Shown piece by piece: positions 1 through 64,000 of a stretch of 64,000 nucleotides of DNA (the first letter of the stretch is position 1; each line of letters opens with the position of its first letter). The notes beneath the pieces were generated by a model. It made no database searches. It worked only from the letters and a program-made list of their open reading frames with translations, and had not been told where the DNA came from. The DNA is from Alloprevotella sp. (lineage in GTDB: Bacteria; Bacteroidota; Bacteroidia; Bacteroidales; Bacteroidaceae). Location: contig JAFVDF010000009.1 of the NCBI GenBank assembly GCA_017478625.1, positions 1-64,000 on the forward strand, read 5' to 3'. The translations under genes and the position numbers were made by a program.

Positions 1-717
1 GATGGCTACAAGGTGGCACGACTTCACCATGTGAATCATCGTGTAGATTTCGTTGATTTCCATGAGTGGTTTCAGGTCAACACTGTGTTCACGAAGCAGA
101 CCATCAAGCATTGTGCGGGCATTCATACCCTTGGCAGGAACAGCTGTAAGAAAAGCCTTCAGTTGACTGAGCTTCACCTCACCGCACTTTGCCAATGGGT
201 GTTCCTCGGCTATAACGGCACATAAGCGTGACTCGAAGAGAGGTATTTCCTCCAGCAACGGCTCGTTCTCCAGAAGATTATAGGTCAGCGCAAAGTCTAT
301 CTCACGGTTATGCAGTAGCGAAATCAGTTCGTCGGCACGTTCAAAGTGAACATCAAACTGGATGTCGGGGTATTGCGGACAGAACCGCTGCATCGTCTTG
401 GTAAGTAGCACGGACAGACCGTATGTTGTGCCGATACGGAGTCTTCCCGTTTTCAGTCCTTCCATATCGTGAAGTTGCTGCCTGCCTTGCTCGGCATACT
501 CCAATGTCTGACGGGCAAACGGCAGGAACTGGCGACCTGCCTCGGTCAGCGACACCTTCTTTCCGATGCGCTCGAAGAGTTGTACTCCGAGGTCATCTTC
601 CAATTGTTTGATCTGTTGCGAAAGCGTACTTTGTACCACAAAGCATTCCTGGGCTGCGTTGGAGAAGTTCTCTGCTTCAGCAGCTTTTACAAAGTATTTC
701 AATTGTCTCAATTCCAT
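1..717 (-). CDS. LysR-family transcriptional regulator (3' end cut by window edge)
   Basis: The reverse strand is open from an ATG at 717 to the left edge, giving the first 239 residues of a typical LysR regulator of about 300. The N-terminus (MELRQLKYFVKAAEAENFS) carries the family's winged helix-turn-helix, including TLSQQIKQLEDDLGVQLFER at about residues 31-50, and from about residue 90 the sequence follows the periplasmic-binding-protein-like effector domain of the CynR/OxyR type. It is transcribed divergently from the FrnE-like gene at 835, with about 117 bases between them, so by the usual LysR logic it probably controls that gene and itself. The effector is unknown. The C-terminus lies outside the window. 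Confidence 0.93.
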   Translation of the reverse strand, partial: MELRQLKYFVKAAEAENFSNAAQECFVVQSTLSQQIKQLEDDLGVQLFERIGKKVSLTEAGRQFLPFARQTLEYAEQGRQQLHDMEGLKTGRLRIGTTYGLSVLLTKTMQRFCPQYPDIQFDVHFERADELISLLHNREIDFALTYNLLENEPLLEEIPLFESRLCAVIAEEHPLAKCGEVKLSQLKAFLTAVPAKGMNARTMLDGLLREHSVDLKPLMEINEIYTMIHMVKSCHLVAI

Positions 718-834
718 GCCATATCGTTTATATCGATAAATCTTATCGAATCATTCACGAGTGTAAATATACGAAGCTTCCTTGAAAGTGAGTAATTTTG
801 CAACGTAAAATTTAAAGAAAAGGAGATTAAGACA

Positions 835-1536
835 ATGAAAATCGTTTATTGGAGTGACTATGCTTGCCCTTACTGCTACATCGGCGAGACACGTTTGAAG
901 AAAGCCATCAAGGAACTGGGACTGGAAAATGAGGTAGAAATCGAGACACGTGCCTTCGAGCTTGACCCCGATGCGCCCAAGACGGTGGAGACCATCACCG
1001 TTGACCGCTTTGCCAAGAAGTACCGTCTCTCGAAAGAGGAAGCCCAGCAGCGGATTGACCACATCTCACAGCTTGGCATTAATGAAGGGATCAACTTCCG
1101 TTATGCCACCACACTCTACACCAACACCCGTGATGCCCACCGTCTGACGAAGTTGGCCCAGACGAAGCACGACCCTCTGTTGGAAGACCATATGAGTGAA
1201 TTGCTGTTTGATGCCTACTTCACTCGTAATGAGAAACTATCCGACCACGACGTACTGCTTCGTGTGGCTCGTAAGGCAGGACTTGACGAAACGGAGGTAG
1301 AGAATGTATTGGAGTCGAACCAGTTTGACGAAGAAGTACGCTTCGACGAGCACGAGGCCATGATGCGGGGAGTGCATGGCGTGCCTTACTTCATGTTCAA
1401 CGGTAAGTTCGTGATTCCCGGTGCCTTGTCTGTCAAGGCTTTCAAACATACGTTGGAAAAGGCACTTAAAGACCTGCAGGAGAATACAGTCAATGAAGAT
1501 GCCCATCAGTGTGGACCGGAGGGGTGCAGGATATGA
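835..1536 (+). CDS. DsbA-family oxidoreductase, FrnE type
   Basis: The 233-residue protein has a thioredoxin-fold DsbA/FrnE domain. The redox motif CPYC is at residues 11-14 (DYACPYCYIGE), a conserved cis-proline region sits near GVPYFMFNGK, and a second cysteine pair is at the extreme C-terminus (QCGPEGCRI). There is no signal peptide, so the protein is probably cytoplasmic, as FrnE proteins are; these act as thiol-disulphide isomerases in oxidative stress. The start is supported by a purine-rich stretch (aaggaga) just upstream. The gene is divergent from a LysR regulator and overlaps the next hydrolase gene by four bases, so the two are co-translated. Confidence 0.93.
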   Translation: MKIVYWSDYACPYCYIGETRLKKAIKELGLENEVEIETRAFELDPDAPKTVETITVDRFAKKYRLSKEEAQQRIDHISQLGINEGINFRYATTLYTNTRDAHRLTKLAQTKHDPLLEDHMSELLFDAYFTRNEKLSDHDVLLRVARKAGLDETEVENVLESNQFDEEVRFDEHEAMMRGVHGVPYFMFNGKFVIPGALSVKAFKHTLEKALKDLQENTVNEDAHQCGPEGCRI

Positions 1537-2159
1537 TTCGTCGCATCGTAGTCAAGGATGTATTCGCCGTCAACTGCTATTTCTACGTTGACGACGAGAC
1601 GCAGCACGGATTTCTCATCGACCCAGGTGCACAGGCCGATCGCATTCTTCAACTGATTGCAGAGAACGATTGGACGATAGAGCGCATTCTGCTCACTCAT
1701 GGGCACTTCGACCACACAGGAGCAGTAGAAAAGATTTCCAATACGTTAGACATTCCTTACTGCATCCACAGAGCTGGCGAAAGGTATATGACGGACACGC
1801 GGTGGAACCTTAGCGCCTATTGTGGAAGAAGCGTCGTTCTTAATGAGGCCCATTATTTCGATGATGGAGATGTCGTCCGATTAGAAGCTAATCATACTCA
1901 CACCTTGAAGGTAATTCACACGCCTGGTCACACTCCAGACAGTGTAACTTTCTACAGCCAGAAGGATAAAGTAGCATTTGTCGGTGACACCATTTTCCGC
2001 AACAGCCCTGGTTCTACTCAGTATATTGGAGGAAATGAAGTGCTGCTTTATAACAGCATCATAGGCAGAATCCTCACTCTGCCAGAAGAAACTATTCTCT
2101 ATTCTGGTCACACAGAACCAACTACTGTAGGCCAGGAGCGTCCAATGTATTGCGGGTAA
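1533..2159 (+). CDS. MBL-fold metallo-hydrolase (glyoxalase II-like)
   Basis: This 208-residue protein carries the metallo-beta-lactamase zinc motif HGHFDH at residues 56-61, a second histidine in HTPGHTPDSV and a third in YSGHTEPTT, an arrangement typical of hydroxyacylglutathione hydrolase-like thioesterases. I place the start at the ATG at 1533, which overlaps the stop of the FrnE gene as ATGA, rather than at an upstream in-frame codon, because the family begins close to this point. The coupling suggests a role in the same thiol or oxidative-stress response, but the substrate is not known. Confidence 0.9.
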   Translation: MIRRIVVKDVFAVNCYFYVDDETQHGFLIDPGAQADRILQLIAENDWTIERILLTHGHFDHTGAVEKISNTLDIPYCIHRAGERYMTDTRWNLSAYCGRSVVLNEAHYFDDGDVVRLEANHTHTLKVIHTPGHTPDSVTFYSQKDKVAFVGDTIFRNSPGSTQYIGGNEVLLYNSIIGRILTLPEETILYSGHTEPTTVGQERPMYCG

Positions 2160-2200
2160 GCATTGACTTATGCAAATCCTTCAAAGTTAAATAACGATGT

Positions 2201-2246
2201 ATTGAACGGTAAAGCGAGGCCAAACGGCTTCGCTTTACCGTTCAAT
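2201..2246. repeat. 46 bp inverted repeat (hairpin) after the MBL gene
   Basis: Two 21-base arms (ATTGAACGGTAAAGCGAGGCC and its complement with one mismatch) flank an AAAC loop. It lies 41 bases after the hydrolase stop and could end that transcript, but there is no run of T on either side. It also marks the left border of the accessory island. Confidence 0.6.
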
Positions 2247-2390
2247 GGTTGCGACTGAACTTCCTTTGTTCAAGCGCATCCGAAATGATGCCTTGGAACT
2301 GCCTACCGAGGCTGTCGCCCATAAATTCCTTGATATTCATGACCGACATATAGTATTTGCGACTGAACCAGTGGCGTTCTTTGCGTTTTA
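2242..2390 (-). pseudogene. C-terminal remnant of an unidentified gene
   Basis: The reverse strand is open for 49 codons and reads like real protein (RKERHWFSRKYYMSVMNIK, then EFMGDSLGRQFQGIISDALE) up to a stop at 2242-2244. The only ATG codons are internal (first about 33 codons before the stop). On its 5' side the reading frame runs straight into the 34 bp array element at 2385. I read it as the 3' end of a gene whose front was removed when the element or its cassette arrived. The family is not recognised. It could also be chance coding potential. Confidence 0.35.
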
Positions 2391-2418
2391 ATCAGCTAAA
2401 TTATTTTATGCTTAAAAC
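2385..2418. repeat. Array element copy 1 (34 bp, inverted ends)
   Basis: Leftmost copy of the spacer element of the small-gene array. The ends are GTTTTAA and TTAAAAC and the centre is TA-rich (TAAATTATTTTA). It lies after the 3' end of the minus-strand gene at 2483-2791. One base is missing in the centre relative to copies 2 and 3. Confidence 0.85.
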
Positions 2419-2482
2419 ACAAGATTGCAGTAAAAGTAAAGAGGGTACATAATATTATGCATCCTCTTTACTTTTTACTTCC

Positions 2483-2791
2483 TTAATAATTATTTATCTC
2501 ATCAAGAGAATCGTATGAAAAATGTTTGCCGTGCCATATATCCAAGAAAAAAATGATAATCCTTTGCACTTCTGGAATTGATTTATCTATCAATTTTCCT
2601 GATAATTCTTTTCGTTTCTCTGCCGCAATAAATGAGTCTGTAAGTCTTAACCAAAAAAAATTATTTGCACAAAGCTCGTATAGTTCTCGTTCTCCTTCCC
2701 ACCATATCCTTTTTGTTGCATCAATTTTGGTAGGAGGAGTATCTTCTTGATTGAAATATTTGAAATGTTTTAATAATTCCTCTCGATTCAT
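2483..2791 (-). CDS. Small array protein A, related to protein at 3182
   Basis: A 102-residue soluble protein, start ATG at 2791, no signal peptide or membrane segment. Its N-terminus (MNREELLKHFKYFNQED, then IWWEGER) aligns with that of the neighbouring array gene at 3182-3484 (MKSDLLQFCRYYKGED, then IWWMLER). The shared pattern is LL-x3-[KR]-Y-[FY]-x2-ED-x2-P ... IWW-x2-ER. I recognise this pattern only as one seen in small hypothetical proteins of gut Bacteroidales, not as a family with known function. The ATG overlaps the TGA that closes a copied transmembrane-helix tail (see 2790-2832). An immunity or antitoxin-like role is inference from context. Confidence 0.75.
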   Translation of the reverse strand: MNREELLKHFKYFNQEDTPPTKIDATKRIWWEGERELYELCANNFFWLRLTDSFIAAEKRKELSGKLIDKSIPEVQRIIIFFLDIWHGKHFSYDSLDEINNY

Positions 2792-2832
2792 ACGCGCCAC
2801 AAGATAAACATAACAACATTTACAATGGTTAT
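2790..2832 (-). repeat. Copied 3' tail of a membrane-protein gene, before gene A
   Basis: Read on the minus strand, this stretch encodes ITIVNVVMFILWRV followed by TGA overlapping the ATG of gene A. It closely matches the C-terminus of the complete gene at 4304-4588 (ITVVNVVMFILWCIV, same ATGA overlap). Only these last 14-15 codons are present; the 35 bp array element abuts directly on the 5' side. Confidence 0.8.
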
Positions 2833-2867
2833 GTTTTAATCATTTAAATATATTTTATGCTTAAAAC
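2833..2867. repeat. Array element copy 2 (35 bp)
   Basis: GTTTTAA...TTAAAAC with the central AAATATATTTTA. It sits directly 5' of the copied tail that precedes gene A and directly 3' of the candidate RNA gene. Confidence 0.88.
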
Positions 2868-2877
2868 TCAATTCGTC

Positions 2878-2987
2878 ATATAAGAACAAGAGGGAAGAAC
2901 CTGTGCGTTCTTACCCCTCTCTAAATGTAAATCTTTCCACAGGGTGCCTTGGCGCATCCGAGCTACTCCCCGTTTTATCTACACTCT
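2878..2987 (-). ncRNA. Candidate small structured RNA of about 110 nt inside the array
   Basis: This array interval holds no open frame, but on the minus strand it has every part of an RNA gene. There is a Bacteroidota promoter (TATCTTTG at 2992-2999 with TTG 21 bases upstream at 3021-3023). An eight-pair helix joins GUGUAGAU (2977-2984) to AUUUACAU (2925-2932) and encloses a GC-rich core containing GUAGCUCGGAUGCGCC. A strong hairpin at 2889-2920 (AGAGGG/CCCUCU with AAGAAC/GUUCUU) is followed by UUGUUCUU as terminator. I cannot assign it to a known family. It could be a regulatory RNA, an RNA antitoxin or a leader, and no gene follows it in the same transcript before the terminator. Confidence 0.6.
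2889..2920 (-). terminator. Terminator of the array RNA
   Basis: Hairpin with AGAGGG and AAGAAC arms around CTGTGC. On the minus strand it is followed by TTGTTCTT. It closes the transcript that starts at about 2985. Confidence 0.65.
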
Positions 2988-2991
2988 GACG

Positions 2992-3023
2992 CAAAGATAA
3001 AAATTATGCCTAAAATGGAACAA
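2992..3023 (-). promoter_or_regulatory. Promoter of the array RNA
   Basis: On the minus strand TTG (3021-3023), 21 bases, then TATCTTTG (2992-2999) match the primary sigma consensus of Bacteroidota (TTG...TAnnTTTG). Confidence 0.65.
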
Positions 3024-3109
3024 GAAAAACTGTATAAATTTTATCCCGGCCCGAAAAATCTATTTACCAAAGTGTTTACAGGTCGCAAACTGTCATACAC
3101 CCCTATTCG

Positions 3110-3144
3110 GTTTTAATCCGCTAAATATATTTTATGCTTAAAAC
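3110..3144. repeat. Array element copy 3 (35 bp)
   Basis: GTTTTAA...TTAAAAC, the cleanest copy together with copy 2. It lies 37 bases after the stop of gene B and before the RNA interval. Confidence 0.88.
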
Positions 3145-3181
3145 AAATCAATGGTAAATGGTATGTCGAATTATAGGAAAT

Positions 3182-3484
3182 TTAGAAAGCAATAGATATA
3201 GATGTAGATTTATCCGCTATATATCCTGCGTTCCATTTGCCTTGTTCGTACAAGGTCTTGGCACGATACAATGCTTCACTCCAATTTGTATTCCATCCCG
3301 AGTCTGATTGCCAAATGCGTTCTCTGATATAGTTTATCATTGTGGGAGATAAGTCTTTATTTGTCTTATCTCCTGCATTAACAGCATATCTCTCTAACAT
3401 CCACCAAATAGAGCGACCATCTTCAAAAGGGGATTTATCCTCGCCTTTATAGTATCGACAGAACTGCAACAAATCACTTTTCAT
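3182..3484 (-). CDS. Small array protein B, paralogue of protein at 2483
   Basis: A 100-residue soluble protein starting at ATG 3484. Its first half (MKSDLLQFCRYYKGEDKSP, then SIWWMLER) aligns with array protein A, while the second half (SDSGWNTNWSEALYRAKTLY) differs. Divergent paralogues side by side in an array of single-gene units are what repeated capture or duplication of immunity-like genes would give, but no function is known to me. The ATG overlaps the TGA of a second copied membrane-helix tail (3483-3526). Confidence 0.75.
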   Translation of the reverse strand: MKSDLLQFCRYYKGEDKSPFEDGRSIWWMLERYAVNAGDKTNKDLSPTMINYIRERIWQSDSGWNTNWSEALYRAKTLYEQGKWNAGYIADKSTSISIAF

Positions 3485-3526
3485 ACCCACCACAATATAA
3501 ACATAGCAACATTTACAACGGTTATC
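3483..3526 (-). repeat. Copied 3' tail of a membrane-protein gene, before gene B
   Basis: On the minus strand this encodes ITVVNVAMFILWWV and TGA overlapping the next ATG, matching the tail before gene A and the C-terminus of the full gene at 4304-4588. Codon changes are mostly silent or conservative, so it was copied as coding sequence. Array element copy 4 abuts its 5' side. Confidence 0.8.
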
Positions 3527-3559
3527 GTTTTAATCTGCTAAATATACTTTATGGTTAAA
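3527..3559. repeat. Array element copy 4 (one end decayed)
   Basis: GTTTTAATCTGCTAAATATA then ACTTTATGGTTAAA. The right end reads GGTTAAAT instead of CTTAAAAC. It overlaps the stop codon of the antitoxin gene at 3555, so the element supplies the end of that reading frame. Confidence 0.8.
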
Positions 3560-3833
3560 TTTCTGTCTTTGGATTTATTTTCCACAAATCATATTGGTTC
3601 TGTAAATTCAGCCAATTTGACGCTGGTGTGCCAAGCGCCTCTTCCAACTTAATGGCAAACTCGGTAGAGATACTTCGCTTCCCGCTTAGTATCAAGCTCA
3701 AAGCCGTTTTATCAACACCGATTGATTCGGCAAACTCTGTCTGTCTAAGCCCTCTTGCTCGTAGTTCGCTTTTGAGGATAGCCCCAGGAGGTAAAACCTC
3801 GTAGGGGCGTTTGTTCTCATTTCTTGTTTCCAT
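3555..3833 (-). CDS. Orphan HigA-family (XRE) antitoxin
   Basis: A 92-residue helix-turn-helix protein of the HigA/VapI addiction-module family: after PPGAILKSELRARGLRQ the HTH runs through TEFAESIGVDKTALSLILSG and ends in KRSISTEFAIKLEEALGTP. Such proteins repress their own operon and neutralise a HigB/RelE-type RNase. No toxin gene is adjacent: the units on both sides encode unrelated proteins, so it is an orphan antitoxin occupying one array unit. The start is the ATG at 3833. Its stop lies inside array element 4. Family assignment is firm; that it guards against an unlinked toxin is inference. Confidence 0.88.
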   Translation of the reverse strand: METRNENKRPYEVLPPGAILKSELRARGLRQTEFAESIGVDKTALSLILSGKRSISTEFAIKLEEALGTPASNWLNLQNQYDLWKINPKTEI

Positions 3834-3850
3834 AATGCGTGTCGTCTAAT

Positions 3851-3885
3851 ATTTTAATCCACTAAATATACTTAATGTTTAAAAC
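3851..3885. repeat. Array element copy 5
   Basis: ATTTTAATCCACTAAATATA then ACTTAATGTTTAAAAC, with the first base and several centre bases changed. It lies upstream of the antitoxin gene. No membrane-tail copy follows it, unlike copies 2 and 4. Confidence 0.8.
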
Positions 3886-3927
3886 AAAATGGCAAATTAA
3901 TCATTGAATGCCATGTTGACAAATAAA

Positions 3928-3956
3928 GAGGACATTAGCCCTCTTTATTTTTTGCT
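3928..3956 (-). terminator. Terminator-like hairpin after gene D
   Basis: AAAGAGGaCATTAGCCCTCTTTATTTTTT contains AAAGAGG/CCTCTTT arms. It overlaps the stop region of the minus-strand gene at 3945 and can act in either direction, with a T run on the plus side and a shorter one on the minus side. Confidence 0.45.
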
Positions 3957-4307
3957 AACCCTATCAGCACAAGAATGCGCTAATAATGCGTCACCCTGAA
4001 AGAATGAAGAATGGATGGAACAAGCACCACCCGATTGTTCATGAACACAGCCATCACAAATGCGCTTTGGCGCATTTTCCCAATCAATCCGAGTGTTCTT
4101 ATTCCATCTATCCCACCACGCACGGTCATGGCCTTCGAAACTTGGGTCATCATAGAAATGGAAGGCATCCTTATCACTCCAATTAGCACAAGAACTGGTA
4201 TTCTTGAACTTCTTACGTTCGGAATTTGGGTGATCAAGATTACAACTGTCTTCTTGGCTGTAGTAGAATCTACAGCGGCCACATATTTGACTCAAATCCA
4301 CACTCAT
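3945..4307 (-). CDS. Cysteine-rich small array protein D
   Basis: A 120-residue soluble protein starting at ATG 4307, coupled to the preceding gene through an ATGA overlap. It has two cysteine clusters, ICGRCRFYY with a following C near residue 28 and ICDGCVHEQSGGACSIH near residues 88-104, each suggestive of a small zinc-binding site. The aromatic, acidic middle contains AWWDRWNKNTRIDWENAP. I do not recognise the family. It is in an operon with the membrane-tailed protein at 4304-4588. A longer frame upstream exists but would lie inside that gene. Confidence 0.72.
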   Translation of the reverse strand: MSVDLSQICGRCRFYYSQEDSCNLDHPNSERKKFKNTSSCANWSDKDAFHFYDDPSFEGHDRAWWDRWNKNTRIDWENAPKRICDGCVHEQSGGACSIHSSFFQGDALLAHSCADRVSKK

Positions 4308-4588
4308 ACGATGCACCACAAAATAAACATAACAACATTTACAACGGTTATCACACCGGAAACGGCGGTAACAAGCCACGGCCACTGCTGACCTTGCATA
4401 TAATTAGCAAGGCAGTTACAGCCCTCAAAAGTAAGCTCTGCGTCCTCGGGAATATGCCCCTCTGACCAAGCCACCTTAATAAGTCCTTCGCGCTCCAAGA
4501 GCGAACAACAAGTCGTAGCCTGCTGCAAGTCGCCAAGCCATACGCTATACAGCGCGAACATCTTTTTACGGTAGTTACTGAATAACAT
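4304..4588 (-). CDS. Small protein with C-terminal transmembrane helix (array gene E)
   Basis: A 94-residue protein from ATG 4588. The soluble N-terminal part (LGDLQQATTCCSLLEREGLI, EDAELTFEGCNCLANYM) is followed by a hydrophobic segment from about residue 68 to the end (WPWLVTAVSGVITVVNVVMF...), probably a single tail-anchored helix. The last 15 codons are the source-like version of the copied tails in front of genes A and B. Its TGA overlaps the ATG of gene D. Function is unknown; a membrane-anchored partner for the gene downstream is a reasonable guess. In this island it is the only complete copy. Confidence 0.68.
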   Translation of the reverse strand: MLFSNYRKKMFALYSVWLGDLQQATTCCSLLEREGLIKVAWSEGHIPEDAELTFEGCNCLANYMQGQQWPWLVTAVSGVITVVNVVMFILWCIV

Positions 4589-4598
4589 AAGCACAAAA

Positions 4599-4820
4599 TT
4601 AAAGATTATTATTCAAACCGCGTGCCCGCCGAGGATTTTTCGGATACTTGCAACAAAAGGGTTCGCGCCAAATGGCGCATTTCTGATTCTTGTACCGAGG
4701 CCCTCCGATACATTCATAAGGATACCCCCCTGTGCTACCTGAACCAGTCGTACACAGCAGACAGGTTTGTAAAATAGCAATACGGACGCGCCTTAATATA
4801 TGGCCGAAAAATCCAAACCA
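4599..4820 (-). pseudogene. ATG-less reading frame, probable gene remnant
   Basis: The minus strand is open for 73 codons between stops and looks coding: TGSGSTGGYPYECIGGP, RYKNQKCAIWREPFCCKYP, with five cysteines. There is no ATG, GTG or TTG in frame near the front, so the start seems lost. The stop is five bases upstream of the frame of gene E, suggesting it once formed an operon with it. The family is not recognised. Confidence 0.4.
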
Positions 4821-5099
4821 CTATAGCCTAATGACGAACCTATTTTGCCGAGACGGGCTATCTTGTCTTGGGTTTGGGAAAATACTCGCAACCAGCAAAT
4901 TACCTTATTGAGTACTGAAATTACATAATCGGATTTTGAAATTCAATAATACAATCTACCAATTCCATTATCCGATTTTTCTAACCCATTATACTATTTG
5001 AGACAACATCAGAAACAGGCTTCAAAGAGAATCTGCCACACAAGAATTGAAACTTGGGGAGAAAAGGTTTCCGGAAAACAAATCCTGTAATAAGTGACT
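4821..5099. other. Non-coding stretch in the island
   Basis: I see no credible gene here. It contains two copies of an ATAATCGGATTTT/ATTATCCGATTTTT motif at about 4926-4939 and 4967-4981; the same motif recurs near 44365. A 61-residue frame crossing into the small membrane-protein gene at 5100 is probably a shadow. Confidence 0.5.
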
Positions 5100-5273
5100 T
5101 TATCGAGGAATACCTGCCACAACCAACATAACCGCAAAGGCCAAGAAAGAAGTAAATCCTGACCATATTAAATTTCCATAAGCCCCTAAAAACGCACTTA
5201 TTACAAAAACGGAAAATGCTACCACGAAAATCAATAGCGAGACGAGGGCCAATATGTTTTTAATCCTTTTCAC
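5100..5273 (-). CDS. Small two-helix membrane protein
   Basis: About 57 residues from a GTG at 5273: a basic start (KRIKN) and two hydrophobic helices (LALVSLLIFVVAFSVFVISA and WSGFTSFLAFAVMLVVAG). No ATG is available; an in-frame GTG at 5339 would add 22 residues, but the shorter form gives a more usual basic N-terminus. A promoter-like TTTG-22-TATATTTA stretch lies just upstream on the minus strand. It may be the right-most member of the island. Function unknown. Confidence 0.45.
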   Translation of the reverse strand: MKRIKNILALVSLLIFVVAFSVFVISAFLGAYGNLIWSGFTSFLAFAVMLVVAGIPR

Positions 5274-5423
5274 AATGTAAATATATATCGAAAAAATCGA
5301 ACTCAATATCAAACTTGTATCATTAAAACTGCCGGGCACTATTTTTCCCGAACCCAGTCTGTCGGAGAATTACACAAAACCCATACAGAGTAGCTCTGTA
5401 GAAAGTATGTTTCTTTCCCCACA

Positions 5424-5459
5424 AAAAAAGGAGACTGCCACCAGACAGTCTCCTTTTTA
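5424..5459. terminator. Bidirectional terminator after gapA
   Basis: GGAGACTG and CAGTCTCC arms with A7 on one side and T5 on the other, located 20 bases after the gapA stop on the minus strand. It separates gapA from the accessory island. Confidence 0.85.
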
Positions 5460-5478
5460 TAATAAAATACAGAAGGTA

Positions 5479-6546
5479 TTACTTCAGTTCTGCAAGATAT
5501 TTAATGGTACGAACCATCTGAGATGTGTAAGAGTTCTCATTGTCATACCAAGAAACAACCTGTACCTGGAAAGTGTCATCATCAACCTTGCTAACCATAG
5601 TCTGGGTAGCGTCAAAGAGTGAACCGAACTTCATACCGATGATGTCGCTAGAAACGATCTGGTCTTCCGTGTAACCGAAAGATTCAGTAACGGCTGCTTT
5701 CATAGCAGCGTTGATACCTTCAACGGTAACGTCCTTTGCCTTTACAACAGCCACGAGAATAGTCGTAGAACCCGTGGGAGTTGGAACGCGCTGAGCAGAA
5801 CCAATCAGTTTGCCGTTGAGTTCGGGGATAACGAGACCGATAGCTTTAGCAGCACCAGTAGAATTGGGCACGATATTGCAAGCGCCTGCACGACTACGAC
5901 GAAGATCGCCCTTACGCTGTGGGCCATCGAGAATCATCTGGTCGCCCGTATAAGCGTGGATAGTGGACATGATACCGCTGGCGATAGGAGCATAGTTGTT
6001 CAGAGCTGCTGCCATAGGAGCAAGACAGTTTGTGGTGCAAGATGCTGCGGAGATGATGGTGTCTTCCGGAGTCAGCGTCTCGTGGTTTACATTGTAAACG
6101 ATGGTGGGAAGGTCATTGCCTGCAGGAGCAGAGATGACAACCTTCTTGGCACCAGCCTGAATATGAGCAGAAGCCTTTGCCTTAGAGGTGTAGAAACCTG
6201 TGCACTCGAGTACAACATCTACGCCGAGTTCGCCCCAAGGAAGTTCTGCAGCGTTAGGCTTTGCATAGATTGTGATTTCCTTACCGTCAACCGTAATAGA
6301 ACCTGGAGTAACAACCGTTTTGCCGTCTTCTGCAACAACTGCATCTTTGAATTCTACCGTATGTTTGCCTTCGCCAAATTTACCAGCGAAACCACCCTGA
6401 GCTGTATCATACTTCAGCAGGTGTGCAAGCATTTTCGGACTTGTCAGGTCGTTGATAGCCACAACTTCATAGCCTTCAGCCTCAAACATCTGACGGAAAG
6501 CGAGACGACCAATACGGCCGAAACCGTTAATAGCAACTTTTGTCAT
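5479..6546 (-). CDS. gapA: Glyceraldehyde-3-phosphate dehydrogenase, type I
   Basis: The cytoplasmic NAD-dependent glycolytic enzyme converts glyceraldehyde 3-phosphate, phosphate and NAD to 1,3-bisphosphoglycerate. The Rossmann start ([20 protein letters not shown]), the catalytic cysteine motif [18 protein letters not shown], the HAYTGDQ catalytic histidine region and the C-terminal [15 protein letters not shown] are all intact. At 355 residues it is slightly longer than the usual 335-340, with the extra residues in the [15 protein letters not shown] region of the N-terminal domain. It is a single-gene unit with its own TAATTTTG promoter and terminator, and codon use is strongly biased, as expected for a highly expressed gene. 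Confidence 0.97.
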
Positions 6547-6622
6547 AGTTCTAAATAATTTTTTTAGATGGTTTTATAATATAAAATACTCTTTTTCTTG
6601 AGCGTTCACTTTTTTCCGACCG

Positions 6623-6630
6623 CAAAATTA
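6623..6630 (-). promoter_or_regulatory. -7 box of the gapA promoter
   Basis: TAATTTTG on the minus strand, 77 bases before the gapA start, fits TAnnTTTG. A clear -33 TTTG at the right distance is not evident. Confidence 0.5.
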
Positions 6631-6761
6631 CGTTTTTTTTCGTAAAGATAGCATTATGCAGTATAAATATTGTTAAAACCAACAACGTGTCACACACATT
6701 TCATTTTCAATCAACACTTCGACGCGGGCATTTGGGCGACCAACTTTATCTTGTAAAACAG

Positions 6762-6802
6762 AAAAAAAGAGCAGAGCTCTGTTTTCTTGCTCTGCTCTTT
6801 TT
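6762..6802. terminator. Bidirectional terminator after the DUF4890 gene
   Basis: AAAAAGAGCAGAGC and GCTCTGCTCTTTTT arms around an 11-base loop, seven bases after the stop of the minus-strand gene at 6809. Confidence 0.85.
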
Positions 6803-6808
6803 ATGAAA

Positions 6809-7330
6809 CTATCTGCGCTGACGATTCAACTCGTTTTCCAAATATTTTGTGTATTGCTTTTTTGTCAGAATCTTCTGTAATTTCTCGCGGTACTCTTTCC
6901 CAAAATTGGGAGTTCCACGACGTGGGCCTTTACCCGGTCCTTTCGGCTTTGCATGAGGACGGACTCCCCTCTTTACACTGTCACCGAGATTTGCCTTAGG
7001 TCCTTGCTTGTGATGAGGTGCTTGCTTTGTTGCTCCCGTCCTACCGTCTGCGATTTTTCCTTTATGCTGATTATGACGAGGGCCATTTGGACGAGCCTTA
7101 GCCCATTTCTCTGCAAATTCTTTATTCAAGTCAAATAATTTCTGGGCTTGTTTCTGGCTTAGTCCGTACTCCTTTACCATCTGATCCGTACGTTTCTGTA
7201 CAAGTTGCTCTTTACTTGGACGGGGACGATTGTTACCATTCTGTTCTCCGCGAGGAGTTGTGGGTTGCTGAGCCATAGCCGTAAGTGACAGCCCCATGGC
7301 TGCGATAAGTGTAAGCATTGTCTTTTTCAT
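6809..7330 (-). CDS. Secreted DUF4890-type protein
   Basis: A 173-residue exported protein. The signal peptide MKKTMLTLIAAMGLSLTAMA is cleaved before QQP. The middle (KRTDQMVKEYGLSQKQAQKL, then FDLNKEFAEKW) resembles the LTxxQ helix pattern of Spy/CpxP-like periplasmic chaperones and of the DUF4890 family, and the C-terminal part is rich in Gly, Pro, Lys and Arg before EYREKLQKILTKKQYTKYL. I place the start at ATG 7330 because translation from the upstream TTG would put charged residues before the signal peptide. It is likely a periplasmic stress protein; function in this phylum is not established. Confidence 0.82.
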   Translation of the reverse strand: MKKTMLTLIAAMGLSLTAMAQQPTTPRGEQNGNNRPRPSKEQLVQKRTDQMVKEYGLSQKQAQKLFDLNKEFAEKWAKARPNGPRHNQHKGKIADGRTGATKQAPHHKQGPKANLGDSVKRGVRPHAKPKGPGKGPRRGTPNFGKEYREKLQKILTKKQYTKYLENELNRQRR

Positions 7331-7515
7331 TTCTGTCAATTTTTAAAGTGAATTATTTCTTGCGTTTGTTTCCTTTAAGACGCGCTCAAAGGCAAGGTGG
7401 TTTAAGCTCATCACTTTGATTTAACGATATTTATATTTCCTTAACGCTCGTTTTGTGTAGGTCGTGTGGTGAGATATTTTCTTTATTACATACATCTTCT
7501 GAAGTAAGAATATAT

Positions 7516-7760
7516 TATTTTTGCAGGAGTTGAACCAATCCCATTTGCCTATGTAGCATCACAAAACAAAGACAATAGAACAAAAAGCGTTAACTTTCAT
7601 TCTTGCTTTCTAAAAATCGGCAAATTTAAAGAAGCACCAAGGGTAAAAGTGAAACGCTCACGCTATATATCCGCGTGGGCTTTTACTCGTATATGGTGCA
7701 TAGGTGTTTGCCGATACCTTAGAAAGCGTAGACGAAGTTTAAGTCCGCGTTTTTTGTTTG
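7516..7760 (+). ncRNA. Candidate structured RNA upstream of a lipoprotein gene
   Basis: The 490 bases between the DUF4890 gene and the lipoprotein hold a large imperfect hairpin. GCTTTCTAA...CGGCAAA at 7605-7624 pairs with TTTGCCGATACCTTAGAAAGC at 7707-7727. Nested inside are GAAGCACCA with TGGTGCAT, GGGTAAAAG with CTTTTACTC, and CTCACGC with GCGTGGG around TATATATCC. A TATTTTTG -7 box lies at 7516-7523. After the hairpin a small GC stem and a run of six T at about 7749-7754 look like a terminator. It could be a free RNA or the leader of the gene at 7824. I cannot name the family, although the layout feels like a recurrent Bacteroidales RNA. Confidence 0.45.
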
Positions 7761-7823
7761 TCTATACTACAGCCATACGGACTAATAAAAATATTTATTA
7801 TTAATACAAAAAAACGACAAAAA

Positions 7824-8213
7824 ATGAATAGCTTAAAACGACTTTTTATCTTTGGGCTGTGTGTCCTCATGTCTCTGTCATTTTCGTCTTGTGGTGATGA
7901 TGACGACGATGATGAAATCGTAGGTGGTAATCCCTTTGTTTCATTTACTCTTACCAAAATCACATCTACAAAAGTACGTGTCGCGGCCACGGTTCACAAT
8001 ATAGATCCAATGTTAATGAAGAGCATACGCTGTATAATTTATCATGATCACGATCCTCTAGGTGGTGGACAAATTGCGGATGGTTATAAAACAAGTGGCT
8101 CTGCTGAGTTTACAGTAAAACAAACAGGGAGTCGTGAAGGTAAAAAAGTCACAGTGACAGCAAATACTGTATTAGGGCAATCAATAAAATCAGAACGAAC
8201 GATATACTATTGA
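7824..8213 (+). CDS. Small lipoprotein of unknown function
   Basis: A 129-residue exported lipoprotein. The signal peptide MNSLKRLFIFGLCVLMSLSF ends in the lipobox SSC, with the mature protein beginning CGDDDDDDEIVGGNP. The acidic residues right after the cysteine are the kind of signal that sends Bacteroidota lipoproteins to the cell surface. The remainder looks like a single beta-sandwich domain (FVSFTLTKITSTKVRVAATV, ... KKVTVTANTVLGQSIKSERT). I start at ATG 7824 because the 22 preceding codons lie before the signal peptide and are not membrane-targeting. It stands alone and function is unknown. Confidence 0.75.
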   Translation: MNSLKRLFIFGLCVLMSLSFSSCGDDDDDDEIVGGNPFVSFTLTKITSTKVRVAATVHNIDPMLMKSIRCIIYHDHDPLGGGQIADGYKTSGSAEFTVKQTGSREGKKVTVTANTVLGQSIKSERTIYY

Positions 8214-8234
8214 TGTTAATAGACGGATTGACTT

Positions 8235-8278
8235 CTTTCCGCACAATTCTACTAGGCCTAGTAGAATTGTGCGGAAAG
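8235..8278. repeat. Perfect 44 bp palindrome
   Basis: Two exact 22-base arms (outermost CTTTCCGCACAATTCTAC, centre TAGGCCTA) with no spacer. It lies 22 bases after the lipoprotein stop and abuts the remains of a higBA operon. It may act as a terminator of the lipoprotein gene, but it lacks a T run and is far more perfect than terminators usually are. Confidence 0.95.
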
Positions 8279-8298
8279 TTAAAACCTTTTAATACTTT

Positions 8299-8433
8299 TG
8301 CACTCGCATTGTTAACATTCGAGGCAACAAATATCGTCTAGTAGTGGTCGTAAAGTTCACGATAGGACATATTTTCATTCGTTTCGTGGGTACGCATAGT
8401 GAATACGACAAAATAGACGTTTCAACGATATAA
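8299..8433 (+). pseudogene. higB: higB toxin remnant (C-terminal half)
   Basis: In frame up to the TAA at 8431-8433 the sequence reads TRIVNIRGNKYRLVVVVKF followed by IFIRFVGTHSEYDKIDVSTI. This is the C-terminal half of a HigB-type mRNA interferase, whose usual core is RVVFNIKGNKYRL...FIRFIGTHAEYDKID. The N-terminal 50 or so residues are missing, there is a stop at 8290 and no start codon. The break lies next to the 44 bp palindrome. The remaining part is inactive by inspection. Confidence 0.85.
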
Positions 8434-8450
8434 GAATAGGAGGTACAAAC

Positions 8451-8564
8451 ATGGCAAAGATTACAAAAGAACAATATGAGTTTGCATTGGCGCGGATTGA
8501 GGAACTATTGCCTTTGGTGGATGACAATATGCCCAGACCATACTCCTCCAAAAAACTTCTCTGT
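8451..8564 (+). pseudogene. higA: higA antitoxin remnant (N-terminal part)
   Basis: Eighteen bases after the higB remnant, an ATG behind a good ribosome-binding site (AGGAGG at 8439-8444) opens MAKITKEQYEFALARIEELL followed by PLVDDN. That is the N-terminus of the antitoxin normally paired with this HigB type. After MPRPYSSKKLLC the frame stops, so the helix-turn-helix domain is absent. With the toxin fragment upstream it is a deleted higBA operon. The short peptide might still be translated. Confidence 0.82.
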
Positions 8565-8608
8565 TGATTTCTTGGTCTAGAAAAACTTTTCTATATTCGC
8601 TATGGAAA

Positions 8609-8660
8609 AGTAGCACAGGCTGTCAGCCTGCACTAAATGCGTCCAACCCATCTGTTGGGG
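8609..8660. repeat. Two hairpins just upstream of hpf
   Basis: CAGGCTG-T-CAGCCTG (8616-8630) and CCAAC-CCATCT-GTTGG (8643-8658) lie side by side in the leader of hpf. They may regulate hpf or terminate upstream transcription. There is a GTTTG stretch after the second hairpin but no long T run. Confidence 0.55.
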
Positions 8661-8690
8661 TTTGTTTAACTATTTAATAAAAGTGGACTT

Positions 8691-8987
8691 ATGGAACTCA
8701 GAATTCAAGCCATCCATTTTAACGCAACCGACAAGCTCAACGAGTTTATCGAAAAGAAATTGGCAAAGATCGCCAAGAAAAATGAACAAATCCAACGCGC
8801 GGAGGTTACCCTCAAAGTAATTAAGCCCGAAACGGCCAACAACAAGGAGATTATCGTCCATCTTACTCTCCCTGGAGGCGAAGTTCGGGCCGAGAAAATT
8901 GCAGACACCTTTGAGGAAGGTTTCGACCTCTGCCTTGATGGCCTCAAACGTCAGTTGGAAAAATACAAAGACAAGCACACAAAATAG
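8691..8987 (+). CDS. hpf: Ribosome hibernation-promoting factor (short form)
   Basis: The 98-residue protein is a short HPF/YfiA-family factor: MELRIQAIHFNATDKLNEFI, the beta strand AEVTLKVIKPETANNKEIIV and the helix FEEGFDLCLDGLKRQLEKYK. These proteins bind the 30S decoding channel in stationary phase and block translation, giving 100S dimers or inactive 70S. It lacks the C-terminal dimerisation domain of long HPF. In many Bacteroidetes hpf lies next to a xerC/D-type gene; here the recombinase follows but is on the opposite strand. Confidence 0.92.
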   Translation: MELRIQAIHFNATDKLNEFIEKKLAKIAKKNEQIQRAEVTLKVIKPETANNKEIIVHLTLPGGEVRAEKIADTFEEGFDLCLDGLKRQLEKYKDKHTK

Positions 8988-9286
8988 TCTGAAGGCCTTT
9001 CTTCTGGCATCCTGGTTTATCTGCCTTGCAGGCAGACCACTTTTGCGCAGGAGCTAAATTCTCTCTTGGAGTACATTGTGTACTCTCTTGGTAGATTATC
9101 TACGCAATATTTGTGTGTTGCCAAGGGTATTTCTTTATATCATTGTGAGCCTGTGGTATAATCCCTATACAGTCGTAAAGATATACCTTGGCACACAATG
9201 ATTATGTCTGAGTTCTGTGGCCACAAGTTACCCATAATTGACCACCACACAGAACGCCCCTGTGTATGCGCCAGACATTTAGCAAC
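8988..9286. repeat. Hairpin-rich gap between hpf and the recombinase
   Basis: No gene is seen. Five inverted repeats follow one another: TCTGCC/GGCAGA (about 9031-9048), GAGTACA-TTG-TGTACTC (9069-9085), GTAGA-TTA-TCTAC (9091-9103), a long one of about 23 paired bases at 9111-9137 with 9176-9198 (TTGTGTG...CCAAGG...CTTTA and its complement), and GTTCTGTGG/CCACACAGAAC (9212-9255). The first could end the hpf transcript. The rest resembles a structured RNA or a small mobile hairpin element. Confidence 0.6.
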
Positions 9287-10183
9287 CTACGCTCTTTCCG
9301 AATCACGAGGATGGGCCTTTTCATACTCACGGCGTAACTCTTCAAAAGTCGTATGAGTATAAATCTGAGTCGTGGCGAGACTTTCGTGTCCCAACATCTG
9401 TCGCACAGCTTCGAGGTCGGCTCCGTTGTCCAACATTACCGTGGCAAATGTGTGTCGTAGCACATGTGGACTACGTTTTTGCTGGGCGGTAACTAAAGAC
9501 AGATACTTCTTAACTAACACTTGTACTTGCCGCACAGAGATGCGCCGGCCACGGCTGTTCACGAACAACGCTGAAGTCAGCCTTTGGGGACTACTTTTCA
9601 GTTCCGTTATATAATTTTGGAGAGCAAGGGACAATTCCCTGGTAATGGGTATAAGTCGCTCTTTGTTGCGTTTACCTATCACGCGGATATTTTGTTCGTT
9701 TAACCGCACGTCTTCTATATCAAGTCCTACGATTTCACTAACACGCATCCCCGTAGAGTAGAGTGTCAGCAATATCATACGGTCGCGCGACTCTTCTGAA
9801 GTGTCATCGCTAACGATGTCATCCAGCAACTGGTTCATTTGGCTCTTGCGCAAAAAAGCTGGAAGTGGTTTTGAGGCTTTGGGCACTTGAAGATTATGGG
9901 CAGGATCTATACTGATTACATCCGTCAGCATCAGATAACGATAAAAAGAACGCACCGCACTACGCTCACGCCTAATAGTGCGTGGATTTGTACCCTGTTG
10001 CATCCGCTGAGCCATCCAACGGCGTAATATATCTATATCAATCGTCTGCCAAGTAAGATTTTCATCTTGCGACTTTATATAATCGCGCAGATGTTGTAGG
10101 GTGGAAGCATAGGCTTTTATGGTAAGACCCGAATAGCCTCGCTCGGCTCGCAGATAGTCCAGGAATTTACCCACAAGGTCCAT
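9287..10183 (-). CDS. xerC: Tyrosine recombinase, XerC/XerD type
   Basis: A 298-residue recombinase of normal length for XerC/D. It has a SAM-like core-binding domain (LDYLRAERGYSGLTIKAYAS) and a complete catalytic set: Arg in STGMRVSEIVGLD, Lys in VIGKRNKERLIP, HVLRHTFATVMLD with its His and Arg, GHESLATTQIYTH with the second His and the nucleophilic Tyr. It likely resolves chromosome dimers at dif in the cytoplasm with a partner Xer protein. The position near hpf fits a housekeeping gene rather than an integrase. Whether it is XerC or XerD cannot be decided from the sequence alone. Confidence 0.9.
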   Translation of the reverse strand: MDLVGKFLDYLRAERGYSGLTIKAYASTLQHLRDYIKSQDENLTWQTIDIDILRRWMAQRMQQGTNPRTIRRERSAVRSFYRYLMLTDVISIDPAHNLQVPKASKPLPAFLRKSQMNQLLDDIVSDDTSEESRDRMILLTLYSTGMRVSEIVGLDIEDVRLNEQNIRVIGKRNKERLIPITRELSLALQNYITELKSSPQRLTSALFVNSRGRRISVRQVQVLVKKYLSLVTAQQKRSPHVLRHTFATVMLDNGADLEAVRQMLGHESLATTQIYTHTTFEELRREYEKAHPRDSERA

Positions 10184-10221
10184 CCTATACCTCCTTTAAT
10201 GATTAATTGCTTATTATAGAA

Positions 10222-11187
10222 CTAGGCCTGACGATGAAGCAACGAGTTGGCATATTTCCACAAGGTCTCTTTTGCTTTCTCTTCTATAGGCAACTGAGCT
10301 AGCGTACACTGGGCTTGATTAAACAATCTCTCTATTTCAGCCCGACACACCTGCGGTATCCCTACCTGATTATAGATTTCCAGCACACCTGCCACTTTCT
10401 GCTCCGCATCTACTTCGTCCTGAGACAACTTATAGAGCTGTTCCCTTTGAGTTGCCGTGGCCTTCTCGTATGCAGTGATGAGCATGTAGGTCTTTTTACC
10501 TTCACGAATGTCGCCACCTATATTTTTGCCAAAAAGGTCGGCCGTCCCATAGCAATCAAGATAATCATCCTGTAACTGAAAAGCCAATCCTAAATCTATA
10601 CCAAAGTTGTAAAGCAATGACCAATGCGCTTCAGGAGCATCGGCTAACATAGCCCCACTTTGCAATGCGCACCCTAAGAGAACGGCTGTCTTCAACCGAA
10701 TCATCTCCATATATTCATGTACCGAGACATCATTGCGTCGCTCAAAGTCCATATCCAATTGTTGCCCTTCGCAAATCTCCCGCATCGTCCTCAGGCATAA
10801 GTTGAGCACTTCGGCTTGATGTGGAAAGTTATACTTAGTCAATTGTGATATTGCCATTATCAACATCACATCACCAGAAAGTATTGCCGTATTCTCATCC
10901 CACTTTCGCCACACACTGGGCTTACCACGACGCACGTCCGCACGATCCATCACATCATCGTGCAACAACGTGTGATTATGATAGGTTTCCAACGCTATGG
11001 CCACAGGCACGACGCGTTGCCAATCAAAACGATACAAAGAATAGGCCAGCAACAATAGAATAGGTCGCATTCGCTTTCCTCCCATACCTAGTGCATAGTG
11101 TACGGGGGAATACAAACCGACAGGTTCATCTGGAACCATCGCTGACAGTTCCTTCTCTATGCTCTCCAAAAACGCTTCAACCAGCAT
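10222..11187 (-). CDS. Polyprenyl (isoprenyl) diphosphate synthase
   Basis: The 321-residue enzyme is an all-alpha trans-prenyltransferase that extends allylic diphosphates with isopentenyl diphosphate. Both aspartate-rich motifs are present, DDVMD in HNHTLLHDDVMDRADVRRG and DDYLD in FQLQDDYLDCYG, along with GGKRMRPILLLL near residue 35. It supplies farnesyl- or longer chain precursors for quinones or undecaprenyl phosphate; product length cannot be read with confidence. It lies between porQ upstream and the Xer gene downstream on the same strand, 12 and 38 bases away, probably as one transcript. Confidence 0.92.
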   Translation of the reverse strand: MLVEAFLESIEKELSAMVPDEPVGLYSPVHYALGMGGKRMRPILLLLAYSLYRFDWQRVVPVAIALETYHNHTLLHDDVMDRADVRRGKPSVWRKWDENTAILSGDVMLIMAISQLTKYNFPHQAEVLNLCLRTMREICEGQQLDMDFERRNDVSVHEYMEMIRLKTAVLLGCALQSGAMLADAPEAHWSLLYNFGIDLGLAFQLQDDYLDCYGTADLFGKNIGGDIREGKKTYMLITAYEKATATQREQLYKLSQDEVDAEQKVAGVLEIYNQVGIPQVCRAEIERLFNQAQCTLAQLPIEEKAKETLWKYANSLLHRQA

Positions 11188-11199
11188 ATATGTCGAATT

Positions 11200-12189
11200 T
11201 TATTTTCCAAACGAATATGCCAGACTTACATGGAAGGAATTAGTGCTTACATGATAGCGTGCATAAGCCAGACCAACCTTTATTTTCTTCACATTAATAC
11301 CGGCGCCACAAGTAAAACCTGCGAACTTAGAAGAGTCGGCCGATTTGAGTTCATAGCCCCGACGGAAATTATAGCCGGCAGAAAGATACATCCACTTGGC
11401 AGGTAATACATCAAGGCCAAATATAAAGTGGTTAAGGAATTTTCTTCCAAATTTTATGTGATCCACATCCGAGGGATGATAGTAGTCCGAAGACTTCCAT
11501 CGAGTTAAGTCTGTCGCCATCACATGAAAACGCACAGGAAGATGATTCAAGCCCTTAGAAAAACCCATTTGGAGCATAAACGGCAAATGTAGCATCTCGC
11601 CATCGTAGAAGCTCTTCACTTGTGCTCCACAATTTCTCAAAGTAACTGAGGCACTTATGTCTTTTTCCTCGTCATAATAGTTAAGTCCAAGATCCACACC
11701 CAAGGCAAAAGAATTATAGCCCGCGTAAGACTGCGAAGTCATCTTTAGCGTGGCTCCACCCACAAAGCGTTCTGAAAGGATATAACTATAGCCCAATCCT
11801 ACAACCACATCCTTTGCACTGACAGAGCCGATTACATTTCCCGCTTCATCGGTCTCATCCAAGCTTCCATAATTAAGCATTTGCGCCTGAACTGAAGCCG
11901 TATGCCTTACTCCAAAAGCCTTCACATATTGAGCACCCATAAATTGTGTACTATGCCCGTATGTCATAAAATCAAGCCCCAAGCTGTTATCCGAAACGGC
12001 GGACAATAGAGCTGGATTTGTCCATCCAACAGTCGGATTATCTTCTATCAGCGTTATGTTATCGCCACCAAGTGCGGAAATATGTGCAGACGTTGGAATC
12101 TTAAGTACATCGTACGAGGCATTGGAATGTTGGGCCATTGCAGGTAGTAGCAAACTCAAAAACCAAGAAATTATAAACGCTTTTTTCAT
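11200..12189 (-). CDS. porQ: Type IX secretion system protein PorQ
   Basis: A 329-residue outer-membrane beta-barrel protein with signal peptide MKKAFIISWFLSLLLPAMAQ. The start of the mature protein, YDVLKIPTSAHISALGGDNI followed by TLIEDNPTVGWTNPALLS, is characteristic of the PorV/PorQ-type FadL-like family and best fits PorQ, and it ends with a typical barrel strand (FHVSLAYSFGK). PorQ works with PorU, PorV and PorZ in the attachment complex that processes and anchors type IX cargo on the cell surface. I chose ATG 12189 over an upstream TTG because it starts the signal peptide. A candidate cargo protein is encoded at 22493. Confidence 0.9.
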   Translation of the reverse strand: MKKAFIISWFLSLLLPAMAQHSNASYDVLKIPTSAHISALGGDNITLIEDNPTVGWTNPALLSAVSDNSLGLDFMTYGHSTQFMGAQYVKAFGVRHTASVQAQMLNYGSLDETDEAGNVIGSVSAKDVVVGLGYSYILSERFVGGATLKMTSQSYAGYNSFALGVDLGLNYYDEEKDISASVTLRNCGAQVKSFYDGEMLHLPFMLQMGFSKGLNHLPVRFHVMATDLTRWKSSDYYHPSDVDHIKFGRKFLNHFIFGLDVLPAKWMYLSAGYNFRRGYELKSADSSKFAGFTCGAGINVKKIKVGLAYARYHVSTNSFHVSLAYSFGK

Positions 12190-12239
12190 TACTTTAACCA
12201 AATTTGACTTCAAAGGTAGAATTAAATTATATTTTGACC

Positions 12240-12247
12240 GTACTTTT
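12240..12247 (+). promoter_or_regulatory. -7 box of the tonB-cmk-ispH promoter
   Basis: TACTTTTG fits TAnnTTTG and lies about 98 bases before the GTG of tonB, in the divergent gap with porQ. Confidence 0.5.
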
Positions 12248-12344
12248 GTAGCGGAAAAGTAACTTTACTATAATTTTCGGCTTGGAGCATTGATATTTGC
12301 TCCGACCAGACAAGTTAATATTCTGATTGTAACGACTTATTGGC

Positions 12345-13145
12345 GTGTATTTACATGACTTGACATCAACAGAATGGTGTGATCTTATCTTTGAAGGTAG
12401 GAATAAGGCATACGGCGCCTATATACTACGCCAAAAGTCCGCCCAACGCTATCGACGAGCCATGATTTTCGTATTGGCTCTCTTTCTATTTCTTGGCTTA
12501 GGCATTTTCATCGCCAGCCGTATAGTGAGCCAACGTATGAAAGAGGCCATAAAAGAGGTTGAGGCTTTTGCCAAGATGAAAGCGTGGGAGAAGGAACAGG
12601 ACAAGACGCTCCATGTCATCGCCGCAGGCCGACGGGTACCACAAGCCACCGTAGAAGAACCCACCGCTCTTGAGGTTCCCACAATTACAGATGAAGAACT
12701 CGTCGAAATCTTTGGAGGTACGGGTGAAAAAGAGGCTGTTGATGCCTCTTTCACGGCAGAAGCCGTAGCCCCCAACGACACCCTGTACAACGCAGAACGT
12801 GAAGACTTGCCGGAGCAAGGCATTTTGCTTACACCAACCGAAGTTGTAGAAGAAATGCCTCAGTTCCCCGGAGGTATAGAGGCTCTTGTACGCTTTTTCG
12901 ATGAGCATATTACCTATCCCCCAGCCCTTATTCGTAAAAAAGTTCAGGGAGAGATGGAGGTTTCCTTTTATGTGGATAAAGAGGGTAATGTAACAGAACC
13001 AAGTATCACAAAATCGTTCAACAGAGTGTTAGACCGCCAGGCCCTTGAAGCCTGTAAGTTATTGCCTCAATGGAAGCCCGGACGCTCTAATGGACGCGTT
13101 TCCATTGTGCGTGTTACTGTACCTATAAAGTTTTGCCTAAAATAA
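12345..13145 (+). CDS. tonB: Energy transducer TonB
   Basis: A 266-residue inner-membrane protein with one transmembrane helix (about residues 38-60, MIFVLALFLFLGLGIFIASR), a periplasmic spacer and a C-terminal TonB domain (PQFPGGIEALVRFF, VQGEMEVSFYVDKEGNVTEP, PQWKPGRSNGRVSIVRVTVP). It couples the proton motive force to outer-membrane receptors such as those at 19892 and 25424. The only usable start is GTG 12345: the conserved N-terminus STEWCDLIFEGRNKAYGAYI follows directly, there is an in-frame stop at 12330, and the nearby ATG at 12355 is out of frame and stops after two codons. It begins a run tonB-cmk-ispH. Confidence 0.93.
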   Translation: MYLHDLTSTEWCDLIFEGRNKAYGAYILRQKSAQRYRRAMIFVLALFLFLGLGIFIASRIVSQRMKEAIKEVEAFAKMKAWEKEQDKTLHVIAAGRRVPQATVEEPTALEVPTITDEELVEIFGGTGEKEAVDASFTAEAVAPNDTLYNAEREDLPEQGILLTPTEVVEEMPQFPGGIEALVRFFDEHITYPPALIRKKVQGEMEVSFYVDKEGNVTEPSITKSFNRVLDRQALEACKLLPQWKPGRSNGRVSIVRVTVPIKFCLK

Positions 13146-13154
13146 CAAGATTCA

Positions 13155-13886
13155 ATGCATATACAATCCGACTCTGCAAAGATTATCGTAGCCATTGACG
13201 GCCATTCTTCGTGCGGAAAGAGCACAATGGCAAAGGCGCTGGCCCGACGCGCCGGCTATATATACGTCGATACCGGTGCAATGTATCGTGCCGTCACTTT
13301 GTTTGCTCTTCGTCATGCTTTTTCTAAGGACGGTGTGCTTAACCCAGATCTTTTGTTGCAACAGATTGACCACATCGAAATCTCTTTCCGCTTAGATTCT
13401 GACACTGGTATGCCTCAGACTTACCTCTGTGGTGAAAATGTAGAATTGCTTATCCGCGGATTAGACGTGTCGCAACATGTCAGCGAAGTAGCTGCTCTTC
13501 CTTTCGTGCGCGCCAAACTTACCAAAGAGCAACAACGGATGGGTGAAGCAAAAGGTATTGTAATGGACGGACGCGACATTGGAACGGCAGTCTTTCCAAA
13601 TGCTGAGCTCAAAATATTCGTTACTGCCAGTGCGGAAGTGCGTGCTCAGCGTCGCTATGAGGAACTGCTACACAAAGGTCTTCCTGCTACCTACGAAGAA
13701 ATTCTGAAAAATGTCGTAGAGCGCGATTATATAGACTCCCACCGGGAAGTAAACCCTTTGCGCCAAGCCCCCGATGCACTGTTGCTTGACAATAGCCATT
13801 TGAGCATTGAAGAAGAAAACGAATGGCTCTGGAAAACCTTTCAAAATGCTGTTTCTATCCACTCGTCAGACTCTGCCTTACGATGA
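13155..13886 (+). CDS. cmk: Cytidylate kinase
   Basis: A 243-residue cytoplasmic kinase that phosphorylates CMP and dCMP with ATP. The P-loop is [15 protein letters not shown] near residue 17, followed by [18 protein letters not shown]; the CMP-binding region [20 protein letters not shown] and [20 protein letters not shown] are intact. It overlaps ispH by four bases (ATGA). The cmk-ispH pair is common in this phylum. Confidence 0.95.
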
Positions 13887-14734
13887 AAATAGAGATTGAC
13901 AACAAATCTGGGTTCTGCCATGGAGTTACTTCTGCTATCCGCAAGGCGGAACAAGAGTTGGCGCAAGGCGAAAGTCTGTACTGTCTCGGCGACATCGTAC
14001 ATAACGACCGTGAAGTAGAACGACTTCACTCACTCGGCCTACAGACTATCGATCATGCCACTTTCCAAAATCTTCAGCGGGCAAAAGTGATGTTCCGTGC
14101 CCACGGCGAACCGCCTCAGATTTATGCACGAGCCGAAGAAAACCATATTGCGTTAGTAGATGCCACTTGTCCCGTTGTATTACAACTCCAACGCAGAGTA
14201 AAACTTACCTATACAAACAATCCACAAGCGCAGATTGTCATCTTCGGAAAACCAGGTCATGCAGAAGTAGTCGGACTCGTAGGACAGACGGACGGACATG
14301 CCGTAGTAGTGCAAAGCGTAACCGATGCAGACCGCCTTGATTTTACACGTGACACCTACCTTTTCTCACAAACGACAATGTCACTTGACGGTTTCCATGC
14401 ATTGGTTGAATTCATCACAAACCACATACAAGCCCCTGCTATATTTCAATACGCCGACACGATATGCCGACAGGTCATCAACCGCCTACCTAATATTCGC
14501 CAGTTTGCCAGCAAGCACGACGTCATACTCTTCGTGGCTGGGCAGAAGAGTTCAAACGGCAAAATGCTCTTCGAAGCAGCCAAACAAGTAAACCCGCATA
14601 CCTTTATGGTAGGCTCACCAGACGATATCAACCGCGCATGGTTCGACAACGCCGAGAGCGTGGGCATTTGTGGAGCTACATCAACCCCCAAGTGGCTCAT
14701 GGAACGTTGTCGTGATATGATATCCGAATTTTAA
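13883..14734 (+). CDS. ispH: 4-hydroxy-3-methylbut-2-enyl diphosphate reductase
   Basis: The last enzyme of the MEP isoprenoid pathway reduces HMBPP to IPP and DMAPP using a 4Fe-4S cluster. The three cluster cysteines appear in [14 protein letters not shown] and GICGATSTP. Also present are the substrate-binding AHGEPP and the TxC stretch [15 protein letters not shown]. Length after the corrected start (ATG 13883) is 283 residues, normal for the family. An earlier in-frame ATG lies inside cmk and is rejected because the family begins at [14 protein letters not shown]. Confidence 0.95.
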
Positions 14735-14797
14735 CTATTGCAATAGAAAAAACGAATAATAATTTCACTCCATAGGTCGTGGCCGTAAAAAAATACC

Positions 14798-14806
14798 TAC
14801 TTTTGC
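14798..14806 (+). promoter_or_regulatory. -7 box of the topA promoter
   Basis: TACTTTTG about 30 bases before the topA ATG fits the phylum promoter consensus. Confidence 0.5.
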
Positions 14807-14833
14807 CACCCGAATTGATAACGATAGAATAAA

Positions 14834-17167
14834 ATGCAGAAGAATCTGGTCATTGTAGAGTCTCCCGCAAAAGCTAAGACCATAGAACGTTTTTTAGGAA
14901 AAGACTATAAGGTAATGTCGAGTTTCGGACATATCCGTGACTTGAAAAAGAAAAACTTTGGCATTGACCTTGCGTCCTTTGAACCCCAATATGAAATATC
15001 TGAAGACAAGGAACAAGTTGTTCGAGATCTTCAGGCTCAAGCCCAAAAAGCACAGACTATCTGGTTGGCCTCCGATGAAGACCGAGAAGGAGAGGCTATT
15101 TCATGGCATTTGGCAGAAGTGTTGAACCTAAACCCTGAAGAAGCCAACAGAATTGTCTTCCACGAAATCACCAAATCTGCCATTCTCAACGCCATTGAGC
15201 ATCCGCGACACATTGATCTCAATCTAGTCGATGCACAACAGGCTCGCCGTGTTTTGGACCGATTGGTTGGTTTTAAGCTTTCGCCCATTCTTTGGAAACG
15301 TATCCGTCCGTCACTTTCGGCTGGGCGCGTACAGAGCGTAGCCGTCCGCCTTATCGTTGAACGTGAACGTGAAATTCAGGCCTTTACCCCTACGGCCAAC
15401 TACGCAGTCAGTGCACTCTTTATCATAGGCAATGACTCAGACGAAACGGTGCTTAAAGCCACGCTCCACAATTCTTTTAAGACAGCCGACGAAGCTCACG
15501 CATTTGTAGAAGCTTGCAAAAAAGCCACCTTTGAAGTAGAAGATATCACACAGAAACCCTTAAAACGCACACCCGCTCCTCCTTTTACGACTTCCACCCT
15601 ACAGCAGGAAGCCGCACGTCGCTTGGGTTTCCCTGTGGCTCAGACTATGCGCGTGGCGCAAGCTCTCTACGAAAGCGGACTCATTACCTATATGCGTACA
15701 GACTCCACCAATCTGTCAGATTTCTGCTTGAACAATTGCGCATCAGTAATCGAACAGATTGCAGGAAAGGGCTATCATAAACGTCGCCACTACCATACCG
15801 TAGCAAAAGGAGCACAAGAAGCTCATGAGGCCATCCGACCCACCGATATGTCGCAGGCCTCCATCAAGGGGACGACACAAGAAAAGCGTCTCTATGACCT
15901 CATCTGGAAACGCACACTTGCTTGCCAAATGGCTGATGCAGAAATCGAGCGCACACAAGTAGATATCCGCGTAAGTAACCGTGAAGAGCGCTTTGGAGCC
16001 AGTGGCGATGTTGTAAAATTTGATGGTTTCTTGCGGGTGTATATGGATGTGCAGTCAGACGAAGAACCTCGCGAAAACACAGGCACACTTCCTGCCTTGC
16101 AAAAAGGACAAATCCTAACACGCAAAGAGATTATTGCCCGTCAGCGATTTACAACTGGTCCGCAGCGCTATAACGAAGCAACACTCGTCCACAAGCTTGA
16201 AGAACTGGGAATAGGGCGTCCGTCTACTTATGCCCCCACCATTTCTACTATACAGCAACGTGAATATGTGCAACGTGGAGACACGGAAGCACAAAAGCGC
16301 AAATGCCATGTCATCACGCTCCGCGCAAACCGCATCACAGAGAGTAATCCGTCCGAGATCTTCGGACAAGAACGCAACCGCTTGCTACCCACTGACACGG
16401 GTATCATCGTCAATGACTTCCTGATGGAGTATTTCCCCGACATCCTTGACTACAATTTTACCGCGCATATTGAGAAAGATTTTGACAATGTAGCCGAAGG
16501 AAAAACGGATTGGAAAAAACTTATCAAAAACTTCTATAAACAGTTTGAGCCACAGGTAGAACACACTCTCACGGAAAAGACGGAGCACCGTATTGGCGAG
16601 CGCCAGTTGGGCATTGATCCAAAGAGCGGTAAACCTGTCAGCGTGAAAATTGGACGCTTCGGCCCTATGGCACAAATAGGTTCTGCATCAGGTGGAGAGA
16701 AACCACGATTTGCTTCGCTAAAGAAAGGACAGCGCATTGATACTATCTCACTCGAAGAAGCCCTCGAACTCTTTAAGTTGCCCTTTACGCTTGGCGAATT
16801 TGAGGAGAAACCTATTGTTGTCAATGTAGGACGTTTCGGTCCCTATGTGCAACACAATGGAGCCTTTGTCTCTATCCCAAAAGGTACAGACCCACAGAGC
16901 TTGACTATCGAAGAAGCCATTGCTCTGATAGAGGAAAAACGTCAGGGCGAGCAGAAAAAACTGCTCCGCACTATTCCCGAAATTGACGGATTAGAGATAT
17001 TGGACGGTCGTTTCGGTCCCTACATAAAATATAACGGCAAAAACTATCGGCTCACCAAACAACAGCGCGACAGAATAGACACTTTGACAGCCGACGATTG
17101 TCGAAAAATCATAGAGGCTGAAGAAAACAGTACAAAACCCGCATCCCGACGCCGACGCCACTCATGA
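14834..17167 (+). CDS. topA: DNA topoisomerase I
   Basis: A 777-residue type IA topoisomerase that relaxes negative supercoils. The TOPRIM domain (NLVIVESPAKAKTIERFLGK; acidic motif LASDEDREGEAISWHLAEVL), the nucleophilic tyrosine in LITYMRTDSTNLS and the conserved RPSTYAPTI are present. Instead of C-terminal cysteine zinc fingers there are three Toprim_Crpt-type repeats built on GRFGP (IGRFGPMAQIG, VGRFGPYVQHN, GRFGPYIKYNG) and a basic end (SRRRRHS), as usual in Bacteroidota. It overlaps aroK by four bases. Confidence 0.96.
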   Translation: MQKNLVIVESPAKAKTIERFLGKDYKVMSSFGHIRDLKKKNFGIDLASFEPQYEISEDKEQVVRDLQAQAQKAQTIWLASDEDREGEAISWHLAEVLNLNPEEANRIVFHEITKSAILNAIEHPRHIDLNLVDAQQARRVLDRLVGFKLSPILWKRIRPSLSAGRVQSVAVRLIVEREREIQAFTPTANYAVSALFIIGNDSDETVLKATLHNSFKTADEAHAFVEACKKATFEVEDITQKPLKRTPAPPFTTSTLQQEAARRLGFPVAQTMRVAQALYESGLITYMRTDSTNLSDFCLNNCASVIEQIAGKGYHKRRHYHTVAKGAQEAHEAIRPTDMSQASIKGTTQEKRLYDLIWKRTLACQMADAEIERTQVDIRVSNREERFGASGDVVKFDGFLRVYMDVQSDEEPRENTGTLPALQKGQILTRKEIIARQRFTTGPQRYNEATLVHKLEELGIGRPSTYAPTISTIQQREYVQRGDTEAQKRKCHVITLRANRITESNPSEIFGQERNRLLPTDTGIIVNDFLMEYFPDILDYNFTAHIEKDFDNVAEGKTDWKKLIKNFYKQFEPQVEHTLTEKTEHRIGERQLGIDPKSGKPVSVKIGRFGPMAQIGSASGGEKPRFASLKKGQRIDTISLEEALELFKLPFTLGEFEEKPIVVNVGRFGPYVQHNGAFVSIPKGTDPQSLTIEEAIALIEEKRQGEQKKLLRTIPEIDGLEILDGRFGPYIKYNGKNYRLTKQQRDRIDTLTADDCRKIIEAEENSTKPASRRRRHS

Positions 17168-17697
17168 AGAGCATCGCCATCATAGGTTATATGTGCGCCG
17201 GTAAGACTTTTGTCGGCAGAGAACTGGCACGCCTACGCAATCAGATGTTCTATGATTTGGATTGGTACATTGAACATCGTTATCGCAAGAAGATTGCTGA
17301 CATTTTCTCCGAGGAAGGCGAAGAAGGCTTCAGGCTGAAAGAACGGAGAATGCTTCACGAAGTAGCCTCCTTTGAAGACATTGTACTCAGTTGCGGTGGT
17401 GGCACTCCATGTTATTATGATAATATGGATTTTCTAAATGAGACCTCAATAACATTCTATCTAAAGGCCTCGCCCGAAACGCTTTTTGAACATTTCAAGA
17501 TGAGTAGGCAAACGCGCCCTATGGTGGCTGACGCAAAAGACGAAGAACTGGACACACTCATCCGCACACAATTGACCGAACGAGAACCTTTTTACAAAAA
17601 GGCACAGCATATTATTGACATCAACACTTTAGGGTCGGCTGAACTCATAACAGAAGTGGCCCAAATAATACAGAAAACAGCAACGCAGACCTTATAA
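17164..17697 (+). CDS. aroK: Shikimate kinase
   Basis: A 177-residue kinase of the shikimate pathway that makes shikimate 3-phosphate. P-loop GYMCAGKTFVGRELA near residue 8, the substrate-binding DLDWYIEHRYRKKIADIF and GGGTPCYYDN, and the LID arginine in RQTRPM are visible. It overlaps topA (ATGA) and ends at a shared terminator. The next enzyme of the pathway, aroA, is at 37984. Confidence 0.93.
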   Translation: MKSIAIIGYMCAGKTFVGRELARLRNQMFYDLDWYIEHRYRKKIADIFSEEGEEGFRLKERRMLHEVASFEDIVLSCGGGTPCYYDNMDFLNETSITFYLKASPETLFEHFKMSRQTRPMVADAKDEELDTLIRTQLTEREPFYKKAQHIIDINTLGSAELITEVAQIIQKTATQTL

Positions 17698-17715
17698 AGA
17701 TCTGCGTTGCTGTTT
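17675..17715. terminator. Bidirectional terminator between aroK and speA
   Basis: AAACAGCAACGCAGA and TCTGCGTTGCTGTTT arms with an 11-base loop. It contains the aroK stop codon and serves the convergent speA transcript from the other side. Confidence 0.85.
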
Positions 17716-17742
17716 CTTTTATCCTATTAGATATGCGTGTGG

Positions 17743-19635
17743 TTATTCCAGATAGGTATATCCGTACAATCCGGCACGATAGTTGGAAATAAATTCTTTG
17801 CCTTCCTCTACCGTAATCTTCCTTTCGGCCACGGCCTTGCCTACCCAAGTCTCCAGACGGCGCACGAGGCGTTTCGGATCGTATTGTACATATTCCAGCA
17901 CATCAGCTACCGTCTCGCCATCTATGCATTTATCTACTGTATAGCCATCGCTGTCAACGGAAATATGAACTGCGTTGGTGTCACCAAAAAGATTATGCAC
18001 ATTGCCCAGTATTTCCTGATAAGCACCTACAAGGAATACTCCTATATAATAGTGTTCGCCAGGTTTAACTTCATGTAGCGGAATATATGAGGTCTGATGG
18101 CCGCTATTCACATAGGCTATCACTTTTCCATCACTGTCGCAAGTGATATCTTGAAGCGTGGCACTGCGCGTAGGACGCTGTTCCAACCTAGCTATAGGCA
18201 TTATGGGGAAAACCTGATCTATCCCCCACGCATCAGGCAGTGACTGGAAGAGAGAAAAATTGCAAAAATACTTGTCAGCCATCATCTTATCAATATTCCG
18301 GAGTTCATCGGGAACATGCTTCTGATGGTGGACCAGTTCACTGACCTCTTGGGTCACGCTCCAATACAAACTTTCGATTTGTGCCCGTGTCTTAAGGTCT
18401 ATCATACCCATTCGGAACAAGTCCAAAGCCTCCTCACGTATATCTTCGGCGTCATGCCAGTCTTCCAGCATAGAACGTGGCGACATCTTATCCCATATCT
18501 CTGTAAGGTCGCGCACCAGTTGATGGTCCGTATCGGACGCTTCAAAATCTTCTGGCATACGAGCCGGCCGGACACTCTCAAGCACATCTAGGATAAGCAC
18601 GCTATGATGTGCCGTAAGCGAACGGCCACATTCGGTAATGATATTCGGATGCGGAATATTGTTTTTATTGGCTGCCTCTACCAGCGTATAGACCAAGTCG
18701 TTCACATACTCCTGTATGGAGTAGTTGACACTACTTTCGGAGTTCGAAGAACGCGTTCCGTCGTAGTCAACGCCCAATCCGCCACCACAATCGACAAACT
18801 GAATATCCAAACCCATCGACCGCAACTGCACATAGAACTGCGCAGCCTCTCTGAGGGCTGTGGAAATACGTCGAATTTTTGTAATCTGGCTACCTATATG
18901 GAAATGGATTAGTCGCAGACAGTCGCGCATCTTCATCTTGTCAAGCAGTTCGAGAGCCTCTAACAATTCTGCAGAGGTCAATCCGAACTTAGATGCGTCG
19001 CCGCCGCTCTCCTCCCATTTTCCGGCGCCACTGGAGGCCAATTTTATGCGCACACCAAGGTTTGGTCGCACACCAAGTTTCTCGGCTGTACGTGCTATAA
19101 TCTGTAATTCCGGTAGTTTCTCTATAACCAAGAAAATGCGCTTACCCATTTTCTGTGCCAAAAGGGCCAACTCAATATAATTCTGGTCCTTGTGACCATT
19201 GCAAATAATCAAGCTATCACTGTCCATATTAGTGGCAATAACAGCATGAAGTTCCGGCTTAGAGCCTGCCTCCAATCCGAGGTTATACTTCTTGCCGTGA
19301 CTGATGAGTTCTTCCACTACGGGCCTTACCTGATTGACCTTAATCGGATAAATAATGAAGTGTTCCGCATTGTAATGGTACTCCTTGGCTGCAGTATCGA
19401 AGCAGGCCGCTGTCTTCTCTATCCGGTTGTTCAGAATATCGGGAAAACGAAGCAGAACGGGAGCCGTAATATCACGCTCTTCCAATTCGTCCAGAACCTC
19501 TTTCAAGTCAACTTCCACACCATTCTTCTTTGGTGTTACATAAGCGTGGCCTTTGGCGTTGATACCAAAGTAATTCACGCCCCAGCCTTTCACTCCATAT
19601 AGTTCCTCGGAGTCTTCAATGCGCCATTTCTTCAT
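17743..19635 (-). CDS. speA: Biosynthetic arginine decarboxylase
   Basis: A 630-residue PLP enzyme that converts arginine to agmatine for polyamine synthesis. The PLP lysine is in FIIYPIKVNQVRPVVEEL near residue 100, the glycine-rich phosphate loop in VDCGGGLGVDYDGT, and the second-domain active-site region near ECGRSLTAHHSVLILDVLES. Length is normal for SpeA. It is a single-gene unit; upstream at 19810-19865 are three phased palindromes that may be its operator. No agmatine-processing genes lie nearby. Confidence 0.95.
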   Translation of the reverse strand: MKKWRIEDSEELYGVKGWGVNYFGINAKGHAYVTPKKNGVEVDLKEVLDELEERDITAPVLLRFPDILNNRIEKTAACFDTAAKEYHYNAEHFIIYPIKVNQVRPVVEELISHGKKYNLGLEAGSKPELHAVIATNMDSDSLIICNGHKDQNYIELALLAQKMGKRIFLVIEKLPELQIIARTAEKLGVRPNLGVRIKLASSGAGKWEESGGDASKFGLTSAELLEALELLDKMKMRDCLRLIHFHIGSQITKIRRISTALREAAQFYVQLRSMGLDIQFVDCGGGLGVDYDGTRSSNSESSVNYSIQEYVNDLVYTLVEAANKNNIPHPNIITECGRSLTAHHSVLILDVLESVRPARMPEDFEASDTDHQLVRDLTEIWDKMSPRSMLEDWHDAEDIREEALDLFRMGMIDLKTRAQIESLYWSVTQEVSELVHHQKHVPDELRNIDKMMADKYFCNFSLFQSLPDAWGIDQVFPIMPIARLEQRPTRSATLQDITCDSDGKVIAYVNSGHQTSYIPLHEVKPGEHYYIGVFLVGAYQEILGNVHNLFGDTNAVHISVDSDGYTVDKCIDGETVADVLEYVQYDPKRLVRRLETWVGKAVAERKITVEEGKEFISNYRAGLYGYTYLE

Positions 19636-19809
19636 TCTTGGGTTGTCAGGGAAATTATAGGATTACTAAATGACTTTTCTAAATCTAACCGACAAATTTA
19701 ACTTAAACTCCCCGTTATGAACTCATTTCAAGGAGAAATTTGCATACACAATCCTCATTTCCGTCAAAAAGTCGTTCCCATCTCCCCACACGATATGGCT
19801 GTTTCAGAG

Positions 19810-19865
19810 TTCACACTGTGAAACGTAAAGTTCACACTGTGAAATTTGAATTTCACAGTGTGAAA
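19810..19865. promoter_or_regulatory. Three TTCACA-S-TGTGAA palindromes phased at 21 bp
   Basis: TTCACACTGTGAAA at 19810 and 19831 and TTCACAGTGTGAAA at 19852 are evenly spaced by 21 bp, two turns of the helix. They sit about 175-230 bases upstream of speA and just past the end of the receptor gene at 19892. The even phasing suggests binding of a dimeric regulator in a row, but an intergenic repeat family is also possible. Confidence 0.7.
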
Positions 19866-19891
19866 TAGAAAAGAAGTGGCTCGGATATAAA

Positions 19892-22333
19892 TCAGAAACG
19901 GACTTGCAGGTCTATCCCATAATAGCGCGGAGTGCCATATTGGGCAAATCGGCGACTCATTGACTCGAACGAAAATGCTGTATAATGGCAATTGGTCAGA
20001 TTCCGCCCCCACAAGGTCAGCTGAACATTGTGAGCAAACTCCATACGCATCTGCATGCCTACCTGAGCCGTGAATGGACTCTTAAACGTATTGGCTTCGT
20101 CCCACCAAATAGGCCCTGCAGCTTTTACATCTGCCCCTATACCGACAGCCTGCAGGATGTCATTCTCCAGAGGTTGGCGGAAGAAGGCTGTAGCCATCAA
20201 GGTCTGACGCGGTGCGTAGGGCACGATATTGCCCTTATAATCAACTTCCACACCGTCGTGTTGTCCCAAATTATATTCTCTGAATTTGCTATGAGCATAG
20301 CCGTACGTACCTGCTAACATAAGACGCTGAGAGAACAAAAGAGCCTTCAGCGAAATTTCTGCTCCAAGCGTCCTGCCTCCACCTGCATTGCGAATCTCAC
20401 GTCCAAAGCCTTGCTCTGCAAAACGGGCCATTTGCAAATCGTGAGTCTGAAGCCAGAACAGGGCTACGTCAGCCGTAAGGATGCGTGGTTTCAGATTGAG
20501 ATGAGCACCCACTTCGTGATTCCAACTATATTCCGGTTTGTAAGCTAGTTGGGCTACCGAGGGCTCTGCGGGTATCTGTCGAGCTATTACCGCATTCATT
20601 CCGCTGATTGCGGCCTGTTTGCTTTCCTCTGAAAGGCTCGGCAGGTTGGTTATAGTCTGCACGGAATAATCCTGAACCTGCAACATCATTTTCCGACGTA
20701 GAATGCTTTGTGACAGGTCAGAATAGTTCTCTAAATTATAGCCTCCGCTACGATACCCCTTAGTCACACTGAAATACACATTACCCCTGTCGTTCGGCAG
20801 GTCGTATTGTACGGCCACTTTCGGTAGTAGTTGCCAAGCCCCGTGATGATGACGTCCGGCAAAAAAAGCATCGGATGCAAAATTCTGACGGATATCCAAT
20901 CCAAAAGCAGGCATCTGAACACCAAATGTATAATTGTATAACCCCTCAGAAGAACGAAGTGAAAGACGATGATAGTCGTAATCGAGACGCAGACCTACCG
21001 TAAGCGAGAGTCCGGACAGGAAAAGGTTGCGCAGTGTACTCTGATGGAACAGGGCCACATTGGCATCCGTATTTTTCAACTTGGCATCAAATGGCAACTC
21101 GTTATCGTTGAACTGCACGCTTATGAACGACGGTAGCACACTGCGAAAATTATTATTCAGATAGTCCACGCCATCAGAATAGAAAGAGACCGGGCACGTC
21201 ACCTGCTTACGTCCTATTGTGCCAAATGCGCCTATAATCCAATCCCAACGGTCCAAAGCTGTCCCCTTGAAGGAGAGTTCCTCACTCACATTATGAAGTC
21301 GCTGGCGCTGATTGAGAGAGAAGATATCTGCACGCAGAAAGTCTTGGTCCATCAATAAATCGTCGGACAAAAACTGATAGGCTGTGACAGAAGTAAGGGA
21401 GTATTTAGAGCGTTGCAAGGACGTTTGCACATTCGCATGGAACAGATCGCGACGATAGTGGCTCTGACGATTCTGCCCGATAAGACCTATCTGATCGGAA
21501 TAAGCTTCATCTGAAGCATCAACTGCACCTAAGTACGTATAAGGGTTACTATTTTCACGACTACGCTCATAACTTGCCGAAACGTCGAAGCGAAGTGCCT
21601 CATTAGTTTGCCAAGCCCAGCGAAAGCGCCCTCCACCGGCATTAGAAGCATCTGCTTTCTTTCCCGTGGTCGCATTTCTGTAAAATCCCGACTCTCCAAT
21701 ATAGAACCCTGAAAGAGATATACCCATATTGGATTGAGGATGCAGATAGGTTATGGCTTGCATAGTGCGCCCGGAGTTGCGTCCTGAAGCGCCAAAGCGG
21801 AGAATCGTTCCTTCGGAGTTTAGAGGGTCCGCCGTTGATATGCGAACTAGCCCACTCATCGAACCACGTCCGTAAAGAGAACCTTGCGGACCACGCAGGA
21901 CCTCAACGTGTGTCACATCTACAAAATCGAAATCAAATGCGCTCTTATCAATAAAGGAAACATTGTCCACATACAGACCGACCGCAGAAGTGCTTATACG
22001 CGAACCAACGCCACGCATATAAACTGCACCTGTCAGACGAGAACCATAGTCGGACATATAGACATTCGGCACAATCGCAGAGAGGTTTTTCAAATTTGAA
22101 ACCTGCATAAGATTCAACTCTCCTTCTCCCAAGACAGTGGCAGATAATGGCTGACTGCGGAAACGCTGATGCTCCTTAGGCGCAGCCGTTACCAAAGCAG
22201 GCTCAAGAGTCAAATCTCGTATAGTATCTACAAAAAAAGAGGTGCTCGCCATTATCTCTGTTACTCCACCAATCCACAAGAAGACAACGACAAACACCCT
22301 AATCATCAACCTTAGACTCACACTAATGGACAT
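19892..22333 (-). CDS. TonB-dependent outer-membrane receptor
   Basis: An 813-residue receptor with N-terminal signal sequence (MIRVFVVVFLWIGGVTEIMA), a plug domain (LKNLSAIVPNVYMSDYGSRL, VEVLRGPQGSLYGRGSMSGL) and a 22-strand barrel ending in the usual aromatic C-terminus (YGIDLQVRF). There is no carboxypeptidase-like leader domain and no SusD partner, so it looks like a siderophore, haem or vitamin receptor of the FecA/CirA type rather than a glycan receptor. The ligand is unknown. It takes energy from TonB such as the protein at 12345. Confidence 0.88.
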   Translation of the reverse strand: MSISVSLRLMIRVFVVVFLWIGGVTEIMASTSFFVDTIRDLTLEPALVTAAPKEHQRFRSQPLSATVLGEGELNLMQVSNLKNLSAIVPNVYMSDYGSRLTGAVYMRGVGSRISTSAVGLYVDNVSFIDKSAFDFDFVDVTHVEVLRGPQGSLYGRGSMSGLVRISTADPLNSEGTILRFGASGRNSGRTMQAITYLHPQSNMGISLSGFYIGESGFYRNATTGKKADASNAGGGRFRWAWQTNEALRFDVSASYERSRENSNPYTYLGAVDASDEAYSDQIGLIGQNRQSHYRRDLFHANVQTSLQRSKYSLTSVTAYQFLSDDLLMDQDFLRADIFSLNQRQRLHNVSEELSFKGTALDRWDWIIGAFGTIGRKQVTCPVSFYSDGVDYLNNNFRSVLPSFISVQFNDNELPFDAKLKNTDANVALFHQSTLRNLFLSGLSLTVGLRLDYDYHRLSLRSSEGLYNYTFGVQMPAFGLDIRQNFASDAFFAGRHHHGAWQLLPKVAVQYDLPNDRGNVYFSVTKGYRSGGYNLENYSDLSQSILRRKMMLQVQDYSVQTITNLPSLSEESKQAAISGMNAVIARQIPAEPSVAQLAYKPEYSWNHEVGAHLNLKPRILTADVALFWLQTHDLQMARFAEQGFGREIRNAGGGRTLGAEISLKALLFSQRLMLAGTYGYAHSKFREYNLGQHDGVEVDYKGNIVPYAPRQTLMATAFFRQPLENDILQAVGIGADVKAAGPIWWDEANTFKSPFTAQVGMQMRMEFAHNVQLTLWGRNLTNCHYTAFSFESMSRRFAQYGTPRYYGIDLQVRF

Positions 22334-22434
22334 TTGCTTTTACATTATGTAATCTTTTGCAAAGATACTATATATCAATCTATTCAACCAATCCTTATTT
22401 ATGAGGATAATTCCTATTGCTTGTCCCCAGCAAG

Positions 22435-22469
22435 AAAGAGGGCTATGCCCCAAAGACACAGCCCTCTTC
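22435..22469. terminator. Terminator after the subtilase gene
   Basis: AAGAGGGCT/AGCCCTCTT hairpin with flanking A and T runs, about 24 bases after the stop of the minus-strand gene at 22493. Confidence 0.75.
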
Positions 22470-22492
22470 TATTATGAAATCTGCCAAGCAAT

Positions 22493-24655
22493 TTATTTCA
22501 CAAGGATTTTACGCGTTACATTGCCACGGGTAGTCTGTATATTTACAACATATATACCCGGCTCAAAATTGTAGTAGGACAACACTTCCTCGTTACCCGC
22601 TTGCAAATTATTCAGACTGCGACTTTCAACCAATTTTCCACTTGGTGTGTACACACGGATATTGGCAAACGATTCTCCATTATTAAACAATACACGCAAG
22701 GCATCATCGTCTATGTAAGTGGACACTGGAGAGTCGCTGTTGAAGGCAGGTTCATTTCCAGAGTTAGTACGATACTGCAATGCCTTCTGCAGACCTTTAT
22801 AGACATTCAATTTTCCAAAGCCCCAATCAGGGTCATTTTCCGTAGCAGATGCCGTACCTGTTTTGGAATCACGGGTTGATGTCTCCTTGAAAATCTCAAC
22901 AATCTGATCATAAGTTAAGTCCGGATTAGCCTGCAACCATAGTGCAATTGAACCCGTAACAACCGGAGTGGCCATCGAAGTACCAGACATAGGCCCGTAA
23001 TAATCCGTATTGGAACCACTTCCATACGTTGCTGCCACATGAGTAGTCTTATCTAGACCAGAATCGTAGCGATCCTTTGCAGAAAGAATAACACTACCCG
23101 GTGCAGCCACGATTGGTTTAGGTTGAGAGCCTAACCAGGGACCACGACTAGAATAATTCGCAATTTCATTCACATTTCCCACACTATAGCGATAACTTTC
23201 ACCTTTAGTATTTGTGTATGAATTTGTCGCATTATACGATGCCACAGCAAATGCCGAAGGTATAGAAGCGGCGCCTTCGCCTACAATATATTTATCATCG
23301 CCCTTGACGATAGTAGTAGAACTCGGGGCCTCAAACGCAGAGTAATTATTACTTGTCCAAGCATGGAACGTGTCACCTGTATTTCCTGTTATTTTCAGGC
23401 CAAAGAAAAGATTTGAACTGGTACTAGCAGAAGATACGGCACTATATGGCACCTGAAAATAGTAATATTGTTTACGATTATAGGCGTCAACTCCGTCTTC
23501 ATTGTAAGTCTCAACTGTTGACAACTGCGAGCTTGAGAATTCATGAGGGGTGTTTCCAGAAAAATACACAGGAGTAATCGTCAGAGGTTTGGTTCCATTG
23601 GCCACTGAAGTACACCAAACCTCCCCAAGATAATAGTCATTATCAAAACTGCTTACCTTCAAATACCTTGTTTGATTATCGGCTGTAAAGGTATGAGTAG
23701 CATGTATTTTCTCCCCACGCTCATTTCCCATAGCGGCAGCCACAAACACGCCACCACTCTGTATATACCCATCAATAGTTCGGTCATATAACGTAGTTCC
23801 ATCATGTGGTCCTACTGTAGCTCCAAAACTCATATTGATTACACAGGGCTTTCCTTCTGCCACTGCAAAATCTTTAATATATTTCACTGCTGCCTGAATA
23901 GCATCATCATAGAAATTGGATGGAACAATGTATAAATCTGCCTTAGGCGCTATTCCATAAAAGTCAACTCCATCTAATTTTGATCCTGCCGCAATATTGG
24001 TTACATGCGTTGCATGACTGCCTGCAAATCCATCATCACGGTTAGGTATAGACGTACTAGGTTGCTGACGCAAATAATTGGTACTTGCAGAATGATTCAA
24101 TACGCGAACGATTCGAGAAACACCATCTTCATCCAAGAATGCAGCATGTTTATATTGGAAACCTTGGTCAATAACACCAATAACGACTCCCGTTCCGTCA
24201 AACGGAGTCTCCAGATCTTGTCCCTTATGCACCAAATCTGCACTAGTAGCATTACGGGTAACCTTCATATTAGGATAAAACTGACGAGGCTTCTTAACGT
24301 AAAACACTTCCTTATTGTCTGCAAGAGATTTAAGTTCGCCGGCAGGAAGTTCTGCAACCAACACATTCTCAGAAATAAGCAATGCCGTATATCCCTTACG
24401 GGTCAGTTGTTTTACAAGCCTTTCTGCATTTGCCGCATTTATGGTCACGTTCATAGTCTCATCTGTAGATTCTACTTTCTTAACAGACAGACGTACTTTA
24501 CCATCAACATGGGAGACAACCTTCTCTCCTTTATTAATAAAATTCTCAACGCTACGATCAAACTTAGGTTGATTGTAGTCTAAGGGAAGTTGTGCATTAA
24601 GAGCAACTGAAGAAACTATGGCAAAAAAGCCTGTTAAGAGCGATTTTCTCATCAT
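22493..24655 (-). CDS. Type IX-secreted S8 (subtilisin-like) serine peptidase
   Basis: A 720-residue exported protease. After signal peptide MMRKSLLTGFFAIVSSVALN the catalytic triad is visible: Asp in VIGVIDQGFQYKHA, His in GSHATHVTNIAAG and Ser in GTSMATPVVTGSIALW. The last 70 residues (ANIRVYTPSGKLVESRSLNN, GIYVVNIQTTRGNVTRKILV) form a type A sorting domain, the export and anchoring signal of the type IX system whose parts porQ and porW are in this window. An insertion of about 200 residues between His and Ser is typical of the fervidolysin/lantibiotic-like S8 branch. It probably degrades peptides at the cell surface. Confidence 0.92.
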   Translation of the reverse strand: MMRKSLLTGFFAIVSSVALNAQLPLDYNQPKFDRSVENFINKGEKVVSHVDGKVRLSVKKVESTDETMNVTINAANAERLVKQLTRKGYTALLISENVLVAELPAGELKSLADNKEVFYVKKPRQFYPNMKVTRNATSADLVHKGQDLETPFDGTGVVIGVIDQGFQYKHAAFLDEDGVSRIVRVLNHSASTNYLRQQPSTSIPNRDDGFAGSHATHVTNIAAGSKLDGVDFYGIAPKADLYIVPSNFYDDAIQAAVKYIKDFAVAEGKPCVINMSFGATVGPHDGTTLYDRTIDGYIQSGGVFVAAAMGNERGEKIHATHTFTADNQTRYLKVSSFDNDYYLGEVWCTSVANGTKPLTITPVYFSGNTPHEFSSSQLSTVETYNEDGVDAYNRKQYYYFQVPYSAVSSASTSSNLFFGLKITGNTGDTFHAWTSNNYSAFEAPSSTTIVKGDDKYIVGEGAASIPSAFAVASYNATNSYTNTKGESYRYSVGNVNEIANYSSRGPWLGSQPKPIVAAPGSVILSAKDRYDSGLDKTTHVAATYGSGSNTDYYGPMSGTSMATPVVTGSIALWLQANPDLTYDQIVEIFKETSTRDSKTGTASATENDPDWGFGKLNVYKGLQKALQYRTNSGNEPAFNSDSPVSTYIDDDALRVLFNNGESFANIRVYTPSGKLVESRSLNNLQAGNEEVLSYYNFEPGIYVVNIQTTRGNVTRKILVK

Positions 24656-24842
24656 ATCGTTATCTCTTGAGTGTTTTTAATCTTTTTTCTTTACCAGACC
24701 ATAATGGACAACCTTGCATTGTATCCAATATGGTATTTGGGCAAAAATAACTATTTTGTCTTATTACAGGCCGATTTTTTATAAAAAAAAGAAAAAGCCG
24801 GTCCATTCTATCCCCCTATGCACATCTAGAAAGAGATTCTTT

Positions 24843-25259
24843 CTATAAACTCGTCTGATTTTCGGGATTCATTTTCCGATATTGCATTGGTGTTATACCT
24901 TCCGCACGAGAAAAAGCCAAATAGAAGGCTTGACGAGAAGCAAAGCCACATAAAAGGCCCACTTCCTCCACGGGGACTTTTGCATAGCGCTGACTAAGTA
25001 GCATGCCACGGGCATCGCGTAGCCGATAACGATTGACAAATGCGTGATAATTTTCCCCCGTATGTATAGCCAGCACCTCACTGATATACCGAGGATTAAC
25101 AGACAAATCACGACTTAGTTGCGTGGCAGAATAGTTGGGGTTCCTATATTGTTTTTCGATGACTATTTTCTGAAAGATCTGCACAAAAAGAGAATCGGCG
25201 TAATCAGAATTAATATGTGGCAATGACTTTATTTTTTCGGATTGTATGTCGTTTGGCAT
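24843..25259 (-). CDS. AraC-type helix-turn-helix regulator (DNA-binding domain only)
   Basis: A 138-residue protein that consists almost entirely of an AraC DNA-binding domain: first HTH in NYSATQLSRDLSVNPRYISE, second in VGLLCGFASRQAFYLAFSRA followed by GITPMQYRKMN. No sensor domain is attached. I take ATG 25259 rather than an upstream TTG. It is divergent from the receptor at 25424, which it may regulate. Confidence 0.85.
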   Translation of the reverse strand: MPNDIQSEKIKSLPHINSDYADSLFVQIFQKIVIEKQYRNPNYSATQLSRDLSVNPRYISEVLAIHTGENYHAFVNRYRLRDARGMLLSQRYAKVPVEEVGLLCGFASRQAFYLAFSRAEGITPMQYRKMNPENQTSL

Positions 25260-25381
25260 AGAATTAATATTTAGAGGCAATTATGAGAACAACCAAAACA
25301 ATTGGCCTTACAATTTAGTTCTATCAAAATTAGCGTTTTTTGATAGGATTACAAATTTACAGCCAATTTCTTTTAATTGCG

Positions 25382-25389
25382 TACCTTTG
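25382..25389 (+). promoter_or_regulatory. -7 box of the receptor promoter
   Basis: TACCTTTG, 35 bases before the receptor start at 25424, matches TAnnTTTG. Confidence 0.55.
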
Positions 25390-25423
25390 TCCACACTTTG
25401 GCAGTATTTTGCACTCTACGCTT

Positions 25424-27427
25424 ATGATTATGCGCTCCTTTTTTCTCTCCGCTCTTTTGTTTTTTTGTCTGGTTGCTTCTGCCCAAACAGACACTATTGC
25501 CCACCTTCAGGAGGGAGATGGTAATAATTTAAACGAAGCCGTTGTTCTTCAAAGCCGTGATTTACGTTCATTTCGCACCTCTCCTATTCCCTTGATACGT
25601 ATTACGCATGACGAACTACAGAGTGCCGGCATCAATAGCCTAAATGATGTGCTAAAATTAGTATCCACAATAGATGTAAGACAACGGGGTGGATTCGGCG
25701 AACAGGCCGATATTTCTATCGAAGGAAGTACTTTTGATCAAATTGCCATATTTGTAAATGGCATCAGTATTCAAAATCCACAAACGGGACACAATACGGC
25801 AGATTTTGCGGTCAATCTGAGCGACATTGATTACATAGAGATTCACAAGAGTATTGCGCCACATATTTCAAGTGTTCAAGGCCTTTTTGGTACTATCAAC
25901 ATTGTTACCAAAACGCACGACTCCCCTCACAACCCCATGCTATCTGTCCAGATGGATGGCGGTTCTTATGGCCTCTTTAGGAACGAGACGCGATCAACGC
26001 GATCGTTTGGCCCATACACATACACATTTAGCCGTAGCATGCAACGGGGCGACGGACCAGTAAGGAACAGTGACTTCAAGACCCACCGACTCTTCTCCAC
26101 GCACCATTTGGATATGCGACACTTTATGCTGGACGCTCAGATATCTGCGCTTTGGAATAAATTTGGGGCTAACACTTTTTACTCGCCCAGTTATCCCAAT
26201 CAATGGGAAGGTACTAAGCGCTTTGCTATTGCACTAAAAGCAGAATCCAAAGGTCGCGTACATATCTGCCCTTTATTTTCGTGGGCACGCAACATTGATC
26301 ACTTCCAATTGGTCCGTGGCACCGATACGGGCGAAAACTTTCATCGCGGAAACATACTGACCGGTGGATTTAGAGCTTGGACAGATTGGCAGATAGGACG
26401 CACCTGTATTTTTACAGAACTTCGTCACGAGAATATTCAAAGTACCAATCTCGGCATTCCCCTGGATGAAGAACATTTTATACCCATTCGCCATTATGAC
26501 AATCTGTTTTATACACACAAAGACCATCGTAATATATTTTCATTGTCCTTAACTCATGAGGTTTCATGGAAAAATTTTGATTTTTCAGCCAGTCTGGCTA
26601 CTGATAAATGCTCTGCAATCTCTATGCCTTTACGCTTCTATCCTGGAGCTTCTTTGACTTGGCGGGTAAATGCTGACTGGCGGTGGTTTGTAGCAGTCAA
26701 TCGAACAATGCGACTGCCCACTTTCACAGACCTGTACTATTATAGTCCCACTAACATAGGCAATCGAGAACTACGCCCTGAAGAAAACACAAATATCCGT
26801 TTGGGAACAGAGTTTGCGCACCCTTGGTGGCGACTGCAGGTTGAGATGTTCTTTCACCGGAGCTTGCATTTGATAGATTGGGTAATGTTCTCTGCAGATG
26901 ACCTTTTCCATGCCACAGATTTCAACCTGGACAATATGGGGGCAATGCTTTCATCTGTTTGGTACTTTAAACCTGTGTTTGGCGAAAGTCAGCCCTTGCG
27001 CCGTTTGAGCCTATCGTATACATACATCCATCAGCACAAGCATAGCAAAATAAACTTTTTCAAGTCCAATTATGCGCAAGAATATCTGCGCCATAAATTG
27101 GTGATGCAGCTTGATCATCGCATTATCAAGAGACTTGAAGCATCTTGGACTTTTCGCATACAACAACGTGAAGGAAGTTTTTTGGAATACATCAACGGAG
27201 TAGCCACAGGGGCAATTCATCCGTATGGCACACACGCACTACTTGATTTACGAGTCAGCTGGAAAGATAAATGGATGGATCTCTACGCTGACTTTCAAAA
27301 TTTAACCTGCACACGATACTTCGACATAGGCAATGTACCGCAAGCCAGATTTACATTTCTTGCAGGAGCCCAGATACGTCTCAATGACTTCCGCTTTATA
27401 AAGCGTATCATAAGCCGAAAACAATAA
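25424..27427 (+). CDS. TonB-dependent receptor, BtuB-like
   Basis: About 667 residues with signal peptide MIMRSFFLSALLFFCLVASAQ, a plug (RITHDELQSAGINSLNDVLK, QADISIEGSTFDQIAIFVNG, IEIHKSIAPHISSVQGLFGT) and a barrel ending LNDFRFIKRIISRKQ. The short size and the plug pattern fit cobalamin or siderophore receptors; a periplasmic binding protein and permease that could complete such a pathway lie at 54705-56832, but there is no direct link. The start is placed at the ATG pair 25424/25430 because the upstream part is not a signal peptide. Confidence 0.86.
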   Translation: MIMRSFFLSALLFFCLVASAQTDTIAHLQEGDGNNLNEAVVLQSRDLRSFRTSPIPLIRITHDELQSAGINSLNDVLKLVSTIDVRQRGGFGEQADISIEGSTFDQIAIFVNGISIQNPQTGHNTADFAVNLSDIDYIEIHKSIAPHISSVQGLFGTINIVTKTHDSPHNPMLSVQMDGGSYGLFRNETRSTRSFGPYTYTFSRSMQRGDGPVRNSDFKTHRLFSTHHLDMRHFMLDAQISALWNKFGANTFYSPSYPNQWEGTKRFAIALKAESKGRVHICPLFSWARNIDHFQLVRGTDTGENFHRGNILTGGFRAWTDWQIGRTCIFTELRHENIQSTNLGIPLDEEHFIPIRHYDNLFYTHKDHRNIFSLSLTHEVSWKNFDFSASLATDKCSAISMPLRFYPGASLTWRVNADWRWFVAVNRTMRLPTFTDLYYYSPTNIGNRELRPEENTNIRLGTEFAHPWWRLQVEMFFHRSLHLIDWVMFSADDLFHATDFNLDNMGAMLSSVWYFKPVFGESQPLRRLSLSYTYIHQHKHSKINFFKSNYAQEYLRHKLVMQLDHRIIKRLEASWTFRIQQREGSFLEYINGVATGAIHPYGTHALLDLRVSWKDKWMDLYADFQNLTCTRYFDIGNVPQARFTFLAGAQIRLNDFRFIKRIISRKQ

Positions 27428-27440
27428 TATACAGCAAAAT

Positions 27441-27484
27441 AAAAAGACCAGAATTTTCCGTTTGTGGAAAATCTTGGTCTTTTA
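27441..27484. terminator. Terminator between the receptor and tRNA-Pro
   Basis: AAAAAGACCA...TTTTCC-loop-GGAAAA..TTGGTCTTTT hairpin serving the receptor transcript on the plus strand and the tRNA on the minus strand. Confidence 0.8.
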
Positions 27485-27492
27485 GCAATTTG

Positions 27493-27567
27493 TCGGGGTG
27501 ACTGGATTCGAACCAGCGACCCCACGCCCCCCAGACGCGTACTCTAACCGGACTGAGCTACACCCCG
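27493..27567 (-). tRNA. tRNA-Pro (anticodon GGG)
   Basis: On the minus strand the acceptor CGGGGTG pairs with CACCCCG, the D arm is GCTC-AGTCCGGTTA-GAGT, the anticodon arm CGCGT-CTGGGGG-GCGTG shows GGG, and the T arm is GCTGG-TTCGAAT-CCAGT. CCA is not encoded. It is transcribed from a canonical promoter just upstream. Confidence 0.95.
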
Positions 27568-27583
27568 AATTGCTTTTGCGGTG

Positions 27584-27614
27584 CAAAAGTACAACATCTT
27601 TATTTAGTAGCAAA
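27584..27614 (-). promoter_or_regulatory. Promoter of tRNA-Pro
   Basis: TTTG (27611-27614), exactly 19 bases, TACTTTTG (27584-27591) on the minus strand, the textbook Bacteroidota promoter, 16 bases before the tRNA. Confidence 0.85.
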
Positions 27615-27707
27615 TTTTTCCTATACTTTTTTCCACGCTCACAAAGAAATCCGTATATTCGCTTTTACCATATAAATAAGGAATAAAACCAAACATTACA
27701 AGCGAAT

Positions 27708-28595
27708 ATGATACTAATTGAAAACGATTGCTTACAAGCCTGTTTTACTACAGAAGGTGCCGAATTACTCTCTCTAAAATCTCGCACAGACAAGCGCGAG
27801 TTCTTATGGCAGGGAGACCCTGAATATTGGCACGGACACTCACCCATTCTTTTTCCTATCACAGGCGGATTGTGGAATGGAGAATGTCGAATTGAAGGGA
27901 AAATTTTCCGCATACCTAAGCACGGCTTCGTACAGCGTCGCGTTTGGGATGTAATTGATCTACAAACAAGCGAGGTAACCTTTGCTTGTACCACGACAGA
28001 GGAAGAGAAAGATGTGTTTCCCTACGAATATAATCTACAGATCCGTTTTGCCTTAGAGAAGAACAGAGTAACAGCTCAATTCAAGGTGGAAAATCTTGGA
28101 GAAAACACTATGTTTTTCCAAATCGGAGGTCATCCCGCCATTGCTCTTCCCGACTTTCGGAAAGGGAGCCCAGCCGATGGATTTATCCAGCTAGAAGGCA
28201 AACCTACACAACTGTTGCGGGCAGGTGAACAGGGTTGCATTGAAATGACAGAAACGGCTCCTGCGCGTTACCCCATACCCTTCAACGAAGAAGGACTGGT
28301 GCCTATATGTGAATCTACGTTTGCCAATGAGGCTCTCATATTCGACGAACAACTTTCAGCCGCAGTTGTATTGGACCTCCAGCACCAACCACTTGCTCGC
28401 GTAACAAGTTCTGCACCTGTCTGGCTTTTTTGGTCACCCCAAGGGAAACAATCGCCCTTTGTCTGCCTTGAACCGTGGTATGGACTACCCGATTTCCAAG
28501 GTTTCTCTGGTGACATCAGCCAACGGCCTTATATCAACAGCCTACAATCGCATAGCACCTGGTCTGGTAACTATGACATAGAAGTCTTTATCTAA
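27708..28595 (+). CDS. Aldose 1-epimerase family protein (LacX-like)
   Basis: A 295-residue galactose-mutarotase-like beta-sandwich protein. Visible features are the LWQGDPEYWHGHSPILFPIT segment, HGFVQRRVWDV with the active-site-type histidine, and GGHPAIALP. This branch (YeaD/LacX-like) interconverts sugar anomers, but the substrate is unknown. It is cytoplasmic and a single-gene unit convergent with mnmA. Confidence 0.87.
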   Translation: MILIENDCLQACFTTEGAELLSLKSRTDKREFLWQGDPEYWHGHSPILFPITGGLWNGECRIEGKIFRIPKHGFVQRRVWDVIDLQTSEVTFACTTTEEEKDVFPYEYNLQIRFALEKNRVTAQFKVENLGENTMFFQIGGHPAIALPDFRKGSPADGFIQLEGKPTQLLRAGEQGCIEMTETAPARYPIPFNEEGLVPICESTFANEALIFDEQLSAAVVLDLQHQPLARVTSSAPVWLFWSPQGKQSPFVCLEPWYGLPDFQGFSGDISQRPYINSLQSHSTWSGNYDIEVFI

Positions 28596-28626
28596 AAAAT
28601 CCACTCACGCAATAAGGCAAAACTTC

Positions 28627-29697
28627 TTATTTGGGCAGACGTATCTCGCCACTACCATAGCATCGGCGATTATCCTTATCGTAGAGTACAGCAAACTGCC
28701 CTGGTGCCAAACCTTGAATATCTTCGGCGGACGTTACATAGTAGCGTTCGCCACTTTTCTTTAGTAATCCGCTGGTAAATTCTGGTGCGTGACGTACCTT
28801 AAACTTAATATTATACTCTCCATCCGAGATAAAAGGATTTTCCGTAAGGAAATGTGGCTCTTTGACAAGGAATTCACGACCATATACAGCTTGCGTCTGA
28901 AAACCTCTGCTCACATAAATAATATTGCGCCTAATATCCTTGCCTACAACATACCAGGGACCACCACCGAAACCCAATCCCTTGCGCTGGCCTATAGTAA
29001 AAAACCAGTAGCCCTTATGTTTTCCAATGATATTACCAGTCTCTTTTTCTACAACCAAGCCTTCTTTCTCACCAAGGTATTTCCGGGCAAGTTCAGAAAA
29101 GCGGATTTTACCCAAGAAGCATATTCCCTGGCTATCATGTCTCCGAGCTGGTGCTAAATGCTCGCGCTCTGCAATCTGACGCACCTCCTCTTTCGTCAGA
29201 TAGCCTATAGGAAACATTAGTTTTGAAACGGACAAGCCATCTATTTGAGCCAGAAAATCGGTCTGATCCTTGACGGGATCAGGACTTGTCGTCAGCCATA
29301 CACGGCCTTCTGCATCTTTCTCCGTCTGAGCATAATGTCCTGTGGCTATATAGTCATAGAGATGGCCCTTCCGTTGCTCAAAAACACCAAACTTAATATA
29401 CTTATTGCACATCACATCACTGTTTGGTGTCAGGCCTGCCCTCAATTTTTCTACTATATACCCTACCACTTCATCCCAATACTCGCGCTGAAGGTCAACA
29501 AGTTCAAGCTTGCAACCATATTTACGAGCCACGCTCAGAGCCATTTCCCAATCTTCCTCAGCCTTACAGTCCCATTCACCTTCTGGACCACTCCCTATTT
29601 TAATATAATAGAGGTCTGGCGTATATCCTTGCTCCTTGAGCAGATATACAGCCACAGCGCTATCAACTCCGCCACTGATAAGTCCTGCAATACTCAT
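28627..29697 (-). CDS. mnmA: tRNA-specific 2-thiouridylase MnmA
   Basis: A 356-residue enzyme that puts the 2-thio group on wobble uridine 34 of tRNA-Lys, -Glu and -Gln. The PP-loop is GLISGGVDSAVAVYLL near residue 5. The two catalytic cysteines are in DVMCNKYIKFG and SQGICFLG. The central FTIGQRKGLGFGGGPWYVVG and the C-terminal domain are intact. The sulfur comes from a cysteine desulfurase; sufS lies directly upstream on the same strand, 48 bases away, a fitting neighbour. Confidence 0.94.
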   Translation of the reverse strand: MSIAGLISGGVDSAVAVYLLKEQGYTPDLYYIKIGSGPEGEWDCKAEEDWEMALSVARKYGCKLELVDLQREYWDEVVGYIVEKLRAGLTPNSDVMCNKYIKFGVFEQRKGHLYDYIATGHYAQTEKDAEGRVWLTTSPDPVKDQTDFLAQIDGLSVSKLMFPIGYLTKEEVRQIAEREHLAPARRHDSQGICFLGKIRFSELARKYLGEKEGLVVEKETGNIIGKHKGYWFFTIGQRKGLGFGGGPWYVVGKDIRRNIIYVSRGFQTQAVYGREFLVKEPHFLTENPFISDGEYNIKFKVRHAPEFTSGLLKKSGERYYVTSAEDIQGLAPGQFAVLYDKDNRRCYGSGEIRLPK

Positions 29698-29745
29698 TTT
29701 TCTGTGTGGTAAACTTGTGAAATTATAAATAAAGATGGCACGGTG

Positions 29746-30966
29746 TCAAAACATCTTTCGTATCCGTCGCAACCCATTTGCAAGCGCATCAATCTCAGAT
29801 TTCGTGTTATATAAGGCAAAGGAAGCGCGCACCATACCCTCAACGCTGAAGCGGTTCATAAGGGGCTCTGCACAATGATGGCCTGTACGTACTGCTATGC
29901 CTAAACGATCAAGCAACGTACCTATGTCAAGGTGGTGTATTTTCCCGATGTTGAACGACACCACAGCTCCACGTTCTGGGGCAGAACCATAAATATGCAA
30001 ATCGTCTATTTCCTTAAGTTGCTCCATAGCGTAAGTCATTAGTTCTGCCTCATGTGCCTGAATATTCTCATACCCAATCTTTTTAAGGTATGCCAAGGCT
30101 GAAGAGAACGCGACTGTACCCACATAGTCGGGCGTTCCTGCTTCAAATTTGTACGGCAATTTATCATATGTAGTCCGTTTGAACGACACGTGCGCTATCA
30201 TTTCTCCACCGCCTTGATATGGAGGCATCTTTTCAAGTAATTCCTCGCGCCCGAAAAGTACACCCACTCCTGTAGGCCCATAAACTTTGTGAGCACTGAA
30301 AGCCAAGAAATCTGCACCTAGTTCTTGCACATCAATGGGCATATGGGGCAAACTCTGTGCCGCATCCACCACGAATACTGCTCCTGCTTCATGAGCAAGT
30401 GCAACCATATCGCGTATCGGATTTACAGTACCGAGTACATTGCTCATATGAGCCACGCTTACGATACGCGTACGATCCGACAGTAAAGCCTTATAGGCCT
30501 GCAAGTCAAGAGTACCATCATCCTGTACTGGAATTACCTTTAAGACAACGCCCTTCTTCTCTTGCAAGAATTGCCATGGCACGATGTTGGAATGATGCTC
30601 CATCTCGCTGACAATTACCTCATCGCCTTCTTTCAGAAAGGCTTCTCCATACGCTGAAGCCACTAAATTCAAACTATCCGTGCAACCGCGTGTAAATACA
30701 ATTTCACGCTCAGAGGATGCACCTATGAAGTCAGCCACTTCCTTGCGCGCTTTTTCATGGGCCTCGGTGGCAAGTTGTGACAGGTAGTGCACACCGCGAT
30801 GTACATTGGCATTATTTTCCAAATAACTCTTTGTAAGAGTTTCAACCACGCACCTCGGCTTCTGCGTTGTAGCAGCATTGTCCAGATAGATAAGCGGATG
30901 CCTATACACTTCTGTCTGAAGTATTGGGAAGTCTGAACGGATGACTGATAATATGCTGTTATCCAC
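29746..30966 (-). CDS. sufS: Cysteine desulfurase SufS
   Basis: A 406-residue PLP-dependent desulfurase (class II/SufS). PLP lysine in FLAFSAHKVYGPTGVGVLFG, the cofactor histidine in SEMEHHSNIVPWQ, and the catalytic cysteine in VRTGHHCAEPLM are present. It releases sulfur from cysteine for Fe-S cluster building and tRNA thiolation. GTG 30966 is the best start; no ATG lies close by. It follows sufD in a sufC-sufD-sufS operon. Confidence 0.95.
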   Translation of the reverse strand: MDNSILSVIRSDFPILQTEVYRHPLIYLDNAATTQKPRCVVETLTKSYLENNANVHRGVHYLSQLATEAHEKARKEVADFIGASSEREIVFTRGCTDSLNLVASAYGEAFLKEGDEVIVSEMEHHSNIVPWQFLQEKKGVVLKVIPVQDDGTLDLQAYKALLSDRTRIVSVAHMSNVLGTVNPIRDMVALAHEAGAVFVVDAAQSLPHMPIDVQELGADFLAFSAHKVYGPTGVGVLFGREELLEKMPPYQGGGEMIAHVSFKRTTYDKLPYKFEAGTPDYVGTVAFSSALAYLKKIGYENIQAHEAELMTYAMEQLKEIDDLHIYGSAPERGAVVSFNIGKIHHLDIGTLLDRLGIAVRTGHHCAEPLMNRFSVEGMVRASFALYNTKSEIDALANGLRRIRKMF

Positions 30967-31016
30967 GTTTAGGATATTGTTAAATCGTTAATTATAAATA
31001 ATTTTTTTTAGATAGC

Positions 31017-32372
31017 TTAATAGCAAGCATCAACGGCCTTGCAACCTTGACATTTTTCACGTTTTCCACGCAGTCGCAAATCGGTCAGAATGGACAATCG
31101 TTGCCTCAATGCCTCTATGGGAATATGTTCCAACACCTCCCCGACAAAGGCATGTTGTAACATTAGGCGAGCCTCTGCGAGCGGTATGCCTCGCTGTTGC
31201 ATATAGAATAATGCGGCTTCATCCAGTTTGCCGACAGTCGAACCGTGACTACATTGCACATCATCGGCGTATATTTCGAGCATCGGCTGAGAATAGGCTC
31301 TGGCATCATTGCCCGCGCAAAGGTTGGCATTTGTCTGTTCCGATTCATTTTTTACTGTGCCTTGCGCCACATAGACCTTTCCTGCAAACGCACCCACAGA
31401 CTGATCATCAAGCACATACTTATAAAGCATCGTGCTTCGGCAATTGGATACCTCGTGGCGAACCAACAGATTGTTATCAACACGTTGTTTTCCACTGGCA
31501 AGTGCTACACCATAGGTAGCAAGGCTGGCATTCTCACCCACAAAACATCCGCGTAGCGTATTGCGAGTATAACCGTTCTGTAAAGTGAGGTCAAACCATT
31601 CTACACTACTATCCTTATCCTGTTGCAAATAGACTTGATGAAAACGCGTATGCTGAACACCCGTTTCCTCTAACAGGAACATCTGTAACTCACTTTCCCG
31701 ACCTACCACGATTTCTCCTACCTGTGTGGTCAGTGTGTCCACGGTTGCAGCTGTTTCATCACAATGCAAAAGGGTCAAAGAAGCGCCGTCTTCCAATATA
31801 ACGAGCAGACGCTGATGGCACATAAGTGGCTGATTAGAGTGTGTTGTGGAAATGACTTGTAAAGGCCTGTCTATCTTACAACCGCTCGGAACAAAAATCA
31901 ACAAACCCTCTTGCACGAACAGCGTATTCAAACTGGTCAGCGGATCGGAGTGTTTTTCGGCAAACTTGCCATAATAATTTTCAAGAATCTGAGGAACTTG
32001 TATGGCTGCCTCTGAGAAAGAACCGACAAAAACACCTTTGGGCAGACGGGCCAAATCCTCCGAACTGATATAAGGGACATCGTTCTCCATTTGCACCACC
32101 ACGCTATCCATTTGCGCGATACTACAAGAAGGTTTCTTATACTTAGATGCAGACGAAAACGACAACCGACGCAAGTTAAGCCCATAATCAGGTGCGAGCA
32201 AGGTCTTATAGTCTGTGTATTTATAGTCCTCTAGCTTGGCTGTAGAGTCCACAAAGGCGCAGAACTGTCTTTCCGCCTCAGGACGAGCCATATTGAGTAC
32301 GTCCACAGCACGCTCGCAAACTAGTTCACTAGCGTCGTGGTAAAGATTTATATATTGCTGTAAGGCTGACAT
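31017..32372 (-). CDS. sufD: Fe-S cluster assembly protein SufD
   Basis: A 451-residue scaffold component of the SufBCD complex, with the beta-helix core (FVPSGCKIDRPLQVISTTH, ... NTLRGCFVGENASLATYGVA) and C-terminal CSHGSTVGKLDEAALFYMQQRG. It contains FVGEVLEHIPIEALRQRL as family members do. The start is ATG 32372, not the TTG three codons upstream. It normally pairs with SufB and SufC, but no sufB is found in the window. Confidence 0.94.
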   Translation of the reverse strand: MSALQQYINLYHDASELVCERAVDVLNMARPEAERQFCAFVDSTAKLEDYKYTDYKTLLAPDYGLNLRRLSFSSASKYKKPSCSIAQMDSVVVQMENDVPYISSEDLARLPKGVFVGSFSEAAIQVPQILENYYGKFAEKHSDPLTSLNTLFVQEGLLIFVPSGCKIDRPLQVISTTHSNQPLMCHQRLLVILEDGASLTLLHCDETAATVDTLTTQVGEIVVGRESELQMFLLEETGVQHTRFHQVYLQQDKDSSVEWFDLTLQNGYTRNTLRGCFVGENASLATYGVALASGKQRVDNNLLVRHEVSNCRSTMLYKYVLDDQSVGAFAGKVYVAQGTVKNESEQTNANLCAGNDARAYSQPMLEIYADDVQCSHGSTVGKLDEAALFYMQQRGIPLAEARLMLQHAFVGEVLEHIPIEALRQRLSILTDLRLRGKREKCQGCKAVDACY

Positions 32373-32390
32373 AAGAGGCAATCAATGGGC

Positions 32391-33149
32391 TTAATTATCC
32401 GATGAAACCGCAGATTTTATCCAATCAAAGCCTCGTGCTTCGATTTCGTAGCCCAGATCTATTGTCCCGCTCTGCACTACCCGTCCGTCCACCAATACAT
32501 GGACGCGGTCTGGGCGCAAATAGTCCAGCATACGCTGATAGTGGGTTATTACCAACGCGCTGGTAGATTCTGTGCGCAACGTATTGAAACCCTCTGCCAC
32601 AATACGAAGGGCATCGACATCAAGCCCACTGTCCGTCTCGTCTAGAATACTGAACAATGGTTCCAGCACAGCCATCTGAAAAATTTCATTACGTTTGCGT
32701 TCGCCTCCACTAAAGCCTTCGTTGACACCACGATTCATAAAATGGGCGTCAAGTCCGACCAGTTTACGCTTTTCTCGAAGCAATTTGAGGAAATCACTTG
32801 CCGACAAGGCGGGTAGTTTATGGTACTCTCGTTTTGCATTAATGGCAGCCCTTAAAAAGTTGGTCATAGAAACGCCCGGAATCTCTGTAGGTGCCTGAAA
32901 GGACATGAAGATTCCCTCGTGCGCCCTGTCGGCAGCCGAAAGACTAAGCAAATTAATGCCGTTGAATATCACGCTACCTTGCGTGACCGTGTATTTGGGA
33001 TGACCGACAAGGACATTGCTCAACGTGCTCTTTCCCGAGCCGTTCGGACCCATCAGGACATGTACCTCTCCATTTGGAATAGTCAAGTCTATACCCTTAA
33101 GGATTTCTTTTCCCTCAACTTCGGCATGTAGGTCTTTTATTTCTAACAT
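32391..33149 (-). CDS. sufC: Fe-S cluster assembly ATPase SufC
   Basis: A 252-residue ABC-type ATPase. Walker A is MGPNGSGKSTLSNVLVG, the signature is NEGFSGGERKRNEIFQMAVL, and Walker B is SILDETDSGLD. It powers cluster assembly on SufBD in the cytoplasm. It is first of the sufCDS operon and lies 34 bases downstream of porW, an unusual neighbour because sufB is normally there. Confidence 0.95.
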   Translation of the reverse strand: MLEIKDLHAEVEGKEILKGIDLTIPNGEVHVLMGPNGSGKSTLSNVLVGHPKYTVTQGSVIFNGINLLSLSAADRAHEGIFMSFQAPTEIPGVSMTNFLRAAINAKREYHKLPALSASDFLKLLREKRKLVGLDAHFMNRGVNEGFSGGERKRNEIFQMAVLEPLFSILDETDSGLDVDALRIVAEGFNTLRTESTSALVITHYQRMLDYLRPDRVHVLVDGRVVQSGTIDLGYEIEARGFDWIKSAVSSDN

Positions 33150-33183
33150 TTTTATATGAATTCGGTTTTACAGATAGGTTCTA

Positions 33184-36100
33184 TCATTCTGGATACCACT
33201 CTCCGTCGTCATCATCCTCATCATCTTCCTCTATGGGAATATTGTCTTCTGGCGTTTCGGTAGCGGGTTTGGTTGTAGGTGTATCTTCAGCAGGTTTTTG
33301 TGGTTCCTCCTCTGGCGTTTGAGGGACAGATGGACCATCCTCTTCTCCGGAAGCAGGCAAAAGAGGATTCTTCTGTTCAGGCTCATCGGGAATGTCTTCC
33401 ACAGGAGAGTTCGTCTTTACCACCGGTTCATCCATTGGATAAGTCTCGTCGTCTTCTTCCGATATGGGCAGAATATCCGATTCTGTTTGAGGCTCAACCT
33501 CTGCAACACGAAGCAGACTGTCGGCCAAGGCTTGGAGGATACTGTCAGACGATGTATCTTTCACTTTGCGCGGATAGATGGGCTGGAGTTCCTGCTCGTA
33601 GTTTTGGTTGGCCTGTGTAATATTATCATCAAGTGATCTTATGACTCGTGGTACAATGGGGGTAAATGCCTTATCATAGAAGGCTTGGTAATCCGCAAAA
33701 CTGAAGCGCGAGCCCAAAAGTGATAAGTTTTGTTCACTGACCAAAAAGGTTTTAGTGTGAGCCAACTGCCTCGACAGCGCAGAATCGGCATATATACGCT
33801 GAGCATAAGCATGTGCTTCGTCATAACTGCGGAAACCGTGAATACGGAACTGCACCAGTTGTGGGGCCCGACTTACCTGTACGGCTGTTTCTTCTTGCTT
33901 TTTATCTGCCTGTACACTATCTTTATCCACTTTCTTATCCGGCAAACTTGTTCCTACGACTTTTTCTATTTCAAAATGGCGCACAAAGAATCCCGTAAAG
34001 TTGAAATGTGCAAAGTCATAAAGAAGCAGATTGTCATCCAGGTCGCCTTGAGGATAAGCCGCCAGAAATACGAAAGGTACATTACGCTCATCAAGCAGAC
34101 GAGGTTCGTCTTTCAGCCCTGCCATATCGGCCACACTGGCTTCTGAGCGCCGGGTCCACATAGAACCTATGTCATAAGTCCCTGTACCCACTTGACGACC
34201 ATCTTTCAGTCCGTTTACAATCATTCCAGCCAGCGGACTAACGTCGCTCTTGGGATATTTTTTCACTAATTCGGTCAGTTCGTCAATTATCTCTTGGTTT
34301 GAGACTACACCTATACGACTCAGTGAATTCAAAAAGATAAATTTTGGCCTATTAAGACCTTGTGGAAATTTCTCTGTAGAAAGTGCAAAGTTACGAGCCA
34401 CTTCCTGGTTGTTTCTTGCACGATAAGCCTCATAAGTAGCTGTATAGAGTGAGTCCTCTATATGTTTACCGTAACGCCCGAGCCACAAGAAATCGGGATC
34501 ATTAATGCGGAGCGTCAACAGATTTTCAGGATAACGCTGAGCCATTGTTTTTTTGTACGACTCGGCCACGCTCTCTCGCCCTTGGCGCATATTGAGCAAA
34601 TATAACTGGTAGAGCGCATCGGGTATCTTTTCATAATCGGGATAGTCTGTAAGCAAACGGTCAAACGTTCGCTGTGCTAACGGAAAGTCCTCTAATTGAT
34701 CTTTTTCTATGCAACCTGCTTCATAAAGGGCTTCCTGTATAGTCTGATGAGCCAAGGCCTTATCCTCTACGCTAAACGGTATTTGAGCCAGATAATAGGC
34801 TCGGTCATGAGGATCATCCTCAGGTCTGAACTTCCCATCGCCTATAGAATCGTTTTCCAAGGCACGGAGTGAATCACTCAAAGCCATAATCGAGTCCTCG
34901 CGCTCGTAGTCTATACCTGCCACATCGTCAAGTTGAACCACAGTCTTATTGGATCGGCGCCAATCATCCTCGTTTTTTCTTGTTCCCCAGCGTTGGCGAA
35001 ATTCTTGTTTCCCTTGCTGTACGAGTTGCGTATTATAAAAATACCACGTGGCGGTCTGCGCACCTGTTGCACGGAAGGTATTTACAGGTCGTGATATGCT
35101 GACACCGCCTATATCCCCCATATCACCCGCTTCGGCCAATCTGCGAGCCCGTTCCTCCTCTTTTTCGCGTTTTACAAGAGCGGCAATTGTGCGGTCTATC
35201 GCTGCGTTCCGGTCTGTCTCAGACATTTCAGAAAGTGCCAGAAGTGAGTCTTGCAACACTATTGCACTGGTGTAGGGCACGAGCTTGTCCAACACTTGAC
35301 TGCGCCGGCTTATTTCTTCATAGCCTGCTTGTTTCCTGTCAATCATTGACAGCGCCTCCGTATAGCAGGTTTGCGCCAAGTCATACTTACCCTTTGTCCA
35401 GTAGATTTCTCCCAGACGTAAGAGGAGCACACCTTTCTCTATGCTCGTAGTATTATCCTTTTCGCGTCCTTTCTCATAGGCGGCCACTGCCTGAGCCGTG
35501 TCTGCCCCGTGCATATAAAGATTGCCCATAGCGAAATAAATCTGCGCTAAATAAGACGCATTCTTGTCGCTACGGGCCATACGGCGCAATTTGCTTATCT
35601 CCTTCTTTTTTAGTCCGGGCTGGGTTACCACTTGCGTTTGCAGTATCTGTGCATTCAGAGCCATACGGTATGGCGGATTCAGATGGCGTACACGGCTGAG
35701 ACTCTTATAGGCATCCTGATTCTGACCCAGTTGTTGTTGCACCTGAGCCAGCAAGTAATAGAGACGTGCTTTCTGCGTTTTGTTTCCTGCCTTCTTTACA
35801 GCCTTTTGCAGATGATGCAGTGCGTCATTGTAATTGCCCTGGCGAAGCAGGAGGTCGGCTTGTGAAGCAGCCAGTTCGGCGCGAAGGCGCGAAGGCAAAG
35901 TGTCACGTAGCGTCTTATCGATCACATCTTCTGCATCATAGTACCAATCCTCGCTTGAGTAGCAACGGGCTAGCCATATACGTGCTTCCTGTACTACCTC
36001 AGGCTCCGTAGCGTATAAGCGCGTGATGTAGGAGAATGTTGAGGCTGCATTGAGAAAATCGCCCTCCATAAATTGAGCTTTTCCCATTAAAAGCCAGCAG

Positions 36101-36489
36101 TTCTTAAGGAAGGGGTTAAATTCTTTCTTATTCAGAAAAGCGCGCAAGGCTGCAGTGCGCTCACGCGATGGATCTATCTGTGGCCTTACCTTGATGCTAT
36201 GGAGCGCAATGGCTTTCTCCGACTTCGTGATAGCCACCTCAAAATTGCCACGGCCTAATCCTCGAGTACCCTCATTAGCAACAGGGAAGACCGGAAGCAT
36301 CTGTGTAAAATTATCCTGGTTCCCGTTTATCAAGGCTTCTACACCCTCGTCGTACGCAGTCTTTCCGTTAAAGAATACGTTATACCTCGTAGTAAACGAC
36401 TGCCAAAAACGGCTTCGCGAGGTATTGTGCTTGGTAGAACACCCAGCGAGAAGCAACAAACAGCATATATATGTCAGCAGACGCTTCAA
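33184..36489 (-). CDS. porW: Type IX secretion lipoprotein PorW/SprE
   Basis: An 1101-residue periplasmic or outer-membrane lipoprotein with signal MKRLLTYICCLLLLAGC. The first half consists of tetratricopeptide-type repeats (TRYNVFFNGKTAYDEGVEAL marks the family; further repeats such as LLMGKAQFMEGDFLNAASTF and ALYQLYLLNMRQGRESVAES). The C-terminal 100 residues are very acidic and proline-rich (ETPEDNIPIEEDDEDDDDGE). This matches SprE/PorW, needed for type IX secretion and gliding. The start must be TTG at 36489: it immediately precedes the signal peptide and there is no ATG in frame. It lies 11 bases after the metal permease. Confidence 0.9.
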   Translation of the reverse strand: MKRLLTYICCLLLLAGCSTKHNTSRSRFWQSFTTRYNVFFNGKTAYDEGVEALINGNQDNFTQMLPVFPVANEGTRGLGRGNFEVAITKSEKAIALHSIKVRPQIDPSRERTAALRAFLNKKEFNPFLKNCWLLMGKAQFMEGDFLNAASTFSYITRLYATEPEVVQEARIWLARCYSSEDWYYDAEDVIDKTLRDTLPSRLRAELAASQADLLLRQGNYNDALHHLQKAVKKAGNKTQKARLYYLLAQVQQQLGQNQDAYKSLSRVRHLNPPYRMALNAQILQTQVVTQPGLKKKEISKLRRMARSDKNASYLAQIYFAMGNLYMHGADTAQAVAAYEKGREKDNTTSIEKGVLLLRLGEIYWTKGKYDLAQTCYTEALSMIDRKQAGYEEISRRSQVLDKLVPYTSAIVLQDSLLALSEMSETDRNAAIDRTIAALVKREKEEERARRLAEAGDMGDIGGVSISRPVNTFRATGAQTATWYFYNTQLVQQGKQEFRQRWGTRKNEDDWRRSNKTVVQLDDVAGIDYEREDSIMALSDSLRALENDSIGDGKFRPEDDPHDRAYYLAQIPFSVEDKALAHQTIQEALYEAGCIEKDQLEDFPLAQRTFDRLLTDYPDYEKIPDALYQLYLLNMRQGRESVAESYKKTMAQRYPENLLTLRINDPDFLWLGRYGKHIEDSLYTATYEAYRARNNQEVARNFALSTEKFPQGLNRPKFIFLNSLSRIGVVSNQEIIDELTELVKKYPKSDVSPLAGMIVNGLKDGRQVGTGTYDIGSMWTRRSEASVADMAGLKDEPRLLDERNVPFVFLAAYPQGDLDDNLLLYDFAHFNFTGFFVRHFEIEKVVGTSLPDKKVDKDSVQADKKQEETAVQVSRAPQLVQFRIHGFRSYDEAHAYAQRIYADSALSRQLAHTKTFLVSEQNLSLLGSRFSFADYQAFYDKAFTPIVPRVIRSLDDNITQANQNYEQELQPIYPRKVKDTSSDSILQALADSLLRVAEVEPQTESDILPISEEDDETYPMDEPVVKTNSPVEDIPDEPEQKNPLLPASGEEDGPSVPQTPEEEPQKPAEDTPTTKPATETPEDNIPIEEDDEDDDDGEWYPE

Positions 36490-36499
36490 GGCAAATAGT

Positions 36500-37318
36500 T
36501 TATCGGTCCGTGCGACGAGACACGAACAGTGTTAAAGTTGTAAATATACGGGATATAATGTAAAACACCACAAGAATTATCACAATTGTCGCCCCACAAG
36601 GCACCGACAGCCAATAGGAAACCATCAGTCCGCCTACAATGCCGAGAAATCCGATAATTGCGCTGACCCATATCATTCCTCCGAACGAGCGAGTCAATAA
36701 GGCTGCCGTCTGTTGCGGTAGAGATAGAAGCGAAACAACCATTATTATCCCCACCATACGCAGGCAGCACACAATGGTAAGTGCTGTCAATATGGTCAGT
36801 CCATATTCCAACCAGCGGACAGGAAGACCCTGTGTAACGGCAAAACTGCGGTCATAGGCTATCGTCTGTATCGCATTGCGCAACAGGATAAAATAAGCGG
36901 TTGTCACCACGGTCAAAACTGCCATAAACCATAGGTTGCCTGTGGTAATAGCCAAGATATCGCCAAACAGATAGCCCGTGAGGTCGCGCTGAAAGGAGGG
37001 GGTGAGATATGCAAAGAGCACGCCCACTGCCATGCCAAAGGTCCAAAGCACTGCTATGGCGCTATCCTCACGCACCTGCCTGCGCGTAAGAAAATCAACG
37101 CCCCAGCCGACCAACAAGGCAAATACGGTAGCCCCGGCCAACGGATTTATTCCGAAAAAAGCCCCGAGGCCCACGCCACCCAGACTGGCATGCGCCATAC
37201 CTCCACCTACGATAACGAGCCGGCGCGTAACGACATACGTCCCTATCATAGCGCAAAGGATGGAAGCCAAAAGGCCACCGATGAGCGCGTGCTGGAAAAA
37301 ATCGTAGGCTAGTATCAT
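36500..37318 (-). CDS. Metal ABC transporter permease (ZnuB/MntB type)
   Basis: A 272-residue integral membrane permease of the ABC-3 family with seven or eight helices (AFLIGGLLASILCAMIG-like start, GGGMAHASLGGVGLGAFFG as conserved loop, ALTIVCCLRMVGIIMVVSLL). It would move zinc, manganese or iron into the cytoplasm. No ATPase or binding-protein gene is adjacent, so partners must be encoded elsewhere. It heads an apparent permease-porW-sufCDS run. Confidence 0.9.
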   Translation of the reverse strand: MILAYDFFQHALIGGLLASILCAMIGTYVVTRRLVIVGGGMAHASLGGVGLGAFFGINPLAGATVFALLVGWGVDFLTRRQVREDSAIAVLWTFGMAVGVLFAYLTPSFQRDLTGYLFGDILAITTGNLWFMAVLTVVTTAYFILLRNAIQTIAYDRSFAVTQGLPVRWLEYGLTILTALTIVCCLRMVGIIMVVSLLSLPQQTAALLTRSFGGMIWVSAIIGFLGIVGGLMVSYWLSVPCGATIVIILVVFYIISRIFTTLTLFVSRRTDR

Positions 37319-37414
37319 ACTGTGTTCTCTCGCGGGCGCGACGGACTATAAGTCCGTTCCCGCGCGCATTTGAACTGCAAAATTACATTTTTCCTCCGAC
37401 TTTTCGGCCTATTG

Positions 37415-37421
37415 CATAATG
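37415..37421. repeat. CATAATG intergenic motif
   Basis: TTGCATAATGCAATT in the gap before the permease gene; one member of the repeat family described for 39350-39470. Confidence 0.5.
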
Positions 37422-37585
37422 CAATTAAAATATTGGCCCATAGAATACGCAGAAAAAAGCCCGTCGCACCATACTTTATTTCAGATGCCGACGGAGCTTA
37501 GTAGTAAGAACTATTTTTAATGCCTTGGCCGATAAAATTGTCCAGCCCAACGACTTGACGGCATTATTTTGTGTACTAATGGGAT

Positions 37586-37993
37586 TTATCCCTCACGCTG
37601 TTCACTTACTATCATATAGGCCGCATCCTTGAGGTCGTCGGGCAGCTCTATGCCACGCTTCTGCAGGGAGCGCAACCAGACGTGTACCTCCGTGGGGCGC
37701 ATCGTGGTCATAATGTATTCAAACTGCCCCACCTCTGCTTCGGTATATTTATCCGAGGCACGACCGGCGAACTGGTCTAATTCTTCATCATCGAAATAGA
37801 CTGCGGGTTCATCGATATATTCGGGTGCACAGGAAAGGTCACAAACTTCGCCAAGCCCGCAGGCTGCAGATTGAGAGGAGTGTTGTGCTGATGCCTCTGA
37901 GCCGGTTATATGCCGGCGGGCGTATGCACGGAGCGCAATGTATAAGGCTGCGAGGCCGGCCAAGGCAAGGGCCAGGTAATGGATTAAGGACAT
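37586..37993 (-). CDS. Small membrane-anchored protein of unknown function
   Basis: A 135-residue protein with one N-terminal helix (SLIHYLALALAGLAALYIAL), a cysteine-containing linker (CGLGEVCDLSCAPEY), an acidic stretch (YFDDEELDQF) and a C-terminal helical part (MRPTEVHVWLRSLQKRGIEL). Its ATG overlaps the end of aroA by 10 bases, so the two are coupled. I do not recognise a characterised family. Confidence 0.78.
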   Translation of the reverse strand: MSLIHYLALALAGLAALYIALRAYARRHITGSEASAQHSSQSAACGLGEVCDLSCAPEYIDEPAVYFDDEELDQFAGRASDKYTEAEVGQFEYIMTTMRPTEVHVWLRSLQKRGIELPDDLKDAAYMIVSEQREG

Positions 37994-39228
37994 AAGGGAA
38001 GAAGTTGGTCCCAGAAGTGCGGATAACTCTTGCGCACCACTGAGGGATTATCAAATTTTATTTTCCAACCGCCTAACAGAAACGGCGCAAAGGCCAAGGC
38101 GAGACGATGGTCGTCATATACGGGGATCAGAAGGGGTTGCACGCGCGTACCTTCGGGTTGCAGGGCGCGTACTCCGTCGAACGTGAGCACGCCCTCCTCG
38201 GGCGCTTCAAGACGTGCGCCAAAAAGTGTTGCTATATGCTGTAATGCACCGACGCGGTCGCTCTCTTTGAAGCGCAGGTTATGCAGTCCGCTCATTCTGA
38301 AAGGTTTTTTACAGGCCAGACAGGTTGCCACAAGCGTAGGAACAAGGTCTGGGCAATTTCTAAAGTCGTACTGGAAAACTTCCTGTGTGGTTTCCCCGGA
38401 CCAAAGCGTGGCCCCGTCATCGGCAAAGGTGGTGCGAATTCCAAAGTCTGAAAAAATTGACTGCACGACCGCATCTCCCTGTACGCTCCTGGCTTGCAAG
38501 CCCGGAAGGCATAAGCAAGCCCGTCCAAAAGTACCGGCAACAAGCGCCTCGTACCAGTAGGAAGCCGCCGTCCAAGAGGGCTCTACGACAATGGGATTAT
38601 CGGATTGATATTCTCCCGGCTCCACCCGAAGCGTGCGCTCATCCAACCATTTCGCCTCTACGCCACACTGCGTCATCAGACTGAGTGTCAGGTCTATGTA
38701 TGGCTTCGACGTTATCACATCACGCAGAAAAAGTGTAAGCCCCTGCTTCCAGTAGGGCGCAACAAGGAGTAACGCGCTCACAAACTGCGACGACACGCTG
38801 ACCTCTACCTCCACTGCGCCTCCACAAAGGGCCTGTCCATCAATACGAAGGGGCGGAAAACCGGTCTCTCCCACATATTCAATTTTTGCTCCGAGGCTTC
38901 GAAGCGCATCTACCAGCGGTCCGATGGGCCGATGCTGCATTCGTTCTGTGCCAGTAAGCAAGACCTTGCCGGCACGAGTAGAAAAATAAGCCGTAAGGAA
39001 GCGCAGGGCCGTGCCTGCATCGGCTGCGTCGATTGTAGTATCCCGCAACGCCAAAGCACGTTGCAACACCTGCGTGTCACGCGCCACAGAGAGCTCGCCC
39101 TTATGGAGTATTCGTCCCGCAAGGGCCTCCATTACGAGAAGCCTGTTGCTCACGCTCTTGGAACAGGGCAAATCGACCTGTCCCAGCAGGCGGTAAGGGG
39201 GTAACTGAATGGAATGGGCTGACGGCAT
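37984..39228 (-). CDS. aroA: 3-phosphoshikimate 1-carboxyvinyltransferase (EPSP synthase)
   Basis: A 414-residue enzyme joining shikimate 3-phosphate and PEP to EPSP. Diagnostic parts are LPCSKSVSNRLLVMEALAG, GTALRFLTAYFS, SSQFVSALLLVAP and the C-terminal VYDDHRLALAFAPFLL. I favour ATG 39228 because it leaves about 15 residues before the conserved LPCSKS; an in-frame ATG at 39270 would add 14 residues and cannot be excluded. It acts after aroK (17164) in aromatic synthesis. Confidence 0.92.
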   Translation of the reverse strand: MPSAHSIQLPPYRLLGQVDLPCSKSVSNRLLVMEALAGRILHKGELSVARDTQVLQRALALRDTTIDAADAGTALRFLTAYFSTRAGKVLLTGTERMQHRPIGPLVDALRSLGAKIEYVGETGFPPLRIDGQALCGGAVEVEVSVSSQFVSALLLVAPYWKQGLTLFLRDVITSKPYIDLTLSLMTQCGVEAKWLDERTLRVEPGEYQSDNPIVVEPSWTAASYWYEALVAGTFGRACLCLPGLQARSVQGDAVVQSIFSDFGIRTTFADDGATLWSGETTQEVFQYDFRNCPDLVPTLVATCLACKKPFRMSGLHNLRFKESDRVGALQHIATLFGARLEAPEEGVLTFDGVRALQPEGTRVQPLLIPVYDDHRLALAFAPFLLGGWKIKFDNPSVVRKSYPHFWDQLLPLCP

Positions 39229-39349
39229 AAGCAAGCTGATCTGCTCGCGAAGATAATAGAAAAACGGCATTATGCCATACACATCCGCCCCACGGCCGTC
39301 GGCTTGCGGCAATAGGGTGCGGAGGAAGTGCAGGCTACTCCCCCGAAAA

Positions 39350-39470
39350 TTGCATTATGGCGTCAGTTTATTCCATTATGCAATTCGCAAATTGCATAAT
39401 GCTTTTTGCAAATTGCATAATCCAATTTTCTCACGGCATAATGCAATAAAAGCGTTCCATAATGCGATTT
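39350..39470. repeat. Cluster of six CATAATG/CATTATG repeats
   Basis: In 120 bases before aroA there are CATTATG at 39353 and 39374, CATAATG at 39395, CATAAT at 39416, and CATAATG at 39437 and 39458. The starts are evenly spaced at about 21 bp. They form potential hairpins with AATTGC/GCAATT flanks. The phasing is like that of the palindromes at 19810. Confidence 0.75.
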
Positions 39471-39493
39471 TTTCATTCCGGCCGGAAAGGCAC

Positions 39494-39537
39494 AAAAAAG
39501 TCGGACACCCGACTCGAAGGGAGCCAGATGTCCGACT
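39494..39537 (-). terminator. Terminator after the five-repeat protein
   Basis: AGTCGGACA and TGTCCGACT arms, followed on the minus strand by six T. Confidence 0.8.
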
Positions 39538-39549
39538 GGAGAATGGGCC

Positions 39550-39975
39550 TTAAAAAAGTTTTCCTAAAAGAATGAGCGCGCCGGCCTGTGTAGTGGTCAG
39601 ATCGCGGGCATAACCTACCGTGTGGAAGTTAGCGTCTTTAATCGTCCCATCAGCCTTTATGTAGCCAATAGTACGGTAATTTGAATTTTGTACGGTGCCG
39701 TTAGACTTGATATAAGCCACTGTGTGGTACGAATTATCCACTATGCGCCCATCTGGCTTGACATAGCCTACGGTATGATAGTTTTGGTCCACTACACGGC
39801 CGTCTGCTTTGACATATCCGAGCGTCTGGTAATTGGAATCAAGTATTTTTCCATCGCGACGGATTTCTGCTTGCCTTTGAAAGGAGCTATCCTTCAACGT
39901 CTGCGCCTGAATCGTCTGCGACGTCATACAAACTATCAAGAACAGGGAAACGAGAAAAGATTGGAGTGTCTTCAT
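39550..39975 (-). CDS. Secreted five-repeat beta protein (5-fold beta-flower type)
   Basis: A 141-residue exported protein with signal peptide MKTLQSFLVSLFLIVCMTSQ ending near IQAQ. The mature part is five tandem 17-residue repeats of the pattern [AP]DG-x-[IV]-x-[DN]-x-[NS]-[YF]-x-T-[VLI]-[GA]-Y-[VI]-K, from about residue 39 to 124, followed by TTTQAGALILLGKLF. This corresponds to the small five-fold propeller-like proteins named beta-flower in Bacteroidales. Ligand and role are unknown. Confidence 0.85.
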   Translation of the reverse strand: MKTLQSFLVSLFLIVCMTSQTIQAQTLKDSSFQRQAEIRRDGKILDSNYQTLGYVKADGRVVDQNYHTVGYVKPDGRIVDNSYHTVAYIKSNGTVQNSNYRTIGYIKADGTIKDANFHTVGYARDLTTTQAGALILLGKLF

Positions 39976-40020
39976 ATCAAACCGCCTTACTACAATTAGA
40001 TTTTTACTTATTAGACGAAC

Positions 40021-40368
40021 CTACGCCTCGCAGGGATTAATCCGCACGACGTACTCAATCTGATTTTCAGGGTGCGCCTCGGCGTCTTTCTTGGTGATAC
40101 GGGCCGAAAAGATATTGTCCCAGCCCTGTACGAGGAAGTTATAGAGCAACGTGTTCTCTGTGCGGGGTACATAGCCCAGCAAGAATTCTTCCTCATCTTC
40201 GGGCCGTGTATAGATTACAGCCACTGCCTGCGGATCAAAACGGTTGTCTCGGTCGAGAACAAGGCGAAGTGGCGTTCCTACCTTAAGTTCTTCCCAAACT
40301 TCATCCACATCGTGATACTTACGTCCGGCCAAGCGATGGGTACTAAGGTACAATTTCTTTGCTTTCAT
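40021..40368 (-). CDS. HIRAN-domain protein
   Basis: A 115-residue single-domain protein. KKLYLSTHRLAGRKYHDVDE, RLVLDRDNRFDPQAVAVIYT and LGYVPRTENTLL are the HIRAN signature; HIRAN modules of HLTF-type helicases bind 3' ends of single-stranded DNA. Stand-alone versions are widespread in bacteria and have no assigned job. Start ATG 40368 replaces an upstream TTG. It lies upstream of no obvious partner; a WYL regulator precedes it on the same strand. Confidence 0.87.
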   Translation of the reverse strand: MKAKKLYLSTHRLAGRKYHDVDEVWEELKVGTPLRLVLDRDNRFDPQAVAVIYTRPEDEEEFLLGYVPRTENTLLYNFLVQGWDNIFSARITKKDAEAHPENQIEYVVRINPCEA

Positions 40369-40484
40369 AACTTTTGCGTGTTTTAGATTATACAATCAAT
40401 GAATTACACGGCAAAATTTCCGGGTAGCTGCCCCAAATCGTGGTACAGCACAAAGAAATTATTTATTTTCCTATTTGCAGACAC

Positions 40485-41381
40485 CTATTTGTACCGCTCA
40501 GCGGCCTGCACGATATGCTCGCGAAGTTGCCGGCGCAGGCTTTCTGGCTGTAGCACCTCGATATTTCCGCCATGGCTAAGGAGAAGCTGCAGGAAGTCGT
40601 AGGTGGGGCGCAGGTCGAGGGAGAAATCGGTATATTCGTCCGATGTTCCCTGCAATTCCTGCTGTGAAGCGTGGAGCGGAAGCGTGCGGAGGTAGTCGGC
40701 GGTAGTGCCGTAGGTGCGCACGATAATGTGCTCCATCTGTTCCTCCTTGGTAACGATACCGAAGTAGTCGGCAAAAAATTCCTGAGCCGAGAAGTCTTCG
40801 GGCAGGTCAAACGTAGCGGCCAGTTCGGTAAGGGAAATCATACGGTCGAGGGCGTAAGTGCTCAGGTATTTACCATTGTCGGCCAAGAGGTACCAGCGTT
40901 GGCGGAACAACTTAAGGGTATAAGGGGATAGGATAGTGGTGGTCTCCTGCTGGCCAAACCTGCGATACGACACCTCCAACTTATGGCCCGACTTCATTGC
41001 CTTGATGATAGTTTGCAGGAATTCCTCGCCTGCCGGCACGGACTCAAGAAGAATCCTGTCCTTTACGCTGACAGAATCCACTAAGATGCCACCCACCGTG
41101 AGCGTGTTGAGCATCCAGCGGGCTATACTGTCAGTCTGCAGCACCTTGGGGTTGGCAATAAAGTATTTGTAACCGCCCTGCACATCACAGTCTATGATGA
41201 CACCGAACATATCCAGCACGGCGTCGCGATGGCGATTAAATGTGGAGCGAGCCAGCGGGTTGCCGTTCGCCATATCATCGTCAATCCACTTCTGGCTCAG
41301 TTCTTCAAGGGTCATACGCCCGTATCGGCGCAAGGTATTTACAATCCACACATACTGGCGGAAAATCAGCGAAGGCTTCAT
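40485..41381 (-). CDS. WYL-domain transcriptional regulator
   Basis: A 298-residue protein with an N-terminal winged helix (YGRMTLEELSQKWIDDDMAN) and a WYL domain (LEVSYRRFGQQETTTILSPY, RWYLLADNGKYLSTYALDRM). WYL regulators sense nucleotides or DNA ends and often guard defence or DNA-repair genes. The gene follows the DUF3298 lipoprotein with a three-base gap, so they share a transcript. No defence operon is evident beside it. Confidence 0.88.
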   Translation of the reverse strand: MKPSLIFRQYVWIVNTLRRYGRMTLEELSQKWIDDDMANGNPLARSTFNRHRDAVLDMFGVIIDCDVQGGYKYFIANPKVLQTDSIARWMLNTLTVGGILVDSVSVKDRILLESVPAGEEFLQTIIKAMKSGHKLEVSYRRFGQQETTTILSPYTLKLFRQRWYLLADNGKYLSTYALDRMISLTELAATFDLPEDFSAQEFFADYFGIVTKEEQMEHIIVRTYGTTADYLRTLPLHASQQELQGTSDEYTDFSLDLRPTYDFLQLLLSHGGNIEVLQPESLRRQLREHIVQAAERYK

Positions 41382-41384
41382 AGG

Positions 41385-42221
41385 TTATAATTTGAAAAGA
41401 GAACGCAATCGGTCAAGAAAAGAGACCTGCGGGGCCGGAGTCGAGTCCTGAGAGTCGACACAAGGGAGTTTTTCTATGATTTCCGGATTGAAGTACGGCA
41501 TAAGATCCTTGTAGGAAATGACGCAACCGGGCAATCCATAGGCATAGGCCGCTATCTCATACTGCTGATACTGGAACAAAATGCCCTCATCGCGCAATGA
41601 CGGCGCAGAAACGGGTAGCGGGAATTTACCTCCCTCAACAAAATAGAAAACATCCTCGGAGGATTGGAAATACTGCTTCTCCAGACTGACGCGAACGAGC
41701 GTGGCCAATACTTCATCGTCGGGATTCTTGAAAAGCTGTTCCCAGGAAAGCGTCTCGCCCGTCTGTTTGTCCACGGCATATTCAACAGCCTGAAAACCAC
41801 CGTGCGCCCCACCCATATAAACATAGTCTGAACCCGAGAAAATATAGTAATGCTCCGTTTCTCGGTCCAATCGCGCCGTAATAGAGCGTCCCCACTCCGG
41901 CATATAGAGATCCGGTTCGCTTTCAAAATCTGATTTATATTGCAGATAGTCCTGATAAAAGCTGTCGGCCTCGGCTTGGGCCACACGACGGACATCGGAC
42001 GATTCCTCATAGAAGAATTGGCGCACAAGAGCCTTGTTCAGGCTGTCGGCAAGCCACGACGGATTCGTCTTCTTAGCCCACACGATATTCATAGTAAGCA
42101 ACGAATCGCCCCGAACCACCTGTATGGAGTCGGTAACGAGTTTTTCACCTACGGGAACCACCATTCGGTTACAACTAACCGACAACAGAAGAAGCGTAAA
42201 GAGCCACAGATTCTTTTTCAT
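41385..42221 (-). CDS. DUF3298-type lipoprotein
   Basis: A 278-residue lipoprotein with signal MKKNLWLFTLLLLSVSC and Cys at residue 17. The domain DYVYMGGAHGGFQAVEYAVD followed by ETLSWEQLFKN is the DUF3298 (RsiV-like) signature, and GILFQYQQYEIAAYAYGLPG is conserved near the C-terminus. Proteins of this type sit in the periplasm and some bind lysozyme, but the role here is unknown. Start at ATG 42221, not the GTG at 42254. Confidence 0.85.
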   Translation of the reverse strand: MKKNLWLFTLLLLSVSCNRMVVPVGEKLVTDSIQVVRGDSLLTMNIVWAKKTNPSWLADSLNKALVRQFFYEESSDVRRVAQAEADSFYQDYLQYKSDFESEPDLYMPEWGRSITARLDRETEHYYIFSGSDYVYMGGAHGGFQAVEYAVDKQTGETLSWEQLFKNPDDEVLATLVRVSLEKQYFQSSEDVFYFVEGGKFPLPVSAPSLRDEGILFQYQQYEIAAYAYGLPGCVISYKDLMPYFNPEIIEKLPCVDSQDSTPAPQVSFLDRLRSLFKL

Positions 42222-42331
42222 ATCACACACTTGTTTATAATACTGACGGAACACAAAAAAAGTTTCCTACGCGAAGTTGGAAACTTTTACTCATTCGGCC
42301 CAATAATCGGCCCAAAATTCTGCAGGGTCTT

Positions 42332-43231
42332 TCAGATTCCTGCACCGTCAGAAAATCCCTGTTGCATAATGGGCTTTGTCTGCAGGATACGCGAATAGGG
42401 CGGCACGTCCGAGGTGACCCACACGTTGCCCCCGATAACTGTGTCGTGGCCTATGGTAACACGCCCCAGAATAGAGGCATTGGAATAGACCGTTATGCGG
42501 TCTTCCAAGATCGGGTGGCGCGGAAAATCTTGAGGCCTTCCGTCGGCAGACAACTTAAAGTTGCGCGCACCCAGCGTTACTCCCTGGTACAACATGACGT
42601 GGTTACCGATTCGTGCAGTAGCCCCAATGACAACTCCAGTACCATGATCAATAGAAAAGTGGGTGCCAATGGTTGCCGCAGGGTGGATATCGATGCCCGT
42701 CATAGAGTGGGCGTACTCTGCAATAATGCGCGGAATCAACGGCACAGACAAACCGACCAGCGCATGCGCCACCCTATGGTGAAGCATGGCTCGGATAGAC
42801 GGATAAGCCAATATAATCTCTCCGTAAGAACTTACGGCGGGGTCACGCATGGCTATGGCCTCCACATCGGTCAGCAGAAGTCGTCGGATGGCAGGGAGCT
42901 GTCGGAAAAAAGCAGCCGTCTTCTGCTCGGCTTCTACTTCCGGGGAATCCGCTTCACCCTCCGCTCCGCAGATAAGTCCGCGACAGATTTGCTCCCGCAA
43001 TATAGCCTCGGCCTGCAGAATATTCTGACGCACTTGCGCAAGACTCGCCTCTTCCGACAAGTCTGCCGGGGCAAAAAAACCGGCAAAGAAGATGCGCCGC
43101 AGAAGGCCCATCAGTTTGCACAAGTCGTCCACGTCGGGCCACAACCCGGGCTTCCGAACTTGCTCCTCCCACGAATATTCAGACCAGTCCGTGATGTCGG
43201 TTGTCAGTTGCTGTAGCATTGACTCCTTCAT
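42332..43231 (-). CDS. cysE: Serine O-acetyltransferase
   Basis: A 299-residue enzyme that acetylates serine for cysteine synthesis. An N-terminal helical domain ([20 protein letters not shown]) precedes a left-handed beta-helix of hexapeptide repeats with the active-site [20 protein letters not shown] and [20 protein letters not shown]. Its ATG overlaps the cysK stop by four bases, giving a cysK-cysE operon for the whole O-acetylserine route. Confidence 0.93.
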
Positions 43232-44169
43232 GGATTCTTTTCTGGAAATTCATCGAAGGCGTAGAGGATTGTAGAGAGATACCGTTCGCCCGTATCGGGT
43301 AACAAGACCACAATGCGCTTGCCTTTGTTTTCAGGCTTACGCGCCAAGGTCAGCGCAGCGTGGAATGCGGCGCCAGAAGAGATTCCTACGAGCAAACCTT
43401 CCTTGGACGCAAGCGCCCGAGAGGCTAACACGGCCTCTTCATCGGTGACTTGAATGATTGCATCCACCACTGAGGGGTCGTAAGTATCGGGCACAAATCC
43501 CGCACCGATGCCCTGAATCTTATGCTTACCGCCTACGCCCGTAGAAAGCACTGGTGAGCCCGCAGGTTCTACGGCCACCACTTTTACAGCCTTCTTATGG
43601 CGTTTAAGTGCCTTGCCCACACCCGACACAGTACCACCCGTACCTACGCCAGCCACAAAGATATCGACATGTCCGTCCGTTGAGGTCCAAATCTCCTCGC
43701 CCGTGGTTTTTTCATGGATGCGTGGATTGGCCGGATTGACAAATTGTCCGAGGATTACTGAGCCCGGAGTCTGCTCCCTTAGTTCTTCAGCGCGCGCAAT
43801 AGCACCTTTCATTCCGTCTGAGCCAGGTGTGAGTTCAAGCGTCGCGCCCAATGCTTTGAGCAGATTACGGCGTTCTATACTCATCGTATCGGGCATGGTC
43901 AGCACCACCTTGTATCCCTTGGCTACTCCGACCCACGCAAGTCCTATACCTGTGTTGCCGGACGTCGGCTCTATGATAGTGGCGCCGGGAGTTAGCAAAC
44001 CACGCTCTTCCGCGTCTGTAATCATCGCTAGAGCTATGCGGTCCTTTACGCTCCCGCCCGGATTAAACGATTCAAGCTTCAAAATTAAATCTGCCACCTG
44101 CCCATCGAATCCTCTGAGGCGGATCATTGGCGTTTGACCTATGAGATCGGTCAGTTTGTTGTAGATCAT
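43228..44169 (-). CDS. cysK: Cysteine synthase A (O-acetylserine sulfhydrylase)
   Basis: A 313-residue PLP enzyme. The PLP lysine is in [15 protein letters not shown], the substrate loop is [19 protein letters not shown], and the phosphate cradle is [17 protein letters not shown]. It condenses O-acetylserine with sulfide. Start is ATG 44169; a long in-frame extension upstream has no family support. The leader contains a terminator-like hairpin at 44235-44269. Confidence 0.95.
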
Positions 44170-44228
44170 AGTTAATTGGTTTATGTAATGATGTGAAAAT
44201 ATTATAGAAATGACTTGTTGCAAGGATA

Positions 44229-44269
44229 TAAAAAAGTCCTGCCTAATCGCACTGACGATTGGCAGGACT
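44229..44269 (-). promoter_or_regulatory. Terminator-like hairpin in the cysK leader
   Basis: On the minus strand AGTCCTGCCAATCG-TCAGTG-CGATTAGGCAGGACT is followed by six T, 60 bases before the cysK ATG and 210 after the mgtC-like gene. It is either the terminator of that gene or an attenuator of cysKE. The rest of the 309-base gap (44170-44478) holds an ATAATCGGATTTTT motif near 44370 and no gene. Confidence 0.6.
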
Positions 44270-44478
44270 CTATGGGGGTATAGGATAAGTATTCTAACAC
44301 ATACGACAGGTCGCGCCAACCATCAGATGGTCGGAACAATACCACATATGCATACAATACTTAAAGTTCATAATCGGATTTTTCACAAAATTAGGGCATC
44401 GAATCAGAAATCCAAATTTACAGGCGTTTTTTTTCGTTTTATTTTTCTGCCAGAGCCACCCACCAGTCTGCACAAGGC

Positions 44479-44940
44479 TCAACTGTTTATATTGTCGCGT
44501 CGCTTATCAAAACGGTGCAGGAAAAAGTTGAATGCTTCAAGCCCGGCCAAGACAAGCACCGTAGCGGCTACAGAAAGCACATAAAGCCCTCCGCCACAAG
44601 CAAGGCCTATTGCGGCAGTTACCCAAAGCCCTGCCGCGGTAGTAAGCCCGCGCACCACGTTTTCACTCTTCTGGAAAATTATTGTACCCGCGCCTATAAA
44701 ACCAATACCCGACACTACTTGCGCCGCAACACGCGACACGTCAAGCCCATAACGCTCCGAGACAAGAGCTCCGTCAAATCCGTAGGCAGATACTATCATA
44801 AACAGCGACGAGCCTAAGGCCACGAGAAAATGGGTACGGAAACCGGCTTCCTTTGCCCTGTATTCACGCTCCAGTCCTATCAAGCCACCCAAAAGGGCGG
44901 AGATAAAGAGTCGCAAGATAAATTCCCAAGTCTGATCCAT
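44479..44940 (-). CDS. MgtC/SapB-family membrane protein
   Basis: A 153-residue inner-membrane protein with four or five helices: FILRLFISALLGGLIGLERE, AGFRTHFLVALGSSLFMIVS, AAQVVSGIGFIGAGTIIFQK and LTTAAGLWVTAAIGLACGGG are the MgtC/SapB signature. MgtC proteins modulate F1Fo ATPase in some pathogens, but this short form without the C-terminal domain is of unknown function. Confidence 0.9.
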   Translation of the reverse strand: MDQTWEFILRLFISALLGGLIGLEREYRAKEAGFRTHFLVALGSSLFMIVSAYGFDGALVSERYGLDVSRVAAQVVSGIGFIGAGTIIFQKSENVVRGLTTAAGLWVTAAIGLACGGGLYVLSVAATVLVLAGLEAFNFFLHRFDKRRDNINS

Positions 44941-45025
44941 AATTATATATAGGTGTGTGCCTACAAAAATAGCGCATAAGTCCGTTCTGCCAATTCACGG
45001 GAGCCAGTTTTCTGCAAAATTACCG

Positions 45026-45033
45026 TATATTTG
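45026..45033 (+). promoter_or_regulatory. -7 box of the guaD-lipA operon promoter
   Basis: TATATTTG, 73 bases before the guaD start, fits TAnnTTTG. Confidence 0.55.
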
Positions 45034-45105
45034 CACCGGTAGGCCTTTCGGGCTTACCGATTTATTAAAGATTTGACTTTGTAACATAATCTAATACGTA
45101 AAAAG

Positions 45106-45585
45106 ATGAATATAACCGAAAAAGACAAGCAATTTATGCGCGAAGCCATCCGACTTGCCAACGAAAGTGTCCGTACAGGTGGCGGACCGTTCGGTGCGGT
45201 GGTGGTAAAAGACGGAGAAATCGTGGCAGAGAGTTCTAATTCCGTCACACGCGATAATGACTGCACTGCACACGCCGAAGTTAATGCCATACGCAAGGCT
45301 TGTCGCAAACTGAACACCTTTGATTTGAGCGGATGTGATATTTACAGTTCTTGCGAGCCCTGTCCAATGTGTCTGGGTGCTATATACTGGGCACACATTG
45401 AACGGATATTTTTTGCCGCAAACCGCAAAGATGCAGCCGAAGGAGGCTTTGCTGACGACTTCATATATGAGGAGCTGGAAAAACCCGTAGAGGAACGCTC
45501 CACCCCCATTATTCCGTTACTCCGAGACGAGGGCCAACAGACTTTTGTCCTATGGAAAAACACCAGCGACAAGATTGAATATTAA
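45106..45585 (+). CDS. guaD: Guanine deaminase
   Basis: A 159-residue zinc-dependent deaminase of the CDA fold turning guanine into xanthine. Zinc and proton-transfer residues are in TAHAEVNAIRKAC and SCEPCPMCLGAIYW. The C-terminal region (GGFADDFIYEELEKPVEERS) closely resembles Bacillus GuaD and separates it from TadA. It is first of a tight five-gene run to 48583 with gaps of 3 to 20 bases. Confidence 0.92.
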   Translation: MNITEKDKQFMREAIRLANESVRTGGGPFGAVVVKDGEIVAESSNSVTRDNDCTAHAEVNAIRKACRKLNTFDLSGCDIYSSCEPCPMCLGAIYWAHIERIFFAANRKDAAEGGFADDFIYEELEKPVEERSTPIIPLLRDEGQQTFVLWKNTSDKIEY

Positions 45586-45588
45586 ACT

Positions 45589-46251
45589 ATGGCCAATCTC
45601 TTGAAACGCTACTCCATTGCAACGCTCGGGTTGATACTCGTGGCGCTGGGCGTGGCCGTTTCGCTGAAATCCAACTTAGGCACATCGCCCATCTCCTGCC
45701 TGCCCGCGGTGCTCAACATACGCTGGCCTCAGATTTCCTTTGGGCAATTTACGTGGGCCTTTAACTTTTCGCTCATTGCCCTGCAGTTGCTGTTGCTCCG
45801 CCGTAGGTTCCGGTGGGCTGACCTTATGCAGATACCCGCCGTCATACTTTTCGGCGCGCTCTGCGACCTTGCCCTGTGGCTAGTAAGAGACTTGCCTGCA
45901 GACAGCATTATACTGCAATACATCTGGTGCCTTGTAGCAATATTTATAACGGCTGTAGGTCTCCGCATCGAGATTAACGGAAACGCTTGGATGCTTTCAG
46001 GCGACAAGACAGTAGCCGTAATTTCCGACGTAAGCCACAAGCCGTTCAGCACCATCAAGGTGTGGGCTGACCTCTTCCTTGTAATTTTTGCCGTCATATT
46101 TGCCTGGATCGCTTTCGGAAACCTGTTCGGCGACGGCAATACCAACGTCATCCGCGAAGGCACACTCTTGTTGGCTATGCTTACGGGGCTGTGCATGAAA
46201 CTTACCGATCCGCTCATCAACCGCCTTTTCCAGACTCACCTCACGCACTAA
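45589..46251 (+). CDS. YczE/YitT-like membrane protein (DUF6198 type)
   Basis: A 220-residue integral membrane protein with about six helices (IATLGLILVALGVAVSLKSN, GTSPISCLPAVLNI, VWADLFLVIFAVIFAWIAFG). The GTSPIS near the N-terminus is typical of the YczE/DUF6198 group. The substrate is unknown. It lies three bases after guaD, so a purine-related transport role is possible but unproven. Confidence 0.82.
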   Translation: MANLLKRYSIATLGLILVALGVAVSLKSNLGTSPISCLPAVLNIRWPQISFGQFTWAFNFSLIALQLLLLRRRFRWADLMQIPAVILFGALCDLALWLVRDLPADSIILQYIWCLVAIFITAVGLRIEINGNAWMLSGDKTVAVISDVSHKPFSTIKVWADLFLVIFAVIFAWIAFGNLFGDGNTNVIREGTLLLAMLTGLCMKLTDPLINRLFQTHLTH

Positions 46252-46266
46252 CCTAATCGCACGGCT

Positions 46267-47148
46267 ATGCCACAAGAAAAAAAGTCCCGCCCACCTCATG
46301 TCCGCAAGCCCGCGTGGCTTCGCACAAGACTTCTGACCAACGGAAAGTTTCTGGAAACAGAGCATCTCATAAGTACGCAGGGGCTCCACACTATCTGCCA
46401 GAGCGGTCTCTGCCCGAATCGTGCGGAATGCTGGCGCGCCGGAACGGCCACCTTTATGATAGGGGGCGACATCTGTACGCGGTGTTGCCGCTTCTGCAAT
46501 ACAAAAACAGGACGGCCCCTTCCGCTCAATCCACAAGAGCCTCTGCGCGTGGCCGCGTCTATTCGTGCCATGCAGCTGCGCTATGCCGTCGTTACGTCTG
46601 TGGACCGCGACGATCTACCCGATTATGGCGCCGCCCACTGGGCCGAGACGATCCGACAGATTCGAACCGCCTGTCCGCAGACAGGACTTGAGGTATTGAT
46701 TCCCGACTTCCGCGGCCGAACCGACCTGATAGACCTACTGCTTGAGGAAAAGCCCGACGTGGTGGGCCACAATATGGAAACCGTGCGCAGGCTTACACCG
46801 TCAGTGCGCAGTGCGGCCAAATACGAGCAGAGTCTTAATGTATTGACCCACATCTCCGAGCGCGGATTCCGTTGCAAGACCGGATTTATGGTAGGCTTAG
46901 GCGAAACTCACGAAGAGGTACTGGAACTGATTGACGACATCCGTCGCACAGGTTGCTCGGTGCTTACTATCGGGCAGTACCTCCAACCTACGGCCCACCA
47001 TCTGCCTGTGGTCGAATACATCGAGCCTGCTGTTTTTGACGAATATAAGACAGTCGCACTCTCTAAGGGCTTTACCCACGTAGAGAGCGGTCCGCTTGTA
47101 CGCTCGTCCTATCACGCAGAACGATGTCTGGCTTCTGACGGTGATTAA
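46267..47148 (+). CDS. lipA: Lipoyl synthase
   Basis: A 293-residue radical SAM enzyme that inserts two sulfurs into octanoyl-protein. Both clusters are visible: auxiliary cluster cysteines in CQSGLCPNRAEC and the radical SAM motif CTRCCRFC (CxxxCxxC). The serine motif SSYHAE near the C-terminus that ligates the auxiliary cluster is present (RSSYHAERCL). It fits the sulfur and Fe-S theme of the window. Confidence 0.95.
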   Translation: MPQEKKSRPPHVRKPAWLRTRLLTNGKFLETEHLISTQGLHTICQSGLCPNRAECWRAGTATFMIGGDICTRCCRFCNTKTGRPLPLNPQEPLRVAASIRAMQLRYAVVTSVDRDDLPDYGAAHWAETIRQIRTACPQTGLEVLIPDFRGRTDLIDLLLEEKPDVVGHNMETVRRLTPSVRSAAKYEQSLNVLTHISERGFRCKTGFMVGLGETHEEVLELIDDIRRTGCSVLTIGQYLQPTAHHLPVVEYIEPAVFDEYKTVALSKGFTHVESGPLVRSSYHAERCLASDGD

Positions 47149-47165
47149 CCTATTTCCTGGCGATT

Positions 47166-47933
47166 ATGGAGCAACCGCTTTCTGCCGAAACCATTATCCA
47201 GCGGCTTGAAAACCTGGCCGACGAAGAGCAAAGCCTGCGCGTACAGCGGTATTTCAAGACCGACCGAGGCGATTACGGCGAGGGAGACATTTTTCTGGGC
47301 GTGAAACTGCCCGAACAGCGTCGCCTGTCGGGCGAGGCTCGCCTGTTGCCACTGGATCAGATAGAGAAACTCATCCGTTCGCCTTACCACGAAGTGCGCG
47401 CCTGCGGTTTTCAAATCTATGCAAGCCAGTTCAAACGACTGACAAGCCAGATACAGCGTGGCAAAAAGCCCGCGCACGAAGCCACCAGGCTTCTGCAATT
47501 TTATCTGAAGCACGCAAATCGCTGCAACAACTGGGACTTGGTGGACACCACCTGTCCGCACACCCTAGGCCAATGGCTAATGCTCGCAAAAGTGCCTGAC
47601 TCACGCAAATGGAAAGTACTTGACCAACTGGCCCACAGTCCGAATCTCTGGCGCAAGCGTATTTCTATGGTAAGCACCTTGACTGCGCTCAAAGGAGGCC
47701 GTGCCGACTTCACGCTCCATTATGCAGAAGTCCACCTCCACCATCCCCACGACCTGATGCATAAGGCCGTGGGCTGGATGCTCCGTGAGATGGGAAAACA
47801 CTGCGGAGAAGATCTGTTGCGGGCCTTTTTAGACAACCACTACCATACTATGCCGCGCACAGCCCTTCGCTATGCCATCGAAAAACTCCCTGAAACGGAA
47901 CGACAATATTGGTTAAAACGTAAACTTCAATAA
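47166..47933 (+). CDS. DNA alkylation repair protein (AlkD-like)
   Basis: A 255-residue HEAT-repeat DNA glycosylase-like protein. FLGVKLPEQRRLSGEARLLP, HEVRACGFQIYASQFKR, NNWDLVDTTCPHTLGQWLM and HKAVGWMLREMGKHCGEDLL match AlkD, which removes positively charged alkylated bases without base flipping. It is 17 bases after lipA in the same run. Confidence 0.92.
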   Translation: MEQPLSAETIIQRLENLADEEQSLRVQRYFKTDRGDYGEGDIFLGVKLPEQRRLSGEARLLPLDQIEKLIRSPYHEVRACGFQIYASQFKRLTSQIQRGKKPAHEATRLLQFYLKHANRCNNWDLVDTTCPHTLGQWLMLAKVPDSRKWKVLDQLAHSPNLWRKRISMVSTLTALKGGRADFTLHYAEVHLHHPHDLMHKAVGWMLREMGKHCGEDLLRAFLDNHYHTMPRTALRYAIEKLPETERQYWLKRKLQ

Positions 47934-47953
47934 TTCTATTTTCTACTCAAACT

Positions 47954-48583
47954 ATGGCAAAAGTTCTCCTCATAAACGGATCACCACGCAAGAACGGCAA
48001 CACCCATCTTGCGCTTATGGAAATCGCAAAGACATTGGAACAGCAGGACTGTACCACGGAGATAGCATGGATTGGCAATAAGCCCATACGCGGTTGCATA
48101 GCCTGTGGCACGTGCAAGAGGCTCGGAAACGGCCGTTGCGTATTCGGCGATGACATCTGCAACGAGATAATTGAAAAAATCAACGGCGCCGACGCTCTCG
48201 TCGTAGGCTCTCCCGTCTATTACGGCCAGCCGGCAGGCCAGACCTTAGCCCTATTGCAACGCGCCCTATTTGCAGGTGCAGAGCTCACGGACAAACCAAC
48301 CGCCGCCCTATGCGTATGCCGTCGCGGAGGCGCGACAGCCGCATTTCAGACGCTCCAAATGCCATTTCAGATGGTCAATGCTCCGCTCGTGACCTCGCAA
48401 TATTGGAACATCATATATGGACGCGAAGAAGGCGAGGCTGCATTCGACGCAGAAGGCCTGCAAACCCTGCGACAACTGGCTCGTAACATGGCATGGATGC
48501 TTCGCGCCTTTGCACAAGTCCCGGAAAAGCCCGAACACGAAGAGTGGATTTCGACACACTTTATTCGGCCTGCACAAGAGTAG
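47954..48583 (+). CDS. Flavodoxin-fold NAD(P)H-dependent FMN reductase
   Basis: A 209-residue flavoprotein. The FMN-phosphate loop is LLINGSPRKNGNTHLALMEI, and ADALVVGSPVYYGQPAGQTL is the second flavin contact. CIACGTCKRLGNGRC looks like a cysteine cluster of iron-sulfur flavoproteins. Its physiological substrate is unknown. It closes the five-gene run. Confidence 0.9.
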   Translation: MAKVLLINGSPRKNGNTHLALMEIAKTLEQQDCTTEIAWIGNKPIRGCIACGTCKRLGNGRCVFGDDICNEIIEKINGADALVVGSPVYYGQPAGQTLALLQRALFAGAELTDKPTAALCVCRRGGATAAFQTLQMPFQMVNAPLVTSQYWNIIYGREEGEAAFDAEGLQTLRQLARNMAWMLRAFAQVPEKPEHEEWISTHFIRPAQE

Positions 48584-49278
48584 GGTTGCACGAAGTGGCA
48601 CAAAGGAAATTTGTCAATAGAATTTACTCTAAGGCAAAAATCCGCCCCTTGCACGAATCGAAAAGAAAGTGTAAATTTGTAATAGCATAAAGGAAGTGGC
48701 TCAAAGGCCACTTCTTTGCGTTATAGGGGCATAATCTCCGATGAAATCGCGCTTTTTTGTACAAAAATTAATTATACAACCCAAAAATCCGCTTATGCAA
48801 CCGGCTGATCACATAAGCGGATTTTCAAATTTCATACTCCCGTTTTTCTGCGCCATAATGCCGCCAGACGATTGTATTATGAAACGCAGACTTAAGATAA
48901 TTTAACTTTTCCGGAGATTGTCAATCCTTTTCCTCCCCACAAGGGCCTGAGCGCTTGGCTACGTCACATCTCTGTCCCCGATAATCACGCCAGACCTCTC
49001 CTCGTACTTATGGAAAGGTGACACCCACTACTCACGCCAGCCCATTGGGCCGTCTCCCTGCGCCAAGAACATTCCAGCCGACCCTCTTATGCCCTGGCAA
49101 ACTGCCATTATGCCCTCTCTCTGTGGCATAATTTCCGGAAAACAGCCCACAACGGCCGTGTTTTCAGATTTTTATTTTATAAAAATGCAGGAGCTTTGAA
49201 ATCTTAGATTTAATTTTGCGTCCGAAAAATCGGACTGGTATCTGAAAACCTAAATTATTCTATAAAACTTACAACCTT
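48584..49278. other. 695-base non-coding gap with repeats
   Basis: No gene is supported. It contains a GAAGTGGC/GCCACTTC hairpin at about 48692-48716 that may end the upstream run; a near-perfect inverted repeat AAAATCCGCTTATG...CATAAGCGGATTTT (48784-48826); CATAATG/CATTATG motifs at 48854, 49106 and 49127; and a TAATTTTG -7 box at 49211-49218 for nhaD. Confidence 0.6.
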
Positions 49279-50652
49279 ATGAGTTCTTTAACCATTGCCA
49301 TTGTAACAGCCTTTGTCATAGGCTATTTTCTCATCGCCATTGAGAGTGTTACAAAAATCAACAAGGCGGCTATTGCATTGCTTATGTTTGTAGCCTGCTG
49401 GACGTTGTTTATGGTGGGCGGCCCTACGCAATACCCCGAAGTGTCGAACCTGCTTCCCAACTTCAACAACGATTTGGCCCAGACCGTAAGCTCAATCATT
49501 GAAAAGCACCTCGGAAGCACCGCCACCACCTTATTCTTCCTCATGGGCGCTATGACCATTGTGGAATTAGTGGACCAAAACGGCGGATTCAACTTTGTTC
49601 GCGACACACTGCAGACGAAGAGCAAGCGTGCCCTCCTATGGCGCATTGCGTTTATGACCTTCATTCTGTCGGCCATATTAGACAATCTGACCACAAGTAT
49701 TGTGATGATAATGATTCTGCGTAAGCTCGTAAGCGACCGCAAGGACAGAATCATCTATGCCTCCCTTGTAGTCATTGCCGCAAACTCGGGCGGAGCCTTC
49801 TCCCCTATCGGCGACGTAACTACCATTATGCTGTGGAACAAAGGCGTTATCACGGCAGCCGGCGTCATCAAAGAAATTTTCATACCGTCGCTCGTTTCTA
49901 TGGTTATACCGGCTTGGATACTTTCGCTCTCACTGAAAGGCGAACTGACATTTACGGCCCAGCAAGCACAAACCGTATCGGCCAGCGAACTTACTACCCG
50001 CCAGCGGAAGACCATCTTCTTCCTCGGAGTGGGCGGCCTTATCTTTGTTCCTATTTTCAAGACTCTGACACACCTTCCGCCGTTTGTAGGAATCCTGCTC
50101 GTACTCGGATTGCTCTGGACAGTAACGGAACTCTTCTATCGCAACCTCTCTGAGAGGGAGGAAAAGGGCGCGATGCAAAAGCGCGTTACGAACATTCTGT
50201 CGCGCATAGACATGTCCACCATCTTGTTCTTCCTCGGCATTCTCATGGCCGTAGCAAGTTTGGAAACCATCGGAGTTCTGGAGCAACTCGGCCATGGTCT
50301 TGACACAGCCTTTAATGGCAACCACTACATAGTTACAGGAATCATCGGCGTACTCAGTTCTATCGTGGACAATGTGCCTCTGGTGGCCGGATGCATGGGT
50401 ATGTATCCTATGGCAGAAGTAGGCGACATGGCTTTAGATGGCGTCTTCTGGCAACTGCTGGCCTACTGTGCCGGCGTAGGTGGCTCCATGCTGATTATCG
50501 GAAGCGCCGCCGGCGTGGTCGTAATGGGATTGGAGAAGATTACCTTCGGCTGGTACATGAAGAAAATAACCTGGATAGCATTTGTAGGCTACCTTGCCGG
50601 CATACTGTGCTACTATGTAATTGACACATATATCTATCCGTTTTTTGCATAA
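49279..50652 (+). CDS. nhaD: Sodium/proton antiporter NhaD
   Basis: A 457-residue inner-membrane antiporter of the NhaD/ArsB-like ion transporter superfamily with about 12 helices. Key stretches are FFLMGAMTIVELVDQNGGF, AILDNLTTSIVMIMILRKLV, ANSGGAFSPIGDVTTIMLW and SSIVDNVPLVAGCMGMYPMA, the conserved discontinuous-helix motifs. It exports sodium in exchange for protons. Two genes follow at 14 and 15 bases. Confidence 0.93.
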   Translation: MSSLTIAIVTAFVIGYFLIAIESVTKINKAAIALLMFVACWTLFMVGGPTQYPEVSNLLPNFNNDLAQTVSSIIEKHLGSTATTLFFLMGAMTIVELVDQNGGFNFVRDTLQTKSKRALLWRIAFMTFILSAILDNLTTSIVMIMILRKLVSDRKDRIIYASLVVIAANSGGAFSPIGDVTTIMLWNKGVITAAGVIKEIFIPSLVSMVIPAWILSLSLKGELTFTAQQAQTVSASELTTRQRKTIFFLGVGGLIFVPIFKTLTHLPPFVGILLVLGLLWTVTELFYRNLSEREEKGAMQKRVTNILSRIDMSTILFFLGILMAVASLETIGVLEQLGHGLDTAFNGNHYIVTGIIGVLSSIVDNVPLVAGCMGMYPMAEVGDMALDGVFWQLLAYCAGVGGSMLIIGSAAGVVVMGLEKITFGWYMKKITWIAFVGYLAGILCYYVIDTYIYPFFA

Positions 50653-50666
50653 TCTGACTTACTGAC

Positions 50667-51611
50667 ATGCCCAACATATTGCAGCAGATGCCCCCTGCTA
50701 CAAAGAATCTGATTATCATCAACTGCATCGTGCTGTTGGCGCAAATCGTCTGCCGTATGCTGGGCATAAATTTGGCCCACATTTTCGGTCTGAACTTCAT
50801 TCTGGCTGGCAACTTCCACTTTTGGCAAGTTGTCAGCTATATGTTTTTACACGGCAACTTTACGCACTTGTTCTTCAACATGTTTGCGTTGTGGATGTTC
50901 GGTATTGTAATAGAACAGACCTTGGGCACACGCAAGTTCCTCATACTGTATTTTGTCAGTGGCATCGGTGCGGCGTTCTGTCAGGAACTTTGGCAGCTGA
51001 CGCAATATATTTTAGAAGGGCTGGCCAATTATCAGACCGTCCGTTTCGAAGACGGAACAATAATGGATATGCCCTCTTATCTGAATTCGTGGACTACAAT
51101 AGGCGCATCGGGCGCTTGTTACGGCATATTGTTGGCTTTCGGTTTTACCTATCCTAATGAGCGTATTATGTTGCTCATCCCCCCCATTCCGATGAAAGCC
51201 AAGTATTTCGTTTTTATATATGCGCTTATCGAACTGGTATCAGCCATATTCAGCAACGGAAATATCGCCCACATGGCCCACTTAGGCGGAATGCTCTTCA
51301 GCTGGTTCATATTACGCCATTGGAAGAAGCAAGCCCAACGCGCTCCATACACTAACAGACCGCGCTATTATAACGAACCTGAAAAGGAAGGACTTTGGAG
51401 TCGGCTGAAACATCGGTTCGAGCGAATGGACGGTTACGAAATAAAGGAGAATCCTTCTGTGCGCCAGCGCGAAAATGATGTGGATTACAATCGCCGTCAG
51501 AAAGAACGCGAAGAAAGACTGGACAAGATACTGGATAAGGTAAAAGAATCAGGCTATGAAAGTCTGACACGAGAGGAGAAAGAGGAATTGTTTAACAATA
51601 GTCGCGACTAA
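50667..51611 (+). CDS. Rhomboid-family intramembrane serine protease
   Basis: A 314-residue membrane protease with six helices and a soluble charged tail. The catalytic serine lies in TIGASGACYGILLAF, the catalytic histidine in NIAHMAHLGGMLFSWF, and the HGNFTHLFFNMFALWMFG loop is conserved. The C-terminal 90 residues are charged (RQKEREERLDKILDKVKESG), typical of the Bacteroidota subfamily. Substrates unknown. Confidence 0.92.
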   Translation: MPNILQQMPPATKNLIIINCIVLLAQIVCRMLGINLAHIFGLNFILAGNFHFWQVVSYMFLHGNFTHLFFNMFALWMFGIVIEQTLGTRKFLILYFVSGIGAAFCQELWQLTQYILEGLANYQTVRFEDGTIMDMPSYLNSWTTIGASGACYGILLAFGFTYPNERIMLLIPPIPMKAKYFVFIYALIELVSAIFSNGNIAHMAHLGGMLFSWFILRHWKKQAQRAPYTNRPRYYNEPEKEGLWSRLKHRFERMDGYEIKENPSVRQRENDVDYNRRQKEREERLDKILDKVKESGYESLTREEKEELFNNSRD

Positions 51612-51626
51612 GCCTCCAACAGGTCT

Positions 51627-52715
51627 GTGGGCAAGAAGAAGGGATATAACATAGGAGAGCAGTTTATGGCAGGCCTGTCGTATATGAGCGGCACGCTGTT
51701 GCTGTTATGCGCTTTCTCTCCGCTCATATCCCCCCAATATTTTTCCTATGTCACGCTACTCGGACTGGCTTTCCCGCTGGCTCTGGCAGGCACTTTCTTT
51801 CTGTTTCTGCTTACCCTGTTATTCACTCCAAAGAAAGCGTGGATTTGCGGAATAGCGCTTTTGTTAAGTCTGCCCGCCATACGCCGTTATTTCCCTATAA
51901 ACCTGAGTAGTCCGCCACCCAAAAACGCGCTACACGTGCTTTCTTTCAACACGCTGGGCTATGGCGTCTTCGGACAATACTCTTTTCCCGACGGACACGT
52001 CAATCAGATAGGGAAATACCTCAAAGAAAAAAACGCCGACATCGTCTGTCTGCAAGAAGCCAATATTTCAGGAAAATATTATCGTAAGTACGTACAGCCA
52101 CAGATGGCTCAATATCGCCACCACTCCAGCACTAATTTTGACAAAAGCACGCTGGCCGTATTCAGCAAATATCCCATCGTGCGCGAAGAAATGATCTGTC
52201 AGAACGTAGGTAACGGTGCTATGGCCTATTGGATAGAGTTGCAGCCTCAGGACACCCTTTTGGTTGTCAATACGCACTTGCTGTCGTATTCTTTCTCCCA
52301 GAAAGAAAAAGAAAACATCAATTCCAGCGTTGCACACCCCAAATCATCCTCTTCACGCCACACACTTTTCAACATAATGCATAAAGTGGCCAAAGTAAGC
52401 GGCCGACGCGCGGAAATGGTGGACAGTATTGCCTCGTTCTTAGAACGGCATAAAAATGAAAGTATGATAGTATGTGGCGACTTCAACGATACGCCTATCT
52501 CCTATGCCTATAATCAACTTTCGAAAAATCTCAAAGACGCCTACGTGCGCACAGGCAACGGACTCGGACGCTCCTATCGCGAAGGCAGCTTTGTAGTTCG
52601 CATAGACCATCTGTTCTGTTCTAAGGATTGGCGCCCTTATGCCTGCACGGTAGATAACAGCATCGACAAGTCGGACCACTATCCGATTGAAGCCTTCTTT
52701 AAGCGGATTAAATAG
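51627..52715 (+). CDS. Membrane-anchored endonuclease/exonuclease/phosphatase-fold protein
   Basis: A 362-residue protein with three N-terminal helices (residues about 15-95, MSGTLLLLCAFSPLISPQYF to SLPAIRRYFPINL) and an EEP catalytic domain. Catalytic residues appear in LSFNTLGYG, ADIVCLQEANISG, LLVVNTHLLSYSF, VCGDFNDTPISYAYN and RIDHLFCS with DHYPIEAFF. It likely cleaves a phosphoester at the outer face of the membrane. GTG 51627 is a plausible start; ATG 51666 is an alternative. Confidence 0.88.
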   Translation: MGKKKGYNIGEQFMAGLSYMSGTLLLLCAFSPLISPQYFSYVTLLGLAFPLALAGTFFLFLLTLLFTPKKAWICGIALLLSLPAIRRYFPINLSSPPPKNALHVLSFNTLGYGVFGQYSFPDGHVNQIGKYLKEKNADIVCLQEANISGKYYRKYVQPQMAQYRHHSSTNFDKSTLAVFSKYPIVREEMICQNVGNGAMAYWIELQPQDTLLVVNTHLLSYSFSQKEKENINSSVAHPKSSSSRHTLFNIMHKVAKVSGRRAEMVDSIASFLERHKNESMIVCGDFNDTPISYAYNQLSKNLKDAYVRTGNGLGRSYREGSFVVRIDHLFCSKDWRPYACTVDNSIDKSDHYPIEAFFKRIK

Positions 52716-52741
52716 TCGCATACTCACATAAGAAAACAAAT

Positions 52742-52772
52742 AAAGCCTGCGCCTAAACGGCACAGGCTTTTT
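52742..52772. terminator. Terminator between the EEP gene and the metal-binding gene
   Basis: AAAGCCTG and CAGGCTTTTT arms around a 13-base loop. Confidence 0.8.
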
Positions 52773-52794
52773 GTCACAGGCAATATGCCACAGA

Positions 52795-53514
52795 CTATTT
52801 TTTCTTTTTCTTGTCTTTTTTCTCCTTACAGCAATCGCCCTGCTTTGCTTCAGATTGTTTCTTTTCCTTACAACAATCCTTGGCTTCAGCCTGCGCTTTT
52901 TGTGCACATCCGCCGCAAGACTTGGCTTCTGCGGGCTGAACTTGCTTTTCCTTACAGCAATCCTTGGCCTCGCCCTGTGCTTTTTGTGCACATCCGCCAC
53001 AAGACTTGGCCTCAGCGGGCTGAGCTTGCTTTTCCTTACAGCACTGCTTGGCTTCGCCCTGTGCTTTTTGCGCACATCCTCCGCAAGACTTGGCTTCTGC
53101 GGGCTGAGCCTGCTTTTCCTTACAACACTGCTTGGCTTCGCCCTGCGCTTTTTGTGCACATCCTCCGCAAGACTTGGCTTCTGCGGGCTGAGCCTGCTTG
53201 CAACCACCGCACTTCTTCTCGCCATCAAGAAGTTGAGCCTTTACATTAATCTTTTCAAAGCCTGCAATGATATTTTCCGCATTCGTCTTATTGGCGTCAA
53301 ATTCTACAGTAACCTCTTTTTTCTCCAGATTAACTTCCACTCCTTTAACACCTTCGCCTAAAGCAGCCACATTATTCTTCACACGGGCTTCACAATTGGG
53401 ACAATGGATACTCGTAAGGAATGTTTTCTTTACAATATTCTCCTGCACATTCTGAGCGGAGAGGTTCGTTATGCCCATAAGCATAACCAATGAGAGAAGG
53501 ATAAATTTCTTCAT
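52795..53514 (-). CDS. Exported heavy-metal-associated protein with cysteine-rich repeats
   Basis: A 239-residue protein: signal peptide MKKFILLSLVMLMGITNLSA; an HMA ferredoxin-fold domain at residues 25-100 with metal motif SIHCPNCE; then four tandem 28-residue repeats, each QAQPAEAKSCGGCAQKAQ followed by a CC pair and KEK, and a lysine-only tail. Each repeat has four cysteines (CGGC and CC). It is probably a periplasmic or surface trap for copper, zinc or mercury, but no metal pump is adjacent. The repeats are 84 bp long at DNA level and almost identical, so copy number may vary between strains. Confidence 0.85.
   Translation of the reverse strand: MKKFILLSLVMLMGITNLSAQNVQENIVKKTFLTSIHCPNCEARVKNNVAALGEGVKGVEVNLEKKEVTVEFDANKTNAENIIAGFEKINVKAQLLDGEKKCGGCKQAQPAEAKSCGGCAQKAQGEAKQCCKEKQAQPAEAKSCGGCAQKAQGEAKQCCKEKQAQPAEAKSCGGCAQKAQGEAKDCCKEKQVQPAEAKSCGGCAQKAQAEAKDCCKEKKQSEAKQGDCCKEKKDKKKKK
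52855..53200. repeat. Four 84 bp direct repeats inside the metal-binding gene
   Basis: CTTGGCTTCTGCGGGCTGA and close variants recur at 84 bp steps (about 52920, 53004, 53088, 53172). They encode the cysteine-rich repeats and are a likely site for slippage. Confidence 0.85.
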
Positions 53515-53657
53515 TTTGATATAACTTTTAGAATTGTTTATAATGCCATCTTTTTATTCAGCGGTAAAAATAATAAAAAAATCCTTGATAACAGTCTTTT
53601 CCCATTACTTAAAATCCTATTAACTTCGCGAAACAAACCAACTGCATAATCAAACCT

Positions 53658-54701
53658 ATGGATAACCGCGAGAAACGCAAAGTGCTCATTATATATACAG
53701 GTGGCACAATTGGCATGGTAGAAAACCCCAATACGGGTGCTTTGGAAAACTTTGGACTACATCGCTTTTTAGAGATGGTACCAGAGCTTGGGCGTATGGA
53801 CTACCACATCAGCCTCGAGGCCTTTGACCCTCCAATAGACTCCAGCGACATGGAGCCTATACGTTGGAAAGAAATTGCCGAAATGATTGTGCGCAACTAT
53901 GAGACATACGATGGTTTCGTAATACTGCATGGCACTGACACAATGGCTTATACAGCCAGCGCACTCAGTTTTATGCTCGAAAATATTGCAAAGCCTGTCA
54001 TCATTACGGGCTCACAACTCCCGATAGGCCAATTACGCACCGACGGTAAGGAAAATCTGCTTACCAGCGTAGAGATTGCCGCAGCCTGCGACGCGTCAGG
54101 TAGGCCGATAGTTCCAGAAGTATGTATCTACTTTGATTCTCGACTTATGAGGGGCAACCGGACCACAAAGATAAACACTGACGAGTTTAACGCTTTTCAA
54201 TCCTACAACTACCCCCCGCTGGCCACTGCTGGCATAGACATACGCTTCAACGCCCGTCTCATACGCCCAATTCCGACAGATAAGCCCCTCCGTCCTCACC
54301 TCGAACTGGACGACCGCGTAATGGTCTTATCCCTTTTCCCGGGCATACGGCAAGATTTCGTAGAAGCCGCACTTTCCGCCAAAGAGTTGCGCGCCGTTGT
54401 CATAAAGACATTTGGGGCTGGAAATGCGCCACAGAAGCCCTGGCTATTGGAATCGTTTCTCAAGTTACGTGCGCGCGGTATATTAGTGGTTAATATCACT
54501 CAATGCTCCGAAGGCTCTGTGGAGATGCACCGCTACGAAACCGGACTGCAATTATTGAATGCGGGCGTAGAAAACGGCCATGACTCGACCATAGAGACCT
54601 GTGTCACAAAATTAATGGTCCTTTTAGGTGAACACAGAGACACTGAACAAATCCGCGCCTTGCTTCATCAGTCAATAGCAGGAGAAATCACTGTCCCATA
54701 A
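53658..54701 (+). CDS. ansA: Type I asparaginase
   Basis: A 347-residue cytoplasmic L-asparaginase. First catalytic threonine in IIYTGGTIGMVENPNTGAL, second in GFVILHGTDTMAYTASALSF, and the VIITGSQLPIGQLRTDGKEN stretch between. It hydrolyses asparagine to aspartate and ammonia. The two transport genes follow with a three-base gap. Confidence 0.94.
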   Translation: MDNREKRKVLIIYTGGTIGMVENPNTGALENFGLHRFLEMVPELGRMDYHISLEAFDPPIDSSDMEPIRWKEIAEMIVRNYETYDGFVILHGTDTMAYTASALSFMLENIAKPVIITGSQLPIGQLRTDGKENLLTSVEIAAACDASGRPIVPEVCIYFDSRLMRGNRTTKINTDEFNAFQSYNYPPLATAGIDIRFNARLIRPIPTDKPLRPHLELDDRVMVLSLFPGIRQDFVEAALSAKELRAVVIKTFGAGNAPQKPWLLESFLKLRARGILVVNITQCSEGSVEMHRYETGLQLLNAGVENGHDSTIETCVTKLMVLLGEHRDTEQIRALLHQSIAGEITVP

Positions 54702-54704
54702 TCT

Positions 54705-55832
54705 ATGCGACTGGCCCGAATACTCTGTCTTCTCATCGTCCTATGCAACCCGCTGTTCTATGGTTGCAAAAACGCACAAAAAAGCGCGGTTTCATCGGCG
54801 GATACGGACTCGTTGCACTATGCCACGCTACTGCAAATTGAGAGGCATGAGAACTATACCGTCTGCCGTATTGCCGATGCTTGGCATAAAGGCCAGACGC
54901 TCCATTCCTATATCCTTCTGCCCGATTCTGCCACGTTGCCGGCAAATGCTCCAGATGGCACCGTCGTTCACGTACCGTTACGCCGAGCCGTAGCAGGTTC
55001 CAGCGTGCACGCCGCCTTATTGTACGAATTAGGCGTACAGGCCCAGTTGCTTGGAGTGTGCGACGCAGATTTTACCGTACGTAAGGATTTGCGACAAGCC
55101 CTGCAGGATGGAAGCCTACAAGATATGGGTCCAAGTATGCAACCTAATACAGAATTACTTTTGCAAAAGAACGTCGATGCACTCCTCATATCGCCCTATA
55201 AAAATGCACAATACGGTCCCATTGCACATTGTGGTATTCCGCTCATAGAATGTGCCGACTACATGGAAGCAACCGCCTTGGGTCGCGCGGAATGGATTAA
55301 ATTTTACGGACTATTATTCGGTTGTGCGCAACGGGCTGACTCTCTTTTTTCTGAAATAGAACGCGACTACAAAGACTTATGCAAACTGGCTAAAGAAGGC
55401 ACCCATCGGCCGACGGTACTGGTGGATTGTCAGATTGGAGGCACGTGGTATGTGCCCGGAGGGAAAAGCACGATAGGAACCCTATTGGCCGATGCCGGCG
55501 GACAATACATTTTTGCCGACAACACCGATTGTGGAAGCCTGCCCTATAATTTTGAAAAAGTCTTTGCCCGTGGGGCTGACGCAGAAGTCTGGATTATCCG
55601 CTACGGAAGTGCTTCTAATCTTACCCGACAACAGTTGGCCCAAGATTTTAGCCCAAACAAGGCACTGAAAGCTTGGAAAACTGGAAACATCTACTTATGC
55701 AATGTGTCAAAAACGCCATACTATGAAGACACGCCATTCTTCCCCAACAGACAACTAAGGGACTTCGTACAACTATTCCACCCCGAACTTTTTCCCAAGA
55801 CCGATTTACGCTTCTATGAAAAGATGGAATAG
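54705..55832 (+). CDS. ABC transporter substrate-binding lipoprotein (BtuF/FepB type)
   Basis: A 375-residue lipoprotein with signal MRLARILCLLIVLCNPLFYG and lipobox cysteine at 21. The TroA/BtuF fold is recognised by VVHVPLRRAVAGSSVHAALL, VDALLISPYKNAQYGPIAHC, YGLLFGCAQRADSLFSEIER and FFPNRQLRDFVQLFHPELF. It should bind a siderophore, haem or cobalamin in the periplasm. It overlaps the permease by 17 bases. Confidence 0.9.
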   Translation: MRLARILCLLIVLCNPLFYGCKNAQKSAVSSADTDSLHYATLLQIERHENYTVCRIADAWHKGQTLHSYILLPDSATLPANAPDGTVVHVPLRRAVAGSSVHAALLYELGVQAQLLGVCDADFTVRKDLRQALQDGSLQDMGPSMQPNTELLLQKNVDALLISPYKNAQYGPIAHCGIPLIECADYMEATALGRAEWIKFYGLLFGCAQRADSLFSEIERDYKDLCKLAKEGTHRPTVLVDCQIGGTWYVPGGKSTIGTLLADAGGQYIFADNTDCGSLPYNFEKVFARGADAEVWIIRYGSASNLTRQQLAQDFSPNKALKAWKTGNIYLCNVSKTPYYEDTPFFPNRQLRDFVQLFHPELFPKTDLRFYEKME

Positions 55833-56832
55833 ACATTCACTCCTGTGGCCCTGTGTGGTTTGCTTATTGCTGGTCGTGCTCAATCTACTATGGGGAAGCA
55901 CAACCATATCGTTCACAGAAATTTGGCAAACCATAACACAATCCTCAGCCGGCCACGAAACGACCCGAACCATCTTGCTGGAACTGCGCTTACCCACAAT
56001 CCTGACAGCCATTTTGGCCGGAAGTGCACTAGCCGTCTGTGGACTACTGATGCAGACTATTTTCAACAATCCCTTAGCCGATCCATCCATACTAGGCGTA
56101 AGCGCTGGCGCAAGCCTCGGCGTGGCAATCGTGGTCCTATTGATCGGAGGAACTTTTATATCGAGTACATTTGTTCTCTCCGGCCATATACTGACAACCC
56201 TATCCGCTTGGGTCGGAGCAGGTTGCGTTATCGCTATACTATTATTGTGCCATGCTGTATTCCATAGTGCAACCTCGGTTTTAATAAGTGGTGTACTCAT
56301 CGGCTTTATGGTTTCCGCCCTTACCTCCCTGTTGAGCTTCTTTGCCACGGTGCAAGGGCTACACAGCTTTATCGCGTGGACGTTGGGAAGCTTTCAAAAC
56401 GTCACATGGGGCAGCATGAGTTTTTTTGCGGGCATATTGTTGCTGTCTTTTATAGGCATCTCTGTGTTGGCCAAACCCTTGAATGCACTACTTCTCGGTG
56501 AAGCTTATGCACAGAACGCAGGCTTTTCGGTAAAACGCATAAGAATGTGGATCCTGACTATAAGCGGACTACTCACTGCCACAGTGACCGTATATTGTGG
56601 GCCTATTGCGTTCATAGGTCTCTTTGTACCCCACGCAGTTCGCTTTATGCTACGTTCCAGCAACCACCGCCTTTTGCTCCCTGCCACCCTCCTGTGGGGC
56701 GCCAACACCGCACTATTCTGCCATTGGATAGCCATTTTGCCTGAAAACATAGGAGTTTTGCCTATCAACAGTATTACACCTATACTTGGTGTACCTATGG
56801 CACTCTATCTGATGATGCGTTCGTCGCGTTAA
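55816..56832 (+). CDS. FecCD-type iron/cobalamin ABC permease
   Basis: A 338-residue inner-membrane permease with about ten helices. ELRLPTILTAILAGSALAVC, NPLADPSILGVSAGASLGVA and VYCGPIAFIGLFVPHAVRFM are the family hallmarks. The usual ATPase gene does not follow; the next gene is an unrelated AAA protein, so the ATPase is encoded elsewhere or was lost. Confidence 0.93.
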   Translation: MKRWNRHSLLWPCVVCLLLVVLNLLWGSTTISFTEIWQTITQSSAGHETTRTILLELRLPTILTAILAGSALAVCGLLMQTIFNNPLADPSILGVSAGASLGVAIVVLLIGGTFISSTFVLSGHILTTLSAWVGAGCVIAILLLCHAVFHSATSVLISGVLIGFMVSALTSLLSFFATVQGLHSFIAWTLGSFQNVTWGSMSFFAGILLLSFIGISVLAKPLNALLLGEAYAQNAGFSVKRIRMWILTISGLLTATVTVYCGPIAFIGLFVPHAVRFMLRSSNHRLLLPATLLWGANTALFCHWIAILPENIGVLPINSITPILGVPMALYLMMRSSR

Positions 56833-56850
56833 ACCCTCTTTTTTGTCTAT

Positions 56851-56905
56851 TCCATTATGGCATATTTATATAAATATGTCCCATAGTTTTATCGCATAAT
56901 GGAAT
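56851..56905. repeat. Nested palindromes with CATTATG/CATAATG ends
   Basis: TTCCATTATG (56851) pairs with CATAATGGAA (56895), enclosing a perfect 18 bp palindrome CATATTTATATAAATATG (56861-56878). It lies between the permease and the AAA gene and may end the permease transcript. Confidence 0.7.
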
Positions 56906-57022
56906 TTTTTGTATAATTTTGCTAATTAAACCAAATATGGCTCAATTTGACCTATGGCATAAGCCAGTCAGACTCCACCATCAAGTAGCACAGAAATCAC
57001 ATAGTTTTAACAATTTTCTACT

Positions 57023-58213
57023 ATGATTGAAACATTCCTTAAAACCCATCGTTACTTGGTAGAACACTTGCGTCCTACCGTTCGCCGTTCCTTGATGGAT
57101 TCAATAGACTGGAGTTATCGTATGATAGCCATCCGTGGTCCGCGCGGAGTAGGGCGTACTTCCTTTCTATTACACTATGCCAAAGAAAAGTTCGACCCTC
57201 AGTTGAACCAATGTTTGTATATCAATTCTAACAATTTCTATTTCCACGGACGAAGCCTAGACGAATTTGTCAGAGAGTTTGTCAACGTGGGCGGACAGGT
57301 ACTCATCATTGACCAGGCGTTCAAATTGCCCGATTGGCAGAACCAACTGGTCGGCGTGTACCACAAATATCCGTTCCTCCGTATTGTATTTTCCACTACA
57401 AGCGTCGATGGAGACGGCAACGAGCGCCTGCACGAACTTGACCGTATTGCACACACTTATGTGCTCCACGGATTCTCTTTCCGCGAGTACATAAACCAAC
57501 AGACGGGTGTAGAATTGGGTACTTACACGCTCAACGAAATTCTTACGGACTCGGAACGAATCCTTAAGACTATCCTCCCAAAGGTAAGGCCTAGCGAACA
57601 TTTCCAAAACTACCTCCATCATGGATATTACCCCTTCTATCTGGAAAATCATAACTTTACAGAGGCCCTATTGAAGGCTATGAACAATATGATTGAGGTA
57701 GATGTGCTCCTACGCAAGCAGATAGAACTTAATTATCTCTCCAAAATCAAAAAATTACTCTATCTGTTGGCCGCACAAGGTGAAGATAATGCTCCAAACA
57801 TCAGTGAGCTGGCCAAGGAACTCGGTACCAGCCGCGCGACGATTATGAATTATTTGAAATATCTCGAAGAAGCGCGCTTGATCAATATGGTCTATCGAGA
57901 GGGAGGAGAGTTCCCCAAAAAACCTGCCGCTGTTTTCCTCCATGACACGAACTATGTGTACGGCATTCAGACACCAGATATTACCGAACAACTGGTTATG
58001 GAAACTTTCCTGGTCAATGTAATGTGGCGGCACCATACTATCAACCAGACACGTCGCAATGGACTCTATCTGATAGATAATCGCATCAAGATATGCGTCT
58101 GTGATAAGAATAAGCGTATTAAGGTGGATCCAGAGCTCTACTATGCCAAATACAACACGGAAATAGGACGTGATAAGGAAATTCCTATTTGGCTGTTTGG
58201 TTTCCTATACTAA
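57023..58213 (+). CDS. AAA ATPase of the AAA_14/DUF4143 type with altered P-loop
   Basis: A 396-residue protein. The N-terminal ATPase domain has GPRGVGRTSFLLHYAKEKF where the family has G-x4-GKT, so the nucleotide-binding lysine is arginine; the Walker B region is VLIIDQAFKLPDWQNQL (DQ rather than DE). FSFREYINQQTGVELGTY and a winged-helix region NISELAKELGTSRATIMNYL followed by the DUF4143 nuclease-like C-terminus complete it. Members are very common in Bacteroidales, often several per genome, with no settled function. ATP use here is doubtful. Confidence 0.88.
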   Translation: MIETFLKTHRYLVEHLRPTVRRSLMDSIDWSYRMIAIRGPRGVGRTSFLLHYAKEKFDPQLNQCLYINSNNFYFHGRSLDEFVREFVNVGGQVLIIDQAFKLPDWQNQLVGVYHKYPFLRIVFSTTSVDGDGNERLHELDRIAHTYVLHGFSFREYINQQTGVELGTYTLNEILTDSERILKTILPKVRPSEHFQNYLHHGYYPFYLENHNFTEALLKAMNNMIEVDVLLRKQIELNYLSKIKKLLYLLAAQGEDNAPNISELAKELGTSRATIMNYLKYLEEARLINMVYREGGEFPKKPAAVFLHDTNYVYGIQTPDITEQLVMETFLVNVMWRHHTINQTRRNGLYLIDNRIKICVCDKNKRIKVDPELYYAKYNTEIGRDKEIPIWLFGFLY

Positions 58214-58267
58214 GAAAGAAATTAGAACAACATAACAATCCATTAAACCTTTCTATCAACCACTACT

Positions 58268-61200
58268 ATGGCAAAAGAAAAGAAATTTATTACTTGCGAT
58301 GGTAATCAGGCCGCCGCACATGTAGCATACATGTTTTCCGAAGTGGCAGCCATCTATCCCATCACGCCATCAAGCCCGATGGCCGAGCACGTAGATGAAT
58401 GGGCTGCACAAGGCCGAAAGAACCTTTTTGGCGACACAGTATCCGTCCAGGAGATGCAATCGGAAGGCGGAGCTGCAGGTGCTTTACATGGTTCATTGCA
58501 GGCTGGCGCGCTGACGACGACATTTACAGCATCGCAAGGTTTGCTATTGATGATTCCCAATATGTATAAGATTGCAGGCGAATTATTGCCGTGCGTCTTT
58601 CATGTTAGTGCTCGTACTTTGGCCACACATTCTTTGTGTATTTTTGGAGACCACAGCGATGTGATGGCATGTCGCCAGACTGGATTTGCCATGTTATGCG
58701 AAGGCAGTGTCCAAGAGGTTATGGACCTCAGCGCAGTAGCTCATCTTTCAACTATAGAGAGCCGTGTGCCATTTATAAACTTCTTTGACGGATTCAGAAC
58801 GTCCCACGAATATCAAAAGATAGAGGAAATTGATCAAGAAAGCCTCCGTCCACTCGTAAACCAGCAGGCTTTGGCAGATTTCAGAGCTCGAGCACTTACT
58901 CCAGAGCACCCTGTTGCTCGCGGAATGGCTGAAAATCCTGAAACATTCTTTGCACACCGCGAAGCTTGTAACCCGTACTACAACGCAGTACCTGGCATCG
59001 TTGAAAAGTATATGGAAGAGGTCTCCAAGATTACAGGGCGGGAGTACAAACTATTTAGCTATTATGGTGCAACGGATGCAACCGATGTTATAATATGTAT
59101 GGGTAGCGTTACCGAGGCCGCACGCGAAGCTATAGACCACCTACAGGCACAGGGCCGTAAAGTAGGTATGGTCAGCGTCCACCTGTATCGTCCTTTCTCA
59201 CCCAAACATCTGCTTGCAGCCATTCCACAGACCTGCAAACGTATTGCCGTACTTGATCGCACAAAGGAACCTGGAGCAGAGGGCGAGCCCTTGTATCTTG
59301 ACGTAAAGGAAGCTTTCTACAACGTAGAGAATCGTCCTCTCATCGTAGGCGGACGCTATGGTTTGGGCTCGGCAGACACCACTCCAACTATGATAATTTC
59401 CGTTTACGATAACCTGGCACTTCCTGAGCCTAAGAATCATTTCAGTCTCGGTATCGTAGATGACGTTACCTTTGAATCATTACCTCTCGAAAAGGAGCAA
59501 GCACTCGGTGGAGCCGGCATTTTTGAAGCTAAGTTCTATGGCCTCGGCGCAGACGGTACTGTTGGAGCCAACAAAAATAGTGTAAAAATAATTGGTGATA
59601 ATACAGACAAATACTGTCAGGCTTATTTCTCATACGACTCTAAGAAAAGTGGAGGATTTACTTGTTCTCACCTCCGATTTGGTGATACTCCCATCCGTTC
59701 CACTTATCAGATTAAGACGCCCAACTTTGTAGCATGCCATGTGCAAGCATATCTACGTATGTACAATGTACTTGAAGGCTTGCGCGACGGAGGCACCTTC
59801 CTGCTTAATACGATCCACTCAGGGCAGGAACTGGTAGATTTCTTACCGAATAATGCTAAACGCTACTTTGCCGAACATAACATTACCGTATATTATATTA
59901 ATGCCACTAAGATTGCTCAAGAAATTGGACTCGGTAATCGTACGAACACCATTCTGCAGAGCGCATTCTTCCGCATTACTGAAGTAATTCCGGTTGATCT
60001 TGCTATTGAGCAGATGAAGAAATTTATCGTCAAGAGTTACGGTAGAAAAGGTCAGGATGTAGTAGATAAAAACTATCAAGCAGTAGACCGTGGAGGTGAA
60101 TATCAGCTATTGTCTGTTGATCCGACATGGGCAAATCTTCCAGCCGACGAAGTTGTCGTTCGCGATGAGCCTGCTTTCGTTAGCGAACTAGTACGCCCCA
60201 TAAATGCACAACAAGGCGACAAGCTCCCCGTAAGTGCATTTGAAGTCAGCGTAGACGGTACTTGGCAACAAGGTACGGCTGCTTACGAAAAGCGCGGTGT
60301 AGCCCCATTCGTTCCTGTATGGAAATCTGAAAACTGCATTCAGTGTAACAAGTGCGCCTTTGTCTGCCCACACGCCGCTATTCGTCCTTTCGTCTTGAAC
60401 GACGAAGAAATCGGCGGATTCAAGGGTACTACGCTTGAAATGAAAGCACCTGCAGCTATGAAGGGTATGCACTTCGTTCAGCAAGTGGATGTTCTCGACT
60501 GTCTTGGCTGTGGTAACTGCGTAGATGTTTGTCCTGGAATGCGTGGCAACAAGGCCCTCGAAATGGTTGCCTTAGACAGTCAGCTGACAGAAGCAAACAA
60601 TTGGGAATATTGCACTAAGAATGTCAGCTCGAAACAAGACCTTGTTGACATAAAACTCAATCCAAAAAATTCACAGTTCGCTACTCCGCTCTTTGAGTTC
60701 AGTGGCGCGTGCTCGGGTTGCGGTGAAACTCCTTATGTCAAACTTGTAAGCCAGCTATTCGGTAATCGGCAGATGATAGCCAACGCCACTGGTTGCTCGT
60801 CCATATATTCCGGTTCCATTCCTTCTACACCCTACACGACGAATGCTCAGGGTCAGGGACCTGCTTGGGCCAACTCCTTGTTTGAAGACTTCTGCGAATT
60901 TGGTATGGGTATGGTACTCGCCAACAAGAAGATGCGCGCACGCATTGAAAACCTACTGAAAGAAGCCATCAACGGCCCCGAATGTACTGAAGACTTTAAG
61001 GAGGCAGCCGAAGAGTGGTTCGCAGGAAAAGATGATGCAGACCTGTCGGCCACTGCTGCCCAGAAATTGACTCCGCTGATAGAGGCATGCGCAGCTAAAG
61101 GCTGTCCCACTTGCGCACAACTTAAGGAACTGACCCACTTCCTTACTAAACGTAGCCAGTGGATTATAGGTGGTGACGGCGCAAGTTATGACATTGGCTA

Positions 61201-61819
61201 TGGAGGCTTAGACCATGTGCTTGCAAGTGGAGAGGATGTAAACATTCTCGTATTGGATACAGAAGTTTACTCTAATACCGGTGGACAAGCATCAAAGGCT
61301 ACGCCGATTGCAGCCATTGCCCAGTTTGCAGCAGCCGGAAAACGCGTTGCGAAAAAGGATCTTGGACTCATGCAAACGACCTACGGATATATTTACGTAG
61401 CGCAAGTAGCAATGGGTGCTGACCAAGCTCAGTGTCTCAAGGCTATACGCGAAGCTGAGGCCTACAAAGGACCATCTCTGATTATCGCGTATGCTCCTTG
61501 TATTAACCACGGACTCAAAATCAAGGGCGGAATGGGCCGTAGTCAGGCTGAAGAAGGCCGCGCAGTAGAGTGTGGTTACTGGCACCTATGGCGTTATAAT
61601 CCCGACCTAGAGAAAGAAGGCAAGAATCCATTTACGCTCGATTCGAAAGAGCCACAATGGGATAAATTCCAAGATTATCTTGATGGAGAAGTCCGTTTCC
61701 TCTCTTTGAAAAAGGCTCTCCCCGAACAAGCAGAAGAACTTTATTCTGCTACGAAAGCAGCTGCACAGCGTCGCTATGCTGCTTACGTTCGGAAGACCAA
61801 AGAAGACTGGAGTTTGTAA
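58268..61819 (+). CDS. nifJ: Pyruvate:ferredoxin (flavodoxin) oxidoreductase
   Basis: An 1183-residue single-chain PFOR that oxidises pyruvate to acetyl-CoA, CO2 and reduced ferredoxin, the central anaerobic step. In order: the pyruvate-binding domain (VAAIYPITPSSPMAEHVDEW), the gamma domain (GADGTVGANKNSVKIIGDNT), two 4Fe-4S clusters (CIQCNKCAFVCPHA and CLGCGNCVDVCPG), the proximal cluster start CSGCGETPYV, and the TPP site (GDGASYDIGYGGLDHVL, VYSNTGGQASKATP). Full length and strongly expressed by codon use. It marks the organism as anaerobic. Confidence 0.97.
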   Translation: MAKEKKFITCDGNQAAAHVAYMFSEVAAIYPITPSSPMAEHVDEWAAQGRKNLFGDTVSVQEMQSEGGAAGALHGSLQAGALTTTFTASQGLLLMIPNMYKIAGELLPCVFHVSARTLATHSLCIFGDHSDVMACRQTGFAMLCEGSVQEVMDLSAVAHLSTIESRVPFINFFDGFRTSHEYQKIEEIDQESLRPLVNQQALADFRARALTPEHPVARGMAENPETFFAHREACNPYYNAVPGIVEKYMEEVSKITGREYKLFSYYGATDATDVIICMGSVTEAAREAIDHLQAQGRKVGMVSVHLYRPFSPKHLLAAIPQTCKRIAVLDRTKEPGAEGEPLYLDVKEAFYNVENRPLIVGGRYGLGSADTTPTMIISVYDNLALPEPKNHFSLGIVDDVTFESLPLEKEQALGGAGIFEAKFYGLGADGTVGANKNSVKIIGDNTDKYCQAYFSYDSKKSGGFTCSHLRFGDTPIRSTYQIKTPNFVACHVQAYLRMYNVLEGLRDGGTFLLNTIHSGQELVDFLPNNAKRYFAEHNITVYYINATKIAQEIGLGNRTNTILQSAFFRITEVIPVDLAIEQMKKFIVKSYGRKGQDVVDKNYQAVDRGGEYQLLSVDPTWANLPADEVVVRDEPAFVSELVRPINAQQGDKLPVSAFEVSVDGTWQQGTAAYEKRGVAPFVPVWKSENCIQCNKCAFVCPHAAIRPFVLNDEEIGGFKGTTLEMKAPAAMKGMHFVQQVDVLDCLGCGNCVDVCPGMRGNKALEMVALDSQLTEANNWEYCTKNVSSKQDLVDIKLNPKNSQFATPLFEFSGACSGCGETPYVKLVSQLFGNRQMIANATGCSSIYSGSIPSTPYTTNAQGQGPAWANSLFEDFCEFGMGMVLANKKMRARIENLLKEAINGPECTEDFKEAAEEWFAGKDDADLSATAAQKLTPLIEACAAKGCPTCAQLKELTHFLTKRSQWIIGGDGASYDIGYGGLDHVLASGEDVNILVLDTEVYSNTGGQASKATPIAAIAQFAAAGKRVAKKDLGLMQTTYGYIYVAQVAMGADQAQCLKAIREAEAYKGPSLIIAYAPCINHGLKIKGGMGRSQAEEGRAVECGYWHLWRYNPDLEKEGKNPFTLDSKEPQWDKFQDYLDGEVRFLSLKKALPEQAEELYSATKAAAQRRYAAYVRKTKEDWSL

Positions 61820-61851
61820 GCACCCGTAAGGCAATAGCCTTATACGATATG

Positions 61852-61883
61852 AATAGCACAGCGTCGGATGGCGCTGTGCTATT
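61852..61883. terminator. Terminator between nifJ and tcdA
   Basis: AATAGCACAGCG and CGCTGTGCTATT arms around eight bases, followed by ATTTTAT. A smaller GTAAGGC/GCCTTAT hairpin lies just before it. Confidence 0.8.
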
Positions 61884-61949
61884 ATTTTATCCAGGGATAA
61901 TACAGTCTGATTTAATTACATCTATAGATTACTCACAGACGCGAGAGGG

Positions 61950-62840
61950 TCAGCCGTTGGCCGAAGCCAGTTTTCTCTGCCGAACCCGCTCCTTGTAAGC
62001 CTCTATCGCAGCCTTTGCTTTGGTCGCAGCCATCTGTGCAGCCTCGCTATCTTCGGCCTCTTCTGGCGAAAGGCGATAAGTCTCTGCCCGACGCACTAAA
62101 TCCTTGACAACTTCTCCGCCTGCAATCAAGCCCGCGGTCGCCGGAACAAAAGCATTACTCGCAGGGATAGTCCGACGGTCTGTGCATTTCCTCATGTCCT
62201 TGTCCGGACAGATGCAATGGAAGCGACATGAAATTTCCGGCTGATCTATGGGTTCCAGTGGCTCCTCTTCGCTCCAGACACATTTCAGTTTTGGAATACG
62301 AAGGGTACGAAGTTTCCGCCGTATAACCTTAGCCAGTGGGTCCATGCGGGTCTGGGAAATATCGCTTATTCGAAAAGCTGTCGGGTCCATTTTATTGGCT
62401 GCTCCCATACAAGAAATGATGGGTACGCCTAGTTCATGGCAACGACGGATTAGGTCTATCTTGGCTGTTACCGTATCAATGCAGTCCACTACATAGTCAA
62501 ACAGACTCAGGTCAATCGTATCGGCATTTTCCGGCAGGTAGAACTGCTGATATTTCGTAACGGCACAGCGCGGATTGATATCGCGGATGCGCTGTTCTAC
62601 CACGTCAACCTTATATTGCCCCACCGTACTGAGCGTGGCTATAATCTGACGGTTCACATTTGTAAGGCAAATACGGTCGTCGTCTATGACATCAATGGCT
62701 CCCACGCCCGAACGCGCCAACACCTCTACTACATATCCACCGACACCGCCCACGCCAAAAACGGCCACGCGACTTCCGGCCAGCGTATCTATTGCGGGCT
62801 TTCCGAGCAGTAATTGTGTACGGCTAAACTGGTTCTGCAT
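61950..62840 (-). CDS. tcdA: tRNA threonylcarbamoyladenosine dehydratase (ThiF/HesA-like)
   Basis: A 296-residue E1-like enzyme. The ATP site is VAVFGVGGVGGYVVEVLARS and ICLTNVNRQI; CIDTVTAKIDLIRRCHELG and SCMGAANKMDPTAFRISDIS are characteristic of TcdA/CsdL, which cyclises t6A37 in tRNA. The cysteines near CRFHCICPDKDMRKC may bind zinc. It lies 26 bases after hflX on the same strand. Confidence 0.9.
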   Translation of the reverse strand: MQNQFSRTQLLLGKPAIDTLAGSRVAVFGVGGVGGYVVEVLARSGVGAIDVIDDDRICLTNVNRQIIATLSTVGQYKVDVVEQRIRDINPRCAVTKYQQFYLPENADTIDLSLFDYVVDCIDTVTAKIDLIRRCHELGVPIISCMGAANKMDPTAFRISDISQTRMDPLAKVIRRKLRTLRIPKLKCVWSEEEPLEPIDQPEISCRFHCICPDKDMRKCTDRRTIPASNAFVPATAGLIAGGEVVKDLVRRAETYRLSPEEAEDSEAAQMAATKAKAAIEAYKERVRQRKLASANG

Positions 62841-62866
62841 AATATATTTATCAAGGAGTAAGCAAT

Positions 62867-64000
62867 CTATTCGTCCGGGTAGTCAGCGTAGAGAAAGTCG
62901 TTATACGGGTATTTCTGCACATGTAGTTGCTTGACGCGTTGATATAGGAGCTTGCGGAAATCTTCTATATTCGTACGCTCTAAGGCGCTGACAAAAATAC
63001 AATCTTCACCCAGCCGAGACATCCATGTATGTTGCAAATCGGATAGGGAAATATTTTCTCGCGTGGCTGGTGTCAGGTCGTCGGCCTCTTTTTCCGTCCA
63101 AGTATAGGCGTCTATCTTATTAAAGACTAATAGCGTAGGCGTTTCAGCACAGCCCAAATCAGCCAGAGTCTTATTTACCACTTCGATTTGTTCCTCAAAA
63201 TCGGGATGGGAAATATCAACTACATGAATAAGCAGGTCGGCTTCGCGCATTTCATCCAGCGTGCTACGGAAAGAGTCCACCAATTCTGTCGGAATCTTAC
63301 GGATAAAACCCACGGTATCCGTCATAAGAAACGGTAAGTTCTCGATAACAATTTTTCGCACCGTGGTATCAAGCGTGGCAAAGAGCTTGTTCTCTGCAAA
63401 AACCTCTGTCTTGGCCAAGAGATTAAGCCACGTGGATTTTCCCACATTGGTATAGCCAACGAGAGCCGTGCGGATAAGTCGGCCTCGGTTGCCGCGCTGC
63501 GTTCTCTTCTGCTTGTCAATTTCTGCGAGCCTACCTTTGAGCAATGACATACGGTTCAGGATTATACGGCGGTCCATCTCAAGTTGTGTCTCGCCCGGAC
63601 CACGCAGTCCGACACTTCCTTTTCCGCCTCCGCTACCCGAGCCGCCACCTTGGCGCTCCAAGTGAGTCCACATCCTAGTCAAGCGAGGCAACATATACTT
63701 GTATTGTGCCAGTTCGACCTGTGTCTTAGCCGCTGCAGTCTGGGCGCGCATCGCAAAGATATCCAAAATCAGCTGCGTGCGGTCCACAACGCGCACTTCG
63801 AGGGCTTTCTCGATGTTGCGGATTTGCTTGGCAGAAAGCTCGTCGTCGAAAATAACGAGGTCCACCGCTCTGTCGGCGTCCGCTTCAGCATCTATAAACG
63901 CACGAATCTCTTCCAGTTTTCCCTGTCCTACGTAGGTCGTGCTGAGAGGCTGGTCTATGCGTTGCGTAAACTGTCGGACAGTCTCAGCCCCAGCCGTTTC
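62867..64000 (-). CDS. hflX: GTPase HflX (5' end cut by window edge)
   Basis: The frame is open to the right edge and encodes the last 377 residues of HflX. The N-terminal domain piece TTYVGQGKLEEIRAFID and VDLVIFDDELSAKQIRNIEK is followed by the glycine-rich linker GGGSGSGGGKGSVGLRGPGE and the G domain: G1 LVGYTNVGKSTWLN, G3 LMTDTVGFIRKIP, G4 VFNKID. HflX splits stalled 70S ribosomes under stress. The start lies beyond the window, so the internal GTG near 63865 is not the true start. Confidence 0.95.
   Translation of the reverse strand, partial: ETAGAETVRQFTQRIDQPLSTTYVGQGKLEEIRAFIDAEADADRAVDLVIFDDELSAKQIRNIEKALEVRVVDRTQLILDIFAMRAQTAAAKTQVELAQYKYMLPRLTRMWTHLERQGGGSGSGGGKGSVGLRGPGETQLEMDRRIILNRMSLLKGRLAEIDKQKRTQRGNRGRLIRTALVGYTNVGKSTWLNLLAKTEVFAENKLFATLDTTVRKIVIENLPFLMTDTVGFIRKIPTELVDSFRSTLDEMREADLLIHVVDISHPDFEEQIEVVNKTLADLGCAETPTLLVFNKIDAYTWTEKEADDLTPATRENISLSDLQHTWMSRLGEDCIFVSALERTNIEDFRKLLYQRVKQLHVQKYPYNDFLYADYPDE

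What the first reader, a model, noticed from the sequence alone, without database searches (positions are those of the whole stretch)
2385..5340. Gene-cassette-like array of single small genes separated by 35 bp elements
Five copies of a 34-35 bp sequence with GTTTTAA and TTAAAAC ends (2385, 2833, 3110, 3527, 3851) separate single units that are all on the minus strand: protein A, an RNA gene, protein B, an orphan HigA antitoxin, and a two-gene unit. The island is clearly more AT-rich than gapA or the hydrolase on either side. This resembles immunity-gene arrays of Bacteroidales (recombinase-associated acquired interbacterial defence, rAID), where repeats separate orphan immunity or antitoxin genes. 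No recombinase is adjacent here, and the element does not fit the integron attC consensus, so this could be a distinct or decayed system.
Basis: partly seen in the sequence, partly recalled or inferred. Interest (0 to 1): 0.85.

Follow-up and report, generated by a model that had tools for sequence, protein, structure and literature searches.

The report
Cassette array of orphan immunity genes
A Bacteroidales bacterium carries a row of small antidote-type genes, some apparently cut out of phage-type toxin loci, each bounded by a 35-base repeat that looks like a recombination site, which suggests a way for bacteria to collect protection against toxins they do not make.

Summary
In detail: five co-oriented 34-35 bp elements bound small modules in an AT-rich island. 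Two more copies lie on contig C5, which abuts the window start. The element was not found in 57 congeners, 398 other family genomes (overlapping, sampled sets) or a GTDB pattern scan.

Genes A, B and D look like orphan immunity genes from MuF (Bxa-type) polymorphic-toxin loci. D's module aligns with a congener's toxin-immunity locus, and the similarity begins 2 bases from the element, inside the toxin's last 13 codons. A and B keep the same ~45-bp tail of the gene preceding D. B matches phrog_19606, the small ORF beside Bxa-type toxins in phages; A is a remote relative. The other modules hold an orphan HigA and an RNA gene.

The RNA cassette's promoter part recurs behind a nicotinate phosphoribosyltransferase gene, there flanked by 30-bp direct repeats resembling the element: a sign of site-specific cassette mobility.

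It works like rAID or an integron but fails membership: no adjacent dedicated recombinase, no attC consensus, MuF rather than T6SS toxins. The recombinase is unknown (XerC and XerD types are present), protection is inferred, and everything rests on one 59%-complete MAG. New variant of a known kind.

The parts
2385..2418 (-). element copy 1 (34 bp); left of it a gene fragment (2242-2384, minus) is open into the element
2432..2475 (.). terminator-like inverted repeat behind gene A
   Evidence: I2
2483..2791 (-). gene A (102 aa), remote relative of the B family
2788..2832 (-). remnant of the 3' tail of the P0004 gene, its stop overlapping the start of A
2833..2867 (-). element copy 2
2868..3109 (-). 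RNA cassette; promoter-like sequence 2992-3023; its 2991-3076 part recurs at C5:66151-66237
3110..3144 (-). element copy 3 (consensus copy)
3147..3176 (+). probable 3' remnant of a Bxa-type toxin gene (INGKWYVEL, stop)
3182..3484 (-). gene B (100 aa), phrog_19606 family, the small ORF beside Bxa-type toxins
3481..3526 (-). remnant of the 3' tail of the P0004 gene in front of B
3527..3561 (-). element copy 4 (one arm decayed; holds the stop codon of higA)
3555..3833 (-). orphan higA antitoxin gene (92 aa)
3851..3885 (-). element copy 5
3886..3926 (+). 3' remnant of a MuF-type toxin gene (NGKLIIECHVDK, stop)
3945..4307 (-). gene D (120 aa), immunity-type gene, 49% identical to the gene converging with a MuF-type toxin in congener G018
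4304..4588 (-). P0004 gene (94 aa), intact source of the tails in front of A and B; its stop overlaps the start of D

Best explanation
A chromosomal poly-immunity array assembled by site-specific recombination. The 35-bp element is an att-like site. Non-autonomous cassettes, most carrying one protective gene (immunity genes clipped out of MuF/Bxa-type polymorphic-toxin loci, an orphan HigA antitoxin, a small RNA), are joined head to tail at directly repeated sites. The toxin gene is lost except for its last codons, so the cell keeps protection only. The likely benefit is resistance to phage-borne MuF toxins released by relatives or brought by incoming phages. Shown: the array, the site distribution, the toxin-end remnant of D, the shared P0004 tails of A and B, the family of B, and a second RNA cassette between element-like direct repeats at the 3' end of a nicotinate phosphoribosyltransferase gene. 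Inferred: that the site is recombined at all, by which enzyme (XerC/XerD or one in the missing 41% of the genome), how a cassette is first cut out, and that the genes protect.
For: Seven co-oriented copies confined to one locus. D module: free alignment with 285 bp of extra upstream sequence begins 2 bp from the element, 45 of 60 bases identical after it and 7 of 35 before it; toxin tails 9 of 12 residues alike, 0 of 1,000,000 shuffles. Tails in front of A and B: 34 of 36 bases each as in P0004, then 2 and 3 of 20 beyond the boundary. B family beside Bxa-type proteins in L031 and phage Versailles. A: hhalign probability 87, E 4e-6. RNA cassette at a second place between 30-bp direct repeats, one of them the 3' end of the neighbouring gene; repeat scores 17.2 bits on the element profile, reached by 0 of 525,318 control and 3 of 1,998,640 random positions.
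Against: One MAG, 58.9% complete; no strain comparison, no excision product, no empty site. No dedicated recombinase next to the array. The element is not recognisable in the congener's source-like islands (best 4.9 and 4.6 bits), so how it came to the new boundaries is unexplained. B's toxin tail matches L031 poorly (3 of 9; 4,596 of 300,000 shuffles). No toxin tail recognised for A. The RNA transcripts of the two copies differ apart from the promoter part. dif pattern test uninformative. An orphan B-family gene also occurs without element or array (L060).
Confidence: 0.55

Rival explanations
1. Sequential displacement: newer toxin-immunity modules replaced older ones by homologous or illegitimate recombination, leaving older immunity genes with toxin 3' ends, as proposed for T6SS immunity arrays of Vibrio cholerae. 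The 35-bp repeats would be passive homology.
For: Toxin and upstream-gene remnants are present; the V. cholerae model includes displaced effector 3' ends (PMC5361080, passages). Shared tails in front of A and B could serve as homology.
Against: Does not explain a conserved 35-bp sequence at each boundary, also around an RNA gene and HigA, nor the element-like direct repeats around the second RNA cassette.
Confidence: 0.2
2. A member, perhaps decayed, of rAID.
For: Co-oriented genes of about 100 codons, 35% GC, conserved intergenic motif, as listed for rAID in PMC12247911 (passages).
Against: No rAID-type recombinase adjacent; the 5 tyrosine-recombinase matches in the held genome lie elsewhere, the nearest being XerC-type at 9287-10183. 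Genes trace to MuF loci, not T6SS. The rAID motif itself was not available for comparison.
Confidence: 0.1
3. Remains of a decayed phage island in which a short repeat accumulated and rearranged genes, with no capture system and no selected function.
For: Several genes are cut by elements: an ORF ending at C5:2310, a MutS domain-I ORF without a start, a fragment at window 2242-2384. Arms of copies 4 and 5 are decayed.
Against: A, B, HigA and D are intact frames; element copies are alike while modules differ; RNA cassette at a second site.
Confidence: 0.15

Closest known systems
rAID arrays of Bacteroidales
   Same: Array of short, low-GC, co-oriented orphan immunity genes with a conserved intergenic motif.
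   Different: No adjacent tyrosine recombinase; immunity to MuF phage-type toxins instead of T6SS effectors; also carries an RNA gene and HigA; motifs not compared.
MuF polymorphic toxin loci with Bxa, BAH and Bsi (Bacteroides prophages)
   Same: B is of the family of the small ORF converging with Bxa-type genes; D and its toxin tail match a MuF locus.
   Different: Toxins are missing; several immunity genes stand in a row bounded by a repeat. PMC11699363 raises poly-immunity for MuF loci only as a possibility (section 8).
Integron gene cassettes
   Same: Single-gene modules between directly repeated imperfectly palindromic sites in one orientation.
   Different: 35 bp, no attC core consensus at the ends, no integron integrase found; hairpin not kept in all copies folded.
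Xer-dependent dif modules of Acinetobacter plasmids
   Same: Small modules, often toxin-antitoxin genes, between short sites with no recombinase of their own; XerC and XerD types present in the genome.
   Different: dif modules alternate in site orientation (PMC13141974, passages); here all seven sites point the same way; likeness to dif could not be established.
T6SS immunity gene arrays of Vibrio cholerae
   Same: Old immunity genes kept while the toxin is lost, toxin 3' ends left over.
   Different: No specific site there (PMC5361080, passages); here a repeat stands at each boundary.

Membership tests
rAID | Predicted tyrosine recombinase upstream of the array | tested here: not met
   5 PF00589 matches in the held genome, none adjacent; nearest is a XerC-type gene with gapA and other genes between. 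The genome is 59% complete, but the window flanks are present.
[quoted passage not shown]
   GC was measured for the island as a whole, not gene by gene.
rAID | Conserved intergenic motif | tested here: inconclusive
   A motif exists; the rAID motif was not at hand to compare.
rAID | Orphan immunity genes against T6SS effectors | tested here: not met
   B and D match MuF-type loci; A weakly the same; HigA is an antitoxin.
Integron cassettes | attC core RYYYAAC...GTTRRRY at the ends (consensus recalled, not from a call) | tested here: not met
   Ends read GTTTTAA...TTAAAAC.
Integron cassettes | Integron integrase in the genome | tested here: inconclusive
   5 tyrosine-recombinase matches; 4 scanned, none near the integron-integrase cut-off; 41% of the genome is missing.
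dif modules | 28-bp XerC/XerD sites like the host's dif | tested here: inconclusive
   No dif found in 14 genus genomes with a proteobacterial-type pattern: 3 hits against 3 for the reversed control.
dif modules | Alternating site orientation | tested here: not met
   Seven of seven copies co-oriented.
MuF/Bxa immunity proteins (gene B) | Homology to the small ORF beside a Bxa-type MuF toxin | tested here: met
   phrog_19606 E 3.1e-5 for B, 2.2e-58 for the Versailles-type protein; gene order; the neighbour is phrog_16625.
MuF/Bxa immunity proteins (gene B) | Neutralises its toxin | not testable with these tools
   Needs co-expression.

The most novel reading that the evidence does not exclude
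A capture system of Bacteroidales, neither integron nor rAID, that turns immunity genes, antitoxins and small RNAs into mobile cassettes freed from their toxins, using a site related to the 3' end of a nicotinate phosphoribosyltransferase gene as its attachment sequence (plus strand of the element GCTAAATATATTTTATGCTTA runs in register with the gene's GCTAAATATATTCTGGGACTA), and so builds poly-immunity against phage-borne toxins.
Probability: 0.3. Interest if true: 0.87.

Novelty: new variant of a known kind. Interest (0 to 1): 0.62.

Why it matters
Poly-immunity is known for T6SS and related toxins; for phage MuF toxins it had only been suggested (PMC11699363, section 8). If right, cells can bank antidotes to toxins that travel with phages, and a defined short site offers a handle on how an antidote gene is parted from its toxin. 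The second RNA cassette at a housekeeping gene makes the recombination claim directly testable.

Tried and rejected
Considered and set aside: transposon scar or MITE (35 bp, no target duplication seen by eye); dispersed intergenic repeat; known RNA family for the RNA cassette (nothing at gathering score); CRISPR (spacing 277-449). The proteobacterial-type dif pattern gave 3 hits against 3 reversed controls. Viral-contig searches: P0002 and its L031 homologue gave 1 contig, the same one; P0004, P0003 and P0001 gave none; the element and RNA-promoter patterns gave none. Phage records by tblastn: P0002 gave Versailles only, P0003 one weak Aeromonas phage match (E 0.06), P0001 and P0004 none. blastn of the island in phages and plasmids gave none; the C5 RNA region in plasmids none. 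B in 58 genus genomes: own only. GTDB scan with the B family: 2 confirmed of 52 pattern stretches. A site match in G029 lies in an unrelated long frame. A first DNA alignment of the D module began at the element by construction; I repeated it with extra upstream sequence, which bears the claim out. Two structure predictions had not finished when last asked; nothing rests on them. No description of a MuF poly-immunity array turned up in the listings (open-licence PMC library only). The 34-bp form of the element could not be sought genome-wide, because the mismatch search allows no gaps.
Full report
WHAT IS THERE. The five repeats are real, co-oriented and at the stated places, in an AT-rich island (35.3% GC over 2385-3890 against 48.3% and 45.8% on the two sides). 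On the minus strand they read close to GTTTTAARCATAAARTATATTTAGCRGATTAAAAC. Copy 1 is 34 bp; copy 4 has a decayed arm. Two more copies lie at C5:2310-2344 and C5:3986-4020. C5 and the window's contig overlap end to end by 24 nt through one intact LysR frame, so I take both groups as one locus between a tRNA(Thr-Gly-Tyr)-tuf cluster (tuf by reading) and gapA. Between the two groups lie ordinary genes (serine hydrolase PF00144, LysR, DsbA PF01323, metallo-hydrolase PF00753). All seven copies point the same way.

DISTRIBUTION. With up to 3 mismatches only the own genome matched among 58 genus genomes and among 399 family genomes, an even draw that includes some of the 58. A degenerate exact pattern gave 0 stretches in the GTDB collection and 0 in viral contigs; both tools may leave out the genome itself. 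The own genome is 58.9% complete, so the copy number is a lower bound.

GENE D. The two-gene unit is the key. Gene P0004 (4304-4588) ends ...VITVVNVVMFILWCIV* and its stop overlaps the start of gene D (3945-4307). In congener G018 two chromosomal islands carry P0004 homologues (79% identity), each upstream of a small gene that converges with a MuF-type protein. These islands are not whole prophages: one MuF frame is cut by the contig start, the other lacks its N-terminal part and sits beside genes that I read as trigger factor and ClpP. Their MuF parts match phrog_16625, 'Bxa ADP-ribosyl transferase' (E 1.3e-11 and 1.1e-76). D is 49% identical over 117 residues to the small gene of the first island. 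Given 285 bp of extra upstream sequence, a free alignment of the D module with that island begins at window 3888, 2 bp from the element, with 45 of 60 bases identical after that point and 7 of 35 before it. The shared part is the last 13 codons of the toxin gene (NGKLIIECHVDK* against NGKLIIQCRVEK*; 9 of 12, 0 of 1,000,000 shuffles). So D is an immunity-type gene whose toxin has been cut away at the element.

GENES A AND B. In front of both stands the 3' tail of P0004 (34 of 36 bases each), ending at the element at the same place to within one base (beyond it 2 and 3 of 20 bases match). B matches phrog_19606 (E 3.1e-5). A viral contig (L031) has a B homologue overlapping tail to tail with an 884-aa protein of phrog_16625 (E 3.8e-159). 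Bacteroides phage Versailles has one between an ADP-ribosylglycohydrolase gene and a convergent 869-aa phrog_16625 protein, with portal and terminase genes beyond. In B. stercoris Bxa is neutralised by the hydrolase BAH and by a small binding protein, Bsi; a third small ORF did not neutralise (PMC11699363; abstract, sections 6-8 and passages seen). Bsi residues K89, Y90 and E92, tested there, have a K-Y-x-E counterpart at 86-89 of the Versailles protein, so phrog_19606 is probably the Bsi family; I did not have the Bsi sequence. Between element 3 and B the plus strand reads INGKWYVEL*, like TNGKWYIDM near the end of the Versailles protein (5 of 9; 102 of 300,000 shuffles), but L031 fits less (3 of 9; 4,596 of 300,000): probable, not proven. 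A is a remote relative of the B family (hhalign probability 87, E 4e-6 over 35 columns; D 1.2 and HigA 0.1 as controls), without a BLASTP or PHROG match or a recognised toxin tail.

HIGA. P0005 is a HigA antitoxin over NCBIfam's cut-off. The ORF list shows no partner in its module; no separate HigB search was run.

THE RNA CASSETTE. Module 2 holds the only promoter of the pattern used in the island and a foldable transcript. Its 2991-3076 part recurs once in the genome, at C5:66151-66237, 92% identical; the transcripts diverge but keep the same order and a common stretch. There the cassette lies directly behind a gene that I read as nicotinate phosphoribosyltransferase (392-aa frame ending FEVAKYILGL*), between two direct repeats AGTCCCAGAATATRTTTAGCCACTTCAAAC, one being the gene's own 3' end and the other a duplicate. 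They resemble the element: 17.2 bits on its profile, reached by 0 of 525,318 positions in 20 non-own loci and 3 of 1,998,640 random positions (copy 1 left out of the profile; five plain shuffles of the window peaked at 10.6-15.6). Orientation relative to the RNA gene is as in the array. A pattern for this site matched 5 places in the own genome (3 elements and the 2 repeats) and 1 in 57 other genomes, the latter in an unrelated frame. A duplicated gene end around a small cassette is a usual mark of site-specific integration (established knowledge).

MECHANISM. Elements also cut other genes: an ORF ends at C5:2310 (no family match), a MutS domain-I frame starts without a start codon behind it, and a fragment at window 2242-2384 is open into copy 1. 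The best reading is a site used by a tyrosine recombinase acting in trans, joining fragments into a co-oriented array. XerC-type (window 9287-10183) and XerD-type (C15:343271) genes are present, each best to its model and just under the strict cut-off; two ~400-aa integrases and a broken one also occur. Which acts, if any, is unknown, and likeness to dif could not be tested. Of four copies folded as single strands, two beat shuffles (z -2.35 and -3.72) and two do not (-1.00 and 0.37), which speaks against a folded attC-like site.

AGAINST. One MAG, no strains, no excision product, no empty site (of 13 gapA loci from 12 congeners, some short, none had the neighbours used as queries). The element is not recognisable in the congener islands, so its origin at new boundaries is unexplained. 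Protection is inferred. A lone B-family gene without toxin or element in a yak-reticulum Bacteroidales MAG shows that orphan copies occur without such an array.

KNOWN SYSTEMS. rAID features come from PMC12247911 (passages): the low-GC co-oriented genes are met, the adjacent recombinase is not. dif modules alternate in orientation (PMC13141974, passages). V. cholerae immunity arrays are explained by displacement without a specific site (PMC5361080, passages). MuF toxins as a phage family: PMC5576092 (passages). Poly-immunity for MuF loci is raised as a possibility in PMC11699363 (section 8); no such array turned up in the listings.

Noticed in passing
L047 1-2053 and L048 5396-7766 (congener G018): Two stand-alone chromosomal islands of an incomplete MuF-type toxin frame, a different converging small gene each, and a shared P0004 gene.
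   Followed up: partly
L060 4705-5058: Lone B-family gene without toxin or element in a Bacteroidales MAG from yak reticulum.
   Followed up: partly
window 4897-5000: A stretch of about 60-100 bp recurs at 7 other places in the genome at 70-96% identity: a dispersed repeat family.
   Followed up: no
L017 1639-3573 (C5): A frame cut short by an element, a MutS domain-I frame without a start, and two small frames without family names between two elements.
   Followed up: partly
window 2868-3109 and L018 4150-4356: Two RNA genes with a near-identical promoter region but different transcripts; no Rfam family.
   Followed up: partly
L061 9229-14856: B. acidifaciens DSM 15896 contig with protein-identical BAH, B-family, Bxa-type and portal genes of Bacteroides phage Versailles.
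   Followed up: no
window 5479-6546: gapA is conserved in the genus, but none of the neighbours used as queries lies near it in 13 loci of 12 congeners.
   Followed up: no
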